Below are positions 1 to 64,000 of a stretch of DNA of 64,000 nt, one piece after another. Numbering within the stretch: the first letter of the stretch is position 1; every line of letters starts with the position of its first letter. The stretch is from Phocaeicola abscessus CCUG 55929 (GTDB lineage: Bacteria > Bacteroidota > Bacteroidia > Bacteroidales > Bacteroidaceae): NCBI RefSeq assembly GCF_000312445.1, contig NZ_HE997184.1, positions 9,346-73,345 on the forward strand, given 5' to 3'. Below the pieces are notes generated by a model. It ran no database searches, was not told where the DNA came from, and saw nothing but the letters and a program-made list of their open reading frames with translations. The position numbers and the translations under genes are program-made.

Positions 1-123
1 CCTGCCGACGATGCGACTCGCTGCGCAGACGAAGAAGGCCGCCTGCCGACGATACGACTCGCTGCGCAGACGAAGAAGGCCGCCTGCCGACGATACGACT
101 CGCTGCGCAGACGAAGAAGGCCG
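1..123. repeat. 41-bp direct tandem repeat, three copies
   Basis: Three head-to-tail copies of a 41-bp unit occupy 1-41, 42-82 and 83-123. They are near identical; the visible change is G to A inside the GACGATGCGACTCGC segment. The array touches the window edge, so more copies may lie upstream. It ends about 50 bp before the susC promoter. No reading frame of note runs through it. The role is unknown. Confidence 0.9.
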
Positions 124-151
124 CCTGCTCGCAAAAAAGTGTAAAAAAAGA

Positions 152-183
152 TTTCGCATTACAAAAAATAATACCTAATTTTG
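152..183 (+). promoter_or_regulatory. Bacteroidota-type promoter of the susC-susD operon
   Basis: The -7 box TAATTTTG at 176-183 fits TAnnTTTG. A TTTC at 152-155, 20 nt upstream, is a near match to the -33 TTTG. Transcription would start near 190, leaving a leader of about 115 nt before the ATG at 304. This argues against the in-frame TTG at 181 as the start. Confidence 0.55.
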
Positions 184-303
184 ACGCCGACCAAACGAAA
201 ACCCTCAACAGCCTTGTCGACTGCAAGGGGCGAACATATCGTTAACCGAACTGCAACGACCGTTTTTCACGCATTTTATTCATCTATAAATCGAAAATAT
301 GTT

Positions 304-3300
304 ATGAAAAAAAGACACTTTGCTTTTTTGTGGAAAATCGCCTTCCTCGCGACCGCATGGTCGACGACTTCGACGGTGTCCGCCGCTGTCGAAGCGGATA
401 TCGAAGCAATTCGACAGCGAGACTCTTACGAACTCACCGGAAAGGTTTCGGATCCGTCGGGCGAGCCCATCATCGGAGCCAATATCGTGGTGAAAGGTAC
501 GACGAACGGAACGGTGACCGACCTCGATGGCCATTTCAGCATACAGGCAAACGGCAACTCGGTGGTTCAAATCTCTTATATCGGCTATCTGTCGCAGGAG
601 ATCCCCCTGAACGGTCGACGATCGATCGCCGTAACACTGCAGGAAGATGCCCAATCGTTGAGCGAAATCGTCGTCGTCGGTTACGGTACGCAGGCGAAGG
701 TCAATCTGACCGGCTCCGTAGTTGCCGTGTCGGAAAAAGAATTGAACGCCCGTCCCATCACCTCCGTATCGGCAGGCATTCAGGGGCTCGCACCCGGCGT
801 CACGGCGCTGACCGCCTCAGGTAAACCCGGCGCCGACGGCGCTTCTTTCCAGATTCGCGGAAAGGGCACGCTGAACAATTCCGATCCGTACATCCTCGTC
901 GACGGGATCGAAACAGGTACGATCGACCAGATCGACCCGAGCGACATCGAGTCCATCTCCATCCTGAAAGACGCTGCCTCGGCCGCCATCTACGGTTCGA
1001 AAGCCGCCAACGGCGTCATCCTGATCACGACGAAACGCGGAAAGGAAGGGAAACCGACGCTGTCGTACAACGCTTCCGCAGGCATTCAGCATCCCACAGC
1101 CCTGATCGACAAAATGAGTTCGGCCGATTATGCCACCATGTATAATTACGCGCTGGTCAATGCCGGAAAATCCAAACGGTTCACGGACGAAGAAATCCAG
1201 AAGTTCCGCGACGGCTCCGACCCGTATAATTACCCCAACACCGACTGGTACGACCTCGCTTTCCGTACCGGCTTCCTGCAGAAGCACAACGTCAGCGTGA
1301 ACGGCGGTGCAACCTACGCCAAGTACCTGGTCTCGGCCGGATACCTGAGCCAAAAAGGCATCCTGCGGAACAGCGACCGCGAGCAATTCAACCTGCGCTC
1401 CAACACGGACATCAAACTCTCCGACGCCATTTCGCTCCGCACGAACCTGTCCTACATTCACAACGACCATTCGGAACCGATTCCGTCGTACGGCGTCAGC
1501 GACCTCTCGGGCGGCATCATGCATCAGGTGAGCCGCATCGCCCCCTGGATTCCTTACAAATACGAAGACGGCACGTACGGTTCTATCGGCGATGGCAACC
1601 CCATCGCCTGGCTGGACGTCGACGAACGCATCCGCTACCAAACGCAGCATTTCGACGGTATTGTGGCTGTCGACTGGCAGGTGTTGCCCGGGTTGAAACT
1701 GACCGCTCAGGCGGCCTATGTTTCCAACGTGAGAGACGTCAAGCGTTTTATGAAAGAAGTACACTACCGCGTCGGAATGCACGGCCCGAACGAACTGTAC
1801 GAATATACCACGCTCTGGAACAGAGCCTCGTTCGACGGACTGGGCAACTACGAGAAGTCGTTCGGCAAGCACCGCTTCAAGGTGTTGGCAGGCTACAAAG
1901 CGGAGAAATACAACTACAAAACGCTGAACGGCACGAGGACTACCTTCCCCAACAACGAGCTGACCGACATGAACGCCGGCGCCGCCTCTACGCAAACCAA
2001 CGGCGGATATTCTCGCGAGCTCGCACTCATGTCGTACTTCGGCCGATTGAACTACGACTACAAGGGCAGATACCTCTTCGAGGCTAACTTCCGCGCGGAT
2101 GCTTCTTCGCGTTTCTCCAAAGACAATCGCTGGGGGTATTTTCCCTCCTTCTCGGTCGGCTGGCGCCTCTCGGAAGAACGTTTTATGGCAGGCGCCGGAA
2201 GTTGGCTCCAATCGTTGAAGATCAGAGCCTCGTGGGGGCAGTTGGGTAACCAGGATGCATTGAACGGCAATCAAGAAGCATTGAGAGACTATTATCCCTG
2301 GCTGGTCACTTACTCCATCGGGAAGAATTATCCGTTCGACGGCGTCGTCAACACCGGCGTGACCAAGACCGCGCAGAAACTGGCGTCCATCAGCTGGGAA
2401 ACTTCGACGAACGTCGGCGTGGGGCTCGACATATCGTTCTTGACGCACTTCAACCTGACCATCGATTACTACGTCCGCACTACGAAGGACATTATCATGG
2501 ACGTCCCCGTTCCTTCCACTTTCGGCGCCGATCCGTACAAAGACAATATCGGCAGCGTCCGCAATAGCGGGTTCGAGGTCATGGCGGGATGGCAGCGGAG
2601 TTTCGGTGACTGGAGTTTCGGCATCGATGCCAACTTCGCCTACAACCAGAACGAAATCCGTAACCTCGGCGACGTGAACGAAATGCTCGACAGTTATTTC
2701 ATCAACCGTGTGGGCGAACCGTATCACGCCTATTACGGTTACGTCTGCGACGGCCTGTTCCGCAACCAACAGGAAGCCGACGACTATACCGCCCGATACG
2801 GTAACCCGTTCGGACGCAAATTCATGGCCGGCGACCTGAAGTTCAGGGATGTCAACGGCGACGGCAAGCTGACATCCGCCGACCGTGACATCATCGGCTC
2901 GCGCTTCCCGAAATTCACGTTCGGCGGCAAGCTCTTCGCCGCATGGAAAGACCTCGATCTGTCCGTTCTGCTGCAGGGCGTCGCCCATGTCAGCCGTTAT
3001 TTCACGGAAACGACGACGGGCGACTTTACCGGCGACACCTCGCAGCCGGCAACCGTTTGGCTGAAGTCGTGGACGGAAAACAATCCGAACGCCAAATGGC
3101 CGCGCGCCTCCGAAGGGAAGTCCTCCGCCAGCCACCCGGGCATCTACTCCAGCTTCTGGTGCGTCAATACCAACTATATCCGCGTGAAGAACCTGCAGAT
3201 AGGCTACAACCTGCCGAAACACCTTATCGGCAAACTCGGTATCTCGAAAGCGCGCATCTTCTACTCCGGCGAAAACCTTTTCACTTTCGACAACCTCGAT

Positions 3301-3390
3301 CTGAACATCGACCCGGAAACGCCGGACGGCAATACGTACATCTATCCCAACCTGAAGACCAGTTCGTTGGGCATCCAATTAACCTTCTAA
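304..3390 (+). CDS. SusC/RagA-family TonB-dependent outer-membrane receptor
   Basis: This is a large outer-membrane beta-barrel that imports a ligand captured by its SusD partner, powered by TonB-ExbB-ExbD. The protein is 1028 residues from the ATG at 304, which begins a signal peptide (MKKRHFAFLWK, cleavage near residue 28). A carboxypeptidase-regulatory-like domain covers about residues 43-115 (GKVSDPSGEPIIGANIVVKG). It is followed by the SusC-type EIVVVGYGTQ segment, a plug with DPSDIESISILKDAASAAIYG, and the barrel ending in an aromatic strand. The frame is open upstream to 181, but a promoter box lies at 176-183, so 304 is preferred. susD follows after 13 bp. No glycosidase is adjacent, so the substrate cannot be assigned. 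Confidence 0.95.
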   Translation: MKKRHFAFLWKIAFLATAWSTTSTVSAAVEADIEAIRQRDSYELTGKVSDPSGEPIIGANIVVKGTTNGTVTDLDGHFSIQANGNSVVQISYIGYLSQEIPLNGRRSIAVTLQEDAQSLSEIVVVGYGTQAKVNLTGSVVAVSEKELNARPITSVSAGIQGLAPGVTALTASGKPGADGASFQIRGKGTLNNSDPYILVDGIETGTIDQIDPSDIESISILKDAASAAIYGSKAANGVILITTKRGKEGKPTLSYNASAGIQHPTALIDKMSSADYATMYNYALVNAGKSKRFTDEEIQKFRDGSDPYNYPNTDWYDLAFRTGFLQKHNVSVNGGATYAKYLVSAGYLSQKGILRNSDREQFNLRSNTDIKLSDAISLRTNLSYIHNDHSEPIPSYGVSDLSGGIMHQVSRIAPWIPYKYEDGTYGSIGDGNPIAWLDVDERIRYQTQHFDGIVAVDWQVLPGLKLTAQAAYVSNVRDVKRFMKEVHYRVGMHGPNELYEYTTLWNRASFDGLGNYEKSFGKHRFKVLAGYKAEKYNYKTLNGTRTTFPNNELTDMNAGAASTQTNGGYSRELALMSYFGRLNYDYKGRYLFEANFRADASSRFSKDNRWGYFPSFSVGWRLSEERFMAGAGSWLQSLKIRASWGQLGNQDALNGNQEALRDYYPWLVTYSIGKNYPFDGVVNTGVTKTAQKLASISWETSTNVGVGLDISFLTHFNLTIDYYVRTTKDIIMDVPVPSTFGADPYKDNIGSVRNSGFEVMAGWQRSFGDWSFGIDANFAYNQNEIRNLGDVNEMLDSYFINRVGEPYHAYYGYVCDGLFRNQQEADDYTARYGNPFGRKFMAGDLKFRDVNGDGKLTSADRDIIGSRFPKFTFGGKLFAAWKDLDLSVLLQGVAHVSRYFTETTTGDFTGDTSQPATVWLKSWTENNPNAKWPRASEGKSSASHPGIYSSFWCVNTNYIRVKNLQIGYNLPKHLIGKLGISKARIFYSGENLFTFDNLDLNIDPETPDGNTYIYPNLKTSSLGIQLTF

Positions 3391-3403
3391 AACGAATCGA
3401 ATC

Positions 3404-5062
3404 ATGAAACCGAATAAAATCATCGCCATACTCGGGGGAACCATCCTCCTGACGGCCTGCAACGACTTCTTCGATACGGCTCCGAAAGATCAGCTGACGC
3501 CGAGCACCTTCTGGAAAACGGAAACCGACGCCGAACAAGCGGCTACGGCCTGCTATAACGAATGGGTAGACAACGCCCAAGGATCGTCCATCGTCTTCTT
3601 CGAAGATATCATGTCGGACATCGCCTACAACTACACCCGCACCAAAAACTACGCGTACGTGGGCAACGGCACGTCCACAGCCGCCCACGCCGTACAGTAT
3701 TACAAGTACGTGACCATTAACCGTTGCAACCTCTTCCTCGAGCACATCGAACAAGTACCCTTCACCAGCGAGGCGGCGAAAAAAGACCTGATCGCACAGG
3801 TACGCGCTATCCGTGCCTGGTATTATTTCCGCCTTTGCTTCTGGTATGGCGGCGTGCCGTTGATTACGACGACCCCGCAAACGGCAGAAGAAGCACGGAT
3901 TCCGAGAAATTCCGAATCGGACGTCCAGAAGTTCGTCTTGGACGAGTTGGACAAGGCGATCGCCGACATCAACGAAAAGCCCGCACAGCGAGGTCGCATC
4001 GCAAAGGGGACGGCCCTGGCCATCAAGATGCGAGCCCACCTCTACTGGGGCGATTACGCGCAGGCGTCGAACACCGCCCGTCAAATCGTAGCCTTGAACC
4101 AATACGAATTGGATCCGAACTTCCTCCAGATGTTCAACATCGCCGGCCAAGGGTCCAAGGAAATCATTTACGCCTACCAGCACGTAAAGGATACGTATAA
4201 GTTCAGCAACGCCATCCGAATATTCAATAATCAGGACGGCGGATGGGCCTCCTGGGTGCCGACGATGAACTTGGTGGACATGTTCGAAATGAACAACGGC
4301 CTGATGCCGGAAGAGGAAGGCTCCGGCTACGACCCCGTACACCCCTACGCCAACCGCGATCCCCGCCTGGCGCTCGAAATCGTCTATCCGGGGATGGACT
4401 GGGTCGGAGCGGACGGCAAGCAACGCATCGTCAACACGGTGGACCATATCGTCGACGGGCAAAAGAACTACGATTACTACCTGGCTGCCGACAACGCTTC
4501 CAAAACCGGCCTGATCTTCGCCAAGTACGCGGCCCCTATCTCTCAATATGCAGCCGCCTTGAACAACGACAACCTCTGCCCCATCCTCTTCCGCTATGCC
4601 GAAGTGCTGTTGACCATTGCGGAATGCGATGTCGAGCTGAACCAGCACTTGGACGAAGCGCTCGATCTGATCGACCGATTGCGCGTACGCGGCGGACAGA
4701 TCAAAGTCGACCGCAACAAGTATGATACGCAAGAGAAAATCCGTGCGTTGGTCCGCCGCGAACGTACCATCGAATTGGCCGGTGAAGGTTTCCGCCGTCA
4801 GGATATCGTGCGCTGGAAGAACGACAAGGGTCGATTGGTAGCGAACGACGTGATGAAAGATTTGTATCGGATGATCGGAACGATCGATTACTCGCAAAAC
4901 GACCCGACCCGACGTTTCGTCCAAACTTTGCCGACGGACGCTAACAAAGCCGACCGACTGATCGAACCTCGCACCTTCGCCGATTACCAGCGCTACTTGC
5001 CCATCCCGCAAGCGGACATGGATAAGAACAAAAAACTGACTCAAACGCCGGGATACGATTAA
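3404..5062 (+). CDS. SusD/RagB-family nutrient-binding lipoprotein
   Basis: This surface lipoprotein caps the SusC channel and binds the substrate. It has 552 residues. The signal peptide ends in a lipobox (LLTAC, lipidated Cys near residue 19) followed by the SusD-type NDFFDTAPKDQLTPSTFW. A helical TPR-like body follows, and the C-terminal region carries the family pattern RRERTIELAGEGFRRQDIVR near residues 450-470. Thirteen bp separate it from susC, so the two are co-transcribed. A hairpin with a short T run follows at 5074-5114. Confidence 0.95.
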   Translation: MKPNKIIAILGGTILLTACNDFFDTAPKDQLTPSTFWKTETDAEQAATACYNEWVDNAQGSSIVFFEDIMSDIAYNYTRTKNYAYVGNGTSTAAHAVQYYKYVTINRCNLFLEHIEQVPFTSEAAKKDLIAQVRAIRAWYYFRLCFWYGGVPLITTTPQTAEEARIPRNSESDVQKFVLDELDKAIADINEKPAQRGRIAKGTALAIKMRAHLYWGDYAQASNTARQIVALNQYELDPNFLQMFNIAGQGSKEIIYAYQHVKDTYKFSNAIRIFNNQDGGWASWVPTMNLVDMFEMNNGLMPEEEGSGYDPVHPYANRDPRLALEIVYPGMDWVGADGKQRIVNTVDHIVDGQKNYDYYLAADNASKTGLIFAKYAAPISQYAAALNNDNLCPILFRYAEVLLTIAECDVELNQHLDEALDLIDRLRVRGGQIKVDRNKYDTQEKIRALVRRERTIELAGEGFRRQDIVRWKNDKGRLVANDVMKDLYRMIGTIDYSQNDPTRRFVQTLPTDANKADRLIEPRTFADYQRYLPIPQADMDKNKKLTQTPGYD

Positions 5063-5073
5063 TCACTGTTCGA

Positions 5074-5114
5074 GGATCCGTCGGAAGGATCTTTCCTCCC
5101 AACGGATCGCTTTT
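5074..5114 (+). terminator. Hairpin between susD and the phosphoesterase gene
   Basis: GGATCCGT at 5074-5081 pairs with ACGGATC at 5102-5108, with an inner GGAA/TTCC pairing, and GCTTTT follows. This could be a weak terminator or attenuator, or an mRNA-processing site, that lowers expression of the phosphoesterase relative to susC/susD. The T tract is short. Confidence 0.45.
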
Positions 5115-5130
5115 AACCATTAATTATTAT

Positions 5131-6312
5131 ATGATGAAAAAACTTTATTTCATTTTCCTGCTTCTGCTCTGTCTCCCTGCGCTGACTCATGCTGAACGGA
5201 TCAGGATCCTTCACGGACCTTATCTTCAGAACGTCGGCGAAACGGAAGCGACTATCGTGTGGGAGGTAAACAACGAATCCGTAGGATGGGTCGAATTGGC
5301 TCCGGACGACGGAACCAATTTCTATGCCTCAGAACGCCCCAAGTACTTCGATACGAAGATTGGGATAAAGACTACTTCAAAACTTCATGCCGTGAAGTTG
5401 ACCGGTTTGAAGCCGAACACCGTTTACCGCTATCGGATCTACGCCCAGGAAGTATTGTCCCACGAAAGCATCCGCGTCCATTACGGCGACGTGGCAGCGA
5501 CAAACGTATATACGGCCAAACCGCTGACGTTCAAAACGAACGATGCGAACAAGGCGGAGACCTCGTTCGTCATCCTGAACGATGTCCATGCAAGACCGAA
5601 CCTCATCACGCCTTTGTTGAATCACGCAGGCTTCAAAGAAAAAGACATGGTGATCTACAACGGCGATATGGTATCGGAATTCACCGACAGAGATACGATT
5701 TTCACCGGTTTCATGAACGAAAGTATAACACTGTTCGCTAAAGAGCAGCCTTTCTATTACATTCGCGGCAACCATGAGACGCGAGGCGAATTCGCCACGC
5801 ACTTCCAGGATTATTTCTGTCCTCGCGAGCCGAATTTGTATTTTACCGTCCGGCAAGGACCGGCTTTCTTCATCTTCTTGGACACCGGCGAGGACAAACC
5901 CGACAACGACTTGGAATATGCCGGCATTACGGATTATGACCGTTACCGCACACAGCAGGCCGAATGGTTGAAAGAGGTCGTCGCTTCGGAAGCATTCAAA
6001 CAGGCCAAGTTCAAGATCGTCGTGGCACACATCCCTCCCGTACCGATAAAAAACGCCTGGCACGGCCAACACGAGGTGCTGAATAAATTCGTTCCTATTC
6101 TGAATCAGGCGCACATAGACCTCATGTGCTGCGCTCACCTGCACCGGTATGTCTACGAAGAGCCTTCGGAAACCATTCGGTTCCCCGTCTTGGTCAACTC
6201 GAACAACTCGTGCATCTCGGCAGAGACCGAAGGGAATCAGTTGCGTGTAAGAGTGTACGAACTGGATGGCAAAGTTTCGTTCGACAAGACGTATACCGCT
6301 CAAACGAAATAG
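5131..6312 (+). CDS. Exported metallophosphoesterase with N-terminal Fn3-like domain
   Basis: This is a predicted periplasmic or surface calcineurin-like phosphoesterase of 393 residues. A signal peptide (MMKKLYFIFLLLLCLPALTHA) is followed by a purple-acid-phosphatase-type N-terminal beta domain (about 25-130; GPYLQNVGETEATIVWEV). The catalytic domain carries the metal-ligand series NDVH, GDMV, GNHE, a VVAHIPP histidine and CAHLHR. The usual first motif DxH reads NDVH. It lies 68 bp after susD on the same strand, so it is probably part of the same locus and may strip phosphate from the imported ligand or a host phosphoester. The substrate cannot be told from the sequence. Confidence 0.85.
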   Translation: MMKKLYFIFLLLLCLPALTHAERIRILHGPYLQNVGETEATIVWEVNNESVGWVELAPDDGTNFYASERPKYFDTKIGIKTTSKLHAVKLTGLKPNTVYRYRIYAQEVLSHESIRVHYGDVAATNVYTAKPLTFKTNDANKAETSFVILNDVHARPNLITPLLNHAGFKEKDMVIYNGDMVSEFTDRDTIFTGFMNESITLFAKEQPFYYIRGNHETRGEFATHFQDYFCPREPNLYFTVRQGPAFFIFLDTGEDKPDNDLEYAGITDYDRYRTQQAEWLKEVVASEAFKQAKFKIVVAHIPPVPIKNAWHGQHEVLNKFVPILNQAHIDLMCCAHLHRYVYEEPSETIRFPVLVNSNNSCISAETEGNQLRVRVYELDGKVSFDKTYTAQTK

Positions 6313-6330
6313 CAACCCTCGATTCGGAGA

Positions 6331-6447
6331 GGAGGTGCCAAAATAAAAGTTTGAAGGAGCGGATCTTCAGCAGCTCCCCTAAGTGAGCAGGAATGTCACG
6401 AAGTAAGAGAGGGGATGCAGGTGATCCCCCTCTCTTCATATCCCTCC
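6331..6447 (+). ncRNA. Structured intergenic element, copy 1 (putative small RNA or dispersed repeat)
   Basis: This 117-nt block resembles 26934-27061. Both run GGAGGT, an A-rich AAAAxAAAAGT tract, GGAGCGGAT, a variable middle, GAGAGGGG with TGCAGGT in the loop, and a closing CATAxCC near the 3' end. In this copy GAGAGGGGAT (6407-6416) pairs with ATCCCCCTCTC (6424-6434), and the outer GGAGG pairs with CCTCC near 6443-6447. It lies between convergent genes. The strand is inferred from the terminator-like hairpin of copy 2. I do not recognise it as a named RNA family. Confidence 0.45.
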
Positions 6448-6502
6448 GACCTAAACGGACGGCAGCGGTCAGTATGCAGCTCCTTGCCCGTCGTACTCCC
6501 GA

Positions 6503-8170
6503 CTATGCCAAGAACAGAATCAACAACTGCGCGGTGACAATACGCAGGAACATGGACAGCGGATAGACGGTGGAATAGCCTACCGCAGGCGCATTGTTAT
6601 TCGCCGTCTGATTGGAATAAGCCAAAGCGGGGGGATCTGTATAACTGCCTGACATCACACCCATCAGCATAAAGTAATTCGTCTTGTAATACAGACGGGT
6701 GAAGACGCCCATGATCAATAACGGCAAGACGGTGATCAGGAAACCGCACGCCACGTACAACAATCCGTCGCCCTCGACGACGGTCTGAAAGAAGTTCGCC
6801 CCTGCCTTGATCCCCACGCTGGCAAGGAACAGGGCGATTCCTATCTCGCGAAGCATCAGGTTAGCGCTGGTGGTGGTGTAGGTAACCAGCTTCACTTTAT
6901 AACCGAAACGCCCCATCAGAATGGCGATGATCAACGGGCCGCCCGCCAAACCCAATTTCATGGGAGTAGGCATTCCCGGCAAGGTGAAGGGGAGACTCCC
7001 GAAGATGATGCCGACGAAGATTCCCACGAAGATGGTTACGATATTGGGCGTTTCCAAACGTTTCAAGGAATTGCCCATCATGCAGGCCACACGTTCCACC
7101 GCATCCTGCGGGCCGACGACCATCACGCGATCGCCCACCTGAATCTTCAAATTACGGGAGGCGAAGATGTCCGTCCCCGAACGGTTGATTCGCGTGACAT
7201 TCACCCCGTACATGCTGCGGAAATGCAGCTCTCCCAATTCCTTCCCGTTCATCTTCGATTGAGTAACCAAAATACGGCGCGAGACCATCGGGGTATCCTG
7301 CTTCTCCCAGTCCACCTGAATTCTCGGGCCAATAAAGGCACTGATGCCGTCCGCATCCTCCTGCGCACAAACCACGAACAACTGGTCGCCCAGATGAAAT
7401 ACGGTCTCGCGCGAAGGAATGCTCACATGGCCATTCTGCAAAATGCGCGACACCACGAAATCGCGCCCCACCAAATTCTTGATCTGCATGAGGTTCCTTC
7501 CCACCAGGGCCTCGTTATGCACTTCGAGGTGCATCTTCAACGGAGTGAGATGCGGATTGGCGGCCTCCTGCACGTCGATCTCGTCGGATTCCCGTTTCAA
7601 ATCGATACGACAGAAATACCTCACCGCAAGGATGGATCCGATAATACCCAACACGCCCAACGGATAAGCACAGGCATACCCCATAGCGATCTGCGGCCCG
7701 TTATAGCTGAGTTGCGACAAAGCCTCGTTGGCCGCGCCAAGTCCGGGCGTATTCGTCACGGCTCCGCAAAGTACGCCCACCATCATGGGCAGTTCGACTC
7801 TCCCCCGCAAAGCGTAGTAAAGTGCCAGAGCCACGACGATATTCAACAGCACAATACCGCCGGCGACAAGGTTCATGGAAATGCCCCCTTTCTTGAACGA
7901 AGTAAAGAAAGACGGCCCCACTTGCAGACCGATACAGAAGACGAACAGGATCAGGCCGAAATCCTGCAGGAAGTTCAATATTTGAGGAGCTCCGGTAAAA
8001 CCGAAATGCCCGCAGACGATGCCTGTGAAGAGTACGAAAGTAACTCCCAGCGAAATACCGAAGAATTTAACTTTGCCCAGTAACATCCCTACCGCAATGA
8101 CGAATGCATAGAGAAGAACGATATGGGCGATCGATGCCGTGTCCGTGAATAGTGTTTGTAACCAATTCAT
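6503..8170 (-). CDS. AspT/YidE/YbjL-family membrane transporter with TrkA-C domains
   Basis: This predicted inner-membrane secondary carrier has 555 residues in the typical duplicated layout. An N-terminal hydrophobic half (residues 1-185, about five or six segments) is followed by two TrkA-C-like regulatory domains (about 200-290 and 290-375; [17 protein letters not shown]). A second hydrophobic half ends in [20 protein letters not shown], matching the [16 protein letters not shown] repeat in the first half. Characterised members exchange aspartate for alanine, but most bacterial homologues have no known substrate. It is monocistronic, with a TACTTTTG box at 8208-8215, and divergent from mutA. 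Confidence 0.85.
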
Positions 8171-8207
8171 AACTTACCAGTGTTTTGTTTGTTTAATTAA
8201 GAGATCA

Positions 8208-8215
8208 CAAAAGTA
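8208..8215 (-). promoter_or_regulatory. -7 box of the AspT-like transporter gene
   Basis: On the minus strand this reads TACTTTTG, an exact TAnnTTTG match, with a weak TTGG about 20 nt upstream. Transcription would start near 8201, about 30 nt before the start codon. Confidence 0.5.
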
Positions 8216-8363
8216 GGTATTAATTCCGGTATGCCCCAACAATATCGGAAATATATTTGCTCCGACGGAAGTCGAGGTCCCTTCCGCCTGCCGACAAGTG
8301 TCCGCTTCGAATCGATACGGTAAAAAATCAAGCTAAAAAATAACGAATGAAAAAGGTTTTAGT

Positions 8364-8371
8364 TATCTTTG
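8364..8371 (+). promoter_or_regulatory. -7 box of the mutA-mutB operon
   Basis: TATCTTTG fits the Bacteroidota -7 consensus and places transcription start near 8378, 33 nt before the mutA ATG. No clear -33 TTTG is visible. I looked for a cobalamin riboswitch in 8171-8410 and saw none. Confidence 0.55.
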
Positions 8372-8410
8372 CACATCGAGAATATTTAAATTTTAATACC
8401 AATTGAAACT

Positions 8411-10261
8411 ATGGCAGATAGTAAAGAAAAACTCTTTTCGGATTTTATCCCCACCTCTACCCAAGAGTGGCTGGATAAAATTACAGTCGACTTGAAAGGC
8501 GCTGACTTCGGGAAGAAATTGGTTTGGAGAACCAACGAAGGTTTTAACGTGCAACCCTTTTACCGAAGGGAAGACGTGTTGAAACTCAAAACGCCCGACG
8601 CTCTACCGGGCGAATTTCCCTATGTGCGCGGCAACAAGAAAGACAGCAACGTATGGTACATCCGACAGAACATCTATGCAGACGAAGCGGCCACAGCCAA
8701 CGCCAAAGCCCTCGACGTGCTGAACAAAGGCATCGACTCCTTGGGCTTCCACATTTGCGGAAACGAGGTGAGCGTCGAATTCATCGATGCACTATTGCAA
8801 GGCATCGCATGCGAAGCGGTGGAACTCAACTTCACGACGTGTCCCAAACATGTCCTTGAACTGTCGCGAATCCTGACGGCTTACTTCGAACAGAAAGGTT
8901 GCGACAAGAAGCAACTGGTAGGTTCCGTCGATTTCGACCCGATCAAAAAGATGGTCATGGAGGGGAAGGATGCCACCCCGTCGCTCGGCATAGCCCCGAA
9001 ACTGATCGAAGTATGGAAAGATTATCCTCACTTCCGTTGCATCACGGTCAACAGCGAATCGCTCAACAATGCCGGCGCTTACATCGCACAGGAATTGGGC
9101 TATGCCCTCTCGTGGGGTAACGAATACTTGCAGGAACTGACCGATGCCGGCGTAAACGCAGACCTCGCCGCTACGAAGATCAAGTTCAACATGGGCGTAT
9201 CGGAAAACTACTTCATGGAACTGGCCAAGTTCCGTACGGCCAGAATGCTTTGGGCGCAAATCGTCAGAGAATATGCTCCGAAGCACGACGAGTCGTGCCA
9301 GATGATCGTCAATGCGACGACTTCCAAGTATAATCAGACACTCTTCGACAGCTACGTCAACCTGCTCCGCTCGCAGACGGAAGCGATGAGCGCCGCTTTA
9401 GGAGGCGTCCACTCCATGGTCGTTACGCCGTTCGACTCTTGCTACGAGAGCCCGACCGATTTCTCGGAACGCATCGCCCGCAATCAACAGCTGCTGCTGA
9501 AAGAAGAAAGTCACTTCGGACAGATCGTCGATCCGGGAGCAGGCTCTTACTATATCGAAGAATTGACCGACAGCCTGGCAAAAGTGGGTTGGGACCTCTT
9601 CCTCAAGATCGAAGAGGAAGGCGGATTCCTCGCAGCCGTAAAAGCCGGAACAGTGCAGGACGATATCAACGCTACGAACGCGAAACGACATGGCGATGCA
9701 GCCAAACGCAAAGAATTCATCCTCGGCACCAACCAGTTCCCGAACTTCAAAGAAAAATCGGAAGGCAAGCAAGCCACCGCCAGCCAATGCGGCTGTGGCA
9801 AGGAGGAAGAACCTCCGTTCAAATCGATCAAGAGTACCCGCTTGGCCGCCGACTTCGAAGATCTCCGCATCCACACGGAAAACAGGAAGGTTCCGACAGC
9901 ATTCATGCTGACCATCGGCAACCTGGCCATGCGTCAGGCCCGAGCACAGTTCTCCTGTAACTTTCTGGCCTGCGGCGGTTATCACGTGATCGACAACCTC
10001 GGTTTCAAGACCGTGGAAGAAGGCGTCGACGCGGCATTGGCCGCCGGAGCCGATATCGTGGTGCTCTGTTCGAGCGACGACGAATACGCTGAATATGCCA
10101 TTCCGGCATTCAAGTATCTGAATGGCCGCGCCATGTTCGTCGTGGCCGGAGCTCCCGCCTGCATGGAAGATCTGAAAGCTGCAGGCATCGAGAACTTCGT
10201 TCATATCAAATGCAATGTGCTCGACACACTGAAAGAATACAATCAAAAATTAGGAATTTAA
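8411..10261 (+). CDS. mutA: Methylmalonyl-CoA mutase small (beta) subunit
   Basis: This is the non-catalytic partner subunit of the adenosylcobalamin-dependent mutase that interconverts succinyl-CoA and methylmalonyl-CoA in propionate metabolism. It is 616 residues, as expected for the family. The N-terminal TIM-barrel-like half (SDFIPTSTQEWLDKI; FDSCYESPTDFSERIARNQQ) and the C-terminal cobalamin-binding-like fold are both present. The fold lacks the DxHxxG cobalamin ligand motif, as is usual for MutA. A Cys-rich linker (QCGCGKEEEPP, about residue 460) joins the two halves. mutB starts 27 bp downstream. Confidence 0.95.
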   Translation: MADSKEKLFSDFIPTSTQEWLDKITVDLKGADFGKKLVWRTNEGFNVQPFYRREDVLKLKTPDALPGEFPYVRGNKKDSNVWYIRQNIYADEAATANAKALDVLNKGIDSLGFHICGNEVSVEFIDALLQGIACEAVELNFTTCPKHVLELSRILTAYFEQKGCDKKQLVGSVDFDPIKKMVMEGKDATPSLGIAPKLIEVWKDYPHFRCITVNSESLNNAGAYIAQELGYALSWGNEYLQELTDAGVNADLAATKIKFNMGVSENYFMELAKFRTARMLWAQIVREYAPKHDESCQMIVNATTSKYNQTLFDSYVNLLRSQTEAMSAALGGVHSMVVTPFDSCYESPTDFSERIARNQQLLLKEESHFGQIVDPGAGSYYIEELTDSLAKVGWDLFLKIEEEGGFLAAVKAGTVQDDINATNAKRHGDAAKRKEFILGTNQFPNFKEKSEGKQATASQCGCGKEEEPPFKSIKSTRLAADFEDLRIHTENRKVPTAFMLTIGNLAMRQARAQFSCNFLACGGYHVIDNLGFKTVEEGVDAALAAGADIVVLCSSDDEYAEYAIPAFKYLNGRAMFVVAGAPACMEDLKAAGIENFVHIKCNVLDTLKEYNQKLGI

Positions 10262-10288
10262 TGGGATTCGGTTATACACACAGAAGTC

Positions 10289-12451
10289 ATGAGAAAGAAT
10301 TTTAAAGACATAGACATTTATGCAGGTATCAAGGCCGAGAACGGTTCGGAATGGCTGAAAGCCAACGACATTAAGCCGAACTGGAAGACGCCTGAACACA
10401 TCGAGGTTCGCCCCGTGTACACGAAAGAAGACCTGGAAGGGATGGAACACCTGGACTTTGCTGCCGGTATTCCGCCTTTCCTCCGCGGTCCGTATTCCAT
10501 GATGTACCCGTTTCGCCCGTGGACGATCCGCCAGTACGCCGGATTCTCTACGGCGGAAGAATCCAATGCCTTCTACCGCCGTAACCTGGCATCGGGGCAA
10601 AAAGGGCTGTCGGTCGCATTCGACCTTCCCACCCACCGCGGTTACGACCCCGACAATGCGCGCGTCGTAGGCGATGTGGGAAAAGCCGGCGTCTCCATTT
10701 GCTGCGAAGATAATATGAAGGTGCTGTTCGCAGGCATTCCGCTGAACAAGATGTCCGTATCCATGACCATGAACGGGGCCGTGCTCCCTATCCTCGCCTT
10801 CTACATCGTAGCCGGTCTGGAACAGGGCGCCAAGCAGGAAGAAATGGCAGGCACCATTCAGAACGATATCTTGAAAGAGTTCATGGTGCGTAATACTTAC
10901 ATCTATCCGCCGTCGTTCTCCATGAAGATCATCGCCGATATCTTCGAATACACGTCGCAGAACATGCCCAAATTCAACTCCATCTCTATCTCCGGATATC
11001 ACATGCAGGAAGCCGGAGCGACAGCCGATATCGAGCTGGCCTATACCCTTGCCGACGGCATCGACTACCTCCGTACCGGCGTCAATGCCGGTATTCCGGT
11101 GGATAAATTTGCGCCTCGCCTGTCGTTCTTCTGGGCGATCGGCATGAACCATTTCATGGAAATAGCCAAGATGCGCGCCGGACGTTTGCTATGGGCCAAG
11201 ATCGTGAAAAGCTTCGGCGCACAAGATCCGAAGTCGCTCGCCCTCCGTACGCACAGCCAGACATCGGGCTGGTCTTTGACGGAACAAGATCCGTTCAACA
11301 ACGTCGGCCGTACCTGTATCGAAGCGATGGCCGCCGTGCTCGGCCATACGCAGTCCTTGCATACCAATGCCTTGGACGAGGCGATTGCATTGCCGACGGA
11401 CTTCTCCGCACGCATCGCCCGCAATACGCAGATTTACATTCAGAACGAGACGAAAGTCTGCAAAGAGATCGACCCGTGGGCAGGTTCCTACTACGTAGAG
11501 ACACTGACTAACGAGTTAGTTCACAAGGCATGGGAACATATTCAGGAAATCGAGAAACTCGGCGGGATGGCCAAAGCCATCGAGACTGGTCTGCCGAAAA
11601 TGCGTATCGAAGAAGCCGCCGCCCGGACTCAAGCTCGTATCGACTCCGGCGCCCAGACCATTGTCGGCACCAATAAATATCGATTGGAACACGAAGATCC
11701 CATCGACATCCTCGAAGTCGACAATACCGCCGTACGCAAGCAGCAGGAAGACGTGCTCGTAGAGGTGCGCGCCCATCGGGACGAAGCCGCATGCGAGGAA
11801 GCGTTGAAAGAGATCACCGAATGTGTCCGCGAATTCCACGAAGGAAAGAAGAGCAAGGATAACTTGCTTGCACTGGCCGTCAAAGCGGCTCAACTCCGCT
11901 GTACGCTCGGAGAAATCAGCGACGCCTGCGAAAGTATCGTAGGCCGATATAAAGCTATCATCAGAACAATTTCAGGCGTGTATTCATCAGAAAGTAAAAA
12001 CGATAAGGACTTTGACGTGGCTTGCAAGCTGACCGATGAGTTCGCAAAAAAAGAAGGTCGACGGCCGCGTATCTTCATCGCCAAGATGGGACAGGACGGG
12101 CACGACCGCGGTGCGAAAGTCGTGGCAACCGGTTATGCCGACTGCGGCTTCGATGTGGATATGGGACCCTTGTTCCAGACCCCAGCGGAAGCCGCCCGCG
12201 AGGCTGTCGAGAACGACGTGCATGTGGTAGGCGCTTCTTCGCTGGCTGCAGGTCATAAAACCTTGATTCCTCAATTGATTCAGGAGCTGAAGAAACTCGG
12301 ACGCGAAGATATCATGGTCATTGCCGGCGGCGTAATCCCTGCACAGGATTACGACTTCCTGTACAAGGCAGGCGTAGCAGCCGTCTTCGGCCCCGGAACA
12401 TCCGTAGCCAAAGCGGCTTGTAAAATCATGGAAATTCTCTTGGAAGAATAG
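10289..12451 (+). CDS. mutB: Methylmalonyl-CoA mutase large (alpha, catalytic) subunit
   Basis: This is the catalytic subunit of methylmalonyl-CoA mutase, 720 residues. The TIM-barrel substrate domain occupies about 1-560 ([52 protein letters not shown]). The C-terminal B12 domain carries the cobalt ligand motif DGHDRG in [20 protein letters not shown], followed by GASSLAAGH and [11 protein letters not shown]. It is in an operon with mutA. The accessory GTPase meaB is in the same window at 23144 but not adjacent. A strong hairpin terminator follows at 12474-12513. Confidence 0.97.
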
Positions 12452-12473
12452 TTTCCTCCTAACAGTTTTAAAA

Positions 12474-12513
12474 AAGAAGAAAGTGCGCCGTTCACACGGT
12501 GCACTTTCTTCTT
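12474..12513 (+). terminator. Terminator of mutA-mutB
   Basis: AAGAAGAAAGTGC at 12474-12486 pairs with GCACTTTCTTCTT at 12501-12513, with an inner CCG/CGG extension and a TTCACA loop. The A/T-rich base makes it usable in both directions. It lies 22 bp after mutB. Confidence 0.75.
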
Positions 12514-12581
12514 ATGGCATACGGCAGCGGGCGGCGAAACGCCCGTGCGTCGGCAGCCGTCTCCGGGAATCCTGAAAACAA

Positions 12582-12615
12582 ACGGCGGCGCCCCGCATAA
12601 CCGGGGTGCCGCCGT
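12582..12615 (-). terminator. Terminator of the fimbrillin-like gene
   Basis: ACGGCGGC and CCCC (12582-12594) pair with GGGG and GCCGCCGT (12603-12615) across a GCATAACC loop. Read on the minus strand the stem is followed by TTGTTTTC, so it terminates transcription coming from 12682. A second palindrome, CCCCTCCC-TAT-GGGGGAGGGG, lies near 12631-12652. Confidence 0.65.
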
Positions 12616-12681
12616 CTTGTCTATTCCCTCTCCCCTCCCTATGGGGGAGGGGCCGGGAAAGAGGCTTTGGGGAAGAGGCTG

Positions 12682-13740
12682 TTAATACGCGGTGCCCGCC
12701 CTATTGGTAATCTTCAGGTTAGTGCCGTCCCAATTCAGGAAGGTGTGATACACCTTGCCTTTTTGTACCGTCCTGCCGGGGAGGTTGTTGGTGGAGTAAT
12801 CATAAGAGCCAGCGTCTTTCTGTAGCATTCTCGCCCCCATTTGATTGACTTGGTCGGTGCTGACCAACCAGCGGTAGAGAACTAGCTCGGCACCGGCTGC
12901 TAACTTCTGACCGTAGAGAGGAAGAAAACTTTGGTCATTAATAGAAAAACTGACGCACTGCTTGTACCGCCAACGGGGGTAATCGGTAGTAATCTCTCCG
13001 GTGGTTACATCCATTGTCAGTGACTGAGAGCCATGCAATCCGTTCCTGATAAAAGAGGAAGCAGACTCCGACGGATACTGGAATCTTATATACGTCGGCA
13101 ATTGCCTCTCCATGCCGGTGCTGTTCTTCAGGTGAAGCGCCATGATCCAGCCGGTGTGCGCAAGGTCGAGGGTGAGTGTGTTCAGCCCGGCTTTTGTAAT
13201 CCCCGTGCGTGAGAAGAGCAGCATGGGGTTAATGATGCCGTTTCCCCGTTCTCCTCCCTTATCCAATGTGACACCAAAATAATCCTCCGAAACAAGCTTG
13301 TAGTTCGCCGTGCCGGCTTCGAATACGCCACCATAAGTCTCATCCATGTAAGGCCTTTGGTACACGGCATAGAAGTCGAAAGTATCTCCGGCGCCTATTT
13401 CAGTGGGCATCTCCCACGTGAACTTCGCCGTCTTGCCGTCTGCGCTGATGCTGCCCGGCACGATGGTTGCGTCTTTGTGGTAATAGGCAACACCCTTCTT
13501 GAAGCAGAGCTTCAGCTTGTCGTCGGCCGTCCACTTCATCACGACGCCCGAAACGGAGGCACCGTCAGGCTCGTACGTGGCACGGGTGGCGGCGTCATCG
13601 GTGAACTGGGGCATGGTGGCTTGCAGGGTGATGACACGTGCGTTACTGTCTTGGCTGTCTTGCACAGCCTCTGGCAGGTCTTGGTTGGAGCAGCCGGCCG
13701 CTATCAGGGCAAGGGCTGCGAGGGTCAATTTTACTTTCAT
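12682..13740 (-). CDS. Fimbrillin-family (Mfa/FimA-like) lipoprotein
   Basis: This predicted surface lipoprotein has 352 residues. The signal peptide has a lipobox (LIAAGCSN, Cys near residue 17). The body shows the beta-rich fimbrillin pattern: VITLQATMPQFTDDAATRAT near the N-terminus with an arginine before the possible protease-processed strand, then KWTADDKLKLCFKKG and TFDFYAVYQRPYM. Bacteroidales fimbrillins are lipid-anchored, cleaved after Arg or Lys, and polymerise by donor-strand exchange. Whether this one polymerises or is an accessory or tip protein cannot be told. A 49-residue gene lies 28 bp upstream in the same orientation. Confidence 0.8.
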   Translation of the reverse strand: MKVKLTLAALALIAAGCSNQDLPEAVQDSQDSNARVITLQATMPQFTDDAATRATYEPDGASVSGVVMKWTADDKLKLCFKKGVAYYHKDATIVPGSISADGKTAKFTWEMPTEIGAGDTFDFYAVYQRPYMDETYGGVFEAGTANYKLVSEDYFGVTLDKGGERGNGIINPMLLFSRTGITKAGLNTLTLDLAHTGWIMALHLKNSTGMERQLPTYIRFQYPSESASSFIRNGLHGSQSLTMDVTTGEITTDYPRWRYKQCVSFSINDQSFLPLYGQKLAAGAELVLYRWLVSTDQVNQMGARMLQKDAGSYDYSTNNLPGRTVQKGKVYHTFLNWDGTNLKITNRAGTAY

Positions 13741-13768
13741 ACTATTTGTTCATTTAATGGATTTTACA

Positions 13769-13918
13769 TTACCAGTCTTCTCCCGGCAGTCCAGGCAGGG
13801 GGTTGGTGCTTCCGCAAAGCACTTGGGAGGTTTCTACTTCGATGACTTCGATTTGAGGAGACGCGTACTGGCCTTCGGCGGCTCTGCAGAGATGGAGGGA
13901 TTTGTCCTTCTTTTCCAT
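13769..13918 (-). CDS. Small protein (49 aa) upstream of the fimbrillin-like gene
   Basis: An ATG at 13918 opens a 49-codon frame ending at TAA 13769-13771. The peptide begins MEKKDKSLHLCRAAEGQY, continues through an acidic, hydrophobic IEVIEVETSQVLCGS segment and ends LPGLPGEDW. This layout (polar start, EVIEVE core, a Cys, a proline/acidic Trp-terminated tail) resembles the short leader-linked peptides often found before fimbrillin-like lipoprotein genes in Bacteroidales, as I recall them. There is no signal peptide. It sits 28 bp from the lipoprotein gene and is probably co-transcribed. Function unknown. Confidence 0.6.
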   Translation of the reverse strand: MEKKDKSLHLCRAAEGQYASPQIEVIEVETSQVLCGSTNPLPGLPGEDW

Positions 13919-14603
13919 AAAATAAAAATTAAATTATAAAAACAGTTGTAATTGAACTCGATGAATACGGTCTACCCCGCCGGACATTGGCGTCTCAGCA
14001 ACGACGGAACGACCCATCCCCGCACGCGATGGCGCAGGCGGGAAGCAGAACCTCCAGGGGCCGAGGGCCCGCAGGAAATATATAAAGTTAAAAATATTAA
14101 CGGGAGGGGGTAAACGGAGCGACACGTCTTCTCACCGCCTCGACCTGGGAAGCCCGGCGAGGAGAAAGGGAAGCGGATATCGTGAGAACGGCGTGGCTCA
14201 TCTGCGTTTTTCGGTTAATGACGGGGCAATGATAACTATATTTTTTAAAATAAACAAAATTTCAAGGCTTTTTTGCATCGAAAATATTGCCGTACCTCTT
14301 CTTTTTCGCCCCCATTTATCGGACAACCTCCACGCGATACGGAGAAATGCGCCACCGAAAGACGGCTCTGCGGCTACGGCAGCGAGCGGTTCGAGCGCGA
14401 CGCCCCCCCGACGAACCATCGACAGGGCGACGGAACGTCCCGCAAGGACAGAAAAAACAGATGGAAGGCTTCGACCGACGAGCGAACATTTCGCCAAAAC
14501 CTAAAGACAAATTGAGACACCGGCAAATATTATTGCTTCAGAACGTTCTTGAGGCGGAAGAATAAACTATCCCGGCGCAGCCGCACCTTATACCGCCAGC
14601 CGG
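13919..14603. other. 685-bp non-coding stretch with a fimbrillin-locus promoter
   Basis: No convincing gene lies here. The short overlapping frames at 14193-14565 have arginine-rich composition without any family signature. The segment holds a minus-strand promoter at 14227-14258 and about 300 nt of untranslated leader for the small protein and fimbrillin genes. That leader contains GC-rich self-complementary pieces such as GGGGCCGAGGGCCC. The end of ccsA is at 14604. Confidence 0.6.
14227..14258 (-). promoter_or_regulatory. Promoter of the small protein-fimbrillin operon
   Basis: On the minus strand TTTG (14258-14255) is followed after exactly 20 nt by TATCATTG (14234-14227), one base from the TAnnTTTG consensus. 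Transcription would start near 14220 and give an unusually long leader of about 300 nt before the ATG at 13918. Confidence 0.55.
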
Positions 14604-15383
14604 TCAGTAATTATGGATACTTACTCCTTGCGCCGAAGGTAAATAATTGATACCGTACCAACACATCTGCAACAGCAGGAAGGAAAACAAGATCAGGGCA
14701 AAGGCCGTGTAGGGATCCTTTAATTGCGGACGCAGATGCAAATAAAGCGCATAGGCGAACCACGTAGCGGCCGCCCAGGTCTCTTTCGGGTCCCACGACC
14801 AGTAATCGCCCCAAGCTTGCTTCGCCCAGAGGGCTCCCATCACCATACCCAAGCTAAGGAAGACCCATCCGATGCGAACGAGGTTGTCGCAGATCTTCAT
14901 CTCACTTTCGGTCACTTCACGATGTGAGGGACGGAGCCACAGATACAGGGCGAAAACGGCGGCCGCTCCCAATAAAGCATAGGCCATCATATAGACGATC
15001 ACGTGGGGGACGAACCAGGCGCTTTGCAAAGCCGGCATCAGCGTCCGATCGTGAATCTCCGGCTTGAACAGGTTAACGCAGATGAAGACGGTAGCCACGA
15101 TCGTACTGAAGGTCAACAGCCAGGAATATCGGTATCTGGCATACATCGCTATGCCGGCCACCGACAAGAAAAGGGAATACCAAAGCCTCGTCTCGCCTAA
15201 GGTTCGCATGGGCGGCCTCTCCAACGATATCCACAGGCCGAGGATGAAGATGAAAAAGACAGCAGAACCGATACTCGATGCCGTGACGGCTTTCCATACC
15301 TTCCTGTGGAAAGCGAATATCGCGCCGATTGTCCAACAGAGGGTGGCTATCGAAGCGTAACAGATTAAATAGTCCCAACTCAT
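14604..15383 (-). CDS. ccsA: CcsA/CcmF-type cytochrome c assembly protein (heme handling)
   Basis: This is the inner-membrane heme exporter/ligase component of system II cytochrome c maturation, which acts with ResB to attach heme to CxxCH motifs in the periplasm. From the ATG at 15383 it has 259 residues with about seven or eight membrane segments. The tryptophan-rich WWD heme-binding signature is present (WAKQAWGDYWSWDPKETWA), with flanking histidines (FVPHVIVYMMAY). The start is chosen because it overlaps the end of the ResB-like gene by 4 nt (ATGA), which implies translational coupling. The longer frame to 15557 is only overlap. Confidence 0.88.
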   Translation of the reverse strand: MSWDYLICYASIATLCWTIGAIFAFHRKVWKAVTASSIGSAVFFIFILGLWISLERPPMRTLGETRLWYSLFLSVAGIAMYARYRYSWLLTFSTIVATVFICVNLFKPEIHDRTLMPALQSAWFVPHVIVYMMAYALLGAAAVFALYLWLRPSHREVTESEMKICDNLVRIGWVFLSLGMVMGALWAKQAWGDYWSWDPKETWAAATWFAYALYLHLRPQLKDPYTAFALILFSFLLLQMCWYGINYLPSAQGVSIHNY

Positions 15384-16570
15384 CGGGCGTTCCCCCTTCT
15401 GTCGCCTGCGGCAAAAAGTATCCACGCGCCCGTTAGCAACAATAGCCATAGTGCGATGCGGACGGCCTGGTACCAACTGTCGTGAACACATTCGAACACG
15501 CTGCTTGTGCTCCATCGCCCCCTTCGAGTATCGTAACCGGCTTGATAGATGTACCAACTTCCCATCCGGGCGGGGTGGTTGACCGTTATCCGGAAAGGAT
15601 GTATTTTCCCGCGTTCGTCTCTTACCGATATATCGGACAGATAATGTTTCGCCGTACGAGGCGGCATGAAGAGCGCGTACCGGTCATCCACCATCAGATA
15701 GGAAGGATCGAAGAGGAAGCTCCCGCAGCTGACCCATCCGGAAGCTTGCCGCTTTGTCCGCCGGTTGAGGGCATGGAGACGAAGAGCCGGCGCAGCCCCT
15801 ATGTGTTCCAATTCGCGGAAGCCGGCGCTGTCGGGGACGGCCGTCTCGTAGCATCGCTCGGCTTTTATCTCCCATTCGCCTAAATTACCTCTCTCTCCTG
15901 CCCGTTCCAACATAATATGCGCTTCGGAAGTCGAGCCGCTTAGGGTGTCGACCATATGGATCTTGGCGGGATACTCCTCCATGGAGAATGCATGCAGGGT
16001 AATGGTGAAAGGAAGCAAATAGGGTTTGCCTTCGTGGATTCCGGTGTCGGTCGGTTCGTTTTGTTGTGCCGAGACGCGTACTCTTACCTTGTCGCCGCTC
16101 CCGAATATTCCGGCGAGCAGTACGACGAAAACGCACGAGTGCAAAAGCATGAGGACGGGTTTCCTTTGACGGAAATGATACAGATCCTCGACGAGGTTGA
16201 GTCCTAAAGTCGTAGTAAAGTATATCAGCAGGATGTTGAACGGCCACGAAGCGGTCATCCGGGTAAAGCCCAAGGCGCTTAACAGACCGGTTCGATGGAC
16301 ATCTTGCCGGACAAGACCGAAGAGGACGGTTATCATTACCATCGAAGCTAAGGAAGCGACGCAAGCGTAACGATCGTAGAACTTGTGCAGGCGGGGGTAC
16401 CTGTCCGCCGAATAGTTGAAGACAAATAGCAGATAAACGTAGAGCGCAGCCCCTATCGCCCCCCAGGGATAACGTAGGAACGAAGGGTCGAGGTCGCCTG
16501 CGATGAATTGAAAAATTATGCCTGCCGAAAACAGGCAGGCACAATATATGAAAGCTTTTTTATATCCCAT
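15380..16570 (-). CDS. resB: ResB/Ccs1-like cytochrome c biogenesis protein
   Basis: This 396-residue membrane protein matches the ResB/Ccs1 partner of CcsA, which keeps apocytochrome and heme in place for ligation. Hydrophobic segments fall near residues 7-25, 35-52, 68-90 and 105-125. A large periplasmic domain (about 165-365) includes LPFTITLHAFSMEEYPAK and ITVNHPARMGSWYIYQAGYD, and a last membrane segment near the C-terminus follows (IALWLLLLTGAWILFAAG). It overlaps ccsA by 4 nt and follows the TIM-barrel gene by 25 bp. It is in one operon with the cytochrome gene at 18945-20486, its probable client. Confidence 0.85.
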   Translation of the reverse strand: MGYKKAFIYCACLFSAGIIFQFIAGDLDPSFLRYPWGAIGAALYVYLLFVFNYSADRYPRLHKFYDRYACVASLASMVMITVLFGLVRQDVHRTGLLSALGFTRMTASWPFNILLIYFTTTLGLNLVEDLYHFRQRKPVLMLLHSCVFVVLLAGIFGSGDKVRVRVSAQQNEPTDTGIHEGKPYLLPFTITLHAFSMEEYPAKIHMVDTLSGSTSEAHIMLERAGERGNLGEWEIKAERCYETAVPDSAGFRELEHIGAAPALRLHALNRRTKRQASGWVSCGSFLFDPSYLMVDDRYALFMPPRTAKHYLSDISVRDERGKIHPFRITVNHPARMGSWYIYQAGYDTRRGRWSTSSVFECVHDSWYQAVRIALWLLLLTGAWILFAAGDRRGNAR

Positions 16571-16595
16571 TGCATGGTGATAGAAAGATGTTCGA

Positions 16596-17525
16596 TCAGG
16601 CTTGTTCCCACTGAGTTCTCAGCAGTTCAACAGCGGCCGGCAACGTCACGTTCTTGTCGCCTTTCGATCCGCATTCGAAGCTGACGTACTTGGAATAGCC
16701 CATTTCTTTCAATGCACGGAATCCGTCGACGTAGTTATCCAAGTCTCCGTCTTCGCCGGGCATGATGCGATGGCCTCGGCTAGCTATGTGAATATGTTGC
16801 AAGTACTTTCCTCCCGACCATAGGGCGCCGTAATCCGAAGTTTCTTCTCTCATGTGCCAAAAGTCGCCCATGCATTTCACCCCTTCGCTTTGAGCGTCGC
16901 GTGCAATGGCTGCGGCGTCGGCTACGAGGCGCATATAGAATGCTTCTTCTCTGTTGAGGGGTTCCAAGATTACATTCGTTCCGCATTTAACGGCATACTC
17001 GCCTAACTCGTGCAGCTGTTCGCACAAGTAGTCGCGCGTTTCCAAGGTATGGGGTTTGCAGGGTTTCTGCGAGTTGAAAGCCGGCACCATGATCACGCCG
17101 GTGGATCCGAGTTCGCCTGCAGCGGCAACGATCTCGCGCATGCTTGCATCGAACTGCGCTTTCACCTTGGGATCTTCGGCCAAGATAAAGCCGTCGAACC
17201 CTGCACATATCGCCGACACCTTGATACTGCGGTTCTTCAATGCGTCTTGAATCTCTTGCACTCTCCCCGCTAATCCTCGTCCCCAAGGTTCGAAGCCGAC
17301 AATTCCCATCTTCTCCATATAATCGAGCTTTTCATTCAGGCTTTCGAAGGGGGCCGTGTTTTCTTGAAAAGACAGATTCAAAAGGACTTCGCCAGTTTTC
17401 GTCCCTTTCGTTACTGCTTTTTCCTGCACTTTCTTTGCGCAGGATGAAAGTCCGAAAGGAGAGGATGCGGCGGCCAATGTGGCCATGCCGGCCAATGACC
17501 GCTGTATAAATTGTTTTCTATTCAT
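16596..17525 (-). CDS. Exported TIM-barrel sugar isomerase/epimerase/lyase-like lipoprotein
   Basis: This 309-residue protein belongs to the xylose-isomerase-like TIM-barrel (hydroxypyruvate isomerase-like) family. An N-terminal export signal (NRKQFIQRSL, then a hydrophobic run) ends at LSSC with Cys29 as a probable lipid anchor. The arginine pair is R-K rather than R-R, so Tat export is possible but not certain. Metal-ligand-like residues are in place: Glu in VILEPLNREEAF, Asp and His in MGDFWHM, His in HIHIASRGHR, Glu in YVSFECG. It lies 21 bp behind the Tat-exported Gfo/Idh/MocA gene. Family members isomerise sugars or eliminate from keto-sugars; the substrate is unknown. Confidence 0.85.
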   Translation of the reverse strand: MNRKQFIQRSLAGMATLAAASSPFGLSSCAKKVQEKAVTKGTKTGEVLLNLSFQENTAPFESLNEKLDYMEKMGIVGFEPWGRGLAGRVQEIQDALKNRSIKVSAICAGFDGFILAEDPKVKAQFDASMREIVAAAGELGSTGVIMVPAFNSQKPCKPHTLETRDYLCEQLHELGEYAVKCGTNVILEPLNREEAFYMRLVADAAAIARDAQSEGVKCMGDFWHMREETSDYGALWSGGKYLQHIHIASRGHRIMPGEDGDLDNYVDGFRALKEMGYSKYVSFECGSKGDKNVTLPAAVELLRTQWEQA

Positions 17526-17546
17526 GATCGTGTCTTTAAGAGATGA

Positions 17547-18920
17547 TTATTTCTTTTCCATTTCTGCATTTCCGGGAACCGGAACCGTATACGTAGACAT
17601 ATCCATCGATCCGAATTCCAATTTCTTCGGCAAGTAATCCATTTCGGATGCCGTGATATCGTCCCACGTAATGGTTTGCCCCGTGTAGGCGGCTTCGCGT
17701 CCCATCACGCCCGCCAGGGTAGAAATGCCTGTTTCTTCCGATTCGTCGTGGCCTTCGCCCTTGCGGATATGGTTCACCCAATCGACGTGCTCCAGCACGT
17801 ACGGATTCTGTTGCTTGAACTGGGCTTTAGAGGCTTCTTCGTCGAATTTCCAGATCACGTTGCCTGCCAAGTCTTTAATTTCATGCGTTTCACTGTTCCA
17901 GGATCCTTTCGTGCCTTGGATGAATTCGCTGACATTCGTGCTGCAACCGTCTATCTGCCGGCACATACTATGTAGATGTATGCCGTTTCCGAATTCGAAA
18001 TCGACGCTGAAGTTATCGTACTGATCGCCTGTAATGCGGCGTTGCCGACTTCCTACCGCCGTTGCTTTAACGGGATGCAATCCGGTCATCCAGAGGAAGA
18101 TGTCAATGTTATGCACGTGCTGTTCCACGATATGGTCGCCGGATAACCATTTCCAGTTCACCCAGTCGCGGATCATCCATTCCATATCGCTCCATCCCTG
18201 TTGGCGCGTACGGTACCACAGCATGCCCTGATTCCAGTAAACGTTACCGCCGGTGATTTCGCCGATCAGGCCTTCCTGAATCTTTTGGAAAGCTTCGACG
18301 TACGGACGCTGATGATGGCGCTGCGTGCCGGTTACTACGCTGAGCCCTTTGGCGACGGCCTGTTTCGACGTGGCCATGATGGTACGATATCCTTTCGAGT
18401 CGACAGCTATGGGTTTCTCCAGGAACGCATGTACGCCTTTTTCGACTGCGTATTGGAAGTGAGCCGGGCGGAACACCGGAGGGGTCGTTAAAATGACCAT
18501 GTCGATACCCGCATCGATCACTTTCTGATAGGCGTCGAATCCAACAAAACACCCTTCGTCGGGAACCTTTTGATCGTATTTTTCGGCCAACATTTTCTTT
18601 ACGCTCTCCAACCGATCGGAGAACACGTCGCCCAAAGCGACTACGGTAATGCCGTCGGCCGCTTCTAGTAAGTTTTCGACCGCACCCGAACCTCGACCGC
18701 CGCATCCGACCAAACCGACTTTCAACGCTTTGCCCTCGACGGCTTTGTCCGGAAGTTCCGGTACGTAATATTCACCCGGTTGTTTCAACGGAGTGTTTGC
18801 AGAACCTCTCTCCTTGCCTGTGCACGATGAGAGAATGGATGACGAACTGATCATACCCGATGCTCCGAGCATAGCTGAGTATGAAAAAAACGACCTACGG
18901 CTAATTTTATTCTTTCCCAT
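17547..18920 (-). CDS. Tat-exported Gfo/Idh/MocA-family oxidoreductase lipoprotein
   Basis: This 457-residue protein starts with a twin-arginine signal (SRRSFFSYS, residues 7-15) and a probable lipobox (LSSC, Cys33), so it should be exported folded with its nucleotide bound. The Rossmann motif GLVGCGGRGSGA lies near residue 70. The family lysine motif LEKP follows, then a C-terminal domain with WLSGDHIVEQHVHNID carrying the usual acid/His pair. Family members oxidise or reduce sugars with NAD(P); the related GH109 enzymes hydrolyse glycosides by transient NAD oxidation, so that activity is an alternative. It is flanked by the cytochrome-SUMF1 and TIM-barrel genes in one operon. Confidence 0.9.
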   Translation of the reverse strand: MGKNKISRRSFFSYSAMLGASGMISSSSILSSCTGKERGSANTPLKQPGEYYVPELPDKAVEGKALKVGLVGCGGRGSGAVENLLEAADGITVVALGDVFSDRLESVKKMLAEKYDQKVPDEGCFVGFDAYQKVIDAGIDMVILTTPPVFRPAHFQYAVEKGVHAFLEKPIAVDSKGYRTIMATSKQAVAKGLSVVTGTQRHHQRPYVEAFQKIQEGLIGEITGGNVYWNQGMLWYRTRQQGWSDMEWMIRDWVNWKWLSGDHIVEQHVHNIDIFLWMTGLHPVKATAVGSRQRRITGDQYDNFSVDFEFGNGIHLHSMCRQIDGCSTNVSEFIQGTKGSWNSETHEIKDLAGNVIWKFDEEASKAQFKQQNPYVLEHVDWVNHIRKGEGHDESEETGISTLAGVMGREAAYTGQTITWDDITASEMDYLPKKLEFGSMDMSTYTVPVPGNAEMEKK

Positions 18921-18944
18921 GATATTAATTTTTTAGGGTTAAAA

Positions 18945-20486
18945 TTATTGTTGTTTTATATGGATTCCTTCCGGTATTTCACAAACGACACGAAAGCCGA
19001 TGCCTTTGATATCCGAATACCACCAGATGCTCTTCGGATTTTGCGGATCGGTCTTCAGCCAAGCGTCGTTTTCGGTATGTCCCCGCGTTGCGCAACGAAG
19101 TGCGGACGCGTCGTCCCGATAGCTCCCTCCGCGCACGACGTATTCCTGACCTTTTTCGTTAAGGGGATCTTTATCGCCGTCTTTCCAGTGCTTGTATGCT
19201 TCCGCATCGTACTTGTCGGCGCAATATTCCATCACGTTGCCCAACATATTCTTCAGTCCGAAAGGATTGGCTCTGACCTTCGACGGTTCTTGCGTCTTAT
19301 CCATGCTGTTGTTGGCATAGACGACGTAGCCGTTGATATTCGTGGTGTCGACGCCGAACAGTTTGTTCCAAAATCCTTCGTTGGTGTACTTCTTCGGATT
19401 TCCTTCGAAGAAGTACGGCGTAGTTGTTCCCCCGCGAGCAGCGTATTCCCATTCGGCCTCTGTCGGCAAGCGATAGCGCTTGCCCGTCTTCAGCGACAAC
19501 CATTGGCAGAATGTTTCTGCGGCGTAATGAGTCATGGTAATTGCCGGTCGACTGCCCATTCCCCAGCCTTGATCCGGGAAGCCGAACGGAGGTGTGGGGC
19601 CGGAAACGGCGTCGAGATCATCGCGCGAATTGTTCGCGTAGATAGTCTCCGGCGAGGTGCGTCCTTCCGACATCGTTTCGTTGTAGAACGCCCAGAACTG
19701 ATCCCACGTCACTTCCACTTCAGCCATAAAGAACGGTGAAACGGCGATCCGGCGCTGAGGCGCCTCGTCTGTCTGGTGGAACGGTTCATCATCGGGACTT
19801 CCGATAGTGAATGAGCCTCCGGGAATAGCGATCATATCGATGGATGCAGCGGTTCCGGGAACCGTTTCCTTGTAATTTTTGAAGTCGGTAACGATGGCGG
19901 CGGCCTCATATTTCGTTCTGTTGTTCGTCAGGGCCTTTCCTTCCATCTTGCTGTGTTTGTAATTCGGATTGTAATGTCCCGCGTCCAAGTGGCAGCTGAT
20001 GCATTGCAGATCGAATTTCTTTTCGTTCTCTTCGTAATAGAGGTGAGCCTTGATACCGTCGTCAGAGATACCTTTCGGGAAAAGATTGGCATGGCACGCT
20101 TTGCAAGATTCGTTATACACGATCTTTTGCGCATAATCCAATTCGCCTTTGCGGTCCCAATTGATGTCTTCTTTCTTTTTAGTCATATACGACCAAATAT
20201 CTTTGATACCCATCTTCGCTTTTGCGGTAAAGTGTTTGAAAGTGCCGCGAGGCGGAAGGTGACAAGCTGCACAATCAGTTTTTACACCGCTTTTGTTATT
20301 GTTATAATGTACGGATTGCTTCCATGCAGCATCTGCTTTCTCATGGTAATGACACATCATGCAAGATTCGTTGGTCGAGGTGGCCTCCCACATCCAATCG
20401 AATGCGATCATTGCTGCTATTCCGATAACAAGTCCTCCTAAACCTACAAGTAAAGATCTCTTCTTTTTATTACTTGAATTTGCCAT
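18945..20486 (-). CDS. NapC/NrfH-like tetraheme cytochrome c fused to a SUMF1-type domain
   Basis: The protein has 513 residues from the ATG at 20486. A basic N-terminus and one membrane anchor (residues 11-29) precede four c-heme motifs: CMMCH (42-46), CAACH, CKACH and CISCH. This is the arrangement of membrane quinol-oxidising NapC/NrfH proteins. From about residue 215 it becomes a formylglycine-generating-enzyme/SUMF1-like domain (IDMIAIPGGSFTIGSPDDEP; RLPTEAEWEYAARGG; VVRGGSYRDDASALRCATRG; GFRVVCE). The RCATR cysteine matches one of the two catalytic cysteines of formylglycine-generating enzyme but the partner five residues before it is absent, so that activity is unlikely. The operon supplies ResB/CcsA for its maturation. 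Confidence 0.88.
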   Translation of the reverse strand: MANSSNKKKRSLLVGLGGLVIGIAAMIAFDWMWEATSTNESCMMCHYHEKADAAWKQSVHYNNNKSGVKTDCAACHLPPRGTFKHFTAKAKMGIKDIWSYMTKKKEDINWDRKGELDYAQKIVYNESCKACHANLFPKGISDDGIKAHLYYEENEKKFDLQCISCHLDAGHYNPNYKHSKMEGKALTNNRTKYEAAAIVTDFKNYKETVPGTAASIDMIAIPGGSFTIGSPDDEPFHQTDEAPQRRIAVSPFFMAEVEVTWDQFWAFYNETMSEGRTSPETIYANNSRDDLDAVSGPTPPFGFPDQGWGMGSRPAITMTHYAAETFCQWLSLKTGKRYRLPTEAEWEYAARGGTTTPYFFEGNPKKYTNEGFWNKLFGVDTTNINGYVVYANNSMDKTQEPSKVRANPFGLKNMLGNVMEYCADKYDAEAYKHWKDGDKDPLNEKGQEYVVRGGSYRDDASALRCATRGHTENDAWLKTDPQNPKSIWWYSDIKGIGFRVVCEIPEGIHIKQQ

Positions 20487-20591
20487 AATAGAATTAAAAC
20501 GATCCTGCGGTGGTATGCTGCATATATCCCATCCTTCGCTGAGGGAAGGTTCCATTGAAAATGCGCCGCGAGCCTATCCTCTTCAAGATGC

Positions 20592-20622
20592 CAAATTTAG
20601 TGATTTTTTATATATCGGCAAA
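20592..20622 (-). promoter_or_regulatory. Promoter of the cytochrome-SUMF1/oxidoreductase/ccs operon
   Basis: On the minus strand TTTG (20622-20619), 19 nt, then TAAATTTG (20599-20592) match the consensus at both boxes. Transcription would begin near 20585, giving a 99-nt leader with a CCTTC/GAAGG hairpin before the ATG at 20486. This separates the five-gene operon from the oxidoreductase gene at 20642-21814. Confidence 0.75.
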
Positions 20623-20641
20623 TGATGGGTGTATTTTTTTA

Positions 20642-21814
20642 TTATTTCTCGATCCATTTTTGCCATTTTACCTCCTTGTGATAGCCGGCTCTCACCATGG
20701 TTTCGATGAACTGCATACCGCGCACGCCGTCTTCGACGGTAGGGAAGTCCAGCATCTCTTCGGTAGGTGTTTCATTATTCGCTTTGGCACGAACCGTCCA
20801 TGCAAAGTTGCGGTAGATGTTTGCAAACGCTTCGATGAAACCTTCGGGGTGTCCGCCGGGAATGCGCGTATTCCACTTGGTGAAGTCGGTCAATGAAGCG
20901 TAGCCGTTACCGATTCGGATTTCCTCTGTCGGGCGGTCGATCCATTTCATATATAAAGTATTGGGTTCCAGCTGTCGCCATTCCATTCCGCCGTTTTCGC
21001 CGTAAACGCGCAAGCGGATATTGTTTTCTTCGCCCGCAGCGATTTGCGTGGCCTGCAGTAGGCCGGAGAACCCCTGGTCGAAGTGCATGAAAGCACATGC
21101 ATCGTCGTCCAGGGGGCGTCCGTCGGCGATATGTTGAAGTTCGGCGCAGACCTCTGTCACCTTTGCACCGGTCACATACTCGGCCAGGTGCCAGGCGTGC
21201 GTGCCGATATCGCCTACGCAACCTCCTTTTCCGGCTGCTTTGGGATCGTTGCGCCATACGGCATTGTTCCCTCCTTTCAGTTCGATGCGTTGGGTGAGCC
21301 AGCCTTGCGAATATTCCACGAAGAGGCGGCGCACTTTGCCGATGTCTCCGCGTGCAATGCGTTTCTTCGCTTCTTTTACTGCCGGATAGGCGCTATAGAC
21401 GTGGGTCAGAGCGAATGTCAAGCCTGTCGCGCGGACTTTGTCGCGCAGCCTCAAGGCTTCTTCCAGCGAGTAAGTCATCGGTTTGTCTATCACGACGTTG
21501 AATCCGGCTTCGAGTGCTTTCATCGCCGGTTCATAATGAAACTTGTTAGGGGTGACGATAGTGATGAAATCGATGCGCTCTTCGTGTGGAAGGGCGGCCT
21601 CTTTTTCTATCATTTCCTGCCAAGTCGGGTAGATTCGGTTATCGGGGATGAAGTAAGAGCGGCCGGAACTCCGTGAAATTTCCGGATCGATGCTGAAACA
21701 GCCGCAAACGAGTTCTATTTGATTCTCCATGAGGGCGGCGCGGCGATGGATGGCGCCGATAAAAGCATCGCTGCCTCCGCCTACCATACCCATTCTAAGT
21801 TTTCTGTTTTCCAT
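20642..21814 (-). CDS. Cytosolic Gfo/Idh/MocA-family oxidoreductase
   Basis: This is a 390-residue NAD(P)-dependent dehydrogenase-like protein without a signal peptide. The N-terminal Rossmann domain has MGMVGGGSDAFIGAIHRRAA, the catalytic-lysine motif is VIDKPMTYSLEEA, and the C-terminal domain has GCVGDIGTHAWHLAEYV with the D-x3-H pair. The start at 21814 is the first codon giving a normal Rossmann N-terminus; a TATTTTTG -7 box lies upstream at 21849-21856. It lies just before the exported redox operon but has its own promoter. It may act on the cytoplasmic product of that system; the substrate is unknown. Confidence 0.88.
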   Translation of the reverse strand: MENRKLRMGMVGGGSDAFIGAIHRRAALMENQIELVCGCFSIDPEISRSSGRSYFIPDNRIYPTWQEMIEKEAALPHEERIDFITIVTPNKFHYEPAMKALEAGFNVVIDKPMTYSLEEALRLRDKVRATGLTFALTHVYSAYPAVKEAKKRIARGDIGKVRRLFVEYSQGWLTQRIELKGGNNAVWRNDPKAAGKGGCVGDIGTHAWHLAEYVTGAKVTEVCAELQHIADGRPLDDDACAFMHFDQGFSGLLQATQIAAGEENNIRLRVYGENGGMEWRQLEPNTLYMKWIDRPTEEIRIGNGYASLTDFTKWNTRIPGGHPEGFIEAFANIYRNFAWTVRAKANNETPTEEMLDFPTVEDGVRGMQFIETMVRAGYHKEVKWQKWIEK

Positions 21815-21848
21815 TTTATCTTTTAGATTTAAATATTGATATTCGACC

Positions 21849-21856
21849 CAAAAATA
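21849..21856 (-). promoter_or_regulatory. -7 box of the cytosolic oxidoreductase gene
   Basis: Minus-strand TATTTTTG matches TAnnTTTG; transcription would start near 21842, about 28 nt before the ATG at 21814. No clear -33 box is seen. Confidence 0.45.
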
Positions 21857-22005
21857 GTCATTATTTTTTTGATTCTCGTGGAGGAACAGATTTATTTTTT
21901 CTCTTCGACCGGTCAAAGTGATTGGCGAGACGAAAAGGGCATGCGATCGAATTCGAACTAAAAATAAATAATGGCGAAAATTAATCGCTGCGGGAGGTTT
22001 TTTGC

Positions 22006-22013
22006 TATCTTTG
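22006..22013 (+). promoter_or_regulatory. -7 box of the DUF1573-meaB operon
   Basis: TATCTTTG places transcription start near 22019. This makes the TTG-initiated frame at 22002 impossible and supports the ATG at 22053 as the start. Confidence 0.6.
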
Positions 22014-22052
22014 CATGGAATTAGTTTGGACGAACCAAGACTCTTGCACCTC

Positions 22053-23147
22053 ATGAAATCGATCGGAAAGATAAAACATATCGGCTGTTTATTCGTCGTT
22101 TTAATCGGTTCGACGGGTTCTTTTCTCGCTCAACCGGCAGTAAAGGTGGAAACGCCGGACAAAAACCTGGGTATCATCTTGTGGAAAGCGCCTGTGACGG
22201 TGAGCTACAAGTTGGTCAATGCGGGAAACGAGGCGCTCGTCGTTCGGAAAATAGAAACCTCTTGCGCTTGCGCGGTGGCGGACTGGCCGAAGACGACGAT
22301 TGCTCCCAGGAAATCGGCTGAAATCAATGTGACGTACGATGCTAAGCAGTTAGGACATTTCCATAAATACGCGGCGGTATATACGAATGCCGACAGGCAG
22401 CCCGTGTATCTGACTTTCCGTGGGGAGGTGGCGACGGAATGGACGGAGGATATCTCTTCGTTCCCCAACCAGATCGGGCCTATCCGCTTGGATCGGGCTT
22501 CGATCGAGTTCGACGAAGTGAACAAGGGAGATCGGCCCTCGGTCGAGCTGAAGGTGATGAACGGCTCCGACGGCATCTATTCCCCGGTACTGATGCATTT
22601 GCCTCCTTATCTCTCTGCGGAGGTGACTCCGGAAAAGATCGAAAAGAATCGGGTGGGTAAGATCAAAGTGATGCTGGACAGCGAGAAATTGCCCAAGTTG
22701 GGACTTACTACGGCCTCGGTCTATCTGGCGCGTTATCCCGGCGACATGGTGGGCGAAGAGAACGAAATCCCGATTTCGGTAGTCAATCTGCCCGATTTCT
22801 CGCATCTGGATGTAGACCGGCAAGAGCATCCGCCCGTGGTCACGCTCTCGACGAAAGAATTGGAGATCGGCACGATGATGGAGACGGAAGAGAGGAATGC
22901 CCGGATAACAATTACGAATACGGGAAAATCGAAGCTGGAGATCCAAGACTTGCAGGTGTTTAATTCCGCCCTCGGCGTGCAGTTGAACAGGCGCATCCTG
23001 CCTCCCGGAAAGAAAGCCAAGCTGAAGATTACGGTCTACGGAAATCATTTGCGTAAGATCAAGAATACCCCTCGCGTACTGATGATCACCAACGATCCGA
23101 ACCAACCCAAAGTGATTATTAAAGTAAAAGTAGCATTAAACGAATGA
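22053..23147 (+). CDS. DUF1573-domain exported protein
   Basis: This 364-residue protein has an N-terminal signal sequence (MKSIGKIKHIGCLFVVLIGS) and Ig-like beta domains of the DUF1573 type. The marker is KIETSCACAVADWPK near residue 70, followed by IAPRKSAEINVTYDA and a second related repeat ending ITNDPNQPKVIIKVKV. DUF1573 proteins are common, uncharacterised periplasmic or surface proteins in Bacteroidota. Its stop overlaps the meaB start by 4 nt (ATGA), so the two are translationally coupled although no functional link is known. Confidence 0.85.
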   Translation: MKSIGKIKHIGCLFVVLIGSTGSFLAQPAVKVETPDKNLGIILWKAPVTVSYKLVNAGNEALVVRKIETSCACAVADWPKTTIAPRKSAEINVTYDAKQLGHFHKYAAVYTNADRQPVYLTFRGEVATEWTEDISSFPNQIGPIRLDRASIEFDEVNKGDRPSVELKVMNGSDGIYSPVLMHLPPYLSAEVTPEKIEKNRVGKIKVMLDSEKLPKLGLTTASVYLARYPGDMVGEENEIPISVVNLPDFSHLDVDRQEHPPVVTLSTKELEIGTMMETEERNARITITNTGKSKLEIQDLQVFNSALGVQLNRRILPPGKKAKLKITVYGNHLRKIKNTPRVLMITNDPNQPKVIIKVKVALNE

Positions 23148-24250
23148 GTGAGATGGAACATCCCGAAAACGATCGACGATATAAAGGACTGAAAGTGAAC
23201 GACGGCGTACCGCAGCCGGCCATCGTGAATCCTTATTTGAAAACGCAGCGGAAAGCGCGCCGCAAATACTCGGCGGCCGATTACGTAGAAGGCATTCTCA
23301 AAGGAAGCGTAACGGTACTCAGTCAGGCCGTGACGCTGATCGAAAGCCTCCGCCCCGAACACCAGGCCATCGCCCAGGAAGTCATCGAAAAATGCCTGCC
23401 TTATTCGGGACATTCCGTCCGCGTAGGCATCAGCGGAGTGCCCGGAGCAGGCAAGAGCACCTCTATCGACGTATTCGGCCTGCACGAACTGGAAAAAGGA
23501 GGCAAGCTGGCCGTGCTGGCTATCGACCCGAGCAGCGAACGGTCGCACGGGAGCATTTTAGGCGATAAAACCCGCATGGACCATCTGGCTACGCATCCGA
23601 ACGCCTTTATCCGACCCAGCCCGTCGGCCGGATCGTTGGGCGGCGTAGCGCGAAAAACGCGCGAGACCATCATCCTCTGCGAGGCCGCCGGATTCGATAA
23701 GATCTTTGTCGAAACGGTGGGAGTAGGGCAGAGCGAAACCGCTTGCCACAGCATGGTCGATTTCTTCCTGCTCATCCAATTGGCGGGCACGGGCGACGAG
23801 CTGCAGGGCATCAAACGCGGCATCATGGAGATGGCCGACGGCATCGTGATCAACAAGGCCGACGGCAATAATGTGGATAAAGCCCGGATGGCGGCGACGC
23901 ATTTCCGCAACGCCCTGCATTTCTTCCCTGTCCCCGATTCGGGATGGACACCGAAAGTCTTGACCTATTCAGGCTTCTACGGATTGGGTATCAAAGAAAT
24001 TTGGAACATGATCGACGAGTACATCGCCTTTGTGAAGCAGAACGGCTACTTCGAGTACCGCCGCAACGAACAGGCGAAATATTGGATGTACGAAACCATC
24101 AACGAGCAGTTGAAAAACAGTTTTTACCGGAACGAACACATTGCAGACAGTTTGAAACAAGCAGAACGCGATGTGCAAATGGGGAAAATGACTTCTTTCG
24201 TCGCTGCCAACAAACTCTTGGACGAATATTTCGGGAAGCTGTCAAAGTAA
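23144..24250 (+). CDS. meaB: Methylmalonyl-CoA mutase-associated GTPase MeaB
   Basis: This G3E-family P-loop GTPase protects methylmalonyl-CoA mutase from inactivation and gates loading of adenosylcobalamin. It has 368 residues. The Walker A motif is GVPGAGKSTSID; the switch region has DPSSERSHGSILGDKTRM, typical for MeaB/ArgK; VETVGVGQSE and the base-specificity NKADG follow. The C-terminal helical dimerisation arm is present. The start overlaps the preceding DUF1573 gene. mutA-mutB are about 11 kb away in the same window. Confidence 0.95.
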   Translation: MSEMEHPENDRRYKGLKVNDGVPQPAIVNPYLKTQRKARRKYSAADYVEGILKGSVTVLSQAVTLIESLRPEHQAIAQEVIEKCLPYSGHSVRVGISGVPGAGKSTSIDVFGLHELEKGGKLAVLAIDPSSERSHGSILGDKTRMDHLATHPNAFIRPSPSAGSLGGVARKTRETIILCEAAGFDKIFVETVGVGQSETACHSMVDFFLLIQLAGTGDELQGIKRGIMEMADGIVINKADGNNVDKARMAATHFRNALHFFPVPDSGWTPKVLTYSGFYGLGIKEIWNMIDEYIAFVKQNGYFEYRRNEQAKYWMYETINEQLKNSFYRNEHIADSLKQAERDVQMGKMTSFVAANKLLDEYFGKLSK

Positions 24251-24271
24251 TCCCCGTTCCATTTCCGCTGA

Positions 24272-24497
24272 GCGAATCAGCAGCACCTAAAACGAATTTT
24301 AGCTCCCGCCGAGCGGATCAGCAGCGCCTAAAACGAATTTTAACTCCCGCCGAGTGGATCAGCAGCGCCTAAAACGAATTTTAGCTCCCGCCGAGTGGAT
24401 CAGCAGCGCCTAAAACGAATTTTAGCTCCCGCCGAGTGGATCAGCAGCGCCTAAAACGAATTTTAGCTCCCGCCGAGTGGATCAGCAGCACTTAAAG
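24272..24497. repeat. 41-bp tandem repeat with internal palindrome, five and a half copies
   Basis: Units start at 24272, 24313, 24354, 24395 and 24436, with a partial sixth at 24477-24497. Each contains CTAAAACGAATTTTAG (TTTTAA in one unit), a 6-bp stem around a CGAA loop, and a GATCAGCAGCGCC block. The array lies between the convergent ends of meaB and ispH and could act as a two-way terminator. It also encodes the last residues of IspH. It shares its 41-bp period, but not its sequence, with the array at 1-123. Confidence 0.92.
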
Positions 24498-25371
24498 AAG
24501 ATGCGGCATCCAACTCGAGGATGCGGTTTCGGCAAGCCTCCATCAGCCAAGCAGGCGTAGACGTGGCGCCGCAGATACCTACGGTAGCAATGCCTTCTAA
24601 TAACTCGCTGCCGATTTCTTCGGGTTGCGAGATCAGATGGGTGTTGGGGTTCACATTTTTGCATTCCTGGTAAAGGATTCGGCCGTTGGAGCTTTTTTCG
24701 CCGCTGACGAAGATGAGGAGTTCGTGGTTCCGTGCGAAGGCCCGCAGGCGAGGCATGCGGTTGGCTACCTGTCGGCAAATGGTATCGTGGTATTCGAACG
24801 TCGCCGCAGGCGAGATATGCGTCTGGATATAATCGATGATTTGCCAGTATTCCTCCAGCGACTTGGTCGTTTGGGAATAAAGTCGGATATCCCTGTCGAA
24901 ATCGAGCTTTTTCACTTCTTCGGGGTGTTCCAGAACGATCGCTTCTCCTTCCGTCTGTCCCACCAGTCCCAACACTTCGGCATGGCCGTTTTTCCCGTAG
25001 ATGACAATTTGCTTGCCGGCAGACGTCGAGCGGTCGTGTTGCGACTTGATCCGCTTTTGCAATCGTAATACCACCGGGCAGGTGGCATCGATCAGTTGAA
25101 CGTCGTTCCTTTGGGCCAATTGGTAAGTCTCGGGAGGTTCGCCGTGCGCCCGAAACAAAACTTTTACATGGCGGAGCTCGGCTAATTGCGCGTGGTCGAT
25201 AGTGATGAGGCCGAGTTTTTTCAGTCGTTCGCATTCCTGGTCGTTGTGGACGATGTCACCCAAGCAGTACAAAGCGTCCCCTTTGGCCAACTCCTCTTCC
25301 GCCAATCGGATGGCGCGGGTCACCCCGAAGCAGAAACCGGACCCTTCGTCTATCTCAACCTTCATCCTCAA
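24463..25371 (-). CDS. ispH: 4-hydroxy-3-methylbut-2-enyl diphosphate reductase
   Basis: IspH (LytB) catalyses the last step of the MEP isoprenoid pathway with a 4Fe-4S cluster. It has 302 residues. Cluster cysteines appear in GSGFCFGVTRAI (near residue 14), DATCPVV and GICGATSTPAWL. Substrate motifs FRAHGEPPE and YGKNGHAEV are present. The start overlaps the end of cmk by 17 nt (or 11 nt from the second Met). The C-terminal SAADPLGGS and the TAA stop lie inside the 41-bp repeat, so the natural end was probably replaced or extended by repeat sequence. This should not affect the fold. Confidence 0.95.
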   Translation of the reverse strand: MRMKVEIDEGSGFCFGVTRAIRLAEEELAKGDALYCLGDIVHNDQECERLKKLGLITIDHAQLAELRHVKVLFRAHGEPPETYQLAQRNDVQLIDATCPVVLRLQKRIKSQHDRSTSAGKQIVIYGKNGHAEVLGLVGQTEGEAIVLEHPEEVKKLDFDRDIRLYSQTTKSLEEYWQIIDYIQTHISPAATFEYHDTICRQVANRMPRLRAFARNHELLIFVSGEKSSNGRILYQECKNVNPNTHLISQPEEIGSELLEGIATVGICGATSTPAWLMEACRNRILELDAASSLSAADPLGGS

Positions 25372-26050
25372 CCGCCCTTCTGTATTGTTCCATCAGCCAT
25401 TCGTTTTGCTGGTCGACGGTCAGATCGCTGTTGTCGAGTACGACGGCATCGTCGGCTTTCCGCAGCGGGCTCACTTTCCGGTGTTCGTCGATATAGTCCC
25501 GTTCTCTTACATTCTGCAGTACGTTCTCGAACGAAACGTGCTGCCCTTTCCCTCGTAATTCGTCGTAACGTCGTCGGGCGCGGACTTCGGGCGAGGCCGT
25601 GACGAAAATCTTGAGTTCTGCCTCCGGGAATACAACGGTTTGAATATCCCGACCGTCCATCACGATACCTTTCCCTTTGCCCATAGCCTGTTGCTGACCG
25701 ACCAGCGATTCGCGCACGAACGGCAATGCCGCTACCCGACTCACCCGATTCGAAACGTCCAACGTACGGATTTTATTTTCTACATTCGTTCCGTTCAGGC
25801 AGGTAACGGGTTGCTTCGTTTCAGGATCGAGCCCGAAGGTGATCTTCAATGCGGGAAGCGCCTGCTTCAGCGCCTGCGTATCGATGTGCTCGCCGTGGAA
25901 CAAACCGTTTTCCAAACAAAAGAGCGCCACACAGCGGTACATCGCCCCACTGTCTATATAGAGATAACCCGTCCTCCGCGCCAATTCTTTGGCCATCGTG
26001 CTTTTACCGCACGAAGAATAGCCGTCTATCGCAATGACAATCTTTTTCAT
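25355..26050 (-). CDS. cmk: (d)CMP kinase
   Basis: Cytidylate kinase phosphorylates CMP and dCMP to the diphosphates. From the ATG at 26050 it has 231 residues, normal for the family. The P-loop is IDGYSSCGKSTMAKELA, followed by YLYIDSGAMYRC, the NMP-binding GKGIVMDGRDIQTVVFP and the lid segment RARRRYDELRGKG. The start is set by a TATCTTTG box at 26080-26087 upstream. It is co-transcribed with ispH, which it overlaps. Confidence 0.95.
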   Translation of the reverse strand: MKKIVIAIDGYSSCGKSTMAKELARRTGYLYIDSGAMYRCVALFCLENGLFHGEHIDTQALKQALPALKITFGLDPETKQPVTCLNGTNVENKIRTLDVSNRVSRVAALPFVRESLVGQQQAMGKGKGIVMDGRDIQTVVFPEAELKIFVTASPEVRARRRYDELRGKGQHVSFENVLQNVRERDYIDEHRKVSPLRKADDAVVLDNSDLTVDQQNEWLMEQYRRAVEDEG

Positions 26051-26079
26051 ACTGAAAGAAGAGGAATGTTTATACGAAA

Positions 26080-26087
26080 CAAAGATA
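26080..26087 (-). promoter_or_regulatory. -7 box of cmk-ispH
   Basis: Minus-strand TATCTTTG; transcription would start near 26073, 23 nt before the cmk ATG at 26050. No clear -33 box. Confidence 0.5.
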
Positions 26088-26181
26088 AGAAAAGTTGATG
26101 ATAAACACTTGCCGGGAAAGAAAATAAAAAGATTTAGCATATTTTATCCAGCTATTATTTTTTCTTTTTGAAGGGAAAAAC

Positions 26182-26189
26182 TATATTTG
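26182..26189 (+). promoter_or_regulatory. -7 box of tonB
   Basis: TATATTTG is an exact TAnnTTTG match, giving a start near 26196 and a leader of about 33 nt before the ATG at 26229. It lies inside the longer open frame from 26187, which argues for the later ATG. Confidence 0.55.
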
Positions 26190-26228
26190 TGGCGTGCAAT
26201 GGTGCACGCAACCTTTAAACACATTATT

Positions 26229-26918
26229 ATGGAAGTTAAAAAATCTCCCAAAGCAGATCTCGAAGGTAAAAGAAGTACCTGGCTGCTGATCGGTTATGTG
26301 TTTATCCTGGCTGTCACGTTTGTCGCGTTCGAATGGAGTGATCGCGACAAAAAGGTCAACACGGATACAGGTATAACCGCTGTGGATTTTGAAGAAGAAA
26401 TTATTCCTATCACCGAACAGGAACAACCCAAACAAGCTCCCCCTCCCGCAGAAATACCCAAGGTGGAAGAAGTCTTGGAAATCGTGAAAAATGATGCCGA
26501 TGTGCAAGAGTCGACCATCCAGGCATCGGATGATACGAAAAAAGCGGTAGAAGTAAAATACACGCCCGTTCAAGCCGTAGTGGAAGAAGAACCGGAAGAA
26601 GAACAAATCTTCCAAGTCGTAGAGGAAATGCCGGAGTTCCCGGGCGGTATGGGAGAATGTCTGAAATTCTTGAGCAAGAACATTCATTATCCGACCATCT
26701 CGGCTGAGAACGGCGTGCAGGGACGCGTAGTCATCCAGTTCGTCGTCAATCGCGACGGCTCGATCGTAGACCCCGAAGTGGCACGCGGAGTCGACCCTTA
26801 CCTGGATAAAGAAGCGTTGCGCGTGGTGCAGTCCATGCCCAAGTGGAAACCTGGCAAACAGCGCGGTAAACCGGTGCGTGTGAAATATACCGTACCCGTC
26901 ATATTCCGGTTACAGTAG
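26229..26918 (+). CDS. tonB: Energy transducer TonB
   Basis: TonB couples the inner-membrane proton motive force to outer-membrane receptors such as the SusC proteins here. It has 229 residues. One membrane anchor lies near residues 17-37. An acidic, Pro-rich periplasmic spacer follows (EQEQPKQAPPPAEIP; EEEPEEEQIFQVVEEMPEFP). The TonB C-terminal domain spans about 145-229 (PTISAENGVQGRVVIQFVV; VKYTVPVIFRLQ). The acidic rather than Lys-Pro spacer is common in Bacteroidota. exbB/exbD are nearby at 29.2 kb but not in the same operon. Confidence 0.93.
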   Translation: MEVKKSPKADLEGKRSTWLLIGYVFILAVTFVAFEWSDRDKKVNTDTGITAVDFEEEIIPITEQEQPKQAPPPAEIPKVEEVLEIVKNDADVQESTIQASDDTKKAVEVKYTPVQAVVEEEPEEEQIFQVVEEMPEFPGGMGECLKFLSKNIHYPTISAENGVQGRVVIQFVVNRDGSIVDPEVARGVDPYLDKEALRVVQSMPKWKPGKQRGKPVRVKYTVPVIFRLQ

Positions 26919-26933
26919 AACGAGTACCCGATA

Positions 26934-27061
26934 GGGAGGTATGTCAAAACAAAAGTATAGAGGAGCGGATTACCTCAAGCGCCTGAGTTAGGAAAACCGC
27001 ACAGGAAACACTGAGAGGGGTATGCAGGTTACCGCCTGCGCCCCTCTTTTCATACCCTTCC
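26934..27061 (+). ncRNA. Structured intergenic element, copy 2 (putative small RNA or dispersed repeat)
   Basis: This 128-nt block downstream of tonB matches the block at 6331-6447 in order and motif: GGAGGT, an A-rich tract with AAAAGT, GGAGCGGAT, and a GAGAGGGG hairpin with TGCAGGT. Outer GGTATG (26938-26943) pairs with CATACC (27051-27056). The 3' hairpin pairs GAGAGGGG (27013-27020) with CCCCTCT (27041-27047), has an inner GCAGG/CCTGC arm and runs into TTTT. It therefore looks like an intrinsic terminator on the plus strand. No named family is recognised. Confidence 0.5.
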
Positions 27062-27169
27062 GGGCTCTCCGACCACCTCCCCTATCGCAAGGGAGGAGCC
27101 GATAACCTTAAGAGCTGTTTCCCATTGCACTCAAATTCTCCCCTTTTTATCGAACCGTTTTATCTTCGC

Positions 27170-28150
27170 ATGATGATTTATTCTTCTTCTCTGTTAGGCA
27201 AAAAGATCGATGCATATCTCCGGGAATTGCCGCTGAATCGGGAGCCGAAAGGATTGTACGCCCCGATCAATTACGAGCTTTCTCTGAGAGGAAAAAGATT
27301 GCGCCCGATATTGCTGACACTATCCTACTTATTATATAAGGAGAAAGTCGATACCGTCCTTCCGCAAGCTGTCGGCATCGAAATCTATCACAATTTTACG
27401 CTGCTTCACGATGACGTAATGGATCGATCCGACATGCGGCGCGGAAGACCGACCGTACATAAGGCATGGAATGAGCATACCGCCATCCTGTCGGGGGACG
27501 CGATGACCGTGCTGGCCTATCGGCTGATGGCGGATTGCGATTCACTCTATGTAAAACAAGTACTCGATGCCTTCGGACAAGCCGCCCTCGAAGTATGCGA
27601 AGGACAGCAACGGGATATGGACTTCGAAGCACGGGATGACGTAACCGTCGAAGAGTACCTCGAAATGATCCGTCTTAAGACTTCGACTCTTTTGGCCGGC
27701 GCATTGAAAATCGGCGCGATCCTGGGAGACGCTTCGGCAGAAGATGTACAAAAGCTGTACGATTTCGGCATCAAAATAGGTCTGGCCTTCCAATTGCAGG
27801 ACGATTATCTGGATGTCTACGGCGATCCGGAAATTTTCGGAAAGCCGATCGGAGGAGATATCATAGCGAACAAGAAAACCTTCCTGCTGATCTCGGCCTG
27901 TCGGCTTTCAAACGCAGAACAATATGAACGGATTTTGTGTTGGCTTCGTACGACGGACTATCGCCCGGAGGAAAAGATACGAGCGATGACTTCTATCTAC
28001 GATCAGCTCGACATCGGAACTAGATGTTTGCAAAAGATCGATTCGCTTTATGCAGAAGGATTGACAATGTTGGACCAAGTGAGCGGTCGGTCGGAATATA
28101 AAAGAGAATTGGAAAATTTTGTGAATACCTTGATGAAAAGGAATTTGTAA
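27170..28150 (+). CDS. Polyprenyl (isoprenyl) diphosphate synthase
   Basis: This trans-isoprenyl diphosphate synthase has 326 residues from the ATG at 27170. It shows both Asp-rich motifs, LLHDDVMDRSDMRRGRPT (first) and FQLQDDYLDVYGD (second), plus GKRLRP at the substrate-binding N-terminus and GDIIANKKT. It condenses IPP onto allylic diphosphates made from the IspH products. Chain length (farnesyl, geranylgeranyl or longer) cannot be settled from sequence reading alone. Its stop overlaps the tatD start by one base (TAATG), so the pair is coupled. Confidence 0.92.
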   Translation: MMIYSSSLLGKKIDAYLRELPLNREPKGLYAPINYELSLRGKRLRPILLTLSYLLYKEKVDTVLPQAVGIEIYHNFTLLHDDVMDRSDMRRGRPTVHKAWNEHTAILSGDAMTVLAYRLMADCDSLYVKQVLDAFGQAALEVCEGQQRDMDFEARDDVTVEEYLEMIRLKTSTLLAGALKIGAILGDASAEDVQKLYDFGIKIGLAFQLQDDYLDVYGDPEIFGKPIGGDIIANKKTFLLISACRLSNAEQYERILCWLRTTDYRPEEKIRAMTSIYDQLDIGTRCLQKIDSLYAEGLTMLDQVSGRSEYKRELENFVNTLMKRNL

Positions 28151-28938
28151 TGATCGATACGCATTCTCACTTATACGACAAGGCTTTTGACGAGGACCGA
28201 GCAGCAGTGATGCGACGGGCGAAAGAGGCCGGCGTGGAGAAAATTTTTCTTCCCAACGAAGACGAGACTACGATCCATGCGCTCTTGAACGTTTGCGAAG
28301 CGTATCGCGATTTCTGCTATCCGATGCTCGGCTTCCACCCCGAGTGTATCGACAAGGATTACAGACGGCGTCTAACACTCCTGAAGAACTTCTTAAAAGA
28401 GCAGCGCTTTATCGCCGTAGGAGAAGTGGGAATAGACCTCTATTGGAACAAAACATACTTGAAAGAACAACAAGAAGCCTTAGACATGCAAGCGCAATGG
28501 GCGATGGAATACGACTTGCCTTTGGTGATCCATTGCAGGTCGGCTTTCTCCGAATTGTTCGACGTATTGCAACCTTATAAGAATCGGCTGAACGGCGTTT
28601 TTCATAGTTTTTCGGGAACGGCGGAAGAAGCTGATGCCTTATTGGATTACAACGGTTTCATGTTGGGCGTAAACGGCATACTGACTTTCAAGAACAGTAC
28701 GCTTGCCCCAGTGTTATCCGCTACAGTTCCTTTGGATCGAATCGTTTTGGAAACCGATGCTCCCTATCTGGCGCCGGTTCCTCATCGAGGCCGACGAAAC
28801 GAAAGCAGCTTTGTAAAAGATATTGCGCGGAAGCTGTCTGCCGTTTACGGGCGAAATTTGGAGGAAATAGACCGGATCACGACTAAAAATGCATTAAAAG
28901 TTTTCAAAAGGTTGGAAGAAGTCTATAAAGTTTATTAA
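28150..28938 (+). CDS. tatD: TatD-family metal-dependent hydrolase/deoxyribonuclease
   Basis: This 262-residue TIM-barrel metal hydrolase has the TatD motif set: IDTHSHLYDKAF (HxH), VGEVGIDLYWN (Glu), LVIHCRSAF (His), VFHSFSG (His) and LETDAPYLAP (Asp). Family members act as 3'-5' exonucleases on DNA or RNA or as D-aminoacyl-tRNA deacylases; the precise role here is unassigned. It overlaps the prenyl synthase stop by one nucleotide. Confidence 0.92.
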   Translation: MIDTHSHLYDKAFDEDRAAVMRRAKEAGVEKIFLPNEDETTIHALLNVCEAYRDFCYPMLGFHPECIDKDYRRRLTLLKNFLKEQRFIAVGEVGIDLYWNKTYLKEQQEALDMQAQWAMEYDLPLVIHCRSAFSELFDVLQPYKNRLNGVFHSFSGTAEEADALLDYNGFMLGVNGILTFKNSTLAPVLSATVPLDRIVLETDAPYLAPVPHRGRRNESSFVKDIARKLSAVYGRNLEEIDRITTKNALKVFKRLEEVYKVY

Positions 28939-29095
28939 TTTTGGCCCGCTAATCGGATATTGTTCCCCCCGAGACGACGACAGATTAAAAAAAAACAATA
29001 CATTTGTTGGACAATTCGCTTGCAATTATCAAATTTCTTTGTAATTTGCACCCGTTTTAATGAAAAACTGACATGTTTGTCGCGTGGAGAACGAG

Positions 29096-29183
29096 GGAGA
29101 GATGCTCGAGTGGTTGAAGAGGCACGCCTGGAAAGCGTGTATACCCCTAAAGGGTATCGCGGGTTCGAATCCCGCTTTCTCCG
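29096..29183 (+). tRNA. tRNA-Ser (anticodon GGA)
   Basis: This 88-nt type II tRNA has acceptor GGAGAGA pairing with TTTCTCC. The anticodon arm is CACGC-CTGGAAA-GCGTG with anticodon GGA, which reads UCC/UCU. A long variable arm (TATACCCCTAAAGGGTATC) is followed by the T arm GCGGG-TTCGAAT-CCCGC and discriminator G. The 3' CCA is not encoded. A promoter-like TAATTTG lies about 45 nt upstream. The exbB operon starts 69 bp downstream with no clear terminator between them. Confidence 0.97.
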
Positions 29184-29252
29184 CACCGTAAGCAGTGAAA
29201 TTAATATGTTAAACAATAATTAATTATTTAATCTTAAAAAATTAGACACACA

Positions 29253-30038
29253 ATGAAAAAGTTATTTGCAATTCTTGCAGTGATGGGAATTCTTACGTTA
29301 GGTGCAGTTCAACCTGTAGGGGCTCAGGATGAAGTTCAGGTTACAGAACCTGCTCAAACAGAACAAACTGAAGCGGCTGTCGTTCCCGAAGGTGGTGGAG
29401 GCATCCACAAAGAATTAAAGACGAAGTTTATCGAAGGTAGTGCCGGATTTATGTCGTTGGTAGCCATCGCATTGGTGATCGGTCTTGCTTTCTGTATCGA
29501 ACGTATCGTTTACCTAAGCTTGGCTCAGGTAAACACGAAGAACTTGATGAGAAGCATTGAGGAAAATCTTGAAAAAGGCGATTTGGAAGGTGCGAAGTCC
29601 GTTTGCCGTGACACGCGTGGACCGGTAGCTTCTATCTGCTATCAGGGCTTGATGAGAGTAGACCAAGGACTTGACGTGGTAGAACGCTCGGTTACTTCTT
29701 ACGGTGGTGTGCAGGCCGGTTATCTGGAGAAAGGTTGCTCGTGGATCACCTTGTTCATCGCTATATCTCCGTCGTTGGGATTCTTGGGAACAGTGGTCGG
29801 CATGGTCATGGCGTTCGACCAGATCCAGCAGGCTGGCGATATCTCTCCGACTGTTGTGGCCGGCGGTATGAAAGTCGCCTTGATTACAACCATCTTCGGT
29901 TTGATTGCAGCTTTGATTCTTCAGGTATTCTACAACTATATCCTTTCCAAGATCGAAGAACTCACGAGCGATATGGAAGATTCTTCTATCACCTTGCTCG
30001 ATATGATTATGAAGTACAACTTGAAATACAATAAATAA
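29253..30038 (+). CDS. exbB: MotA/TolQ/ExbB proton-channel family protein
   Basis: This is the proton-channel subunit of the TonB-ExbB-ExbD energising complex. It has 261 residues. An N-terminal signal-like segment ending at VGAQ and a Gln/Glu-rich stretch (25-45) precede three membrane segments near 70-90, 165-190 and 205-225. The channel motif is SLGFLGTVVGMVMAFDQIQQ, followed by KVALITTIFGLIAALILQV. It heads an operon with a small membrane protein and two exbD genes. No clear promoter is seen in the 69 bp after the tRNA, so read-through is possible. Confidence 0.93.
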   Translation: MKKLFAILAVMGILTLGAVQPVGAQDEVQVTEPAQTEQTEAAVVPEGGGGIHKELKTKFIEGSAGFMSLVAIALVIGLAFCIERIVYLSLAQVNTKNLMRSIEENLEKGDLEGAKSVCRDTRGPVASICYQGLMRVDQGLDVVERSVTSYGGVQAGYLEKGCSWITLFIAISPSLGFLGTVVGMVMAFDQIQQAGDISPTVVAGGMKVALITTIFGLIAALILQVFYNYILSKIEELTSDMEDSSITLLDMIMKYNLKYNK

Positions 30039-30046
30039 GTAGAATA

Positions 30047-30514
30047 ATGGCAAAGTTATCTTATAAATTTTCTTATCGGATTCTTTATGTCCTCTTTGCG
30101 GTCATTCTGGTTGTATTGGGATTGTTCTATTTTGTAGGATATAACAATATGGTCGGCGATCGGAAAGCCCCGGAAAATACGGATGCACTGATTTATCTGA
30201 TGTACGCGATGGTTACCGTAGCCTTTATCATGTTCTTTGTAGGAAAATTCATTCATTTGGTTTCTCTCTTAAGGCATGAGCCGAAAACCGGGTTGCGCTT
30301 TTTGGCGTTTGATGTCCTATTGGTAGCTCTCTTAATAATTACTTACGGAGTCGCTTCCAGCAATCCGATGACATTGACCGACGGCTCCGTTTACACCGAT
30401 TCGCTATGGTTGAAGGTGACGGATATGATGCTCTACTCGCTCTTCTTCTTGTTGGCAGTAGCTGTTATCGGTACCTTTTTGAATTTGAGCGGTCTCTTTA
30501 AGAAAATCAAGTAA
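30047..30514 (+). CDS. Four-helix membrane protein of the exb operon
   Basis: No named family is recognised in this 155-residue protein. It has four likely membrane segments near residues 10-29, 46-66, 85-103 and 125-148, with short loops and a basic C-terminus (GLFKKIK). It lies 8 bp after exbB and 40 bp before exbD, so it is co-expressed with the proton-channel complex. It may be an accessory or assembly subunit; that role is inferred only from position. Confidence 0.75.
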   Translation: MAKLSYKFSYRILYVLFAVILVVLGLFYFVGYNNMVGDRKAPENTDALIYLMYAMVTVAFIMFFVGKFIHLVSLLRHEPKTGLRFLAFDVLLVALLIITYGVASSNPMTLTDGSVYTDSLWLKVTDMMLYSLFFLLAVAVIGTFLNLSGLFKKIK

Positions 30515-30554
30515 TATTATCCGATCGTTTTAATACTTAATAAAGAAAGTAATT

Positions 30555-31148
30555 ATGGCAAGAAATAAAAAAGAGGTTCCGCAGATAAATTCGAGCTCTA
30601 CGGCCGATATTGCTTTCATGTTGCTTATCTTCTTCCTTATTACAACATCCATGGACACTGACCGCGGCTTGGCCAGGCGTTTGCCGCAACCGGCCGATCC
30701 TTCTCAGAAACAAGATGATAATATTATTGTAAAGGAACGTAATGTCCTCCAAGTTCGTTTGAACAAGGATAACCAACTGATGTGTACCAACGAATGGATC
30801 GACATTAAGCAACTCAAAGAAAAAGCAAAAGAATTTATTGCGAACCCCAATGACGAACCGAACCTGCCGGAAAAGCATGTGAAAAACATTCCTTTGCTGG
30901 GAGGCGACTGTCGGATAACGGAGAACCATGTCATCTCCGTACAGAACGACGTGGGTACAAGTTATCAAACGTATATCAGCGTTCAGAATGAGCTGGTGGC
31001 TGCTTACAACGAACTTCGCGACGAACTGGCAAAGACCAAGTTCGGGAAAAAGTTCAAAGAATGCAGTGAAGCACAGCAGAATGCGATCAAGCTATTCTAT
31101 CCGCAAAAGATTTCGGAAGCTGAACCAAGAAAATATGGAGGAAAGTAA
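30555..31148 (+). CDS. exbD: ExbD/TolR-family protein, first copy
   Basis: This is an ExbD-like subunit of 197 residues with one membrane helix (about 20-37) in the context SSTADIAFMLLIFFLITTSM. The Asp of TADIAF is the conserved proton-carrying residue. The periplasmic part is longer than usual for ExbD (130-150 residues in many bacteria), with an extra Lys/Glu-rich C-terminal region. It starts 40 bp after the membrane protein and is followed after 2 bp by a second exbD. The pair probably forms a mixed ExbD dimer. Confidence 0.92.
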   Translation: MARNKKEVPQINSSSTADIAFMLLIFFLITTSMDTDRGLARRLPQPADPSQKQDDNIIVKERNVLQVRLNKDNQLMCTNEWIDIKQLKEKAKEFIANPNDEPNLPEKHVKNIPLLGGDCRITENHVISVQNDVGTSYQTYISVQNELVAAYNELRDELAKTKFGKKFKECSEAQQNAIKLFYPQKISEAEPRKYGGK

Positions 31149-31150
31149 GT

Positions 31151-31612
31151 ATGAGTAAATTTAATAAAAAGAAACGCGGGATGCCCGCCTTGAATACTTC
31201 TTCGCTTCCTGACCTGATCTTCACCATGTTGTTCTTCTTTATGATCGTAACAAGTATGCGCGAGGTGACTTTGAGGGTCGAGTTCAGAGCGCCCGTCGCC
31301 ACCGAGCTGGAAAAATTGGAGAAGAAGTCATTGGTTTCCTTTATCTATATCGGCAAACCATTGGCTGAATTCGTAAAGAAGATGGGATCCGAGAGCCGCA
31401 TTCAGCTGAACGATAAGTTTGCAGAACCGAATGAAGTGCAAGATTACATCTATCAGGAACGCGAGAACATGAACGAAGCCGATCAACCGTTTATGACGGT
31501 ATCCATCAAAGCCGATAAGGATACGAAGATGGGTATCATCACAGAGGTGAAACAAGCGCTTCGTAAAGCGTACGCTTTAAATATCAACTATTCCGCCGTC
31601 CAACGGCAATAA
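31151..31612 (+). CDS. exbD: ExbD/TolR-family protein, second copy
   Basis: This second ExbD-like protein has 153 residues. The single membrane helix (about 18-38) carries the conserved Asp in SSLPDLIFTMLFFFMIVTSM. The periplasmic domain ends VKQALRKAYALNINYSAVQR. It begins 2 bp after the first exbD and closes the operon, which ends at a strong hairpin at 31632-31665. Two different ExbDs per operon are common in Bacteroidota. Confidence 0.93.
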   Translation: MSKFNKKKRGMPALNTSSLPDLIFTMLFFFMIVTSMREVTLRVEFRAPVATELEKLEKKSLVSFIYIGKPLAEFVKKMGSESRIQLNDKFAEPNEVQDYIYQERENMNEADQPFMTVSIKADKDTKMGIITEVKQALRKAYALNINYSAVQRQ

Positions 31613-31631
31613 AAAGGGTTAACATGAAACA

Positions 31632-31665
31632 AGAGGCTGGTCATTCCGACCAGCCTCTGTTTTTA
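31632..31665 (+). terminator. Terminator of the exb operon (convergent)
   Basis: AGAGGCTGGTC (31632-31642), loop ATTCC, GACCAGCCTCT (31648-31658) and GTTTTTATT form a textbook intrinsic terminator. It also lies at the end of the converging GNAT gene, which stops at 31663. Confidence 0.9.
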
Positions 31666-32208
31666 TTCTTGCGGAGGAATCTCCACGTAATATACCTCTT
31701 TATATAATCGTTTCTTTATCGCCTCGTAGCGTGTTTCCATGGCGATGTCTCCATATCCCATGAGGCGCATGGGATAGGGCGCGTCTCCTTCTCGATAAGG
31801 CGGTTGCGAATAATCGAACGGACAGAGCCGAAACCCTGCCCGTTCATAAAAGCGGATACGACGTTCGGCTGTCTCATCATCGGGATGTTCGACTTCCACG
31901 ACGATCGGTTTCTTTATTCGCCACTGCAACAGCTTCAGTGCCCTCTCGCCATATCTGTGATTGCGCAACTCCGACTTGATGGCGAAATGCTCGATATAAC
32001 CGAACTCCGCAAAGTCCCAAAAAGTCAGCAGCCCGATGGGGATACCTGCCTCTTCGATGACGTGGCACTTGAACAACGGATGGCAATCGGTATGAAACCG
32101 CTGTTGAGACAAATCCCGCCTCTCGTGGGCAGGAAACGCCTCGGTCAATAAGTTCTCTACGAACCGGTACGATTCTTCCTCAGCGGTAGTGATCGGTCGG
32201 ATATCCAT
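31663..32208 (-). CDS. GNAT-family N-acetyltransferase
   Basis: This 181-residue protein has the GNAT fold. EEAGIPIGLLTFWDF and FGYIEHFAIKSELRNHRYGE carry the acetyl-CoA-binding R/H-N-x-x-Y-G type motif, followed by IVVEVEHPDDETAERRIRFY and GFRLCPF. The acceptor is unknown. Its ATG touches the stop of the M64 peptidase gene with no gap, so the two are one transcription unit reading leftwards. Confidence 0.85.
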   Translation of the reverse strand: MDIRPITTAEEESYRFVENLLTEAFPAHERRDLSQQRFHTDCHPLFKCHVIEEAGIPIGLLTFWDFAEFGYIEHFAIKSELRNHRYGERALKLLQWRIKKPIVVEVEHPDDETAERRIRFYERAGFRLCPFDYSQPPYREGDAPYPMRLMGYGDIAMETRYEAIKKRLYKEVYYVEIPPQE

Positions 32209-33498
32209 TTATTTTCGGATATAGAATTCGATCAGTCGTTCGATAGCGCGCTGGCAGACCGGACAGAAAGCCGGCGCCTCGTTGATTCGCATTCGGCATG
32301 CCGTAACGGGACGATATACGCCACCTTTTCTCGTATACCCGGCTCCTTCATAAGCGCCGACGACGGTATATATTTCCGGCTCTTCAGCCTGAGGCGGAGT
32401 AGGAATAGGCGTTCCCGCCGGAACCATGTCTTTCCACTTGCTTGCAAAGTCGACCAAGGTAGTGATATTCGGTTCCCACGGTTCGATATCCTTCGGATAG
32501 AGCGGACTCGGTGCATCTGCATAGGCATACTCGTCGGCCAGCCCGCCGAAACTGTGACCGAATTCATGAACCACGACGGGTTCAAACATCTTGTGGTGAG
32601 CAGTAGTCAACGTGAAAGCGTTGTAAACGCCGCCGCCGCCATACGTATCCGAATTGGCCAGAATAATGATATGTTCATAAGGGATACCTGCGAGCCAGTT
32701 GTTTATTTTCTTCACTCGATTGGAGGTCAGATATCGGTCTGAATAGAATGTGTCGAAGTGGGAGTCGACGGCCGTCCGTCTCCATTCTCCCTTCCTCGGA
32801 ATGCTTACTCCACTATCCTCGGAGATGCTTTGTACGAGGACAACATTAAAGTTCTCTTTCATCTTCTTAAAAGGCTCGTGATCGAACAATGCGTCGACGG
32901 CTCTTCGCGCATCTTTCTCGAATGTATCCATCTCTTCACGCGTATAACCTTCGGCCATGATGGCGATGTCGATGCAATCAGCCGGGTCGCCGTTTCGTAA
33001 TAAATATTTGTGCGGCGTGATCCGGTCTTCTCCCATCCGATGGATCAAGATGTCGTCGGGTTTCACTCGATGGGTCATCGACGCCGTTACTTCGCGCCGT
33101 GCGTTCTTGATGCAAATATTCACTTCCGTCTCCCGCTTCGGGAAAGGAAGTAAAACGGTGTGTTGGAACGACTTGCTCAATTGTTTTGCTTCTGCTTCGC
33201 CCAACCATTCTAAAAACAGACACGAGAAAGTATGCCGGTAAATCACTGCTCCGGTAGCCTTATCCGTCATGATCGCTTCGCCGTTTCCTTCCAACAGCAC
33301 CTCCGATAAGCGATGCCGTCTACCCGCCCATCCCGGCAAGGAGATTAACTCGTCCATGCTGATGTATTGCTTATCGACGCTTCCCGAGAACAGGTAATCG
33401 ATACGCAGCGTACGGTCTTCGAAGTAGGTATCGAAGTCTTGTGCCCGAAGCCGGCTGTAAACCGTCAGGACAACGAGGAATAAAACAAGTCTTTTCAT
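32209..33498 (-). CDS. Secreted M64-family (IgA-peptidase-like) metallopeptidase
   Basis: This predicted exported zinc peptidase has 429 residues from the ATG at 33498 (signal MKRLVLFLVVLTVYSRLRA). An N-terminal beta domain precedes the catalytic domain with VVVHEFGHSFGGLADEY, the HExxH zinc motif plus the downstream acidic residue. The C-terminal region contains CRMRINEAPAFCPVCQR, a Cys-rich tail typical of M64. Family M64 is named for a Clostridium IgA protease, but Bacteroidota members have no proven substrate. A TATCTTTG box at 33550-33557 sets the start. Confidence 0.88.
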   Translation of the reverse strand: MKRLVLFLVVLTVYSRLRAQDFDTYFEDRTLRIDYLFSGSVDKQYISMDELISLPGWAGRRHRLSEVLLEGNGEAIMTDKATGAVIYRHTFSCLFLEWLGEAEAKQLSKSFQHTVLLPFPKRETEVNICIKNARREVTASMTHRVKPDDILIHRMGEDRITPHKYLLRNGDPADCIDIAIMAEGYTREEMDTFEKDARRAVDALFDHEPFKKMKENFNVVLVQSISEDSGVSIPRKGEWRRTAVDSHFDTFYSDRYLTSNRVKKINNWLAGIPYEHIIILANSDTYGGGGVYNAFTLTTAHHKMFEPVVVHEFGHSFGGLADEYAYADAPSPLYPKDIEPWEPNITTLVDFASKWKDMVPAGTPIPTPPQAEEPEIYTVVGAYEGAGYTRKGGVYRPVTACRMRINEAPAFCPVCQRAIERLIEFYIRK

Positions 33499-33549
33499 AC
33501 AATGAGATTTTGAATAATACAAAAAATTCGGCAAGCATGTTGCATACGG

Positions 33550-33557
33550 CAAAGATA
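33550..33557 (-). promoter_or_regulatory. -7 box of the M64 peptidase-GNAT operon
   Basis: Minus-strand TATCTTTG; transcription would start near 33543, 45 nt before the ATG at 33498. Confidence 0.5.
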
Positions 33558-33717
33558 CAACTTAATTTAAAAAAAACGAAATGGCGTTACTGAATCATTG
33601 CATGTAATATTTGTCGTGTTGCCTGGCTACGTCGGAAGTCAACGCCATTTCCGTAATTTTTATCCACAACACTTAACAAATATTTTCGGCAAATATGGAT
33701 ATGTACGATATATATAT

Positions 33718-33725
33718 TATCTTTG
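33718..33725 (+). promoter_or_regulatory. -7 box of the lrp-like gene
   Basis: TATCTTTG sits 25 nt before the ATG at 33751 and supports that start over the upstream open frame from 33598. The surrounding TATATATATTAT is very AT-rich. Confidence 0.55.
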
Positions 33726-33750
33726 TTCCAGTGAATTAATTGTTTATTAT

Positions 33751-34227
33751 ATGGCACGATATCGTTTGGATAAGTTGGACAGAAAGATATTGGATATGAT
33801 TGCCAACGATGCACGTATTCCTTTCTTGGAAGTTGCCCGCGCTTGTAACGTTTCCGGAGCTGCCATTCATCAGCATGTTCAGAAGTTGCAAGAGATGGGT
33901 GTAATAAAGGGATCGCAATATGTTCTTGATCCGGAGAGCATCGGGTATGAGACTTGTGCTTATATCGGACTTTATTTGCAAGATCCTTCCCAATACGAAG
34001 AGGTGACCAAAGAACTGATGAAGGTCCCCGAAGTCGTAGAATGTCATTATACGACGGGGCAATACGATATCTTCATCAAGATCTATGCGAAGAACAATCA
34101 CCATTTGTTAAGCATCATTCATGACCGTTTGCAGAAATTGAACGTAGCTCGCTCTGAGACGCTCATTTCATTTAATGAGGCCATCAAGCGACAGATGCCT
34201 CTTCCTAAGGTGGACGACCAATACTGA
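33751..34227 (+). CDS. Lrp/AsnC-family transcriptional regulator
   Basis: This 158-residue regulator has an N-terminal winged helix-turn-helix (LDRKILDMIANDARIPF; ARACNVSGAAIHQHVQKLQ) and a C-terminal RAM/ligand domain (VPEVVECHYTTGQYDIFIKI) that normally binds amino acids and forms octamers. Targets are not evident; neighbours are divergently or convergently placed peptidase and folate genes. The RAM glycine and tyrosine positions look intact. Confidence 0.93.
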   Translation: MARYRLDKLDRKILDMIANDARIPFLEVARACNVSGAAIHQHVQKLQEMGVIKGSQYVLDPESIGYETCAYIGLYLQDPSQYEEVTKELMKVPEVVECHYTTGQYDIFIKIYAKNNHHLLSIIHDRLQKLNVARSETLISFNEAIKRQMPLPKVDDQY

Positions 34228-34266
34228 CCGAAATGCGTATGATACGTACAATAAGGAGTTGAACAG

Positions 34267-34779
34267 TTATTTTTTCTCCGCCTTCTCTCTTCTTATGTAA
34301 TCGACGAAGCTGTACGGATGTGCGTGTCTATCGTCGGCAGGATGCATCTCTTCGCTGATCTTTTCCCATTCCTCCCATTCGACGGACGGGAAGTAGGCAT
34401 CCGCTTCTGGAGCTTCGTCATGGACAAACGTCAACAGGAGTTCGTCCGCCAGAGGAAGTGCCGCCCGATATACCGAAGCTCCGCCGATGACGAACGCCTT
34501 TTCGTCCGTACGACAATGCGTCAATGCTTCCTGCAGAGAGGCATAACGTTCAGCTCCTCGAAAATCCACGTCGCATCGCCGACTCAGGACGATATTTCTT
34601 CGATGGGGTAAGGCACCTTGGGGCAACGATTCGAAAGTCCGTCGTCCCATGATGATCGTATTGCCGGTGGTCAATGTTTTAAATCGCTTCAGATCGTTGG
34701 GAAGACGATACAGCAGCTCGTTGTCTTTCCCGATAGCATTATGCTTATCAATGGCTGCGATGAGGGCGATATGCGGCAT
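34267..34779 (-). CDS. folA: Dihydrofolate reductase
   Basis: Reduces dihydrofolate to tetrahydrofolate with NADPH. It has 170 residues. The N-terminus ALIAAIDKHNAIGKDNELLY has the Met20-loop region; LPNDLKRFKTLTTGNTIIMG is the folate/NADPH segment; AFVIGGASVYRAAL is the C-terminal dinucleotide motif. It lies 21 bp behind thyA and regenerates the dihydrofolate that ThyA produces. Confidence 0.96.
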   Translation of the reverse strand: MPHIALIAAIDKHNAIGKDNELLYRLPNDLKRFKTLTTGNTIIMGRRTFESLPQGALPHRRNIVLSRRCDVDFRGAERYASLQEALTHCRTDEKAFVIGGASVYRAALPLADELLLTFVHDEAPEADAYFPSVEWEEWEKISEEMHPADDRHAHPYSFVDYIRREKAEKK

Positions 34780-34800
34780 CTTGTTTTTTGTTTTTGCGGG

Positions 34801-35595
34801 TTATACGGCTACCTTTCCAGCGATGTGCGGCCAGGGATCATAATTTTTCAGTTTGAAGTCTTCGTACCGAAAGTCGAAGATATTTTTCACCTCGGGGTTG
34901 AGTTGCATCGTCGGCAACGGACGGGGAGTTCGCGTCAATTGGAGTTTCACTTGTTCGATATGGTTCGCATAGAGATGGGTATCGCCCGTAGTGTGAATGA
35001 AATCGCCCGGTTTCAATCCCGTCACCTGAGCGACCATCATCAATAACAACGCATAGGAAGCGATATTGAACGGTATACCGAGGAAGGTGTCGGCGCTGCG
35101 CTGATATAATTGCAGGCTCAGCCTTCCCTGGGCGACATAAAACTGGAACAGACAATGGCAGGGAGGCAGCGCCATCTCGTCTACTTCCGCCGGATTCCAA
35201 GCGCTGACGATAATCCGCCGAGAGTCGGGATGATGTTTAATCATTTCGACCGCATTCCGGATTTGATCGATAGCGCCTCCTCGATAGTCCGGCCACGCGC
35301 GCCACTGATGGCCGTAAACCGGCCCCAAGTCACCGTGCTCGTCGGCCCACTCGTTCCATATTCGCACGCCGTGTTCTTGGAGATATGCAATGTTGGTATC
35401 ACCTTTCAGGAACCACAACAGTTCGTAAATGATGGACTTCAGGTGAAGTTTTTTCGTCGTGAGCAGCGGAAAACCTTCGCCTACGTCGAACCGCATTTGA
35501 TTGCCGAAGATGCTGACCGTACCGGTACCGGTACGGTCAGCTTTACGGATACCTTCGCTCAGGATGCGATGGAGGAGATCTAAATACTGTTTCAT
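34801..35595 (-). CDS. thyA: Thymidylate synthase
   Basis: ThyA converts dUMP to dTMP using methylenetetrahydrofolate. It has 264 residues, the usual size. The catalytic cysteine is in [39 protein letters not shown] and the phosphate-binding [10 protein letters not shown] are present. It has 34 bp to the fucosidase gene upstream and 21 bp to folA downstream, so all three may share a transcript. Confidence 0.97.
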
Positions 35596-35629
35596 TTCGT
35601 TTTTTTTCGGAACAAGCTGGCTGTTCGAT

Positions 35630-36958
35630 TTATTTAAGCGTCAGCTCGATCACGTAGTCTACCTCCGTCGGAACTTTCGGCAAGAGGAGCAGGATACCCC
35701 CTTCCTGCGGTTTGAACGGGACGGTTTTCTTGTCGATGAACTGCACGGCGCTCTTCACTTTTGCCGCCAATGGGATATACAATACCCGGTCTTTGAGGTC
35801 TGTGATGTGAAGATAGAGTTTGTCGCCTTTGCGTGTGGAAACTCCCCAGTGGTGCGGAGGCACATCTCCGCCGCGCGTACCGTAAATGGTTTCGCCGTAC
35901 TGGCTCATCCATTCGCCCATTTCTTTAAGCCGTTGGACGGCTACGGCGGGCAGTTCACCGTTGGCCTGAGGTCCGATATTCATCAATAAGTTGGCGTTCA
36001 TGCCGGCGGTTTTGACGATGTACCGAATCAGTTCTTCGGTGGTCTTGTAGTTTTGGTCTTCGATTTTATATCCCCACATGCCGTTCATCGTCTCGCAGGT
36101 TTCCAACGGCAGTCGACTGATGGTTGCTCCTTCCGAGAAACCGGTCGTGTTCTGTCCGGGGAGATCTTTTTCAAACATCTGGAAGTCTTCGCCCGAATAG
36201 GGATTGCGATGGTGGTTGTTCCCGATCAGGCAAGCCGGCTGAAGTTTGTGAATCAATGCATATTGTTCATCGAGGCGCCAGTCGAAATCCTTGTTGTGAT
36301 CCCACAAACCGTCAAACCAGATCGCGCCGATAGGCCCGTAGTTCGTCAACAATTCCGTCAACTGATTGTTCATGAAACGGAAGTAGCTATCGTAATTTTG
36401 CTGATCGGCGGGTCGACCGGTATAGTGTCCCGTTCTGCCCAACGGATAATCGGGGCGATGCCAATCCAAGTGCGAATAATAGAAATGAAGCTTGATATCT
36501 TGCTTTTGGCAAGCTACGGCTAATTCCTTGATGATATCGCGGTGGAAGGGGGTAGCATCTACGATATTGAAATCGGATTGCTTGGTGCCGAACATGGAAA
36601 ATCCGTCGTGATGGCGCGAGGTGATGGTGATATATTTGGCCCCCGAAGCTTTGATGGCCGACACCCATTCGGCAGCATTGAACCTAGAAGGATAAAAGCC
36701 GGAGGCAAACAGATCGTATTCCGAACACTTGATGTTCTTGTTGTTTTGGTACCACTCGCCTTGGGCGGGCATACTGTATATTCCCCAATGCAGGAAGATA
36801 CCGAATTTCTCGTCCTGAAATTCTTCTCGTGCCTTTAAATTTTCCCGAGTGGGTTCATACCGCGTCGTGTAACTCTGGGCGAAGGATGTCGCCGCCATTA
36901 CCGTTGCTGTTAGGAGCATTACTGCCAACAGGCCTTTTCTTAATGTTTGTATTCTCAT
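35630..36958 (-). CDS. Alpha-L-fucosidase, glycoside hydrolase family 29
   Basis: This exported GH29 enzyme has 442 residues from the ATG at 36958, with a signal peptide ending near SFAQ. The catalytic barrel shows [35 protein letters not shown] and [16 protein letters not shown], whose Asp is the family nucleophile. [15 protein letters not shown] follows. A C-terminal beta domain ends [10 protein letters not shown]. It would release terminal fucose from host or mucin glycans in the periplasm. A consensus promoter lies upstream, and no SusC/SusD is adjacent. Confidence 0.92.
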
Positions 36959-37011
36959 GATATTCTTTGATTGGATTGATATTCCCATAGGGCGTCTTTG
37001 TTCCGGTACGG

Positions 37012-37043
37012 CAAATATAAGGTTAATTTCGGGAACCGGCAAA
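37012..37043 (-). promoter_or_regulatory. Promoter of the fucosidase gene
   Basis: On the minus strand TTTG (37043-37040), exactly 20 nt, then TATATTTG (37019-37012) match both consensus boxes. Transcription starts near 37005, about 47 nt before the ATG. Confidence 0.75.
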
Positions 37044-37305
37044 TTATTGCATTTATTCTTTCTCGTCTCTTCCCGTTAGAAGGAGGGAACGAATTTGCAG
37101 GACGTCGGCCCGAGAGCAGCGTCTTTCGTCGGAAGTTCCCCGAAATATGACATCAATTCCGGCAAATGATCTTTATTTACAGGATATGATATCAGCTTCG
37201 GAGAGCTTCCTCGACTCTTTAGGACGAAAGCGTATCGATCGACTAAGTCGCCGAGAGGACGTGCAGTTCGAAAGGTTTTCCCGATAGAAAATGCAAATAT
37301 TGTTG

Positions 37306-37313
37306 TACTTTTG
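37306..37313 (+). promoter_or_regulatory. -7 box of the RNA methyltransferase gene
   Basis: TACTTTTG fits TAnnTTTG; transcription would start near 37320, giving a very short leader before the ATG at 37335. Confidence 0.45.
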
Positions 37314-37334
37314 TTTGAAAATTAGCGAAACGCA

Positions 37335-38741
37335 ATGAAATTGCCTCTGGATTTTAAACAGCGCACGTCGGCGCTTCTCGGAGCCGATGACTATGAGCGA
37401 CTGGTCGCCGCCTTGCAAGAGGAGCCCCCTGTCAGCATCCGCCTGAACAAGGCTAAGCTGAGTCGGCAGAAGGGAGGAGAGACCTTTCTTGTCCAGTACG
37501 AACCGGTTGCTTGGTGTCGAGACGGTTCTTATTTGCCGATACGACCGGCTTTTACGTTCGATCCGCTGTTTCATGCCGGAGCTTATTATGTTCAGGAGGC
37601 TTCGTCGATGTTCTTGGCGCACGTCTTGCGTACGCTGGTGCGCGAACCGGTGAAAATGCTCGACCTTTGTGCCGCCCCTGGCGGGAAGTCCACGCTGGCG
37701 CGCAGTGTTTTGCCTGAGGGAAGTCTGCTGATAGCTAACGAGGTAATGCGAAACCGTTCGCACGTGCTTGTTGAGAATCTGATCAAATGGGGGCATCCCG
37801 ATGCGGTAATAACCCGCAATGATCCGGCAGATTTCTCCGCCTTACCCGCATTTTTCGATGTGATGCTGACCGATATGCCCTGTTCGGGCGAAGGAATGTT
37901 CCGTAAGGATGCCGCAGCTATAACGGACTGGAGCGTAGAGAACGTGAATAGCTGCTGGCGCCGTCAACGGAAGATTCTGGCGGACGCGTGGCCGGCGCTC
38001 AAGTGCGGTGGATTGCTTATTTACAGCACGTGTACTTTCAATAAGGAAGAAAATGAGGAAAACGTGGTGTGGATCGTCAAAGAACTCGGCGCAGAAGTAC
38101 TGGGCGTGCCCGTCTCCTCCGAGTGGCATATTACGGGGAATAGGGCGGGGATGCCGTTTCCCGTCTATCGTTTCCTGCCTTATCAGACGAAGGGAGAAGG
38201 ATTGTTCCTGGCCATTCTTCGGAAAACCGGAGAAGAGAAGAGAGGAACGATGCTTCCGAAGAAACAGAAAAGCGGTAAACCTTGTGGCGGAATCGTGCCG
38301 AACGACGCCTTTCGGTGGGTGGAAGACGCGGATTCGTATGCGTTTGCCGTGCAGGGTCACACGATTTGCGCCACTCATAAGAGTCTGGTCGATGATATTG
38401 CTTGGGTGCAACGCTATCTGCACGTCTTGCAATCGGGCCTCCTCATCGGCGAAACAAAGGGCAAGGACCTCGTTCCGAATCACTCCTTAGCCATGAGCAC
38501 GGCTCTGAATGCGGAGGCTTTCGCTTGTGCGGAGATCTCGTACGAGCAGGCTGTAGCTTATCTGAGGAAGGAAACCGTAACGTTGGATCCGTCGGTACAT
38601 AGCGGTTATGTGCTGCTGGTTTATAGGGGAATGCCTCTGGGGTTTGTGAAGAACCTCGGGCATCGTGCCAATAATCTGTACCCGACTGAATGGCGAATCC
38701 GCAGCGGGCGCTCGCCCGAAGGCTTGTCGCTGGGCTGGTAA
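37335..38741 (+). CDS. RsmF/Nop2-type RNA 5-methylcytosine methyltransferase
   Basis: This SAM-dependent RNA m5C methyltransferase has 468 residues. The N-terminal RNA-binding part precedes the Rossmann domain with KMLDLCAAPGGKSTLARSVL (motif I). The two catalytic cysteines are in MLTDMPCSGEGMFRKD and LIYSTCTFNKEENEENV. The C-terminal PUA-like region (MPLGFVKNLGHRANNLYP) fits the RsmF/YebU subgroup that methylates 16S rRNA. It is convergent with topB, 17 bp apart. Confidence 0.92.
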   Translation: MKLPLDFKQRTSALLGADDYERLVAALQEEPPVSIRLNKAKLSRQKGGETFLVQYEPVAWCRDGSYLPIRPAFTFDPLFHAGAYYVQEASSMFLAHVLRTLVREPVKMLDLCAAPGGKSTLARSVLPEGSLLIANEVMRNRSHVLVENLIKWGHPDAVITRNDPADFSALPAFFDVMLTDMPCSGEGMFRKDAAAITDWSVENVNSCWRRQRKILADAWPALKCGGLLIYSTCTFNKEENEENVVWIVKELGAEVLGVPVSSEWHITGNRAGMPFPVYRFLPYQTKGEGLFLAILRKTGEEKRGTMLPKKQKSGKPCGGIVPNDAFRWVEDADSYAFAVQGHTICATHKSLVDDIAWVQRYLHVLQSGLLIGETKGKDLVPNHSLAMSTALNAEAFACAEISYEQAVAYLRKETVTLDPSVHSGYVLLVYRGMPLGFVKNLGHRANNLYPTEWRIRSGRSPEGLSLGW

Positions 38742-38758
38742 GCAGAGCGAGGGAGCGC

Positions 38759-40888
38759 TTAGAACGGCTTGCGGAAGTCGCATCCGTTCTTCCATTCGGA
38801 ACATCCGTAAGCAGCGTTTCCCTTCATGATGTGTCCTTGCTTACACAGCGGACAAGGCTGCCCGATCCAGCTATCGTCTAATTTCTCGGGAACGGTCGGG
38901 ACTGCCGACTTTGTCGGTCGATCGACCGGCCTACGCGATACCTCAGAGCGCCTCGAAGCAGCTTTCTTTTCCGCCTCTTCGGCGACGGCGATTCTCCTAT
39001 TCGAGTTGTCACTGAGCACGTTCTGCACGATCTCGTTCACCATCTGCTTCAATTCGTTCAAGAAGGTAGCTGCGTCATAGCTCTTCTTTTCGATCTCGCG
39101 CAGTTTCTTTTCCCAAATACCGGTTAGTTCGGCCGACTTTAACAGCTCTTCGCGAATCAGTCCGATGAGCGCTACGCCTGTCGGGGTGGCGACTAAGTTT
39201 TTGCGTTCCTTACGGATATAATGCCGTTTGAACAGTGTCTCGATGATGGCGGCGCGGGTGGAAGGACGCCCGATGCCGTTCTCCTTGAGCGCATCCCGCA
39301 GTTCGTCGCTATTCACCAGTTTCCCTGCCGTTTCCATGGCTCGGAGCAAAGTCGCCTCCGTATATGGGCGAGGCGGTTGCGTCCATTTCTCTGTCAACAG
39401 GGGCTCATGCGGACCGCTCTCTCCTTTCTTGAACTGAGGAAGAGGATGCGTTTCTTCTTCCTTATCGGTCGAGTCATCGGAAGCGTCGGCGGTGAAGTTC
39501 GGATGTTTCTCATCCTGTTGGAATACGACACGCCAGCCTTCTTCCTTGATGATCTTGCCCGACGTTTTGAACGCTATCTGATCTGCTTCTCCGATAACGG
39601 TTGTCGTATCGAAAAGACAGTCAGGGTAGAATACGGCGATGAAGCGGCGGACAACCATGTCGTACACCTTCCGTTCCGCATCCGTGAGGTTGATAGCGGC
39701 CTGATCAGTAGGGATAATAGCGTGATGATCCGTCACTTTCGAGCTGTCGAACACCTTCTTCGGTTTATTCAGCTTCGTTCCGATCAAGGGAGCTGTCAGG
39801 TTGTCGTATCCTTTGATACCGGCGAGGATACCTGCACATTTGGGATAGATATCATCACTGAGGTAGGTCGTGTCCACACGCGGATAGGTAGTCACCTTCT
39901 TTTCATAGAGCGACTGAATCAGCTTGAGAGTCGTATCGGCCGAGTAGGCGAACTTCTTGTTGCATTCCACTTGCAGGGAAGTCAGGTCGAACAGCCGGGG
40001 AGGCGCCTCCCGGCCTCGTTTCTTGGTGATTTCGACGACATTGAAAAGAGCCTCTCGAATCCTTTCGAGCAGTTCCTGTCCTCTGCGAAGATCGATGATG
40101 GGCGGGATTCCCCGATTCTCGACCGGCTTTTTCGTTCCTTTATCGTCTTCCTCGGCATCGTCTTCCGCCGGTGTCGTTTCCTCGTCGTTCTTTTGGATGA
40201 GCGCATGGAATAAGATTTCGCGATACATCGTAGAGAGCACCCAATACTGTTGCGGCACGAAGTGTTCTATTTCCTGTTGGCGGTTGACGATCAGTGCGAG
40301 GGTAGGCGTCTGTACGCGTCCGACGGAAAGGATTTGTCGGTTCTGTCCGTACTTTAAGGTATACAGGCGGGTAGCGTTCATCCCGAGCAACCAATCGCCG
40401 ATAGCGCGACTTAACCCCGCTTCGTACAAGGATTTGAATTCCGACTGGTCTTGCAGTCGGTTGAATCCTTCGCGAATAGCCTCTTCGGTAAGCGAAGAGA
40501 TCCACAGCCGTTTTACCGGACAGGTAGCTTTCGCCTTTTGCATCACCCAGCGTTGGATGAGCTCGCCTTCCTGCCCGGCATCACCACAGTTGACGATCTC
40601 ATCCGCCTTTTGCATCAACCCCTCTATGATGTGGAATTGCTTCGCTATGCCATCATTGTCGATCAACTTGATGCCGAAGCGCGGCGGGATCATCGGCAGA
40701 TTGGACAGACTCCAGGTTTTCCATGCAGGAGTGTAATCGTCGGGCTCTTTAAGCGTACAGAGGTGACCGAAAGTCCACGTAACTTGATATCCGTTTCCTT
40801 CGATATATCCGTCTTTCCTATTTTTCGCTCCCAGTACTTCGGCAATGTCGCGAGCCACTGACGGCTTTTCGGCAATACATACGATCAT
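38759..40888 (-). CDS. topB: DNA topoisomerase III
   Basis: This type IA topoisomerase decatenates DNA. It has 709 residues. The N-terminal Toprim domain has VCIAEKPSVARDIAEVLG and NCGDAGQEGELIQRWV. The active-site region is KKVTTYPRVDTTYLSDDIYP with the catalytic Tyr, and VGRVQTPTLALIV and GIGRPSTRAAIIE follow. The C-terminus carries a zinc-ribbon-like CPLCKQGHIMKG...YGCSEW. A TACCTTTG box is at 40911-40918. No conjugative element genes are near, so this is probably the chromosomal copy. Confidence 0.95.
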   Translation of the reverse strand: MIVCIAEKPSVARDIAEVLGAKNRKDGYIEGNGYQVTWTFGHLCTLKEPDDYTPAWKTWSLSNLPMIPPRFGIKLIDNDGIAKQFHIIEGLMQKADEIVNCGDAGQEGELIQRWVMQKAKATCPVKRLWISSLTEEAIREGFNRLQDQSEFKSLYEAGLSRAIGDWLLGMNATRLYTLKYGQNRQILSVGRVQTPTLALIVNRQQEIEHFVPQQYWVLSTMYREILFHALIQKNDEETTPAEDDAEEDDKGTKKPVENRGIPPIIDLRRGQELLERIREALFNVVEITKKRGREAPPRLFDLTSLQVECNKKFAYSADTTLKLIQSLYEKKVTTYPRVDTTYLSDDIYPKCAGILAGIKGYDNLTAPLIGTKLNKPKKVFDSSKVTDHHAIIPTDQAAINLTDAERKVYDMVVRRFIAVFYPDCLFDTTTVIGEADQIAFKTSGKIIKEEGWRVVFQQDEKHPNFTADASDDSTDKEEETHPLPQFKKGESGPHEPLLTEKWTQPPRPYTEATLLRAMETAGKLVNSDELRDALKENGIGRPSTRAAIIETLFKRHYIRKERKNLVATPTGVALIGLIREELLKSAELTGIWEKKLREIEKKSYDAATFLNELKQMVNEIVQNVLSDNSNRRIAVAEEAEKKAASRRSEVSRRPVDRPTKSAVPTVPEKLDDSWIGQPCPLCKQGHIMKGNAAYGCSEWKNGCDFRKPF

Positions 40889-40910
40889 AATCCAAATGCT
40901 AAATACGGAG

Positions 40911-40918
40911 CAAAGGTA
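40911..40918 (-). promoter_or_regulatory. -7 box of topB
   Basis: Minus-strand TACCTTTG matches TAnnTTTG; transcription would start near 40904, 16 nt before the topB ATG at 40888. Confidence 0.5.
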
Positions 40919-40937
40919 CGAAAAACAGGCGATACGC

Positions 40938-42200
40938 TCAGCCGTTTTGCGGTTTATGTTGTTTCTTGAGCCTTTCTATCGCCTTGTCCAACGACTCGTC
41001 CGGCTGGATGATATTATAGGGCCCCCAAAAATTCTCGTCATAGAACGTAGTGACGTTATCCGAGAGCACCTGGTGTTCGTTGAATCTCATCTTTCTCGGA
41101 ATATCTGCCGACTGTCCCGACTTTCGATCGGTTATCACCATCTCGGCGGTGACGGTATAGTTAGTATGGAACAGTTTCTTTTTCCAGTCGCACTTGAAAC
41201 GTATCACGTCTTGAATGTAGCTGAGATAACTGACGCCGTCGTGTTCGGTGTAATCCACATGAATCGCTACTTCTTGGGGCTTGAAGATCAATCCTCCCGG
41301 TTTCTTCTTCAGGATGGCCTGAACAGCTTTCAATCGATCGCTTAAGTCGAGCGAGAAATCTATACGGGTAACGGAAAGACGCTCCTTGTCGATGTAGATT
41401 TTGCCCACATACAAAGCATAGGGTACGATACGACGAGGCGCAAAGCAGACGACATATTGCAGCCTACCGTTGAGGTCGGTGATATCTTCCATGTGATAAT
41501 CGTAGTTTTCCATCTCACCGGGGCTGAAAAGCAAATCGATATTCTTTACGATGTCGAGATTGACGGCGATATTCGGTCCGCCGATAAGTTTTACGGCTAA
41601 CGTATCGCTTAATTTCGTGCTGACCAACTTACGTCCTTTTTCGATAGCGGTTTTATCGCGCGAATGATCTTCCTTGTAACTCGTTTTATAGATATTGACG
41701 ATAGCTTCGGAAATATTGATGAAGTGGCGTTTCTTCTTGGCCGTCTCTCTATAGAAACCGGTAAGCAACCTATTTTGAGGGTCGTAGTTGTGGGCTATTT
41801 TCTCCACAGCCTTTTTTACTAAGGAACGCGGTTCATAACCTTCGACGACGATTTCTCCGATAAGGTTGCTCGAGGGAGTCAGCCAGAAAGTTTGGCCGAG
41901 CATGTCCCGGTTATCGATTTTGATACGGGAGCTGAGATATCCCATGTGAGAAATGTCGATGCTCATTTCCTTATGATAGGAAGGGATTTTCAGGATGAAT
42001 TCGCCGTCCGCATTGGTTACGGTCGCCGTCTCTTGACCGACGACCGTGACACTTGCATGTGATAATTCTCTTTTATTCGAACGGTCTTTGACCACACCGC
42101 TAACGGTAATATACTTTTCATCCTCCGACTGGGCAGAGGTATCCAAGGAAGGCAGCCAGCTAACAAATAAACAAACGATTAGGAATTTAATTGCTTTCAT
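40938..42200 (-). CDS. Exported protein with carboxypeptidase-regulatory-like domain
   Basis: This 420-residue protein has a signal peptide (MKAIKFLIVCLFVSWL, cleavage near DTSAQ) and an N-terminal carboxypeptidase-regulatory-like beta domain (about 30-115; VSGVVKDRSNKRELSHASV; ADGEFILKIPSYHKEMSI). A long region common to Bacteroidota envelope proteins follows (IVNIYKTSYKEDHSRDKTAI; KIYIDKERLSVTRIDFSLDL; HVDYTEHDGVSYLSYIQDV). There is no TonB plug or barrel. It is probably a periplasmic or outer-membrane-associated protein of unknown role. Confidence 0.8.
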   Translation of the reverse strand: MKAIKFLIVCLFVSWLPSLDTSAQSEDEKYITVSGVVKDRSNKRELSHASVTVVGQETATVTNADGEFILKIPSYHKEMSIDISHMGYLSSRIKIDNRDMLGQTFWLTPSSNLIGEIVVEGYEPRSLVKKAVEKIAHNYDPQNRLLTGFYRETAKKKRHFINISEAIVNIYKTSYKEDHSRDKTAIEKGRKLVSTKLSDTLAVKLIGGPNIAVNLDIVKNIDLLFSPGEMENYDYHMEDITDLNGRLQYVVCFAPRRIVPYALYVGKIYIDKERLSVTRIDFSLDLSDRLKAVQAILKKKPGGLIFKPQEVAIHVDYTEHDGVSYLSYIQDVIRFKCDWKKKLFHTNYTVTAEMVITDRKSGQSADIPRKMRFNEHQVLSDNVTTFYDENFWGPYNIIQPDESLDKAIERLKKQHKPQNG

Positions 42201-42349
42201 AACTCACTGATTTAAAGATTGGACGCGTTAAGTAATATCTCTTCTCCACAAAAATAATCAATGAGTCGATAAAAAACAATGCCTTCCCGATTATTTTTCG
42301 AAGGAGGGTGAGCTTTCCATGATGGCGTAGAATCAAGATGACGTAGAAT

Positions 42350-42378
42350 TAAAAACGGCGGAGCCTCCGCCCCGCCGT
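42350..42378 (-). terminator. Terminator of the HU-like gene
   Basis: Read on the minus strand, ACGGCGG (42378-42372) pairs with CCGCCGT (42361-42355) and is followed by TTTTAATT. It lies 22 bp after the HU-like stop and interrupts the short frame at 42212-42403. Confidence 0.65.
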
Positions 42379-42399
42379 CCGGTTGTAAATCCCCCTGGA

Positions 42400-42840
42400 T
42401 CAAGGTTGCGGTCCGGGCTCCGGCTGCGTTCCTTTCTTCGGCTTGGGCTCTACCTGTTCATACGTCACATCGGTGAGCGTGAAATACTTCCGCGACGGGT
42501 TGAGACGCACCACAGGCTTTTCGATGTGTACGTTGACAAGAAACTTCTCGTCCTTGGGCACGGCCTTGCTCTTGAACGACGGAGTCAGCGAGCCCAGATC
42601 GCCAAACTCCACAATGTCGCCGTTCGCTACGATGTCCTTGGCGATCTCGGTAGCGTAGTTGATAACCGCCTCCACTTCCTGTCGGTTGAAGGTGGTGGAC
42701 TTCGCCACGCGTTCACAAAAATTGCGGAAATTCACACGGTGTCGCCCCGTCGGGTGGGCAATCTGCACGATTTTGCCGGCATTTGCGCCGACATTCAATT
42801 TACGTTCAATCAGAACGTACTGCAACGGTTTATTCGCCAT
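42400..42840 (-). CDS. HU/IHF-like DNA-binding protein, Bacteroidota long type
   Basis: This 146-residue nucleoid-associated protein is of the HU-like family expanded in Bacteroidota. Recognisable parts are VNFRNFCERVAKSTTFNRQE, AVINYATEIAKDIVANGDIV, EFGDLGSLTPSFKSKAV and a Pro/Glu/Lys tail (EPKPKKGTQPEPGPQP). The frame is open to an ATG at 42915, but a TATCTTTG box at 42926-42933 would place transcription start only a few bases before that codon. The ATG at 42840, with a leader of about 79 nt, is therefore preferred. Confidence 0.85.
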   Translation of the reverse strand: MANKPLQYVLIERKLNVGANAGKIVQIAHPTGRHRVNFRNFCERVAKSTTFNRQEVEAVINYATEIAKDIVANGDIVEFGDLGSLTPSFKSKAVPKDEKFLVNVHIEKPVVRLNPSRKYFTLTDVTYEQVEPKPKKGTQPEPGPQP

Positions 42841-42925
42841 AGTCGTTAAATTTAGTTCCCCCTTGTGTGCGCCTTCCGGAGCCGGAGGAGTTGACTCACG
42901 AAAGGTTGTTTTCATGTCTCAACCG

Positions 42926-42933
42926 CAAAGATA
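42926..42933 (-). promoter_or_regulatory. -7 box of the HU-like gene
   Basis: Minus-strand TATCTTTG, with a TTTG 23 nt upstream (42960-42957), slightly farther than the usual 19-20. Transcription would start near 42919. Confidence 0.5.
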
Positions 42934-43022
42934 ATAAACTCATTCCGAAAAGACAACAAATTCTCGGAAAAAACTTTCAACTTAATTTTGGAAAAGAAAT
43001 AGCCTCCTATCGACTAACAAAT

Positions 43023-43110
43023 TAATCTTTTGGGGAAAAGCAACTGACCTTTCTGGGAAAAGATACTAATCTTTCTCAGGAAAGTTCCTAATCTTTTGAC
43101 TAAAAGATTA
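43023..43110. repeat. 22-bp tandem stem-loop repeat, four copies
   Basis: Four abutting 22-bp units (43023-43044, 43045-43066, 43067-43088, 43089-43110) follow the pattern TAATCTTTT-loop-AAAAGxxxx. Each can fold on itself through CTTTT/AAAAG or CTTTC/GGAAAG. The last is a perfect 9-bp palindrome, TAATCTTTT-GACT-AAAAGATTA. The copies differ in bases while keeping the pairing. They lie between the HU-like promoter and the ABC-operon promoter, so they could be an operator array or a double-ended terminator. Confidence 0.8.
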
Positions 43111-43218
43111 GCATCTTTTTTCTGTTGCGCCAGAGACTGTCTTCACGACGTATCAGACAAGAGTCGCGATAGGATTGAAAAACGGGATAATTACCACTAA
43201 AAATCACTATTTTTAGGG

Positions 43219-43250
43219 ATTGCGCGCGGGCAGAGATGCAGATATCTTTG
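43219..43250 (+). promoter_or_regulatory. Promoter of the ABC transporter-methyltransferase operon
   Basis: ATTG at 43219-43222 (partial -33), 20 nt, then TATCTTTG at 43243-43250. Transcription would start near 43257, about 40 nt before the ATG at 43296. Confidence 0.6.
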
Positions 43251-43295
43251 CAAAACCGAAAAATAACCGGTTCGAACGATTAAACGAAGAAAGAT

Positions 43296-45074
43296 ATGAG
43301 CAATCCGAAAAAGAAGAAAAAGGAGTCCGTGCTGAGACGGCTTCAGGCGTATATGGGAAGACGCAGGCTGCTGCTGCCGATAGCGATGACCTTATCGGGG
43401 GCGAGCGCTTTGCTGCTCCTCCTGCCTTTCGTTTTCGTCTGGCTGATCGTCAGGACACTGTTGAGCACGGGAGGTATCGCTGCGGGGACGCCGGTGAATG
43501 CTTATGCGTGGTGGGCGGCAGGTACGGCCGTGGCCGGCGTCGCGATTTATTTCGGGGCGAGCATGCTCTCCCACCTTGCCGCCTTCAGCGTGGAGACCAA
43601 CATGCGGAGGGAGGCGATGAAGAAGCTGATGCGGCTACCGCTCGGATTCTTCGAGCGAAACGAAAGCGGGAACATGCGCAAGATCATCGACGAGAACGCA
43701 TCGGAGACGCATACATTCGTGGCTCATCTCCTGCCCGACCTGGCCGGGAGCATCGTTTCGCCCGTCGCGGTCGCCGTGCTCGCCTTCGTCTTCAATTGGC
43801 AGCTCGGGCTGGCGTGTATGATACCGCTCGCAGCGGCCTTCACGATGATGGGACTGACTGCAAGCCCTAAGCAGCGAAACTTCCAGCGCACCTATTTGGA
43901 TGCACAGGAGCGAATGGCCGGCGAAGCGGTGGAATACGTCCGCGGCATACCCGTAGTGAAAGTATTTCAGCAGACGGTCTTTTCGTTCAAGCGGTTCTAC
44001 GACAGCATCATCACCTATCGAGATCTCGTCACGAAATATACCTTAGGCATGCAAAGGCCGATGTCGGTCTACATCGCGATGATACACGGCTTCGCTTTCT
44101 TCCTCGTTCCCGCCGCCGTACTGATGATCGGCCGGTCGGGCGATCATGCGGGCGTCGTCTCCGACCTGTTCCTCTACGTACTGATTACGCCCGTGATGGC
44201 CACGGGGGTGATGAAGGTGATGTATATGCAACACGACCTGTTCCTGGCGAGTCAAGCCGTGGACAGGGTGGAGCATCTGACCGACGGCGCAGAGCCCTTG
44301 CCGGTAAGTCGCACGGAGAAAATGACCGGCAACGGCATCGCATTCGAGCATGTCTCGTTCGCCTATCCCGGTGCCGCGCAGCAGGTCGTAGCCGACGTGA
44401 GTTTCTCCATTCCCGAAGGAAAGACCTATGCGTTGGTGGGCGCCTCGGGCGGAGGCAAGACGACCATCGCTCGCCTGATTCCCCGTTTTTGGGATGTAGG
44501 GGAAGGCTGCGTGAGAATCGGAGGGGCGGACGTGAGAAGCATCGCCAAGGAAGAACTGATGAATCGCATCGCCTTCGGATTCCAGCATACCCGACTGTTC
44601 GGAATGTCCATTCGGGACAATATCCGTTACGGTCGTCCGGAAGCGAGCGACGAAGAGGTGCAAAGGGCCGTGGATCGCTCGCAGAGTCGCGAGATTATCG
44701 ACCGACTGCCCCGAGGCTTGGACACGAAGATCGGAGCTGGCGGAACCTATCTGTCGGGCGGCGAACAGCAACGCATCGCACTGGCGCGCGCCTTTCTGAA
44801 AGATGCCCCGATCGTGGTGCTCGACGAAGCCACCGCTTTCGCCGACCCGGAGAACGAACACTTGATACAGCGGGCCTTGCGCGAACTGATGAGAGGCAAG
44901 ACGTCGCTGATGATCGCCCACCGCCTGACGAGCGTCCGCGACGTGGATCGCATCCTCGTCGTCGACAAGGGCAGGATTGCTGAGCAGGGGACGCACGAGG
45001 AGCTGCTTGCCCTCGGCGGCCTGTACAAGTCTATGTGGGAAGAGTATAGAAAGGCCGTGACTTGGACGGTGTAG
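43296..45074 (+). CDS. ABC exporter-fold half-transporter (permease plus ATPase), first subunit
   Basis: This 592-residue protein has six membrane segments (about 25-310) and a C-terminal ATPase. Walker A is VGASGGGKTTIARL, the signature is LSGGEQQRIALARAFL, Walker B is IVVLDEATAF, and the switch His is in MIAHRLTSV. With the next gene it should form a heterodimer, since both are half-size and 18 bp apart. Paired exporter-fold proteins of this kind include peptide and small-molecule exporters and also the YbtPQ/IrtAB siderophore importers. The substrate is unknown. The gene leads an operon ending in a methyltransferase. Confidence 0.9.
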   Translation: MSNPKKKKKESVLRRLQAYMGRRRLLLPIAMTLSGASALLLLLPFVFVWLIVRTLLSTGGIAAGTPVNAYAWWAAGTAVAGVAIYFGASMLSHLAAFSVETNMRREAMKKLMRLPLGFFERNESGNMRKIIDENASETHTFVAHLLPDLAGSIVSPVAVAVLAFVFNWQLGLACMIPLAAAFTMMGLTASPKQRNFQRTYLDAQERMAGEAVEYVRGIPVVKVFQQTVFSFKRFYDSIITYRDLVTKYTLGMQRPMSVYIAMIHGFAFFLVPAAVLMIGRSGDHAGVVSDLFLYVLITPVMATGVMKVMYMQHDLFLASQAVDRVEHLTDGAEPLPVSRTEKMTGNGIAFEHVSFAYPGAAQQVVADVSFSIPEGKTYALVGASGGGKTTIARLIPRFWDVGEGCVRIGGADVRSIAKEELMNRIAFGFQHTRLFGMSIRDNIRYGRPEASDEEVQRAVDRSQSREIIDRLPRGLDTKIGAGGTYLSGGEQQRIALARAFLKDAPIVVLDEATAFADPENEHLIQRALRELMRGKTSLMIAHRLTSVRDVDRILVVDKGRIAEQGTHEELLALGGLYKSMWEEYRKAVTWTV

Positions 45075-45092
45075 TAAGAAAGGAATGAATCT

Positions 45093-46826
45093 ATGAATAG
45101 CTGTAAATATTTTCAGAAACGTTTCGCGCTGTCGGAAAAGGGGGCGCAGTCATTCGTCGGCGGAATCTTCGCCTCGCTCTTGCTGAACCTGACCTTGATG
45201 CTGCCCGTGATGTTTATTTTCCTGTTCCTCACGGATTACTTGCAGCCGGTCGTTCGCCCCGGGAGCATCCCCGCCAACGGGTTTTGGTTTTATGCATTGA
45301 CGGCCGCGGCGTTCATGGCGATTATCTATGTCGTTGCCATGTTCCAGTACAAGAACACCTATACCAACGTGTACGTGGAGAGCGCCAACCGCCGCATAGC
45401 CCTCGCGGAGAAGCTGCGCAGGCTCCCCCTGTCGTTCTTCGGCGAGAAAAACCTGTCGGATCTCACGTCTACCGTGATGGAAGACAACAATATGATAGAG
45501 ATGCTTTTCTCGCACGCCGTGCCCCAACTGTTCGCCTCCGTCGGCAGCATCGTGTTGGTGGCCGCGGGTCTGTTCCTCTACGATTGGAGACTCTCCTTGG
45601 CGCTGTTCTGGGTGGTGCCGGTAGCTGCGGCGGTGGTGCTTTATGCGAAGCAACTGCTGGATAAGGCGAACCGGGACTTTTACTACGTGAAGAGAGGTGT
45701 CACCGAACGGATACAGGAGGGCCTGGAATGCATACAGGAGATAAAGGCGTACAACGGCGAGGATAAGTACAACGAACAGTTGGACGAACAACTCGACGTC
45801 TACGAAGAGAGCCTGCGATACGGGGAGTTACTCGGAGCGAGGCTCATAGGCAGTTCCTACTCCATCCTGAAACTCGGCCTAGCGACGGTAATCCTCGCCG
45901 GGGCGTATCTGCTCTCCACGGGCAGCACAACGATGTTCACCTACCTGATCTTCCTGATGGTGGCGGCAAGCATCTACAACCCTATTATGGACGTGTTTAA
46001 CAACATCGCTGCGCTCACTATCCTCGACGTGCGCATCGGTCGTATGCGCGAAATGGAAGAGATGCCCGCCCAACAAGGGAGAGAGGAATGCAATAATGAT
46101 GGCTACGACATCGTGTTCGAGCATGTGGACTTTGCCTACGAAACCGGCAAGCAGGTGCTCCGAGACGTGAGCTTCACGGCCAAGCAGGGCGAGGTCACCG
46201 CGCTGATCGGACCTTCGGGCAGCGGGAAGACCACGCTGGCCAAACTGGCGGCACGGTTCTGGGACGTCCGGAAAGGGCGTATCCTGCTCGGTGGCGAGGA
46301 CATCGGTCGGATAGATCCTGAAACGCTCTTGAAGAACTACGCCATCGTCTTTCAGGACGTGGTACTCTTCAACGCCACTGTCCGAGACAACATCCGCATC
46401 GGCAAGATGGGGGCGACCGACGAAGAGATCGCCCGCGCCGCCCACATTGCCCGTTGCGACGAATTCATCTCCCGTATGCCGGAAGGTATGGATACCGTTA
46501 TCGGCGAGAACGGCGAACGGCTGTCGGGCGGCGAGCGTCAGCGCATCTCCATCGCTCGCGCCATACTGAAAGACGCTCCCGTCATTCTGATGGACGAAGC
46601 CACCGCTTCGCTCGACGTGGAAAACGAGAGCCTGATACAAGAAGCGCTCTCCGCTCTGATCAGAGAGAAAACGGTCGTCATCATCGCTCACCGGATGCGC
46701 ACGATAAGGGGAACCGACAAAATCGTGCTCCTCAACGAAGGCCGGGTGGAAGCGATCGGGACGGACAAAGAGTTGCAAGAGAGCTCAGAAGTCTATCGAA
46801 AGATGTTGGAGAGGTCGGCGAACTAA
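45093..46826 (+). CDS. ABC exporter-fold half-transporter, second subunit
   Basis: This 577-residue partner of the preceding gene has six membrane segments (about 20-300) and an ATPase domain with IGPSGSGKTTLAKL, LSGGERQRISIARAIL, VILMDEATASLD and IIAHRMRTI. Both ATP sites in the heterodimer look catalytically complete, unlike many asymmetric bacterial heterodimers. It starts 18 bp after the first subunit, and 56 bp separate it from the methyltransferase gene. Confidence 0.9.
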   Translation: MNSCKYFQKRFALSEKGAQSFVGGIFASLLLNLTLMLPVMFIFLFLTDYLQPVVRPGSIPANGFWFYALTAAAFMAIIYVVAMFQYKNTYTNVYVESANRRIALAEKLRRLPLSFFGEKNLSDLTSTVMEDNNMIEMLFSHAVPQLFASVGSIVLVAAGLFLYDWRLSLALFWVVPVAAAVVLYAKQLLDKANRDFYYVKRGVTERIQEGLECIQEIKAYNGEDKYNEQLDEQLDVYEESLRYGELLGARLIGSSYSILKLGLATVILAGAYLLSTGSTTMFTYLIFLMVAASIYNPIMDVFNNIAALTILDVRIGRMREMEEMPAQQGREECNNDGYDIVFEHVDFAYETGKQVLRDVSFTAKQGEVTALIGPSGSGKTTLAKLAARFWDVRKGRILLGGEDIGRIDPETLLKNYAIVFQDVVLFNATVRDNIRIGKMGATDEEIARAAHIARCDEFISRMPEGMDTVIGENGERLSGGERQRISIARAILKDAPVILMDEATASLDVENESLIQEALSALIREKTVVIIAHRMRTIRGTDKIVLLNEGRVEAIGTDKELQESSEVYRKMLERSAN

Positions 46827-46882
46827 TACACGCTGCTCCATCAAGCAAACTATAATGAGCATTTAAGCACTTATATAACATA

Positions 46883-47704
46883 ATGAACGATAAAATTAAA
46901 AACAAACTGACCGATGTGCCCGAGACGATGCTGATTACGTTATGGGCGAGGGCGGAGGAGACGAAGCGCTCGGACGCTTTGCTCCGGGACGAAAAGGCAC
47001 AGGAAATTATACGGAAAATCGATTACGATTTCTCCAAGTTTAAGAAAGCATCTTTTTCACAGTCGGGTTGCTGCGTCAGGGCAAGCCTTATCGACAGCGA
47101 AATCAAAGCGTTCTTCGCCGAGCATCCCGATGCCGTGGCCATCCAGTTGGGAGCCGGCATCGATGCCCGCTACGAGCGGTTGCAGCGGCCGGAGATAACC
47201 CATTGGTACGACCTGGATTTGGAGGAAGCGATCGCCTTGAGGCGGAAACTCTTGTCCGAGAGCGGGCGCAACTCTTACATCGCTTCGTCGATGTTCGATT
47301 ACGGGTGGACCGATACCGTGAAATCGCACGGAAAGCCCGTACTCATTATCATCGAGGGCGTATTGATGTATTTCGAGCCGGAGCAGATAAAGGCTTTTTT
47401 CAACGAGATCTGCAGGCGTTTCGACAATGCGACCGTGCTTTTCGACATGCTCGTCTACATCGCAGTTGGCCGTTCCAAACGGCACGACTCGCTGTCGAAA
47501 GTCGACGGGAAGGCGGAATTCAAGTGGTCGCTGCTCGACACGAAAGAAATGGAGATCTGGAATCCCAAGCTGCGCGTCGAAAAAGAATACTATTTGAGCG
47601 ATTACGACAAAGGTCGTTTTCCGTTCCTCTTCAGAATATTCTATCATATTCCCTGGTTCTACCGGCGTTTCAACCAGCGGGTGGTCAGACTGCGCATCGG
47701 GTGA
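46883..47704 (+). CDS. Leucine-carboxyl-methyltransferase-like SAM-dependent O-methyltransferase
   Basis: This 273-residue enzyme resembles the LCMT/Ppm1/TcmP family. VPETMLITLWARAEETKRSD is at the N-terminus. The SAM-binding region is AIQLGAGIDARYERL, then HWYDLDLEEAIALRR, and the family's VLIIIEGVLMYFEPEQIKAF follows. Bacterial members methylate carboxylates of small molecules, often in natural-product pathways. It sits behind the ABC pair, so it may modify or mimic the transported compound. The sequence does not show the substrate. Confidence 0.85.
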   Translation: MNDKIKNKLTDVPETMLITLWARAEETKRSDALLRDEKAQEIIRKIDYDFSKFKKASFSQSGCCVRASLIDSEIKAFFAEHPDAVAIQLGAGIDARYERLQRPEITHWYDLDLEEAIALRRKLLSESGRNSYIASSMFDYGWTDTVKSHGKPVLIIIEGVLMYFEPEQIKAFFNEICRRFDNATVLFDMLVYIAVGRSKRHDSLSKVDGKAEFKWSLLDTKEMEIWNPKLRVEKEYYLSDYDKGRFPFLFRIFYHIPWFYRRFNQRVVRLRIG

Positions 47705-47792
47705 CGCAACCGCATCACGGAATAGGAATAAAAGATCAAACTCTCCAAGGAAATCATAAGCAATTACCGGAAACCGGATATCACTAAAAACA

Positions 47793-47878
47793 GTTTACTC
47801 CTACCCTTTTTCAGGGGTCTCCTTCCGGGCTACGCCCTTCGGTCGACCCCTGAAAGGGATAAGACTCGAGAAGTAAAC
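47793..47878. terminator. Long imperfect inverted repeat, two-way terminator
   Basis: GTTTACT (47793-47799) and CCCTTTTTCAGGGGTC pair with GACCCCTGAAAGGG and AGTAAAC (47872-47878), and an inner GGGC/GCCC arm lies in the loop. It separates the methyltransferase from the converging susD and could end transcription from both sides. The outer GTTTACT arms make it longer than a simple terminator. Confidence 0.6.
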
Positions 47879-47961
47879 CTAAATTAGGAAACTATAACTC
47901 GGCAGAACTTGGTAAACTTCAAACCTTCACTCCGGCAACGGGTGTTGAAAGGCCTTATTCA

Positions 47962-49827
47962 TCAGTTTTCCCATCCGGGAGTGGTTTGCTTTAACTCGGG
48001 ATTGGCATTCAACTGTCGTTGCGGGATGGGGAAATAAGTTCTTTCCTTACCGTCCGTCAAGTTGGCATCATCCTGTTTAGCCCACCAAGCCTTGCCGAAC
48101 ATCCCCCAACGTACGAGGTCGGTACGTCGACGCCGTTCGCCGATAAATTCACGTCCCCACTCCTTAATGAACTCGATATCCGTCAGCCTTTCCGAATGCT
48201 GCGCATAACTCTGGTTCACCCAGTCCGACTCGGGGAAATTCCGCTTGCGCACGGCATCGAGCAATGCTGCCGCCTTCGCAATATTTCCTTCGCGATAATA
48301 ACATTCGGCCAACGAATAATAAATTTCAGCCAAACGAATTTCAGGAGTGCATTGTGAACGGAATTGCCCTGTCACCTCGGGCAGATAAGGGAATTTATTG
48401 AGGCGGATTCCGGAGTTTTCCTCCCCCAAGAACACGTTAGAACCTTTATCCTCGGGATGATCTTCTCCCTTCCCCGTTACCTCCGGAGCATGGGTGATAA
48501 AACAACCACGATCGGCCACCTCCATCAACAAATCCGCCCGTTGAGCCTGACTCATGGCCTTGACAGCCGGATCTTCGGAAAACCGCCCCACTTGGTCGAC
48601 AAAGACCAACGGAGAACCGCTCCACTCCTCCTGTCCATTGACATTCGAGGCACTGTTCAAATCGTCCTTCCTATAGTCGATATACCCGTCGCCCGAACCG
48701 TTGACCGAACGCATCAGCCCCTTTATGAAATACCCGTCGTAACGGAAACCTTTAGCATCCGGAGCATGGACGCGGAAGGGCTGACGGCGATAATCGCTCT
48801 CGGCGTAATTCTCGTACGGCGTGCCCAATCCGCTTTCAAAGTGGTAAACGTTGCCCTGCAAGTCGCGCGAGGGTTGCAACAAGATGCCGTTCCATCCGCC
48901 ACCGCTGGCGCCGATGTATTTATTAGCGGCATAATGCGAAGCATGATTCCACCACGTATATTGCTGCAATTGCCCATACTGATGTTTAAACTCAAACAAA
49001 TTCTCAGGAGATTCATACCCGTCGATACCCGAAGAGAAAGGGCCGCGATAATCGGGATCCAAGTGATAGGCTCCGTAGACGCCACCGAGGATATCCTCAC
49101 ATACCCGCTTGCAATCGGCATACCGGTCTTCGCCGATCCACGTTTTCGCATTCAGATAGAGTCGCACGAGCAGTCCCGCCGCAGGACCTTGTGTCCATCG
49201 CGACAAACGTTTCTCCTTCGGTAAATCGGGAATGGCGGCTTTCAGTTCCGATTCGATGAAATCGAACACTTCCTTTCCCGTCGCCTGCGGAACCAATTCC
49301 GTTTCACCGGTTCGCTCGGTAGCGATGGGCACATGACGGAAATCGTTGAGCAGGAAGATGTAATACCATGCCCGCAAGACACGCAACTCGGCCTTATACC
49401 CTTTCTCCTGCGCTTCCGAGACGCCGATAGCCTTAAAGTCTACGTTATTGAAATCGCGCAACACGACGTTTGCCTGCGAAAGCCCCTGAAAAGCGCCTTC
49501 CCATGCGCCGTTCACATCTCCTTGAATATAGTTCCATGTATGTCTGTGCAAACGGTCCCACTGACCGTCATCGTAACCGTGACGCCCTTTTTGAGTCCAA
49601 ACGAACTGGTCGGCCGTCAATTCTTCCAACAGCATGATAGAGCCACGCCACGTGACGTTGTCCCCGTGCTCATGAGCACGCAGCACGGCCGCTTCGACCG
49701 ATTGCTGATCTACATAGTAATTGCTCTTCGCCAATTGAGAATACAAGGTTTCGTCCAGATCGGTACAGGCAGACAGTGCCACGATCATCATCCCCAAGGC
49801 CGTCGATAATATATTCATTCTTTTCAT
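47962..49827 (-). CDS. SusD/RagB-family lipoprotein, second locus
   Basis: This nutrient-binding lipoprotein has 621 residues, at the long end for SusD. The signal peptide ends at a lipobox (VALSACTD, Cys near 21). SusD features include DETLYSQLAKSNYYVDQQSV near the N-terminus, RVLRAWYYIFLLNDF and the C-terminal EFIKEWGREFIGERRRRTDL. It follows its susC by 15 bp on the minus strand. No enzyme is in the operon, so the ligand is unknown. Confidence 0.94.
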   Translation of the reverse strand: MKRMNILSTALGMMIVALSACTDLDETLYSQLAKSNYYVDQQSVEAAVLRAHEHGDNVTWRGSIMLLEELTADQFVWTQKGRHGYDDGQWDRLHRHTWNYIQGDVNGAWEGAFQGLSQANVVLRDFNNVDFKAIGVSEAQEKGYKAELRVLRAWYYIFLLNDFRHVPIATERTGETELVPQATGKEVFDFIESELKAAIPDLPKEKRLSRWTQGPAAGLLVRLYLNAKTWIGEDRYADCKRVCEDILGGVYGAYHLDPDYRGPFSSGIDGYESPENLFEFKHQYGQLQQYTWWNHASHYAANKYIGASGGGWNGILLQPSRDLQGNVYHFESGLGTPYENYAESDYRRQPFRVHAPDAKGFRYDGYFIKGLMRSVNGSGDGYIDYRKDDLNSASNVNGQEEWSGSPLVFVDQVGRFSEDPAVKAMSQAQRADLLMEVADRGCFITHAPEVTGKGEDHPEDKGSNVFLGEENSGIRLNKFPYLPEVTGQFRSQCTPEIRLAEIYYSLAECYYREGNIAKAAALLDAVRKRNFPESDWVNQSYAQHSERLTDIEFIKEWGREFIGERRRRTDLVRWGMFGKAWWAKQDDANLTDGKERTYFPIPQRQLNANPELKQTTPGWEN

Positions 49828-49842
49828 ACGTTCATATTTTAG

Positions 49843-52800
49843 TTAATAAGTAATTTGTACGCCCAACGTCAAATTCCTTGCGACAGGATAAACCTCCATA
49901 CCGCCGATACCCGGCCAAATACCGTTCGTATTGACATTCGTCACGTCGAGCCCCGTATAATCCGTGATCGTAAATACATTCTTCATCGAAGCGTATATCC
50001 TCAGGTTCGAAATCCATCGGGTGCTAAGCTTGGGGTTCCAACCCAGCGTGATATTGTCTAAACGAATATAATCGCCATTCTGCAGGAAACCGTCATAATC
50101 GCAAATCACCTTAGCTCCTTTTATGTGATTGTTCTTCCCATAGGCCGACTTCAACTTATTATCGCCCGAAATGACCTGTAAGCCGTAGTACATTTCATAC
50201 TGGTTCATAATTTTATAATCGAATCTCCCGCGGAAGAACAAAGACAGGTCGAAAGCTTTATACGTAAAGGTATTACCCCATGCAAGCTCCCACTTTGGGA
50301 CACCGGAATGCTTTAAATACACCTTGTCATTCTCATTGATATCCGAACCGAGTTTCTTCGTCCCACCTACTTCTCCCTTCTCCCAGACCAGGATGTTGCC
50401 GTTCTCGTCCACGCCTGCATAGCGGGCCATATAGAATATCCCGATCTCAGAACCGTCCTGCAAACGCTGCGCCGAACCGGGATTTCCGGGAGAGGGGAAG
50501 CCGCTGCCTTCGATATACGACAGTTTGTACTTATCGTTCGAGAACGATTTCAGTTTGGTCTTCATATAGGATAAAACCAAATTGGTGGAATAAGCGAAAT
50601 CGCGCGTCTTGACCGCATCCCAATTCAAAGACAGCTCGAAACCTTTAGACTGCGTAGTGCCTACGTTCGTCGTGATGGAAGAATGCAAATAGGGCGGCAA
50701 AGGAACGGCATAATCGCTGATCAAATCGCGCCCTTCGCGAACGAAGAAGTCCGCACTTCCCGACAAGCGGGAACCGAACAGCGTATAATCGAGCCCTACG
50801 TTATAGGAGATCTGTTTTTCCCATTTCAAATCGACATTCGGATTATTCCCCGGACCGTAGCCCATGATGAACTTCCCGAAAATATCGCTCCAATACATTC
50901 CATATCCTGTATACTTGGCCAAAGAAGTATATCTATTGAAACCGGAACGACCGGTAACGCCGTAGGAGAAGCGGACTTTCAAATCGTTTACAGTACGGCT
51001 GTCTTCGAAGGCGGAAAGTCTGGAAAGACGGAACGCGGCGGAAGCAGCCGGAAAGAATCCCCATTTATTATCTTCTCCGAACTTGGAATTCCCTTCATAT
51101 CGCAAAGAACCGGTAAACAGAACGAGATCGTCGAAATTGTAATTCAATCGACCGAGGAACGCAATCGTCTTTTCCTGGCTTTTATCCGAATTCATTCCGT
51201 TACGTCCTTGTACTTTCATGTAATCGCCGGCATCCAGGTTATTCGTCTCGAATACATCTGTGGGGAAGTTGCGATTCTCTGCACTGAACTCTTCGTGATC
51301 GAATTCCTGATAGGAATATCCCGCCATGAGCTTGAAATCGTGTCTGTCGATCCTGAAGTTATAGTTACCGGTCCATTCCAGCGTCCAATCGACATCGTCA
51401 ACTTGTTTGATTATCGCCCGGCCGTTGTATTTATTTACGATACAATCGCGCGAATACTTATTGTAATATTCTTTTTGCTTTTGCCCATGATACTGACGCC
51501 CTAACTTCAATTCCGTATTCAACCGATCCAAGAGGTTCAGTTTGATGTTCAAATCGACGATCGAATATTCGTGCCGGCTCGACTTGGAATGATTTCTCAG
51601 ACTGGTTACCGGATTGAAGTTATAATGATCGTATCCCATTTCTTCCGAATCGACCGCATACGTCGGATTCTGCTGAAGAGCCATTTGGAAGGCACGATAA
51701 TCAGGATTCTCGTTCGTATCGGCAATGCGGTAATTCAAATTTCCTCCGAACTCCAGCAAACCTTCCAACGTAGTATGCTTAAAGTTCGCACGGATGCCGT
51801 ATTCTTCGCGATCTGTCACGATGTCCATGGATTCTTTCTTCCGATAGTTGGTCGAGATGCGGAAAACGGATGTCTCACTGCCGCCCGAAACGGAAACATG
51901 ATGATTATGTCCGAAATTATCCTTGTTCAATAGGGCATCGTACCAGTCGGTGACCGAACCGTGATCGACAGCCCCATTCACTTTTTCCATATAGGTCTTG
52001 GCATCCAAGATGTCCGGACGACTGGCGATAAAGTCATGTTCGGCATAACCGTCGTACGTGATAGAAGTTCTGCCCGGTTTTCCCGATTTCGTAGTGACGA
52101 GGATGACGCCGTTCGCTCCGCGCGAGCCGTAAATCGCAGCGGCAGAACCGTCCTTCAATACCGTAATGGATTCGATATCCTGTTGCGTAAGGTTGCGAAG
52201 GTCGCCGCCCGGCATGCCGTCGATGACGATCAACGGTTTATTGCCCGCATTCAACGAACCTGCTCCCCGCACCTGAATATTCGAATCGGAGTTCGGGTCG
52301 GCAGCGGCAGTGCTGTTGATCGTCACGCCGGCCACCTTCCCGTCAATCATCTGCATGGGATCATTGGATGCGCCTTGCAGGAAATCTTTGTTCTTTACAT
52401 TGGTTACGGCCGTAGTTAAATCCTTCTTCACGGAAGTACCGTAACCTACCACGATGACTTCCTGCAGGCTCTCCGAATCTTCGGCCATCGTCACGCGAAG
52501 GGTAGTTTGCCCTTTCCATGCAATGTCCTGCGACTTATAACCGATGTAAGATATTTGTATCACCGCATTGGGGAGAACATGGTCGAGCACAAAGTTTCCG
52601 TCCATATCTGTAATAGTGCCGGTGGCAGTACCTTTAACGACAACATTTGCGCCGATAACGGGTTCGCCCGACGCATCGACGACTTTACCGGTAACGCGCC
52701 TCTCCTGTTGTTGGAGCATCTCGACGGGTACATTCTTCCCATCTGCATAATTCCCGTTACCAAAGGCCTGTACGCTTCCTCCCGTCATCAGAAAGAACAT

Positions 52801-52875
52801 GAACTTCGCCACGAGGAAACTTCCTTTCAAATGGGAAGGATTCAAATGAAACACGCTGTTTTTTGTTTTCTTCAT
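49843..52875 (-). CDS. SusC/RagA-family TonB-dependent receptor, second locus
   Basis: This outer-membrane receptor has 1010 residues. It has a long N-terminal signal region, a carboxypeptidase-regulatory-like domain (about 60-135; GKVVDASGEPVIGANVVVKG), the SusC segment EVIVVGYGTSVKKDLTTAV, a plug with QQDIESITVLKDGSAAAIYG and SRGANGVILVTTKSGK, and a barrel ending TLGVQITY. It is paired with the SusD downstream. The leader 52916-52991 holds three hairpins. The promoter could not be pinned down. Confidence 0.95.
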   Translation of the reverse strand: MKKTKNSVFHLNPSHLKGSFLVAKFMFFLMTGGSVQAFGNGNYADGKNVPVEMLQQQERRVTGKVVDASGEPVIGANVVVKGTATGTITDMDGNFVLDHVLPNAVIQISYIGYKSQDIAWKGQTTLRVTMAEDSESLQEVIVVGYGTSVKKDLTTAVTNVKNKDFLQGASNDPMQMIDGKVAGVTINSTAAADPNSDSNIQVRGAGSLNAGNKPLIVIDGMPGGDLRNLTQQDIESITVLKDGSAAAIYGSRGANGVILVTTKSGKPGRTSITYDGYAEHDFIASRPDILDAKTYMEKVNGAVDHGSVTDWYDALLNKDNFGHNHHVSVSGGSETSVFRISTNYRKKESMDIVTDREEYGIRANFKHTTLEGLLEFGGNLNYRIADTNENPDYRAFQMALQQNPTYAVDSEEMGYDHYNFNPVTSLRNHSKSSRHEYSIVDLNIKLNLLDRLNTELKLGRQYHGQKQKEYYNKYSRDCIVNKYNGRAIIKQVDDVDWTLEWTGNYNFRIDRHDFKLMAGYSYQEFDHEEFSAENRNFPTDVFETNNLDAGDYMKVQGRNGMNSDKSQEKTIAFLGRLNYNFDDLVLFTGSLRYEGNSKFGEDNKWGFFPAASAAFRLSRLSAFEDSRTVNDLKVRFSYGVTGRSGFNRYTSLAKYTGYGMYWSDIFGKFIMGYGPGNNPNVDLKWEKQISYNVGLDYTLFGSRLSGSADFFVREGRDLISDYAVPLPPYLHSSITTNVGTTQSKGFELSLNWDAVKTRDFAYSTNLVLSYMKTKLKSFSNDKYKLSYIEGSGFPSPGNPGSAQRLQDGSEIGIFYMARYAGVDENGNILVWEKGEVGGTKKLGSDINENDKVYLKHSGVPKWELAWGNTFTYKAFDLSLFFRGRFDYKIMNQYEMYYGLQVISGDNKLKSAYGKNNHIKGAKVICDYDGFLQNGDYIRLDNITLGWNPKLSTRWISNLRIYASMKNVFTITDYTGLDVTNVNTNGIWPGIGGMEVYPVARNLTLGVQITY

Positions 52876-53060
52876 ACTTTTACAGATTTAATAGTTATTG
52901 ATTTACATTTTCGAACCTCTCGGATGAGAGGGACAAGGCATCTCCCGGCGGGAGAACGCTGACCAGCCGAATCGAAAGACTTTGGTCGGCTAAGCTAACA
53001 CTTCATTTTCTTCACTTTTCCATAGGCATAAAAATTACGTATTGATTAAAGCGGCACGAT
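52876..53060 (-). promoter_or_regulatory. Structured leader of the second susC
   Basis: Three inverted repeats lie upstream of susC: CCTCTC/GAGAGG (52916-52931), TCTCCC/GGGAGA (52941-52955) and AGCCGA/TCGGCT (52965-52991). Minus-strand TAATTTTT near 53030 is the best, but poor, -7 candidate. The hairpins may control susC translation or mRNA stability. No known riboswitch pattern was recognised. Confidence 0.4.
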
Positions 53061-53087
53061 CAAAAGCCGTCTGTTATTCCAAGACGG
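53061..53087 (-). terminator. Terminator of the amidophosphoribosyltransferase gene
   Basis: On the minus strand CCGTCT (53087-53082) pairs with AGACGG (53072-53067) and is followed by CTTTTG. It separates this gene from the susC leader. Confidence 0.6.
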
Positions 53088-53125
53088 TAAACGAGGGAAA
53101 AGGATACGATTAAGTTGTTTGGCAG

Positions 53126-55018
53126 TCAGAACTGATAATATCGCTCCACATACTCGATGAAGGCGCTGTTGACCAATCTGACGCCTCCGGGAGTGGGATA
53201 ATCTCCGCTGAAATACCAGTCGCCCGAATGATTCGGACAAGCTTCGCGAAGTCCTTCCAAAGTTTGAAACACGATCTCCACTTTCGCCTGAATCTGATCG
53301 GCAGCGAGCAGTTCCACCATTTTTTCCGATATCTCTTCGGGCGTAAAAGGCGCATAGATCTCTTTCACATGGTTCACTCTCGCGGCGTCTTTCGAAGCGT
53401 CTTGCATTTTAGCTTTTTCATAAGTCCGCGAAATTACGTCCTTCATCTCGCGTTCCTTCAACAGTTCGATAGCGGCTTTAAAGGCGATGAACTGATCCAT
53501 GCTCGACATATCGATGCCGTAATAGTCGGGGTAACGGACTTGCGGGGAGGAAGAAACGATCACGATCTTTTTCGGATGCAATCGGTCGAGGATACGAATA
53601 ATGCTCTGCTTCAGGGTGGTACCGCGCACGATGCTGTCGTCGATGATCACCAAATTGTCTACGTAGGGAACCAGGCTTCCGTAAGTGATGTCGTAAACGT
53701 GTGCGGCCAAGTCGTTCCGGCTTTTTCCTTCCGCAATGAACGTGCGCAATTTGATATCCTTGATGGCCACCTTTTCGCTTCGGATACGCAGGGAGAGAAT
53801 CTGTTCCAGCGTTTCGTGCTCGAACAGGCGCTGCTCTCGCGAGAGCGTTTCGATCTGTCGTATCTTCAATCGGTTAAGATAGTTGTCGAAACCTTCCAGC
53901 ATACCGTAGAAAGCCACTTCGGCCGTATTCGGGATGAACGAGAATACCGTATGCCGAATATCGTAATCGATGGCTTTCAGCACCGGTTCGACTAATTTCT
54001 CGCCCAATTTTTTCCGTTCGCGATAAATATCGATATCGCTGCCTCGACTGAAGTAGATCCGTTCGAAAGAGCAGGCTCTTCGTTCTTCGGGCCGATTGAT
54101 CTGCACCAGACGCATCTTCCCCGCCTTGTTGATCAGGATCGACTCGCCCGGCCGCAGTTCGTTCACCCGTTCGAACGATACATTGAGGGCCGTTTGAATG
54201 ACGGGTCTCTCGCTGGCCACCACCATCAGCTCGTCGTCCATGTACCAAAACGCCGGGCGAATGCCCCAGGGATCGCGTACGGCAAAAGCCTCTCCGCTGC
54301 CGGTGATTCCGCAGACCACATAACCGCCGTCCCAATCCTTGCTGCTCGTCTTAAGTACGTTGGCCATATCGATGTGATCTTCGATATACCTTGTAACCGC
54401 CGTTCCCGCGAGTCCGTTCTCCTTGCTTTCCCTGAAAAGCCGTTCGGACTCCATGTCCAACCGATGGCTCACCTGCTCCAGCATCAGGTACGTATCGGAA
54501 CAGATGCGCGGGCTCATGCCTTGCGAGGTTATTTTTTCGAAGATTTCGTCCACATTGGTCAGATTGAAGTTACCGCACAAAGCGATGTTCTTCGCCAGCC
54601 AACTGTCGCGACGCAATAACGGATGCAGATACGAATTCCCTTTCTTTCCCGTGGTCGAATAGCGCAGATGCCCCAGATAAAGCTCTCCGGCAAAGGGCAG
54701 GCAGCGCCCGGCGTACGCGGCATCCCGAATCGCTTCGCCGGTCGGCTCCTTCAAAGCATCGTTCACCCTGTTGAAAATCTCGGTAATGGCGTCGGAACCC
54801 GGCGCGCGTTCCCGAAACATGAATTCTTCTCCAGGCGTCGCGTTCATCTTCACGCAGGCGAGGCCGGCTCCTTCCTGCCCGCGGTTGTGCTGCTTTTCCA
54901 TCAACAGATACAGCTTGTTGAGTCCGTACATCCAGGTGCCGTACTTCTCCTGGTAATGCTCCAAGGGTTTCAGCAGGCGAATAAGCGCTACGCCGCATTC
55001 ATGCTTTAAAGGTTCCAT
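53126..55018 (-). CDS. purF: Amidophosphoribosyltransferase-like class II glutamine amidotransferase
   Basis: The protein has 630 residues from the ATG at 55018. The N-terminus MEPLKHECGVALIRL places a candidate nucleophile cysteine at residue 8 of a class II glutamine amidotransferase domain, after a short propeptide as in PurF. Further motifs are KQHNRGQEGAGLACVK and LYLGHLRYSTTGKKG. The C-terminal half has the PRPP-binding loop NLVIIDDSIVRGTTLKQSII. PurF makes phosphoribosylamine, the first step of purine synthesis. The protein is longer than typical PurF (about 470-500), so a specialised paralogue is possible. Confidence 0.85.
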   Translation of the reverse strand: MEPLKHECGVALIRLLKPLEHYQEKYGTWMYGLNKLYLLMEKQHNRGQEGAGLACVKMNATPGEEFMFRERAPGSDAITEIFNRVNDALKEPTGEAIRDAAYAGRCLPFAGELYLGHLRYSTTGKKGNSYLHPLLRRDSWLAKNIALCGNFNLTNVDEIFEKITSQGMSPRICSDTYLMLEQVSHRLDMESERLFRESKENGLAGTAVTRYIEDHIDMANVLKTSSKDWDGGYVVCGITGSGEAFAVRDPWGIRPAFWYMDDELMVVASERPVIQTALNVSFERVNELRPGESILINKAGKMRLVQINRPEERRACSFERIYFSRGSDIDIYRERKKLGEKLVEPVLKAIDYDIRHTVFSFIPNTAEVAFYGMLEGFDNYLNRLKIRQIETLSREQRLFEHETLEQILSLRIRSEKVAIKDIKLRTFIAEGKSRNDLAAHVYDITYGSLVPYVDNLVIIDDSIVRGTTLKQSIIRILDRLHPKKIVIVSSSPQVRYPDYYGIDMSSMDQFIAFKAAIELLKEREMKDVISRTYEKAKMQDASKDAARVNHVKEIYAPFTPEEISEKMVELLAADQIQAKVEIVFQTLEGLREACPNHSGDWYFSGDYPTPGGVRLVNSAFIEYVERYYQF

Positions 55019-55039
55019 CGATCTTGCTATTTTTCTGCG

Positions 55040-55047
55040 TAAAGATA
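55040..55047 (-). promoter_or_regulatory. Candidate -7 box of the purF-like gene
   Basis: Minus-strand TATCTTTA differs from the consensus at the last base; transcription would start near 55033, 15 nt before the ATG. Confidence 0.35.
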
Positions 55048-55226
55048 CGACAGATCGAGAAAACAATCGTCATCGTCGACCAGATTTTTTAGCAAGGAAT
55101 AAAGATCAGCGGCTGTGAGCAGATTTACAGCCACCCGAGGGAAAAGCACTCCCGCCCATCGATCTCCCTTTAACTTGAATTATGAAAAACAAAAGGATTA
55201 TCACGCTTTTTCCATCGGAAAAGTTG

Positions 55227-55234
55227 TAATTTTG
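55227..55234 (+). promoter_or_regulatory. -7 box of the coiled-coil membrane protein gene
   Basis: TAATTTTG matches TAnnTTTG and sits 22 nt before the ATG at 55257. No -33 TTTG is visible at the expected distance. Confidence 0.5.
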
Positions 55235-55256
55235 CCTTGTCAAACGAAAGAAAACG

Positions 55257-56126
55257 ATGGATAAAAGTAAGAAATTGACCGGTGTCATCCTATGGCTGCT
55301 GCTCATCCTCGGAGGCGTATCCTATTACGCGTTCCGCCAAAAGCGAGCCAACACAGCGATGCAACAACTCTACGACGTGGAAAAGGAAGAAATGGAGAAC
55401 GAGTACAGTTCGTTCGCCACCCAATACGACGAATTGCAAGTGCAGATAAACAACGACTCCATCCGCCAGAAATTAGAAGAAGAAAAACTGAAAACCCAGC
55501 GACTGCTCGAAGAACTTCGGCAGGTGAAGACTAGCGACGCCAACGAGATCATGCGATTGAAGAAAGAGTTGAAGACCGTACGCGCCGTCCTGCGCAGCTA
55601 TATCGTACAAATCGATTCTCTGAACAAGATCAACGAGGCGCTCACTACGGAGAATAAACAGGTAAAACGCCAATACCACGAAGCGACCCGACAGATCAGC
55701 ACGCTGGCGCAAGAGAAGAAGCACCTGAACGAAAAAGTAAATCTGGCTTCCCAACTGGATGCCACCGCCATCGTGGTCACCCCTAAAAATAAAAGGGGGA
55801 AAACCGAGCCGAAAGTGAGCAGGGTGAAAAGCATCGCCATCAGCTTTACCATCGTCAAGAACATCACCGCCAAGACGGGAGAGCGAACCGTTTATATTCA
55901 ACTGACCAAACCCGACCGCGAAGTACTGACCAAAGATTCGGGAACGTTCCCCTACGAAAACAAAAACCTCGCTTATTCCATCAAAAAATACATCGAATAC
56001 ACGGGCGAAGAACAGACCGTCACCGTGTACTGGAACGTAGAGGAATATTTGCCGGCAGGAACCTACCAGGTCTATATCTTTACGGAAGGAACCCTGATCG
56101 GCCAGCAATCGTTTGCCATGCAATAG
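55257..56126 (+). CDS. Membrane-anchored coiled-coil protein of unknown function
   Basis: No named family is recognised. The 289-residue protein has a short basic N-terminus, one membrane segment (about 8-25) and a long heptad-like coiled coil (about 35-165; KLEEEKLKTQRLLEELRQV, RQISTLAQEKKHLNEKV). A globular beta-rich C-terminal domain follows (about 185-289; SIAISFTIVKNITAKTGERT, ending GTLIGQQSFAMQ). The layout suggests a periplasmic spacer carrying a small sensing or binding domain. It is monocistronic; a GCCCCG/CGGGGC hairpin overlaps its stop. Confidence 0.8.
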   Translation: MDKSKKLTGVILWLLLILGGVSYYAFRQKRANTAMQQLYDVEKEEMENEYSSFATQYDELQVQINNDSIRQKLEEEKLKTQRLLEELRQVKTSDANEIMRLKKELKTVRAVLRSYIVQIDSLNKINEALTTENKQVKRQYHEATRQISTLAQEKKHLNEKVNLASQLDATAIVVTPKNKRGKTEPKVSRVKSIAISFTIVKNITAKTGERTVYIQLTKPDREVLTKDSGTFPYENKNLAYSIKKYIEYTGEEQTVTVYWNVEEYLPAGTYQVYIFTEGTLIGQQSFAMQ

Positions 56127-56159
56127 CCCCGTTCGGATTCCGGGCTCCGCCCTCGGGGC
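56126..56159 (+). terminator. Hairpin at the end of the coiled-coil gene
   Basis: GCCCCG (56126-56131) pairs with CGGGGC (56154-56159), with a further CGGGC/GCCC-type arm in the loop. No T run follows, so termination would be weak; the larger palindrome at 56220-56292 may do this job. Confidence 0.35.
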
Positions 56160-56183
56160 GAAGTACACGGCAGAAAAGATAAT

Positions 56184-56292
56184 GCGTAGGCACGCGTCGA
56201 AAATTTCGCAGGCACGAAGCCTCCGTTTCGTAGGCATAAAAAAATTGTTAACGTGCCTACGTTAACAATTTTTTATAAGCATGAAACGGAGG
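56184..56292. repeat. Long palindrome with flanking CGTAGGCAC repeats
   Basis: CCTCCGTTTC (56220-56229) pairs with GAAACGGAGG (56283-56292). Inside this, ATAAAAAAATTGTTAACG pairs with CGTTAACAATTTTTTAT around a TGCCTA loop, so 73 bp form one nearly perfect hairpin. Short direct copies CGTAGGCACG, CGCAGGCACG and CGTAGGCAT lie at about 56185, 56207 and 56229, spaced 22-23 bp, and the loop contains the inverted copy TGCCTACG. It may be a strong two-way terminator or a small non-autonomous mobile repeat. Confidence 0.7.
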
Positions 56293-56429
56293 AGCCGAAA
56301 CGCTCGCAATCGGTTTCCATGCCGATGAGGCGGACGAAGAGCCGTTCCGACTATCCTTTTTTCTTTCCCAAAAGTCGGTTTTACCTTTTCTTTTGATTTC
56401 GTTCGCATGCGGAATAAGCAAAATAGTAT

Positions 56430-56437
56430 TATCTTTG
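56430..56437 (+). promoter_or_regulatory. -7 box of the tolC-hlyD-ABC-2 operon
   Basis: TATCTTTG places transcription start near 56444, before the ATG at 56479, and rules out the longer frame opening at 56407. Confidence 0.55.
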
Positions 56438-56478
56438 CAATCAAAACCCATAATAAACCACCAAATAGCATTCAAGAC

Positions 56479-57945
56479 ATGAAGAAGATTCTGCCTGTTG
56501 TTCTATTCCTCCATCTCTCTACCGGCCTTTTTGCACAAAGAGTGCTCAACTTAGACAGCTGTCGGGCGTTGGCCATGAAGAACAACAAAGATCTGCTCAT
56601 CGCGGGCGAAAAGATCACGTCCGCTCATTACCAGAAAAAAGCGGCATTTACCCATTTCCTCCCCAAGCTCGACGCCTACGGCACCTACATGCGTACCAAT
56701 AAAGAACTTTCTATCTTGAGTGACGAGCAGAAAAACGCACTCGGTCAATGGGGAACTGCCACCCAAACCAAATTGCAAGAAACCCTCCGGCAAATGGCCG
56801 AAACGAATCCGGCGATTGCGCAATTGCTCCAACCCTTATCATCCCTGTTGCCCGGCATAGGGACTTCGCTCAACAGAATCGGACAAGGCCTCGCAGAGGC
56901 ATTCCGTACCGATACCAGAAACAGCTATGCCGGAGCCGTTTCGCTCACCCAACCCATCTTTATGGGAGGCAAGATCGCAGCTTACCACAAAATCACCAAA
57001 TACGTCGAACAACTGACGAAGACACAATACGAAACGGGGGCGGAAGAACTGATTTTAAGCACCGACCAAGCCTATTGGCAAGTGGTCTCGTTAGCCCATA
57101 AGAAAAACTTGGCGGTCAGCTATCTGGAATTAGTCAAACACCTGGACGGCGACGTGGATAAAATGATAGCCGAAGGCCTCGCCACGAAAGCCGACGGACT
57201 GACGGTGAAAGTAAAAGTGAACGAAGCGGAAATGACGCTGACCAAGGTATCCGACGGACTGAGCCTTTCGAGAATGGTCCTCTGTCAACTCTGCGGTATC
57301 CCTTTGGACGCAGAAATCCAACTAACCGACGAACACGAGGAAACATTACCGCTCTCTCCCGTCACGGCGACAGCCGACGTTTCCACGGCATGGAGCCGGC
57401 GGAGCGAACTCAAGAGCCTGGAACTGGCTACCCGCATCTACGATCAAAAGGTAAACGTCACCCGCGCCGATTTCCTGCCGTCCGTTGCCCTGTCGGCCAA
57501 TTACCTCGTCACCAATCCGTCCCTGTGGAATGGCTTTGAGAAGAAATTCAGGGGGACGTGGGCCCTGGGCCTCGTCGTAAAAATACCCATTTGGAATTGG
57601 GGAGAAGGTTATTACAAGGTGAAAGCCGCTAAAGCCGACGCCCGCATTACCCGTTATCAATTAGCCGACGTGAGGGAGAAAGTAGCATTGCAAGTCAATC
57701 AAGCCTCTTTCAAGGTCAACGAAGCCCACAAAAAATTAGCCCTGGCCATCAAGAACTTGGAAAAAGCCGACGAAAATCTCCATTACGCCAACGTAGGATT
57801 CAACGAAGGAGTGATTCCCGTAAGCCATCTGCTCGAAGCGCAAACGGCATGGTTGTCGGCGCGATCGGAAAAAATAGATGCTCAGATCGACGTCAGGCTG
57901 ACGGACGTCTATTTGCGCAAGTCGTTAGGAACATTAAATCATTAA
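56479..57945 (+). CDS. TolC-family outer-membrane efflux protein
   Basis: This 488-residue protein has a signal peptide (MKKILPVVLFLHLSTGLFAQ) and two TolC-type helical repeats. LNLDSCRALAMKNNKDLLIA opens the first, and VNVTRADFLPSVALSANYLV and WNWGEGYYKVKAAKADARIT lie in the second. TolC trimers form the outer-membrane channel and periplasmic tunnel. It is followed after 6 bp by an HlyD adaptor and two ABC-2 permeases, which together make an envelope-spanning export system. Confidence 0.93.
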   Translation: MKKILPVVLFLHLSTGLFAQRVLNLDSCRALAMKNNKDLLIAGEKITSAHYQKKAAFTHFLPKLDAYGTYMRTNKELSILSDEQKNALGQWGTATQTKLQETLRQMAETNPAIAQLLQPLSSLLPGIGTSLNRIGQGLAEAFRTDTRNSYAGAVSLTQPIFMGGKIAAYHKITKYVEQLTKTQYETGAEELILSTDQAYWQVVSLAHKKNLAVSYLELVKHLDGDVDKMIAEGLATKADGLTVKVKVNEAEMTLTKVSDGLSLSRMVLCQLCGIPLDAEIQLTDEHEETLPLSPVTATADVSTAWSRRSELKSLELATRIYDQKVNVTRADFLPSVALSANYLVTNPSLWNGFEKKFRGTWALGLVVKIPIWNWGEGYYKVKAAKADARITRYQLADVREKVALQVNQASFKVNEAHKKLALAIKNLEKADENLHYANVGFNEGVIPVSHLLEAQTAWLSARSEKIDAQIDVRLTDVYLRKSLGTLNH

Positions 57946-57951
57946 AAAGAT

Positions 57952-58938
57952 ATGACAGAAAGATCACAAATCAACAATATGTTGATCGCATTTCTCGCAT
58001 TAGCCGCAGTCATTGTTATCGTATCGCTCATCGGTTTCTTTACATTCAGCAAAGGCCCGGAAATCATTCAGGGACAAGCCGAAGCGGACGAATACCGCGT
58101 ATCCAGCAAAGTTCCCTCGCGTGTACTGGAACTTAAAGTTCGGGAAGGAGACAAGGTGAAAGCCGGCGACACGTTGGTCATCCTGGAAGCACCCGAGGTC
58201 ATGGCAAAGTTAAAGCAGGCACACGCTGCCGAAAGCGCCGCCCAGGCCATCAGCGACAAAGCGCAGCGCGGCACGCGCGAAGAACAGTTACAAGCGGCTT
58301 ACGAGCTCTGGCAAAAGGCGAAAGCCGGCCTCGAGATCGCAGAGAAATCGTATCGCCGCGTCGATCGGTTATTCCAACAGGGAGTCATGTCCGCTCAGAA
58401 AAGAGATGAGGCAAAAGCCAACTACGACGCGATGATCGCTACGGAAAAGGCGGCCGACTCGCAATACCAAATGGCTAAAAACGGCGCTCGAAGAGAAGAT
58501 AAAGCCGCCGCAGCCGCCCAGGTGGAACGGGCGAAAGGCGCCGTGGCAGAAGTCGCTTCCTATATGAACGAAACGATCTTGACGGCGGCAGCTGACGGAG
58601 AGGTGACCGAAATCTTTCCCAAAGTCGGAGAGTTAGTCGGAACGGGCGCGCCGATCATGAACATCACTCGCTTGGACGATATGTGGATTACCTTCAACGT
58701 GCGGGAAGATTTTCTAAAAGACTTCGAAGTCGGCGCCGAAGTGAACGCCTTCGTCCCCGCTTTCCAAAAAGAGATTCGACTGAAGATTACTTACATGAAG
58801 GATCTGGGCACTTATGCCGCATGGAAAGCGACAAAAACGCAAGGACAGTATGACATGAAGACTTTCGAGGTGAAAGCCGTACCCGTCGAACGAACAAAAG
58901 GACTGCGTCCCGGTATGAGCGCCATTATCGAAAAATAA
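57952..58938 (+). CDS. HlyD-family membrane-fusion (adaptor) protein
   Basis: This 328-residue periplasmic adaptor has an N-terminal membrane anchor (about 10-30). It has the biotinyl-lipoyl-like parts VSSKVPSRVLELKVREGDKV and AADGEVTEIFPKVGELVGTG, a helical hairpin between them (about 85-195), and a beta-barrel domain ending KGLRPGMSAIIEK. It links the ABC-2 permeases to the TolC-like channel. Gaps of 6 bp on both sides show a tight operon. Confidence 0.93.
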   Translation: MTERSQINNMLIAFLALAAVIVIVSLIGFFTFSKGPEIIQGQAEADEYRVSSKVPSRVLELKVREGDKVKAGDTLVILEAPEVMAKLKQAHAAESAAQAISDKAQRGTREEQLQAAYELWQKAKAGLEIAEKSYRRVDRLFQQGVMSAQKRDEAKANYDAMIATEKAADSQYQMAKNGARREDKAAAAAQVERAKGAVAEVASYMNETILTAAADGEVTEIFPKVGELVGTGAPIMNITRLDDMWITFNVREDFLKDFEVGAEVNAFVPAFQKEIRLKITYMKDLGTYAAWKATKTQGQYDMKTFEVKAVPVERTKGLRPGMSAIIEK

Positions 58939-58944
58939 AGCGTC

Positions 58945-60120
58945 ATGCGCATTTCGATACTCGTTCGCATAGTACAAATCGCCAAGCGGGAGATCTTCTT
59001 CATCGCCACGAGACCGCTATACATGTTCAGCATGATCATAGCGCCTCTGTTTTGCTATCTCTTCTTCACCACCTTAATGGGGAAGGGACTTCCCACCGAT
59101 ATGCCTCTGGGCATCGTAGATTTAGACAATACCGCCACTACTCGAAACATCATCCGCAATCTGGACGCTTTCCAGCAGACAAAGATCGCCAAACGCTATC
59201 CGAGCTTCACCGATGCGCGGCTCGACATGCAAAAGGGCTCTATCTATGCTTTCTACTACATTCCGGAAGGCACTACGGAAAAAGCCCTCGCCGGTCGGCA
59301 ACCCAAAGTTTCTTTCTACATGAATTATTCCTATCTGATCGCCGGTTCATTGCTGTACAAAGATCAACGTACCATGACGGAATTGGCTAACGGCGCGATC
59401 GGAAGAGCGACACTCCGAGCCAAAGGTTATACGGACGAACAGGCTCAGGCGCTTTTGCAGCCCATCGTCATCGATACGCATGCGCTCCACAACCCTTGGC
59501 TGAACTACTCCGTATACCTCAGCAATACGTTGATTCCCGGCATACTGATGTTGCTGATTTTCCTGACTACCATCTACACGATAGGCAGCGAATTGAAGCA
59601 AGGAACGCAGAAAGAATGGATGCGCATGGCCAATAACTCCATCACGGTAGCCCTTACGGGGAAATTATTGCCTCAGACCGTTACTTATTTCATCATGGCT
59701 GCGGGGTTCAATGCCTACCTGTACGGATTTCTACATTTTCCCTGTAACAGTGGCATCATCCCGATGCTTTTTACAGGGTTGCTTTTAGTGTTGGCCTCCC
59801 AAGCGTTCGGGATTTTCCTTTTCGGCGCAATAGGCACGATGCGCATGGCATTGAGCGTGGCATCCCTTTGGGGAGTCCTCTCGTTCTCCATTTGCGGAAT
59901 GAGTTTTCCTACGATGGCCATGCATCCCATCCTCCAGGGCCTGGCCTATATCTTTCCTTTAAGGCATTACTATCTGCTGTACGTCGATTTGGCACTCAAC
60001 GGTTATCCGATGATCTATGCCTGGCATTCCGTCGTAGCGCTACTGCTGTTTATGCTGTTGCCTTTCCTTATCATCAAACATTTGAATACCATCATCACCG
60101 AATACAAATACATTCCTTAG
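58945..60120 (+). CDS. ABC-2-type transport permease, first
   Basis: This 391-residue permease has one N-terminal membrane segment (about 18-40), a large extracytoplasmic domain (about 45-180; PLGIVDLDNTATTRNIIRN) and five or so C-terminal segments (190-385; TLIPGILMLLIFLTTIYTIG). This is the YhhJ/YbhR-like ABC-2 layout. It has no nucleotide-binding domain and none is encoded in the operon. It forms a pair with the next gene, which has the same plan. Confidence 0.9.
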   Translation: MRISILVRIVQIAKREIFFIATRPLYMFSMIIAPLFCYLFFTTLMGKGLPTDMPLGIVDLDNTATTRNIIRNLDAFQQTKIAKRYPSFTDARLDMQKGSIYAFYYIPEGTTEKALAGRQPKVSFYMNYSYLIAGSLLYKDQRTMTELANGAIGRATLRAKGYTDEQAQALLQPIVIDTHALHNPWLNYSVYLSNTLIPGILMLLIFLTTIYTIGSELKQGTQKEWMRMANNSITVALTGKLLPQTVTYFIMAAGFNAYLYGFLHFPCNSGIIPMLFTGLLLVLASQAFGIFLFGAIGTMRMALSVASLWGVLSFSICGMSFPTMAMHPILQGLAYIFPLRHYYLLYVDLALNGYPMIYAWHSVVALLLFMLLPFLIIKHLNTIITEYKYIP

Positions 60121-60131
60121 CAAGCTCGGAC

Positions 60132-61370
60132 ATGAAGAAACTCAGAGAAATAATATCGGAAGGTTTTATCGATACGTGCTATGTCTTCTGGAAAGAAATG
60201 CAGCACGTCTTCAAGGATCAAGGAATCCTGATTTTCTTCATACTGGTGCCCTTAGGCTATCCCATCCTGTATGCTTTCATCTATACCAACGAGGTCGTCC
60301 GCGAAGTCCCGGCCGCCGTAGTCGACTGCAGTCACTCTTCGTTAAGCCGCGAATTCATAAGGAAAGTGGATGCCACTTCCGACATCCGGATCACTTCCTA
60401 TTGCAGCGATATGGAAGAAGCTAAACTTCTGATGAAAGATACCCGCATATACGGCATCATCTACATCCCCGAAGACTTCAGCGACCAAATCGTCAAAGAG
60501 GCACAAACCTACGTTACGATCTATTGCAACATGGCCGGATTGCTGTATTACAAAGCCATGCTCACGGCCACGACCAACGTGTCGCTGGAAATGAACAACC
60601 GTATCCAAATAGCACATGCCGGAAAGACCACCGCGAGAGAAGAGGCAGTCAGTGCTACCGCTTTGGCATACGAGGATGTCTCTCTCTTCAATCCTCAAAA
60701 CGGATTTGCCAGTTTTCTCATCCCTGCCGTACTGATGTTGATTATTCAACAGACGTTGCTGTTGGGGATCGGACTCTCCGCCGGAACAGCCAGAGAAAGC
60801 AATCGCTTCCGCGACCTGATTCCGATGAGCCGCCACTATCACGGCACCTTGCGCATCGTCTTGGGAAAATCGTCGGCGTACCTGATGGTTTACGTACTCA
60901 TGACCGCCTACATGCTTTGTCTGATACCTAAGATGTTCGGTCTGGTGCAAATCGCTCAACCGACGACGTTGGCGGTGTTCATGTTTCCTTACCTGATAGC
61001 CTGCATCTTCTTCGCCATGACATGCTCCATCTTTATCCATCACCGCGAAGCTTGTTTCATCATCTATGTCTGTACTTCCGTACCTCTCCTTTTCATTTCC
61101 GGAATTTCGTGGCCGTCGACCGCCATCCCCACCTTTTGGAAAGTCGTTTCGTGGATCTTCCCCTCTACATGGGGTGTCAACGGATTCGTGCAGATAAATA
61201 ACATGGGAGCTTCGTTCAACGAGGTTATGCGGGAGTATCAGATTTTATGGCTGCAGGCCGGATGCTACTTTATCACGACCTGTATCGTTTATCGCTGGCA
61301 AATCATTACCAGTAAAAAACATATTCATAGACGACTGATCGAATTGCGGAGAAAGATTAGGAAAAGATAA
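60132..61370 (+). CDS. ABC-2-type transport permease, second
   Basis: This 412-residue permease starts at 60132, 11 bp after the first. It shares the same plan: an N-terminal helix, an extracytoplasmic domain (VREVPAAVVDCSHSSLSREF) and a C-terminal membrane block (GFASFLIPAVLMLIIQQTLL; SGISWPSTAIPTFWKVVSWI). The open frame extends back to 59868 inside the previous gene, but the ATG at 60132 gives the normal N-terminus. It closes the operon, which has no ATPase gene. Confidence 0.9.
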   Translation: MKKLREIISEGFIDTCYVFWKEMQHVFKDQGILIFFILVPLGYPILYAFIYTNEVVREVPAAVVDCSHSSLSREFIRKVDATSDIRITSYCSDMEEAKLLMKDTRIYGIIYIPEDFSDQIVKEAQTYVTIYCNMAGLLYYKAMLTATTNVSLEMNNRIQIAHAGKTTAREEAVSATALAYEDVSLFNPQNGFASFLIPAVLMLIIQQTLLLGIGLSAGTARESNRFRDLIPMSRHYHGTLRIVLGKSSAYLMVYVLMTAYMLCLIPKMFGLVQIAQPTTLAVFMFPYLIACIFFAMTCSIFIHHREACFIIYVCTSVPLLFISGISWPSTAIPTFWKVVSWIFPSTWGVNGFVQINNMGASFNEVMREYQILWLQAGCYFITTCIVYRWQIITSKKHIHRRLIELRRKIRKR

Positions 61371-61421
61371 CTCCCTCTGTTATTTTCTGCAAAAGGATAA
61401 CCATCTTTCCGCACTTTTCCT

Positions 61422-61429
61422 TATCTTTG
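61422..61429 (+). promoter_or_regulatory. -7 box of the MsbA-like gene
   Basis: TATCTTTG lies 23 nt before the ATG at 61452, showing that this exporter has its own promoter and is not just the end of the TolC-HlyD operon. Confidence 0.55.
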
Positions 61430-61451
61430 GCAGTCTAATAGAAGCATCAGC

Positions 61452-63284
61452 ATGAAAGAGTTTTTACAGGTACTACGCCGTTTCGTTCCGCCTTACAAGA
61501 AATATTTATTATTGAACATCCTGTTCAACGTACTGTCCGCCGTACTGAACATCTTTTCTTTCATGACGATCATTCCGATTCTCCAAATTCTCTTTAAGAT
61601 TCAAGAAGCGAACTATACGTATATGGCATGGGACTCGGGGGCTTCCCTGAAACATATCGCCGTCAACAATTTCTATTATTATATTACTCAACTGATCGAC
61701 ACTTATGGCGCCAGCACCACGCTATTGCTGCTGGGATTGTTTCTGGCGGTCATGACCCTCTTTAAAACCGGAAGTTATTTTCTCTCCTCGGCGGCGATGA
61801 TCCCTACCCGAACCGGTATCGTCCGCGATATACGCACCCAACTGTACGATAAAATTCTCAACTTGCCGCTCGGCTTTTTCTCGGAAGAACGAAAAGGCGA
61901 CATTATCGCCCGCATGAGCGGCGACGTAAACGAAATAGAAAACAGCATCATGTCGTCGCTCGACATGCTGTTCAAAAACCCTATCCTGATCCTCTTCTAT
62001 TTCGGGACTTTGATCGCCATCAGTTGGCAACTCACACTATTCACGCTGATCGTCCTCCCGTTTATGGGATGGATCATGGGGCAAGTGGGCAAGATGTTGA
62101 AACGCAAATCGCTGATAGCTCAGGGACAATGGAGCGATCTGATGTCGCAGGTAGAAGAGACGTTGGGAGGACTTCGCATCATCAAGGCATTCAATGCGGA
62201 ACGAAAGATGAGCCAACGCTTTTTAGAGATCAACAATCTGTTTCGCCGAACGATAGGAAGAGTAAATATGCGCCAACAACTGGCACACCCCATGAGCGAA
62301 TTCTTAGGTACGGTACTCATCATCATCGTGCTGTGGTTCGGAGGCATACTCATCCTACACAACGACAATACCATTACCGCCCCCTCGTTCATCTTCTATC
62401 TGGTCATACTCTATAGCCTGATCAACCCGCTGAAAGAATTTTCGAAAGCAAGTTACAACATCCCCAAGGGATTAGCCAGTATGGAACGGGTAGACAAAAT
62501 CCTGAAAGCGGAGAACAAGATAAAGATCAACCCGCATCCCGTTCATATCGGTATGTTCACAGACCGGATCGAGTTCCGGCACGTTTCTTTTAAATACGAG
62601 AACCAATGGGTGCTTCGCGACATCAACCTGAACATTCCGAAAGGCAAGACGATCGCATTGGTCGGACAATCGGGATCCGGCAAATCGACACTGGTGGATC
62701 TGATCCCCCGTTTTCATGACGTCCAGGAAGGAACGGTGCTGATCGACGGCATCGACATCAAAGACACTACGCTGTTCGAATTGCGCAGTATGATGGGCAA
62801 TGTAAATCAGGAAGCCATTCTGTTCAACGACACGTTCTATAACAACATCGCCTTCGGCGTAGAGAACGCTACCGCACAGCAAGTGATCGGAGCCGCCAAG
62901 ATCGCCAATGCACACGAATTCATCATGGCGAGTGAACGCGGTTACGATACGGTGATAGGCGACCGCGGAGGAAAACTCTCGGGCGGACAACGGCAACGAA
63001 TCAGCATCGCCCGAGCCATTCTGAAAAATCCCCCGATACTCATCCTCGACGAGGCGACCTCCGCCCTCGATACGGAAAGCGAGCGCATGGTGCAAGACGC
63101 CCTGGAGAGGTTGATGAAAAACCGTACCACCATCGCCATCGCCCATCGCCTGTCGACCATCCGCCATGCGGATGAAATATGCGTCCTGCATGAAGGACAA
63201 ATTGTCGAAAGAGGGAAACATGAAGAACTGCTCGCATTGAACGGATACTATAAAAAACTCTGCGACATGCAACAGATGAAATAA
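61452..63284 (+). CDS. MsbA-like ABC exporter (permease and ATPase in one chain)
   Basis: This 610-residue half-transporter, expected to form a homodimer, has six membrane segments (about 20-330) and an ATPase with VGQSGSGKSTLVDLIPRF, LSGGQRQRISIARAIL, ILILDEATSALDTESERMV and IAIAHRLSTI. It is most like lipid A/lipid flippases of the MsbA type, which move lipopolysaccharide precursors across the inner membrane; multidrug export is an alternative. Its own promoter separates it from the ABC-2 operon. A lipase-like gene follows 27 bp downstream. Confidence 0.9.
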   Translation: MKEFLQVLRRFVPPYKKYLLLNILFNVLSAVLNIFSFMTIIPILQILFKIQEANYTYMAWDSGASLKHIAVNNFYYYITQLIDTYGASTTLLLLGLFLAVMTLFKTGSYFLSSAAMIPTRTGIVRDIRTQLYDKILNLPLGFFSEERKGDIIARMSGDVNEIENSIMSSLDMLFKNPILILFYFGTLIAISWQLTLFTLIVLPFMGWIMGQVGKMLKRKSLIAQGQWSDLMSQVEETLGGLRIIKAFNAERKMSQRFLEINNLFRRTIGRVNMRQQLAHPMSEFLGTVLIIIVLWFGGILILHNDNTITAPSFIFYLVILYSLINPLKEFSKASYNIPKGLASMERVDKILKAENKIKINPHPVHIGMFTDRIEFRHVSFKYENQWVLRDINLNIPKGKTIALVGQSGSGKSTLVDLIPRFHDVQEGTVLIDGIDIKDTTLFELRSMMGNVNQEAILFNDTFYNNIAFGVENATAQQVIGAAKIANAHEFIMASERGYDTVIGDRGGKLSGGQRQRISIARAILKNPPILILDEATSALDTESERMVQDALERLMKNRTTIAIAHRLSTIRHADEICVLHEGQIVERGKHEELLALNGYYKKLCDMQQMK

Positions 63285-63311
63285 ATACGAATACTGAAAA
63301 ACAGAAGAAAC

Positions 63312-64000
63312 ATGAAAAAGTTACTTTTACCTTTCTTGCTGGCGACCGCTTGTTGGGTGTCGCCTCTATCCGCCCAGACGAAATGGGTGAACCCTTTGGA
63401 ACAAGGAGCGAAGACCGTTCACGGACGCTGGTGGCCAACTGAATTGAAATCGACCTATCACCGGATGCCGGAGCGAGCAGAAAAAGAGGTCAGAAAAGAT
63501 GTATGGGACTTATCTAAAGAGTCTGCAGGGCTTTCTATTGTTTTTCGCACCGATGCAACCGACATAAAGGTTCGCTACAAAGTGTCAGGCAATCGGCAGA
63601 TGGTACACATGCCGGCGACCGGCGTCTCGGGTGTGGATCTCTATGCGACGGATGCCAACGGGAAACGCTATTGGTGCGCCAACCGCTTCCACTGGAACTG
63701 GAGAGGCGATACCATCGGTTACCACTTTGAAGACTTGACTTTCCGCACGCCCGTTCGTTCGGGATACGAATTCCACCTCTATCTCCCGCTTTATAACGAA
63801 GTGACGTGGCTGGAAATCGGCGTGCCCGAAGAGCACTTCATCCGCTTCACCCCCTCATCGGAAGAAAAGCCGATCGTAGTCTACGGAACTTCCATCGCTC
63901 AAGGGGCCTGCGCTTCCCGACCGGGAATGGCCTGGACCAATATCGTGGAACGGGAGACGGAACACCCCCTGATCAATCTGGCCTTCTCGGGAAACGGACG
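63312..64000 (+). CDS. SGNH/GDSL-family esterase, cut by the window end
   Basis: The first 229 codons are present. A signal peptide (MKKLLLPFLLATACWVSPLS, cleavage near SAQT) precedes an N-terminal beta domain (about 25-170; SAGLSIVFRTDATDIKVRYK) common in Bacteroidota SGNH proteins. The hydrolase domain then begins with block I, VVYGTSIAQGACASRPGMAW (catalytic Ser in GTSIAQG), and block II, NLAFSGNGR. Such enzymes often remove acetyl groups from glycans. The C-terminal Asp/His block lies outside the window, so completeness cannot be judged. Confidence 0.85.
   Translation, partial: MKKLLLPFLLATACWVSPLSAQTKWVNPLEQGAKTVHGRWWPTELKSTYHRMPERAEKEVRKDVWDLSKESAGLSIVFRTDATDIKVRYKVSGNRQMVHMPATGVSGVDLYATDANGKRYWCANRFHWNWRGDTIGYHFEDLTFRTPVRSGYEFHLYLPLYNEVTWLEIGVPEEHFIRFTPSSEEKPIVVYGTSIAQGACASRPGMAWTNIVERETEHPLINLAFSGNG

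Follow-up and report, generated by a model that had tools for sequence, protein, structure and literature searches.

An operon of five closely spaced genes on the minus strand of a 64-kb stretch of DNA (the window) joins a membrane-anchored tetraheme cytochrome-SUMF1 fusion (gene A) to an exported Gfo/Idh/MocA enzyme (B), an exported TIM barrel (C) and two cytochrome c maturation proteins (D and E). The gene set and its linkage are solid. We infer, at about an even chance, that A-E form a module for 3-keto-glycoside-type oxidation of sugars in the periplasm, with quinone as the electron outlet.

A five-gene operon around a cytochrome-SUMF1 fusion

The features found by Pfam search, gene coordinates and motif scan are as follows.

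14604..15383 (-): gene E, CcsA-like heme handling protein starting MSWDYL (PF01578)
15380..16570 (-): gene D, divergent ResB-like cytochrome c maturation protein (PF05140)
16596..17525 (-): gene C, 309 aa, exported xylose-isomerase-like TIM barrel, probably a lipoprotein (Pfam and structure-database sequence matches)
17547..18920 (-): gene B, 457 aa, predicted Tat-type exported Gfo/Idh/MocA lipoprotein (Pfam)
18945..20486 (-): gene A, 513 aa, NapC/NrfH-type membrane-anchored tetraheme cytochrome c-SUMF1 fusion (PF03264 and PF03781)
19071..19838 (-): SUMF1 part of A (Pfam range)
19962..20468 (-): cytochrome part of A (Cytochrom_NNT match)
20592..20622 (-): Bacteroidota-type promoter TTTG-N19-TAAATTTG upstream of A (motif scan)
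20642..21814 (-): gene U, second Gfo/Idh/MocA enzyme, without export signal (Pfam)

The original prediction of five minus-strand genes was borne out. The gaps are 24 (A-B), 21 (B-C) and 25 bases (C-D), and D and E share the four bases ATGA. The start of A (MANSS) is at 20486, within a longer in-frame ORF from 20555. The predicted full-consensus promoter is present and matches what we take to be the Bacteroidota consensus; since the window holds two such sites against 0.45 expected (at least two in 4/100 shuffles), the motif alone is modest evidence, and we dropped it as a strong argument. Gene U, absent from the original prediction, lies directly upstream of A on the same strand and is kept in some relatives, with a U-type Gfo gene within 6 kb of A in 16/87 loci carrying the fusion.

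A is the NapC/NrfH-like fusion that had been anticipated, scoring 94 bits for Cytochrom_NNT (cut-off 24.1) and 142 bits for FGE-sulfatase/SUMF1, with CxxCH motifs at residues 42, 72, 128 and 162. We aligned it with 58 relatives, leaving out L011, L058, L061 and L068 of 62 loci, which fell outside the ORF cluster. All four motifs are present in 58/59 rows; the remaining one, L065, is truncated where its contig stops. Heme 1 is preceded by a hydrophobic stretch in 58/59, and a Lys/Gly/Asp stretch after heme 2 is partly conserved. The cytochrome part aligns throughout, across all four hemes, with the NrfH encoded in the same genome, with CxxCHxH at heme 1 versus CxxCHxM in that NrfH. Its AlphaFold model (10-residue mean pLDDT 30 to 69 over about residues 40 to 190) was too weak to use and was set aside. 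The model of the SUMF1 part matched PvdO and FGE in Foldseek (E about 1e-15). In FGE, two catalytic cysteines form a copper-binding pair; alignments to human FGE place neither in A, and on this ground we rejected a formylglycine-generating role.

B belongs to the Gfo/Idh/MocA oxidoreductases by its Rossmann and C-terminal Pfam domains, each over its cut-off (PF01408, 41.6 bits; PF22725, C3, 38.8 bits), and by Lys169 (EKP), Glu266 and His270, residues expected of a family with an EKP lysine and a catalytic histidine; these and His268 are invariant in 54 aligned rows (the window and 53/57 cluster members, with over-long, cut or near-duplicate ORFs omitted by eye). The predicted Tat export and lipoprotein nature of B agree with an R[RK]xF[LFI] and a lipobox-like motif in 54/54 rows, 35 with strict RRxF. 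Structural comparison of its model (mean pLDDT 86) gave VIA-align top rows that include oxidoreductive sulfoquinovosidase (GH188, 15-17% identity), levoglucosan dehydrogenase and DgpA at Z 32 to 33. Other Gfo enzymes come within 1 Z of these rows, which counts as a tie, and no one activity is singled out. Foldseek ranked inositol dehydrogenases first and GH109 at 41 and 47. Against NF058561, the equivalog model for the glycoside 3-dehydrogenase BT_2158, B scored 23.3 of 750 bits, far under the cut-off.

C likewise bears out the expected exported isomerase/lyase-like TIM barrel, with its lipoprotein nature probable. It matches AP_endonuc_2 (94.7 bits), 3kws (E=3.6e-122) and the 3-keto-D-glucoside 4-epimerase 6wn6 (E=1.3e-25); no NCBIfam model exceeded its cut-off (best 68.8 of 300 bits). 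Glu188, Asp221, His246 and Glu284, which we take to be metal-site residues, are invariant in 50 rows (the window and 49/54 cluster members, chosen as for B), so that by sequence relation and metal site C appears to be a YcjR-like TIM barrel. The twin-arginine-type and lipobox-like motifs occur in 40/50 rows, 38 with strict RRxF.

D (PF05140, 39.1 bits, cut-off 24.6) and E (PF01578, 107 bits) are adjacent and both over cut-off, as in System II maturation; the CcsB equivalog model stayed under its cut-off (130 of 187.6 bits). The maturation pair foreseen for the operon is thus present, but the idea that it is the cytochrome's own is weak: ResB and CcsA both lie near A in 26/87 fused loci, and this genome has three CcsA-type genes. 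The 26/87 count also led us to drop them as a fixed part.

Linkage within the order and a heme-free core outside it

The original prediction would have failed had the Gfo and TIM-barrel genes lain mostly apart from the cytochrome, and this test did not refute it. In 84/87 fused loci at most 1 kb separates A and B, in 102/110 loci B directly follows A, and a TIM barrel scoring with the C profile lies within 5 kb of A in 64/87 (56/68 where at least 4.5 kb of downstream sequence is available). Six of the 28 genomes carrying A (G011, G023, G105, G137, G190, G205) are outside the locus set, and sampled genomes may overlap, as L012 and L124 have identical SUMF1 parts.

Across 247 genomes of the order, A occurs in 28; B is found in 28/28 of these versus 1/219 without A (Fisher 4e-36, relatedness of genomes not corrected for). 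Of 49 B places, 30 have an A copy no more than 1 kb away. The other 19 count against the linkage, yet by hand count 18 of them are in A-genomes, which would fit A acting for them in trans. A is missing from 8/8 own-genus relatives among those listed and hence is dispensable there. The close C family is confined to 11/247 genomes, all 11 with A, on a contig other than A's in three (G032, G043, G146); C was therefore dropped as a fixed part of the system.

The predicted link to sugars is supported by the 3-keto-disaccharide hydrolase family (3keto-disac_hyd), present in 28/28 A-genomes versus 51/219 others (Fisher 3e-16, relatedness again not corrected for), and, in a minority of operons, by genes for SusC/SusD, MFS, ThuA and 3-keto-disaccharide hydrolases. 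L009, L010 and L053 read SusC, SusD, U, A, B, C (SusC/SusD Pfam from the L009 pair), and L093 reads MFS, Gfo, TIM+3keto-disac_hyd fusion, TIM, A, B, Gfo. A scan of operon neighbors covered 128 proteins: 125/149 representatives of 227 operon neighbors, 24 mostly very long or short ones being omitted by eye, and three added by hand. Because few best candidates were scored per genome (six for A and B, nine for C, three in the search outside the order, twelve for the hydrolase), B and hydrolase counts are lower bounds; in the nrfA and hydrolase surveys, genomes without a match were named in part.

Outside the order, most matches were heme-free stand-alone SUMF1 proteins. A B-type gene lies within 1 kb in 17/21 of these loci, and its SUMF1 partner is heme-free in 17/17, which indicates that B can work without this cytochrome. 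GMC and Gluconate_2-dh3 genes lie near some of them. The wider core is thus SUMF1-Gfo, and the cytochrome is mainly a Bacteroidales version. The SUMF1 tree is rooted by midpoint only, and its long branches meet, according to a program warning. COX1 was found in 21/21 genomes with free SUMF1 and in 13/29 with the fused form, and a simple aerobe/anaerobe split, which we rejected, fits only in part and is confounded with taxonomy.

A proposed electron path and its alternatives

Under the quinone-outlet reading, B would be exported folded with NAD bound and would oxidize a ring hydroxyl, probably at C3, of a glycoside or sugar, and C, in the same compartment, would isomerize the keto-sugar or eliminate from it. 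As B would be unable to swap NADH with the cytoplasm, it would hand electrons to A, docking on the SUMF1 domain, and they would probably leave through the four hemes to menaquinone. Moving electrons from NADH or a sugar alcohol onto menaquinone is energetically downhill. The reading draws support from the A-B linkage, the hydrolase association, the alignment of A's cytochrome part with NrfH, the glycoside-oxidizing fold neighbors of B and the match of C to a 3-keto-D-glucoside 4-epimerase, with the periplasmic BT2158 (PMC11300592) and LacABC (PMC9007349) as precedents. ResB and CcsA may help to mature A, and U and hydrolases encoded elsewhere would complete the pathway. Several observations speak against this reading: the fold neighbors of B are in part redox-neutral enzymes that require no outside acceptor, with inositol dehydrogenases first in Foldseek; the heme-1 ligand motif is unlike that of NrfH; B scores far below the NCBI glycoside 3-dehydrogenase model; outside the order B has heme-free SUMF1 partners, and own-genus relatives do without A; the model of A is poor in its cytochrome part; and 51 A-free genomes have the hydrolases too, and A-genomes may simply be sugar-rich.

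In an unlikely alternative, B works without net redox change in the manner of glucose-fructose oxidoreductase, oxidoreductive glycosidases or DgpA, its bound NADH being re-oxidized by a second sugar or inside the same reaction. A would then be linked for another reason; SUMF1, for example, might help B to fold or dock with it, and the cytochrome might serve a different acceptor. The GH188 and DgpA rows and the B-type genes beside heme-free SUMF1 agree with it, as does the re-oxidation of DgpA NADH with 3-oxo-glucose in the available text of PMC11239390, but it does not account for why A and B almost always occur together in the order, or why hemes and SUMF1 are covalently joined.

A broader form of the quinone outlet, to which we give a rather small chance, makes A-B a general electron outlet for periplasmic 3-keto-sugar metabolism. 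A-B would turn a simple sugar such as glucose into the 3-oxo-sugar with menaquinone as acceptor, and this product would be a diffusible oxidant for the many other exported Gfo dehydrogenases, which could not reach cytosolic NAD; oxygen-respiring relatives would run the SUMF1-Gfo core with a different, heme-free outlet. This would fit one to three A places versus up to 13 hydrolase matches per genome, and B-type genes confined, with one exception, to A-genomes.

Reverse flow, from menaquinol through A to an exported keto-sugar or sugar-like compound as respiratory acceptor, is improbable. NapC/NrfH cytochromes, the family of A's N-terminal part, normally pass electrons from menaquinol outward, but menaquinol donates electrons poorly to NAD+ and most keto-sugars, and the hydrolase association points to oxidative catabolism. 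We consider it more doubtful still that the SUMF1 domain itself does the redox chemistry and in anaerobes discharges its electrons into the cytochrome instead of oxygen, with B and C acting before or after it. The SUMF1-fold enzymes FGE, EgtB and PvdO are oxidative and oxygen-using, and every genome in which the heme-free form was found carries COX1; against this, the FGE cysteine pair is missing, COX1 accompanies the fused form in nearly half of its genomes, and the free/fused split follows taxonomy too.

Finally, although A matches the NapC/NrfH family and nrfA is encoded in this genome, A is scarcely credible as an ordinary NrfH-type partner of NrfA, and we rejected it as such: the genome's one NrfA match lies on C5, a different contig from that of the window (C3), with its own nrfH adjoining, A reaches 58.6 of the 134.2 bits needed for the NrfH equivalog TIGR03153 (175 bits for the genome's own NrfH), and 10/28 A-genomes are without full-length nrfA. 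With nrfH-nrfA elsewhere and full-length nrfA in 18/28 A-genomes, the proposal that nitrite reductase has been replaced here is not supported either.

Exported Gfo enzymes are common in Bacteroidota, and the linkage of A to one Gfo subfamily offers a concrete, testable answer to how their electrons are disposed of. If the quinone-outlet reading is true, periplasmic glycoside oxidation would be a respiratory step in mostly anaerobic bacteria, and a SUMF1 subfamily lacking the formylglycine cysteines would gain a function-linked home.

Comparison with known systems

Our literature search, thin on subscription journals, found neither a description of a cytochrome-SUMF1 fusion nor a report that couples exported Gfo enzymes to quinone. 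We know of no heme protein in the BT2156-BT2160 cluster and of no cytochrome in the E. coli ycj cluster, which to our knowledge is cytosolic. BT2156-BT2160 is a disaccharide/glucosinolate pathway of Bacteroides thetaiotaomicron, which like the bearer of A-E belongs to Bacteroidales. It pairs a periplasmic 3-dehydrogenase with a further 3-keto-sugar enzyme, as is predicted for A-E, according to the available parts of PMC11300592 and PMC9007349; the main text of neither paper contains the word "cytochrome". BT2158 is its glycoside 3-dehydrogenase (PMC11300592, in part) and BT2157 its 3-ketotrehalose hydrolase, and mutants of both had no growth defect on raffinose-family sugars in the available text of PMC11501099. 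The NCBIfam model of BT2158 matches Gfo proteins, which implies that BT2158 itself belongs to them; B falls outside that model.

The ycj cluster, with dehydrogenases YcjS and YcjQ and isomerase YcjR (PMC11543891, as far as available), resembles A-E in that a TIM barrel akin to C accompanies its sugar dehydrogenases. DgpA glycoside oxidoreductases share the Gfo fold with B (Z about 32) and perform glycoside 3-oxidation but, in the accessible part of PMC11239390, dispose of electrons on 3-oxo-glucose, with no cytochrome partner described.

The NrfH/NapC menaquinol dehydrogenases have the membrane anchor and four hemes of A, whereas A has a fused SUMF1 domain, His for Met in the heme-1 motif and no nitrite reductase gene adjoining it in the window. 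LacABC consists of a flavin (GMC) enzyme, a small subunit and a cytochrome. In Caulobacter it is a membrane-bound, periplasmic lactose 3-dehydrogenase followed by a proposed 3-keto hydrolase (DUF1080), as given in the available text of PMC9007349, and thus carries out the periplasmic sugar 3-oxidation that is predicted for A-E. The two differ in their parts, as here a Gfo enzyme and an NrfH-type cytochrome-SUMF1 fusion stand in.

Operon layout and conservation of the gene order

Domain searches in the window upheld the original prediction's assignments for five minus-strand genes, here called A to E: an NrfH-type tetraheme cytochrome-SUMF1 fusion (A), a Tat-type Gfo/Idh/MocA lipoprotein (B), an exported TIM barrel (C), and ResB-like (D) and CcsA-like (E) proteins. 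Gaps within the operon are 24, 21 and 25 bases, and the last two genes overlap by ATGA. A consensus promoter sits between A and a second Gfo/Idh/MocA gene, U. The assembly comprises 2.54 Mb in 14 contigs and is 85% complete.

20486 to 14604, minus strand: genes A to E
20642-21814, minus strand, same direction as A: U, a Gfo gene that lacks an export signal, immediately upstream of A
8411-12451 and 23144-24250, opposite strand to the operon: two methylmalonyl-CoA mutase genes and a MeaB chaperone gene, flanking it
12682-13740: ORF of 352 residues that looks like a lipoprotein by eye and matches nothing in Pfam or NCBIfam

A scan of the genome collection returned 62 loci with relatives of A (best-segment identity 59 to 83%), all from Bacteroidota and nearly always from Bacteroidales or families within it; the closest named relative, in Phocaeicola oris, is 83% identical. 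The order A, B, C was repeated in most of them. When loci with the cytochrome-SUMF1 fusion (fused) and those with heme-free stand-alone SUMF1 proteins (free) were taken together, B was the next gene after A in 102 of 110. It lay within 1 kb in 84/87 fused loci, 17/21 free-standing ones and 2/2 cut copies; two of the three fused exceptions lie at the end of a contig, and in the third, L080, B is some 9 kb away. U is found within 6 kb of A in 16/87 fused and 3/21 free loci, and is a candidate cytosolic reductase of imported keto-sugar.

Among 247 Bacteroidales genomes, A was present in 28 and B in 29: every A-genome plus G160. The close C family occurred in 11 of the 247, all A-genomes; beyond it, more distant TIM barrels adjoin A-B in part of the loci, and a TIM barrel lies within 5 kb of A in 64/87 fused loci at a score of at least 20 and in 56 at 300 or more. 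The module is patchy, since A occurs in 12 of 151 genomes of the same family and is absent from the eight listed members of the genus other than P. abscessus itself.

Genome G233 carries, besides a full A copy, a cytochrome-part-only match (C171:374155-374751) and a later-part-only match (C197:25420-26457), which may stem from split genes or from the ends of contigs. On contig C1 of the P. abscessus genome, a B-like Gfo paralogue (L106, 7536-8858; E=2e-103) has a SusC/SusD-like pair on either side and no A-like gene next to it.

A SUMF1-Gfo core across the phylum

Searching 395 genomes from the whole phylum with the A profile gave hits at E<=1e-60 in 24: full-length fusions in three (G000, G105, G589) and matches to the SUMF1 part alone in 21. 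These 21 free proteins are heme-free, span 314 to 364 residues and all begin with a hydrophobic stretch near the N-terminus. A tree built from 101 SUMF1 rows (82 fused, 17 free and 2 cut) places fused and free forms on either side of a single fully supported branch. Because of this split, and because 17 of the 21 heme-free SUMF1 genes are also directly followed by a B-type Gfo gene, it is SUMF1 to which B is linked. On this midpoint-rooted tree the tetraheme part changes a single time, by gain or by loss, and it was found in Bacteroidales and one outsider, G589. The FGE cysteines are absent from A in an alignment to human FGE. COX1 was found in 21/21 free-form and 13/29 fused-form genomes.

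In G007 (C53:58874-60298), a COX1-type gene shares a contig with A, at a distance of about 8 kb. ApbE flavin transferase genes stand beside free-standing SUMF1 in L097, L118 and L122, and also in L095 and L096, a hint that the heme-free version may use an electron carrier with covalently bound flavin.

Sugar-enzyme relatives and genomic neighbors

The model of B (mean pLDDT 86) has a Gfo/Idh/MocA fold. Its top VIA-align rows (Z 32 to 33, 15 to 18% identity) are oxidoreductive sulfoquinovosidases, the uncharacterised oxidoreductase 4h3v, DgpA and levoglucosan dehydrogenase, closely followed by inositol dehydrogenases and glucose-fructose oxidoreductase; in Foldseek, inositol dehydrogenases come out on top. 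C closely resembles the solved structure 3kws (E=3.6e-122) and related to the 3-keto-D-glucoside 4-epimerase 6wn6.

The 3-keto-disaccharide hydrolase family was present in 28/28 A-genomes versus 51/219 others. Among the within-family pairs listed, counts were often higher in the A-genome (12 in G230 versus 3 each in G019 and G133), with exceptions (G112 10 versus G212 10; G169 1 versus G064 2; G131 12 versus G228 12). P. abscessus has five matches; the one inspected, L127, has no recognisable Gfo gene adjoining.

Neighbors of fused loci (88 proteins scanned) included four TIM barrels, two 3-keto-disaccharide hydrolases and two ThuA proteins, and those of free loci (40 scanned) four ApbE, two 3-keto-disaccharide hydrolases, two GMC and one Gluconate_2-dh3. 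The remaining neighbors, among the first 25 families listed, mostly have no plain sugar link. L093 clusters MFS, Gfo, a TIM barrel-3-keto-disaccharide hydrolase fusion, TIM barrel, A, B and Gfo. Five of the 87 fused loci have a SusC-type gene no more than 8 kb away.

Several other genes recur near the module. Cytochrome bd oxidase genes lie within 8 kb of A in 10/87 fused loci, from two lineages and in differing orientations (L026, L034, L035, L036, L039, L040, L055, L069, L075, L083; Pfam matches for the L026 pair and L075), and may share a quinone-linked role. A 163-177 residue protein, cupin-like by eye, separates B and C in Alistipes/Rikenellaceae loci L013, L017, L019, L020, L025, L032 and L033, the L013 and L019 copies matching DUF6016. 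In Parabacteroides loci L053, L054, L059, L062 and L066, C is followed by proteins of 231-247 and 160-198 residues; in L053, the former has no Pfam match and the latter is a LuxR-type regulator.

Proposed electron route and known systems

An exported glycoside 3-dehydrogenase of Bacteroides acts in the periplasm (PMC11300592), and a DgpA-type Gfo enzyme, purified with bound NAD(H), requires an outside oxidant, 3-oxo-glucose or methyl 3-oxo-glucoside, for turnover (PMC11239390). By analogy, B would be left with a reduced cofactor, and this should be a problem for it too outside the cytoplasm. A, a membrane-anchored tetraheme protein from a menaquinone-linked family, is the obvious candidate for the electron sink, its heme part being covalently joined to SUMF1, the domain linked to B. 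For these reasons we favor electron flow from sugar through B and A to menaquinone, to which we give an even chance. The strongest rival, itself rather unlikely, is that B is redox-neutral, because heme-free SUMF1-B pairs exist and its fold neighbors include redox-neutral enzymes. Reverse electron flow is improbable, being less likely on redox potentials.

The original prediction that nitrite reductase has been replaced was not borne out. Contig C5 of the same genome encodes NrfH (175 bits, cut-off 134.2), immediately followed by NrfA (688 bits, cut-off 595), and full-length NrfA is found in 18/28 A-genomes, the other 10 having none or a weak fragment (121 of the 247 Bacteroidales genomes match at E<=0.001). 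A is thus neither a replacement for nitrite reductase nor, as the C5 NrfA has its own NrfH, its missing partner. The genome has three CcsA-type genes.

Our search of the open-licence literature found no Gfo enzyme coupled via SUMF1 to an NrfH-type cytochrome. The proposed enzyme chemistry itself has known counterparts: it belongs to the 3-keto-sugar pathway, for which LacABC provides a membrane-bound precedent (PMC9007349).
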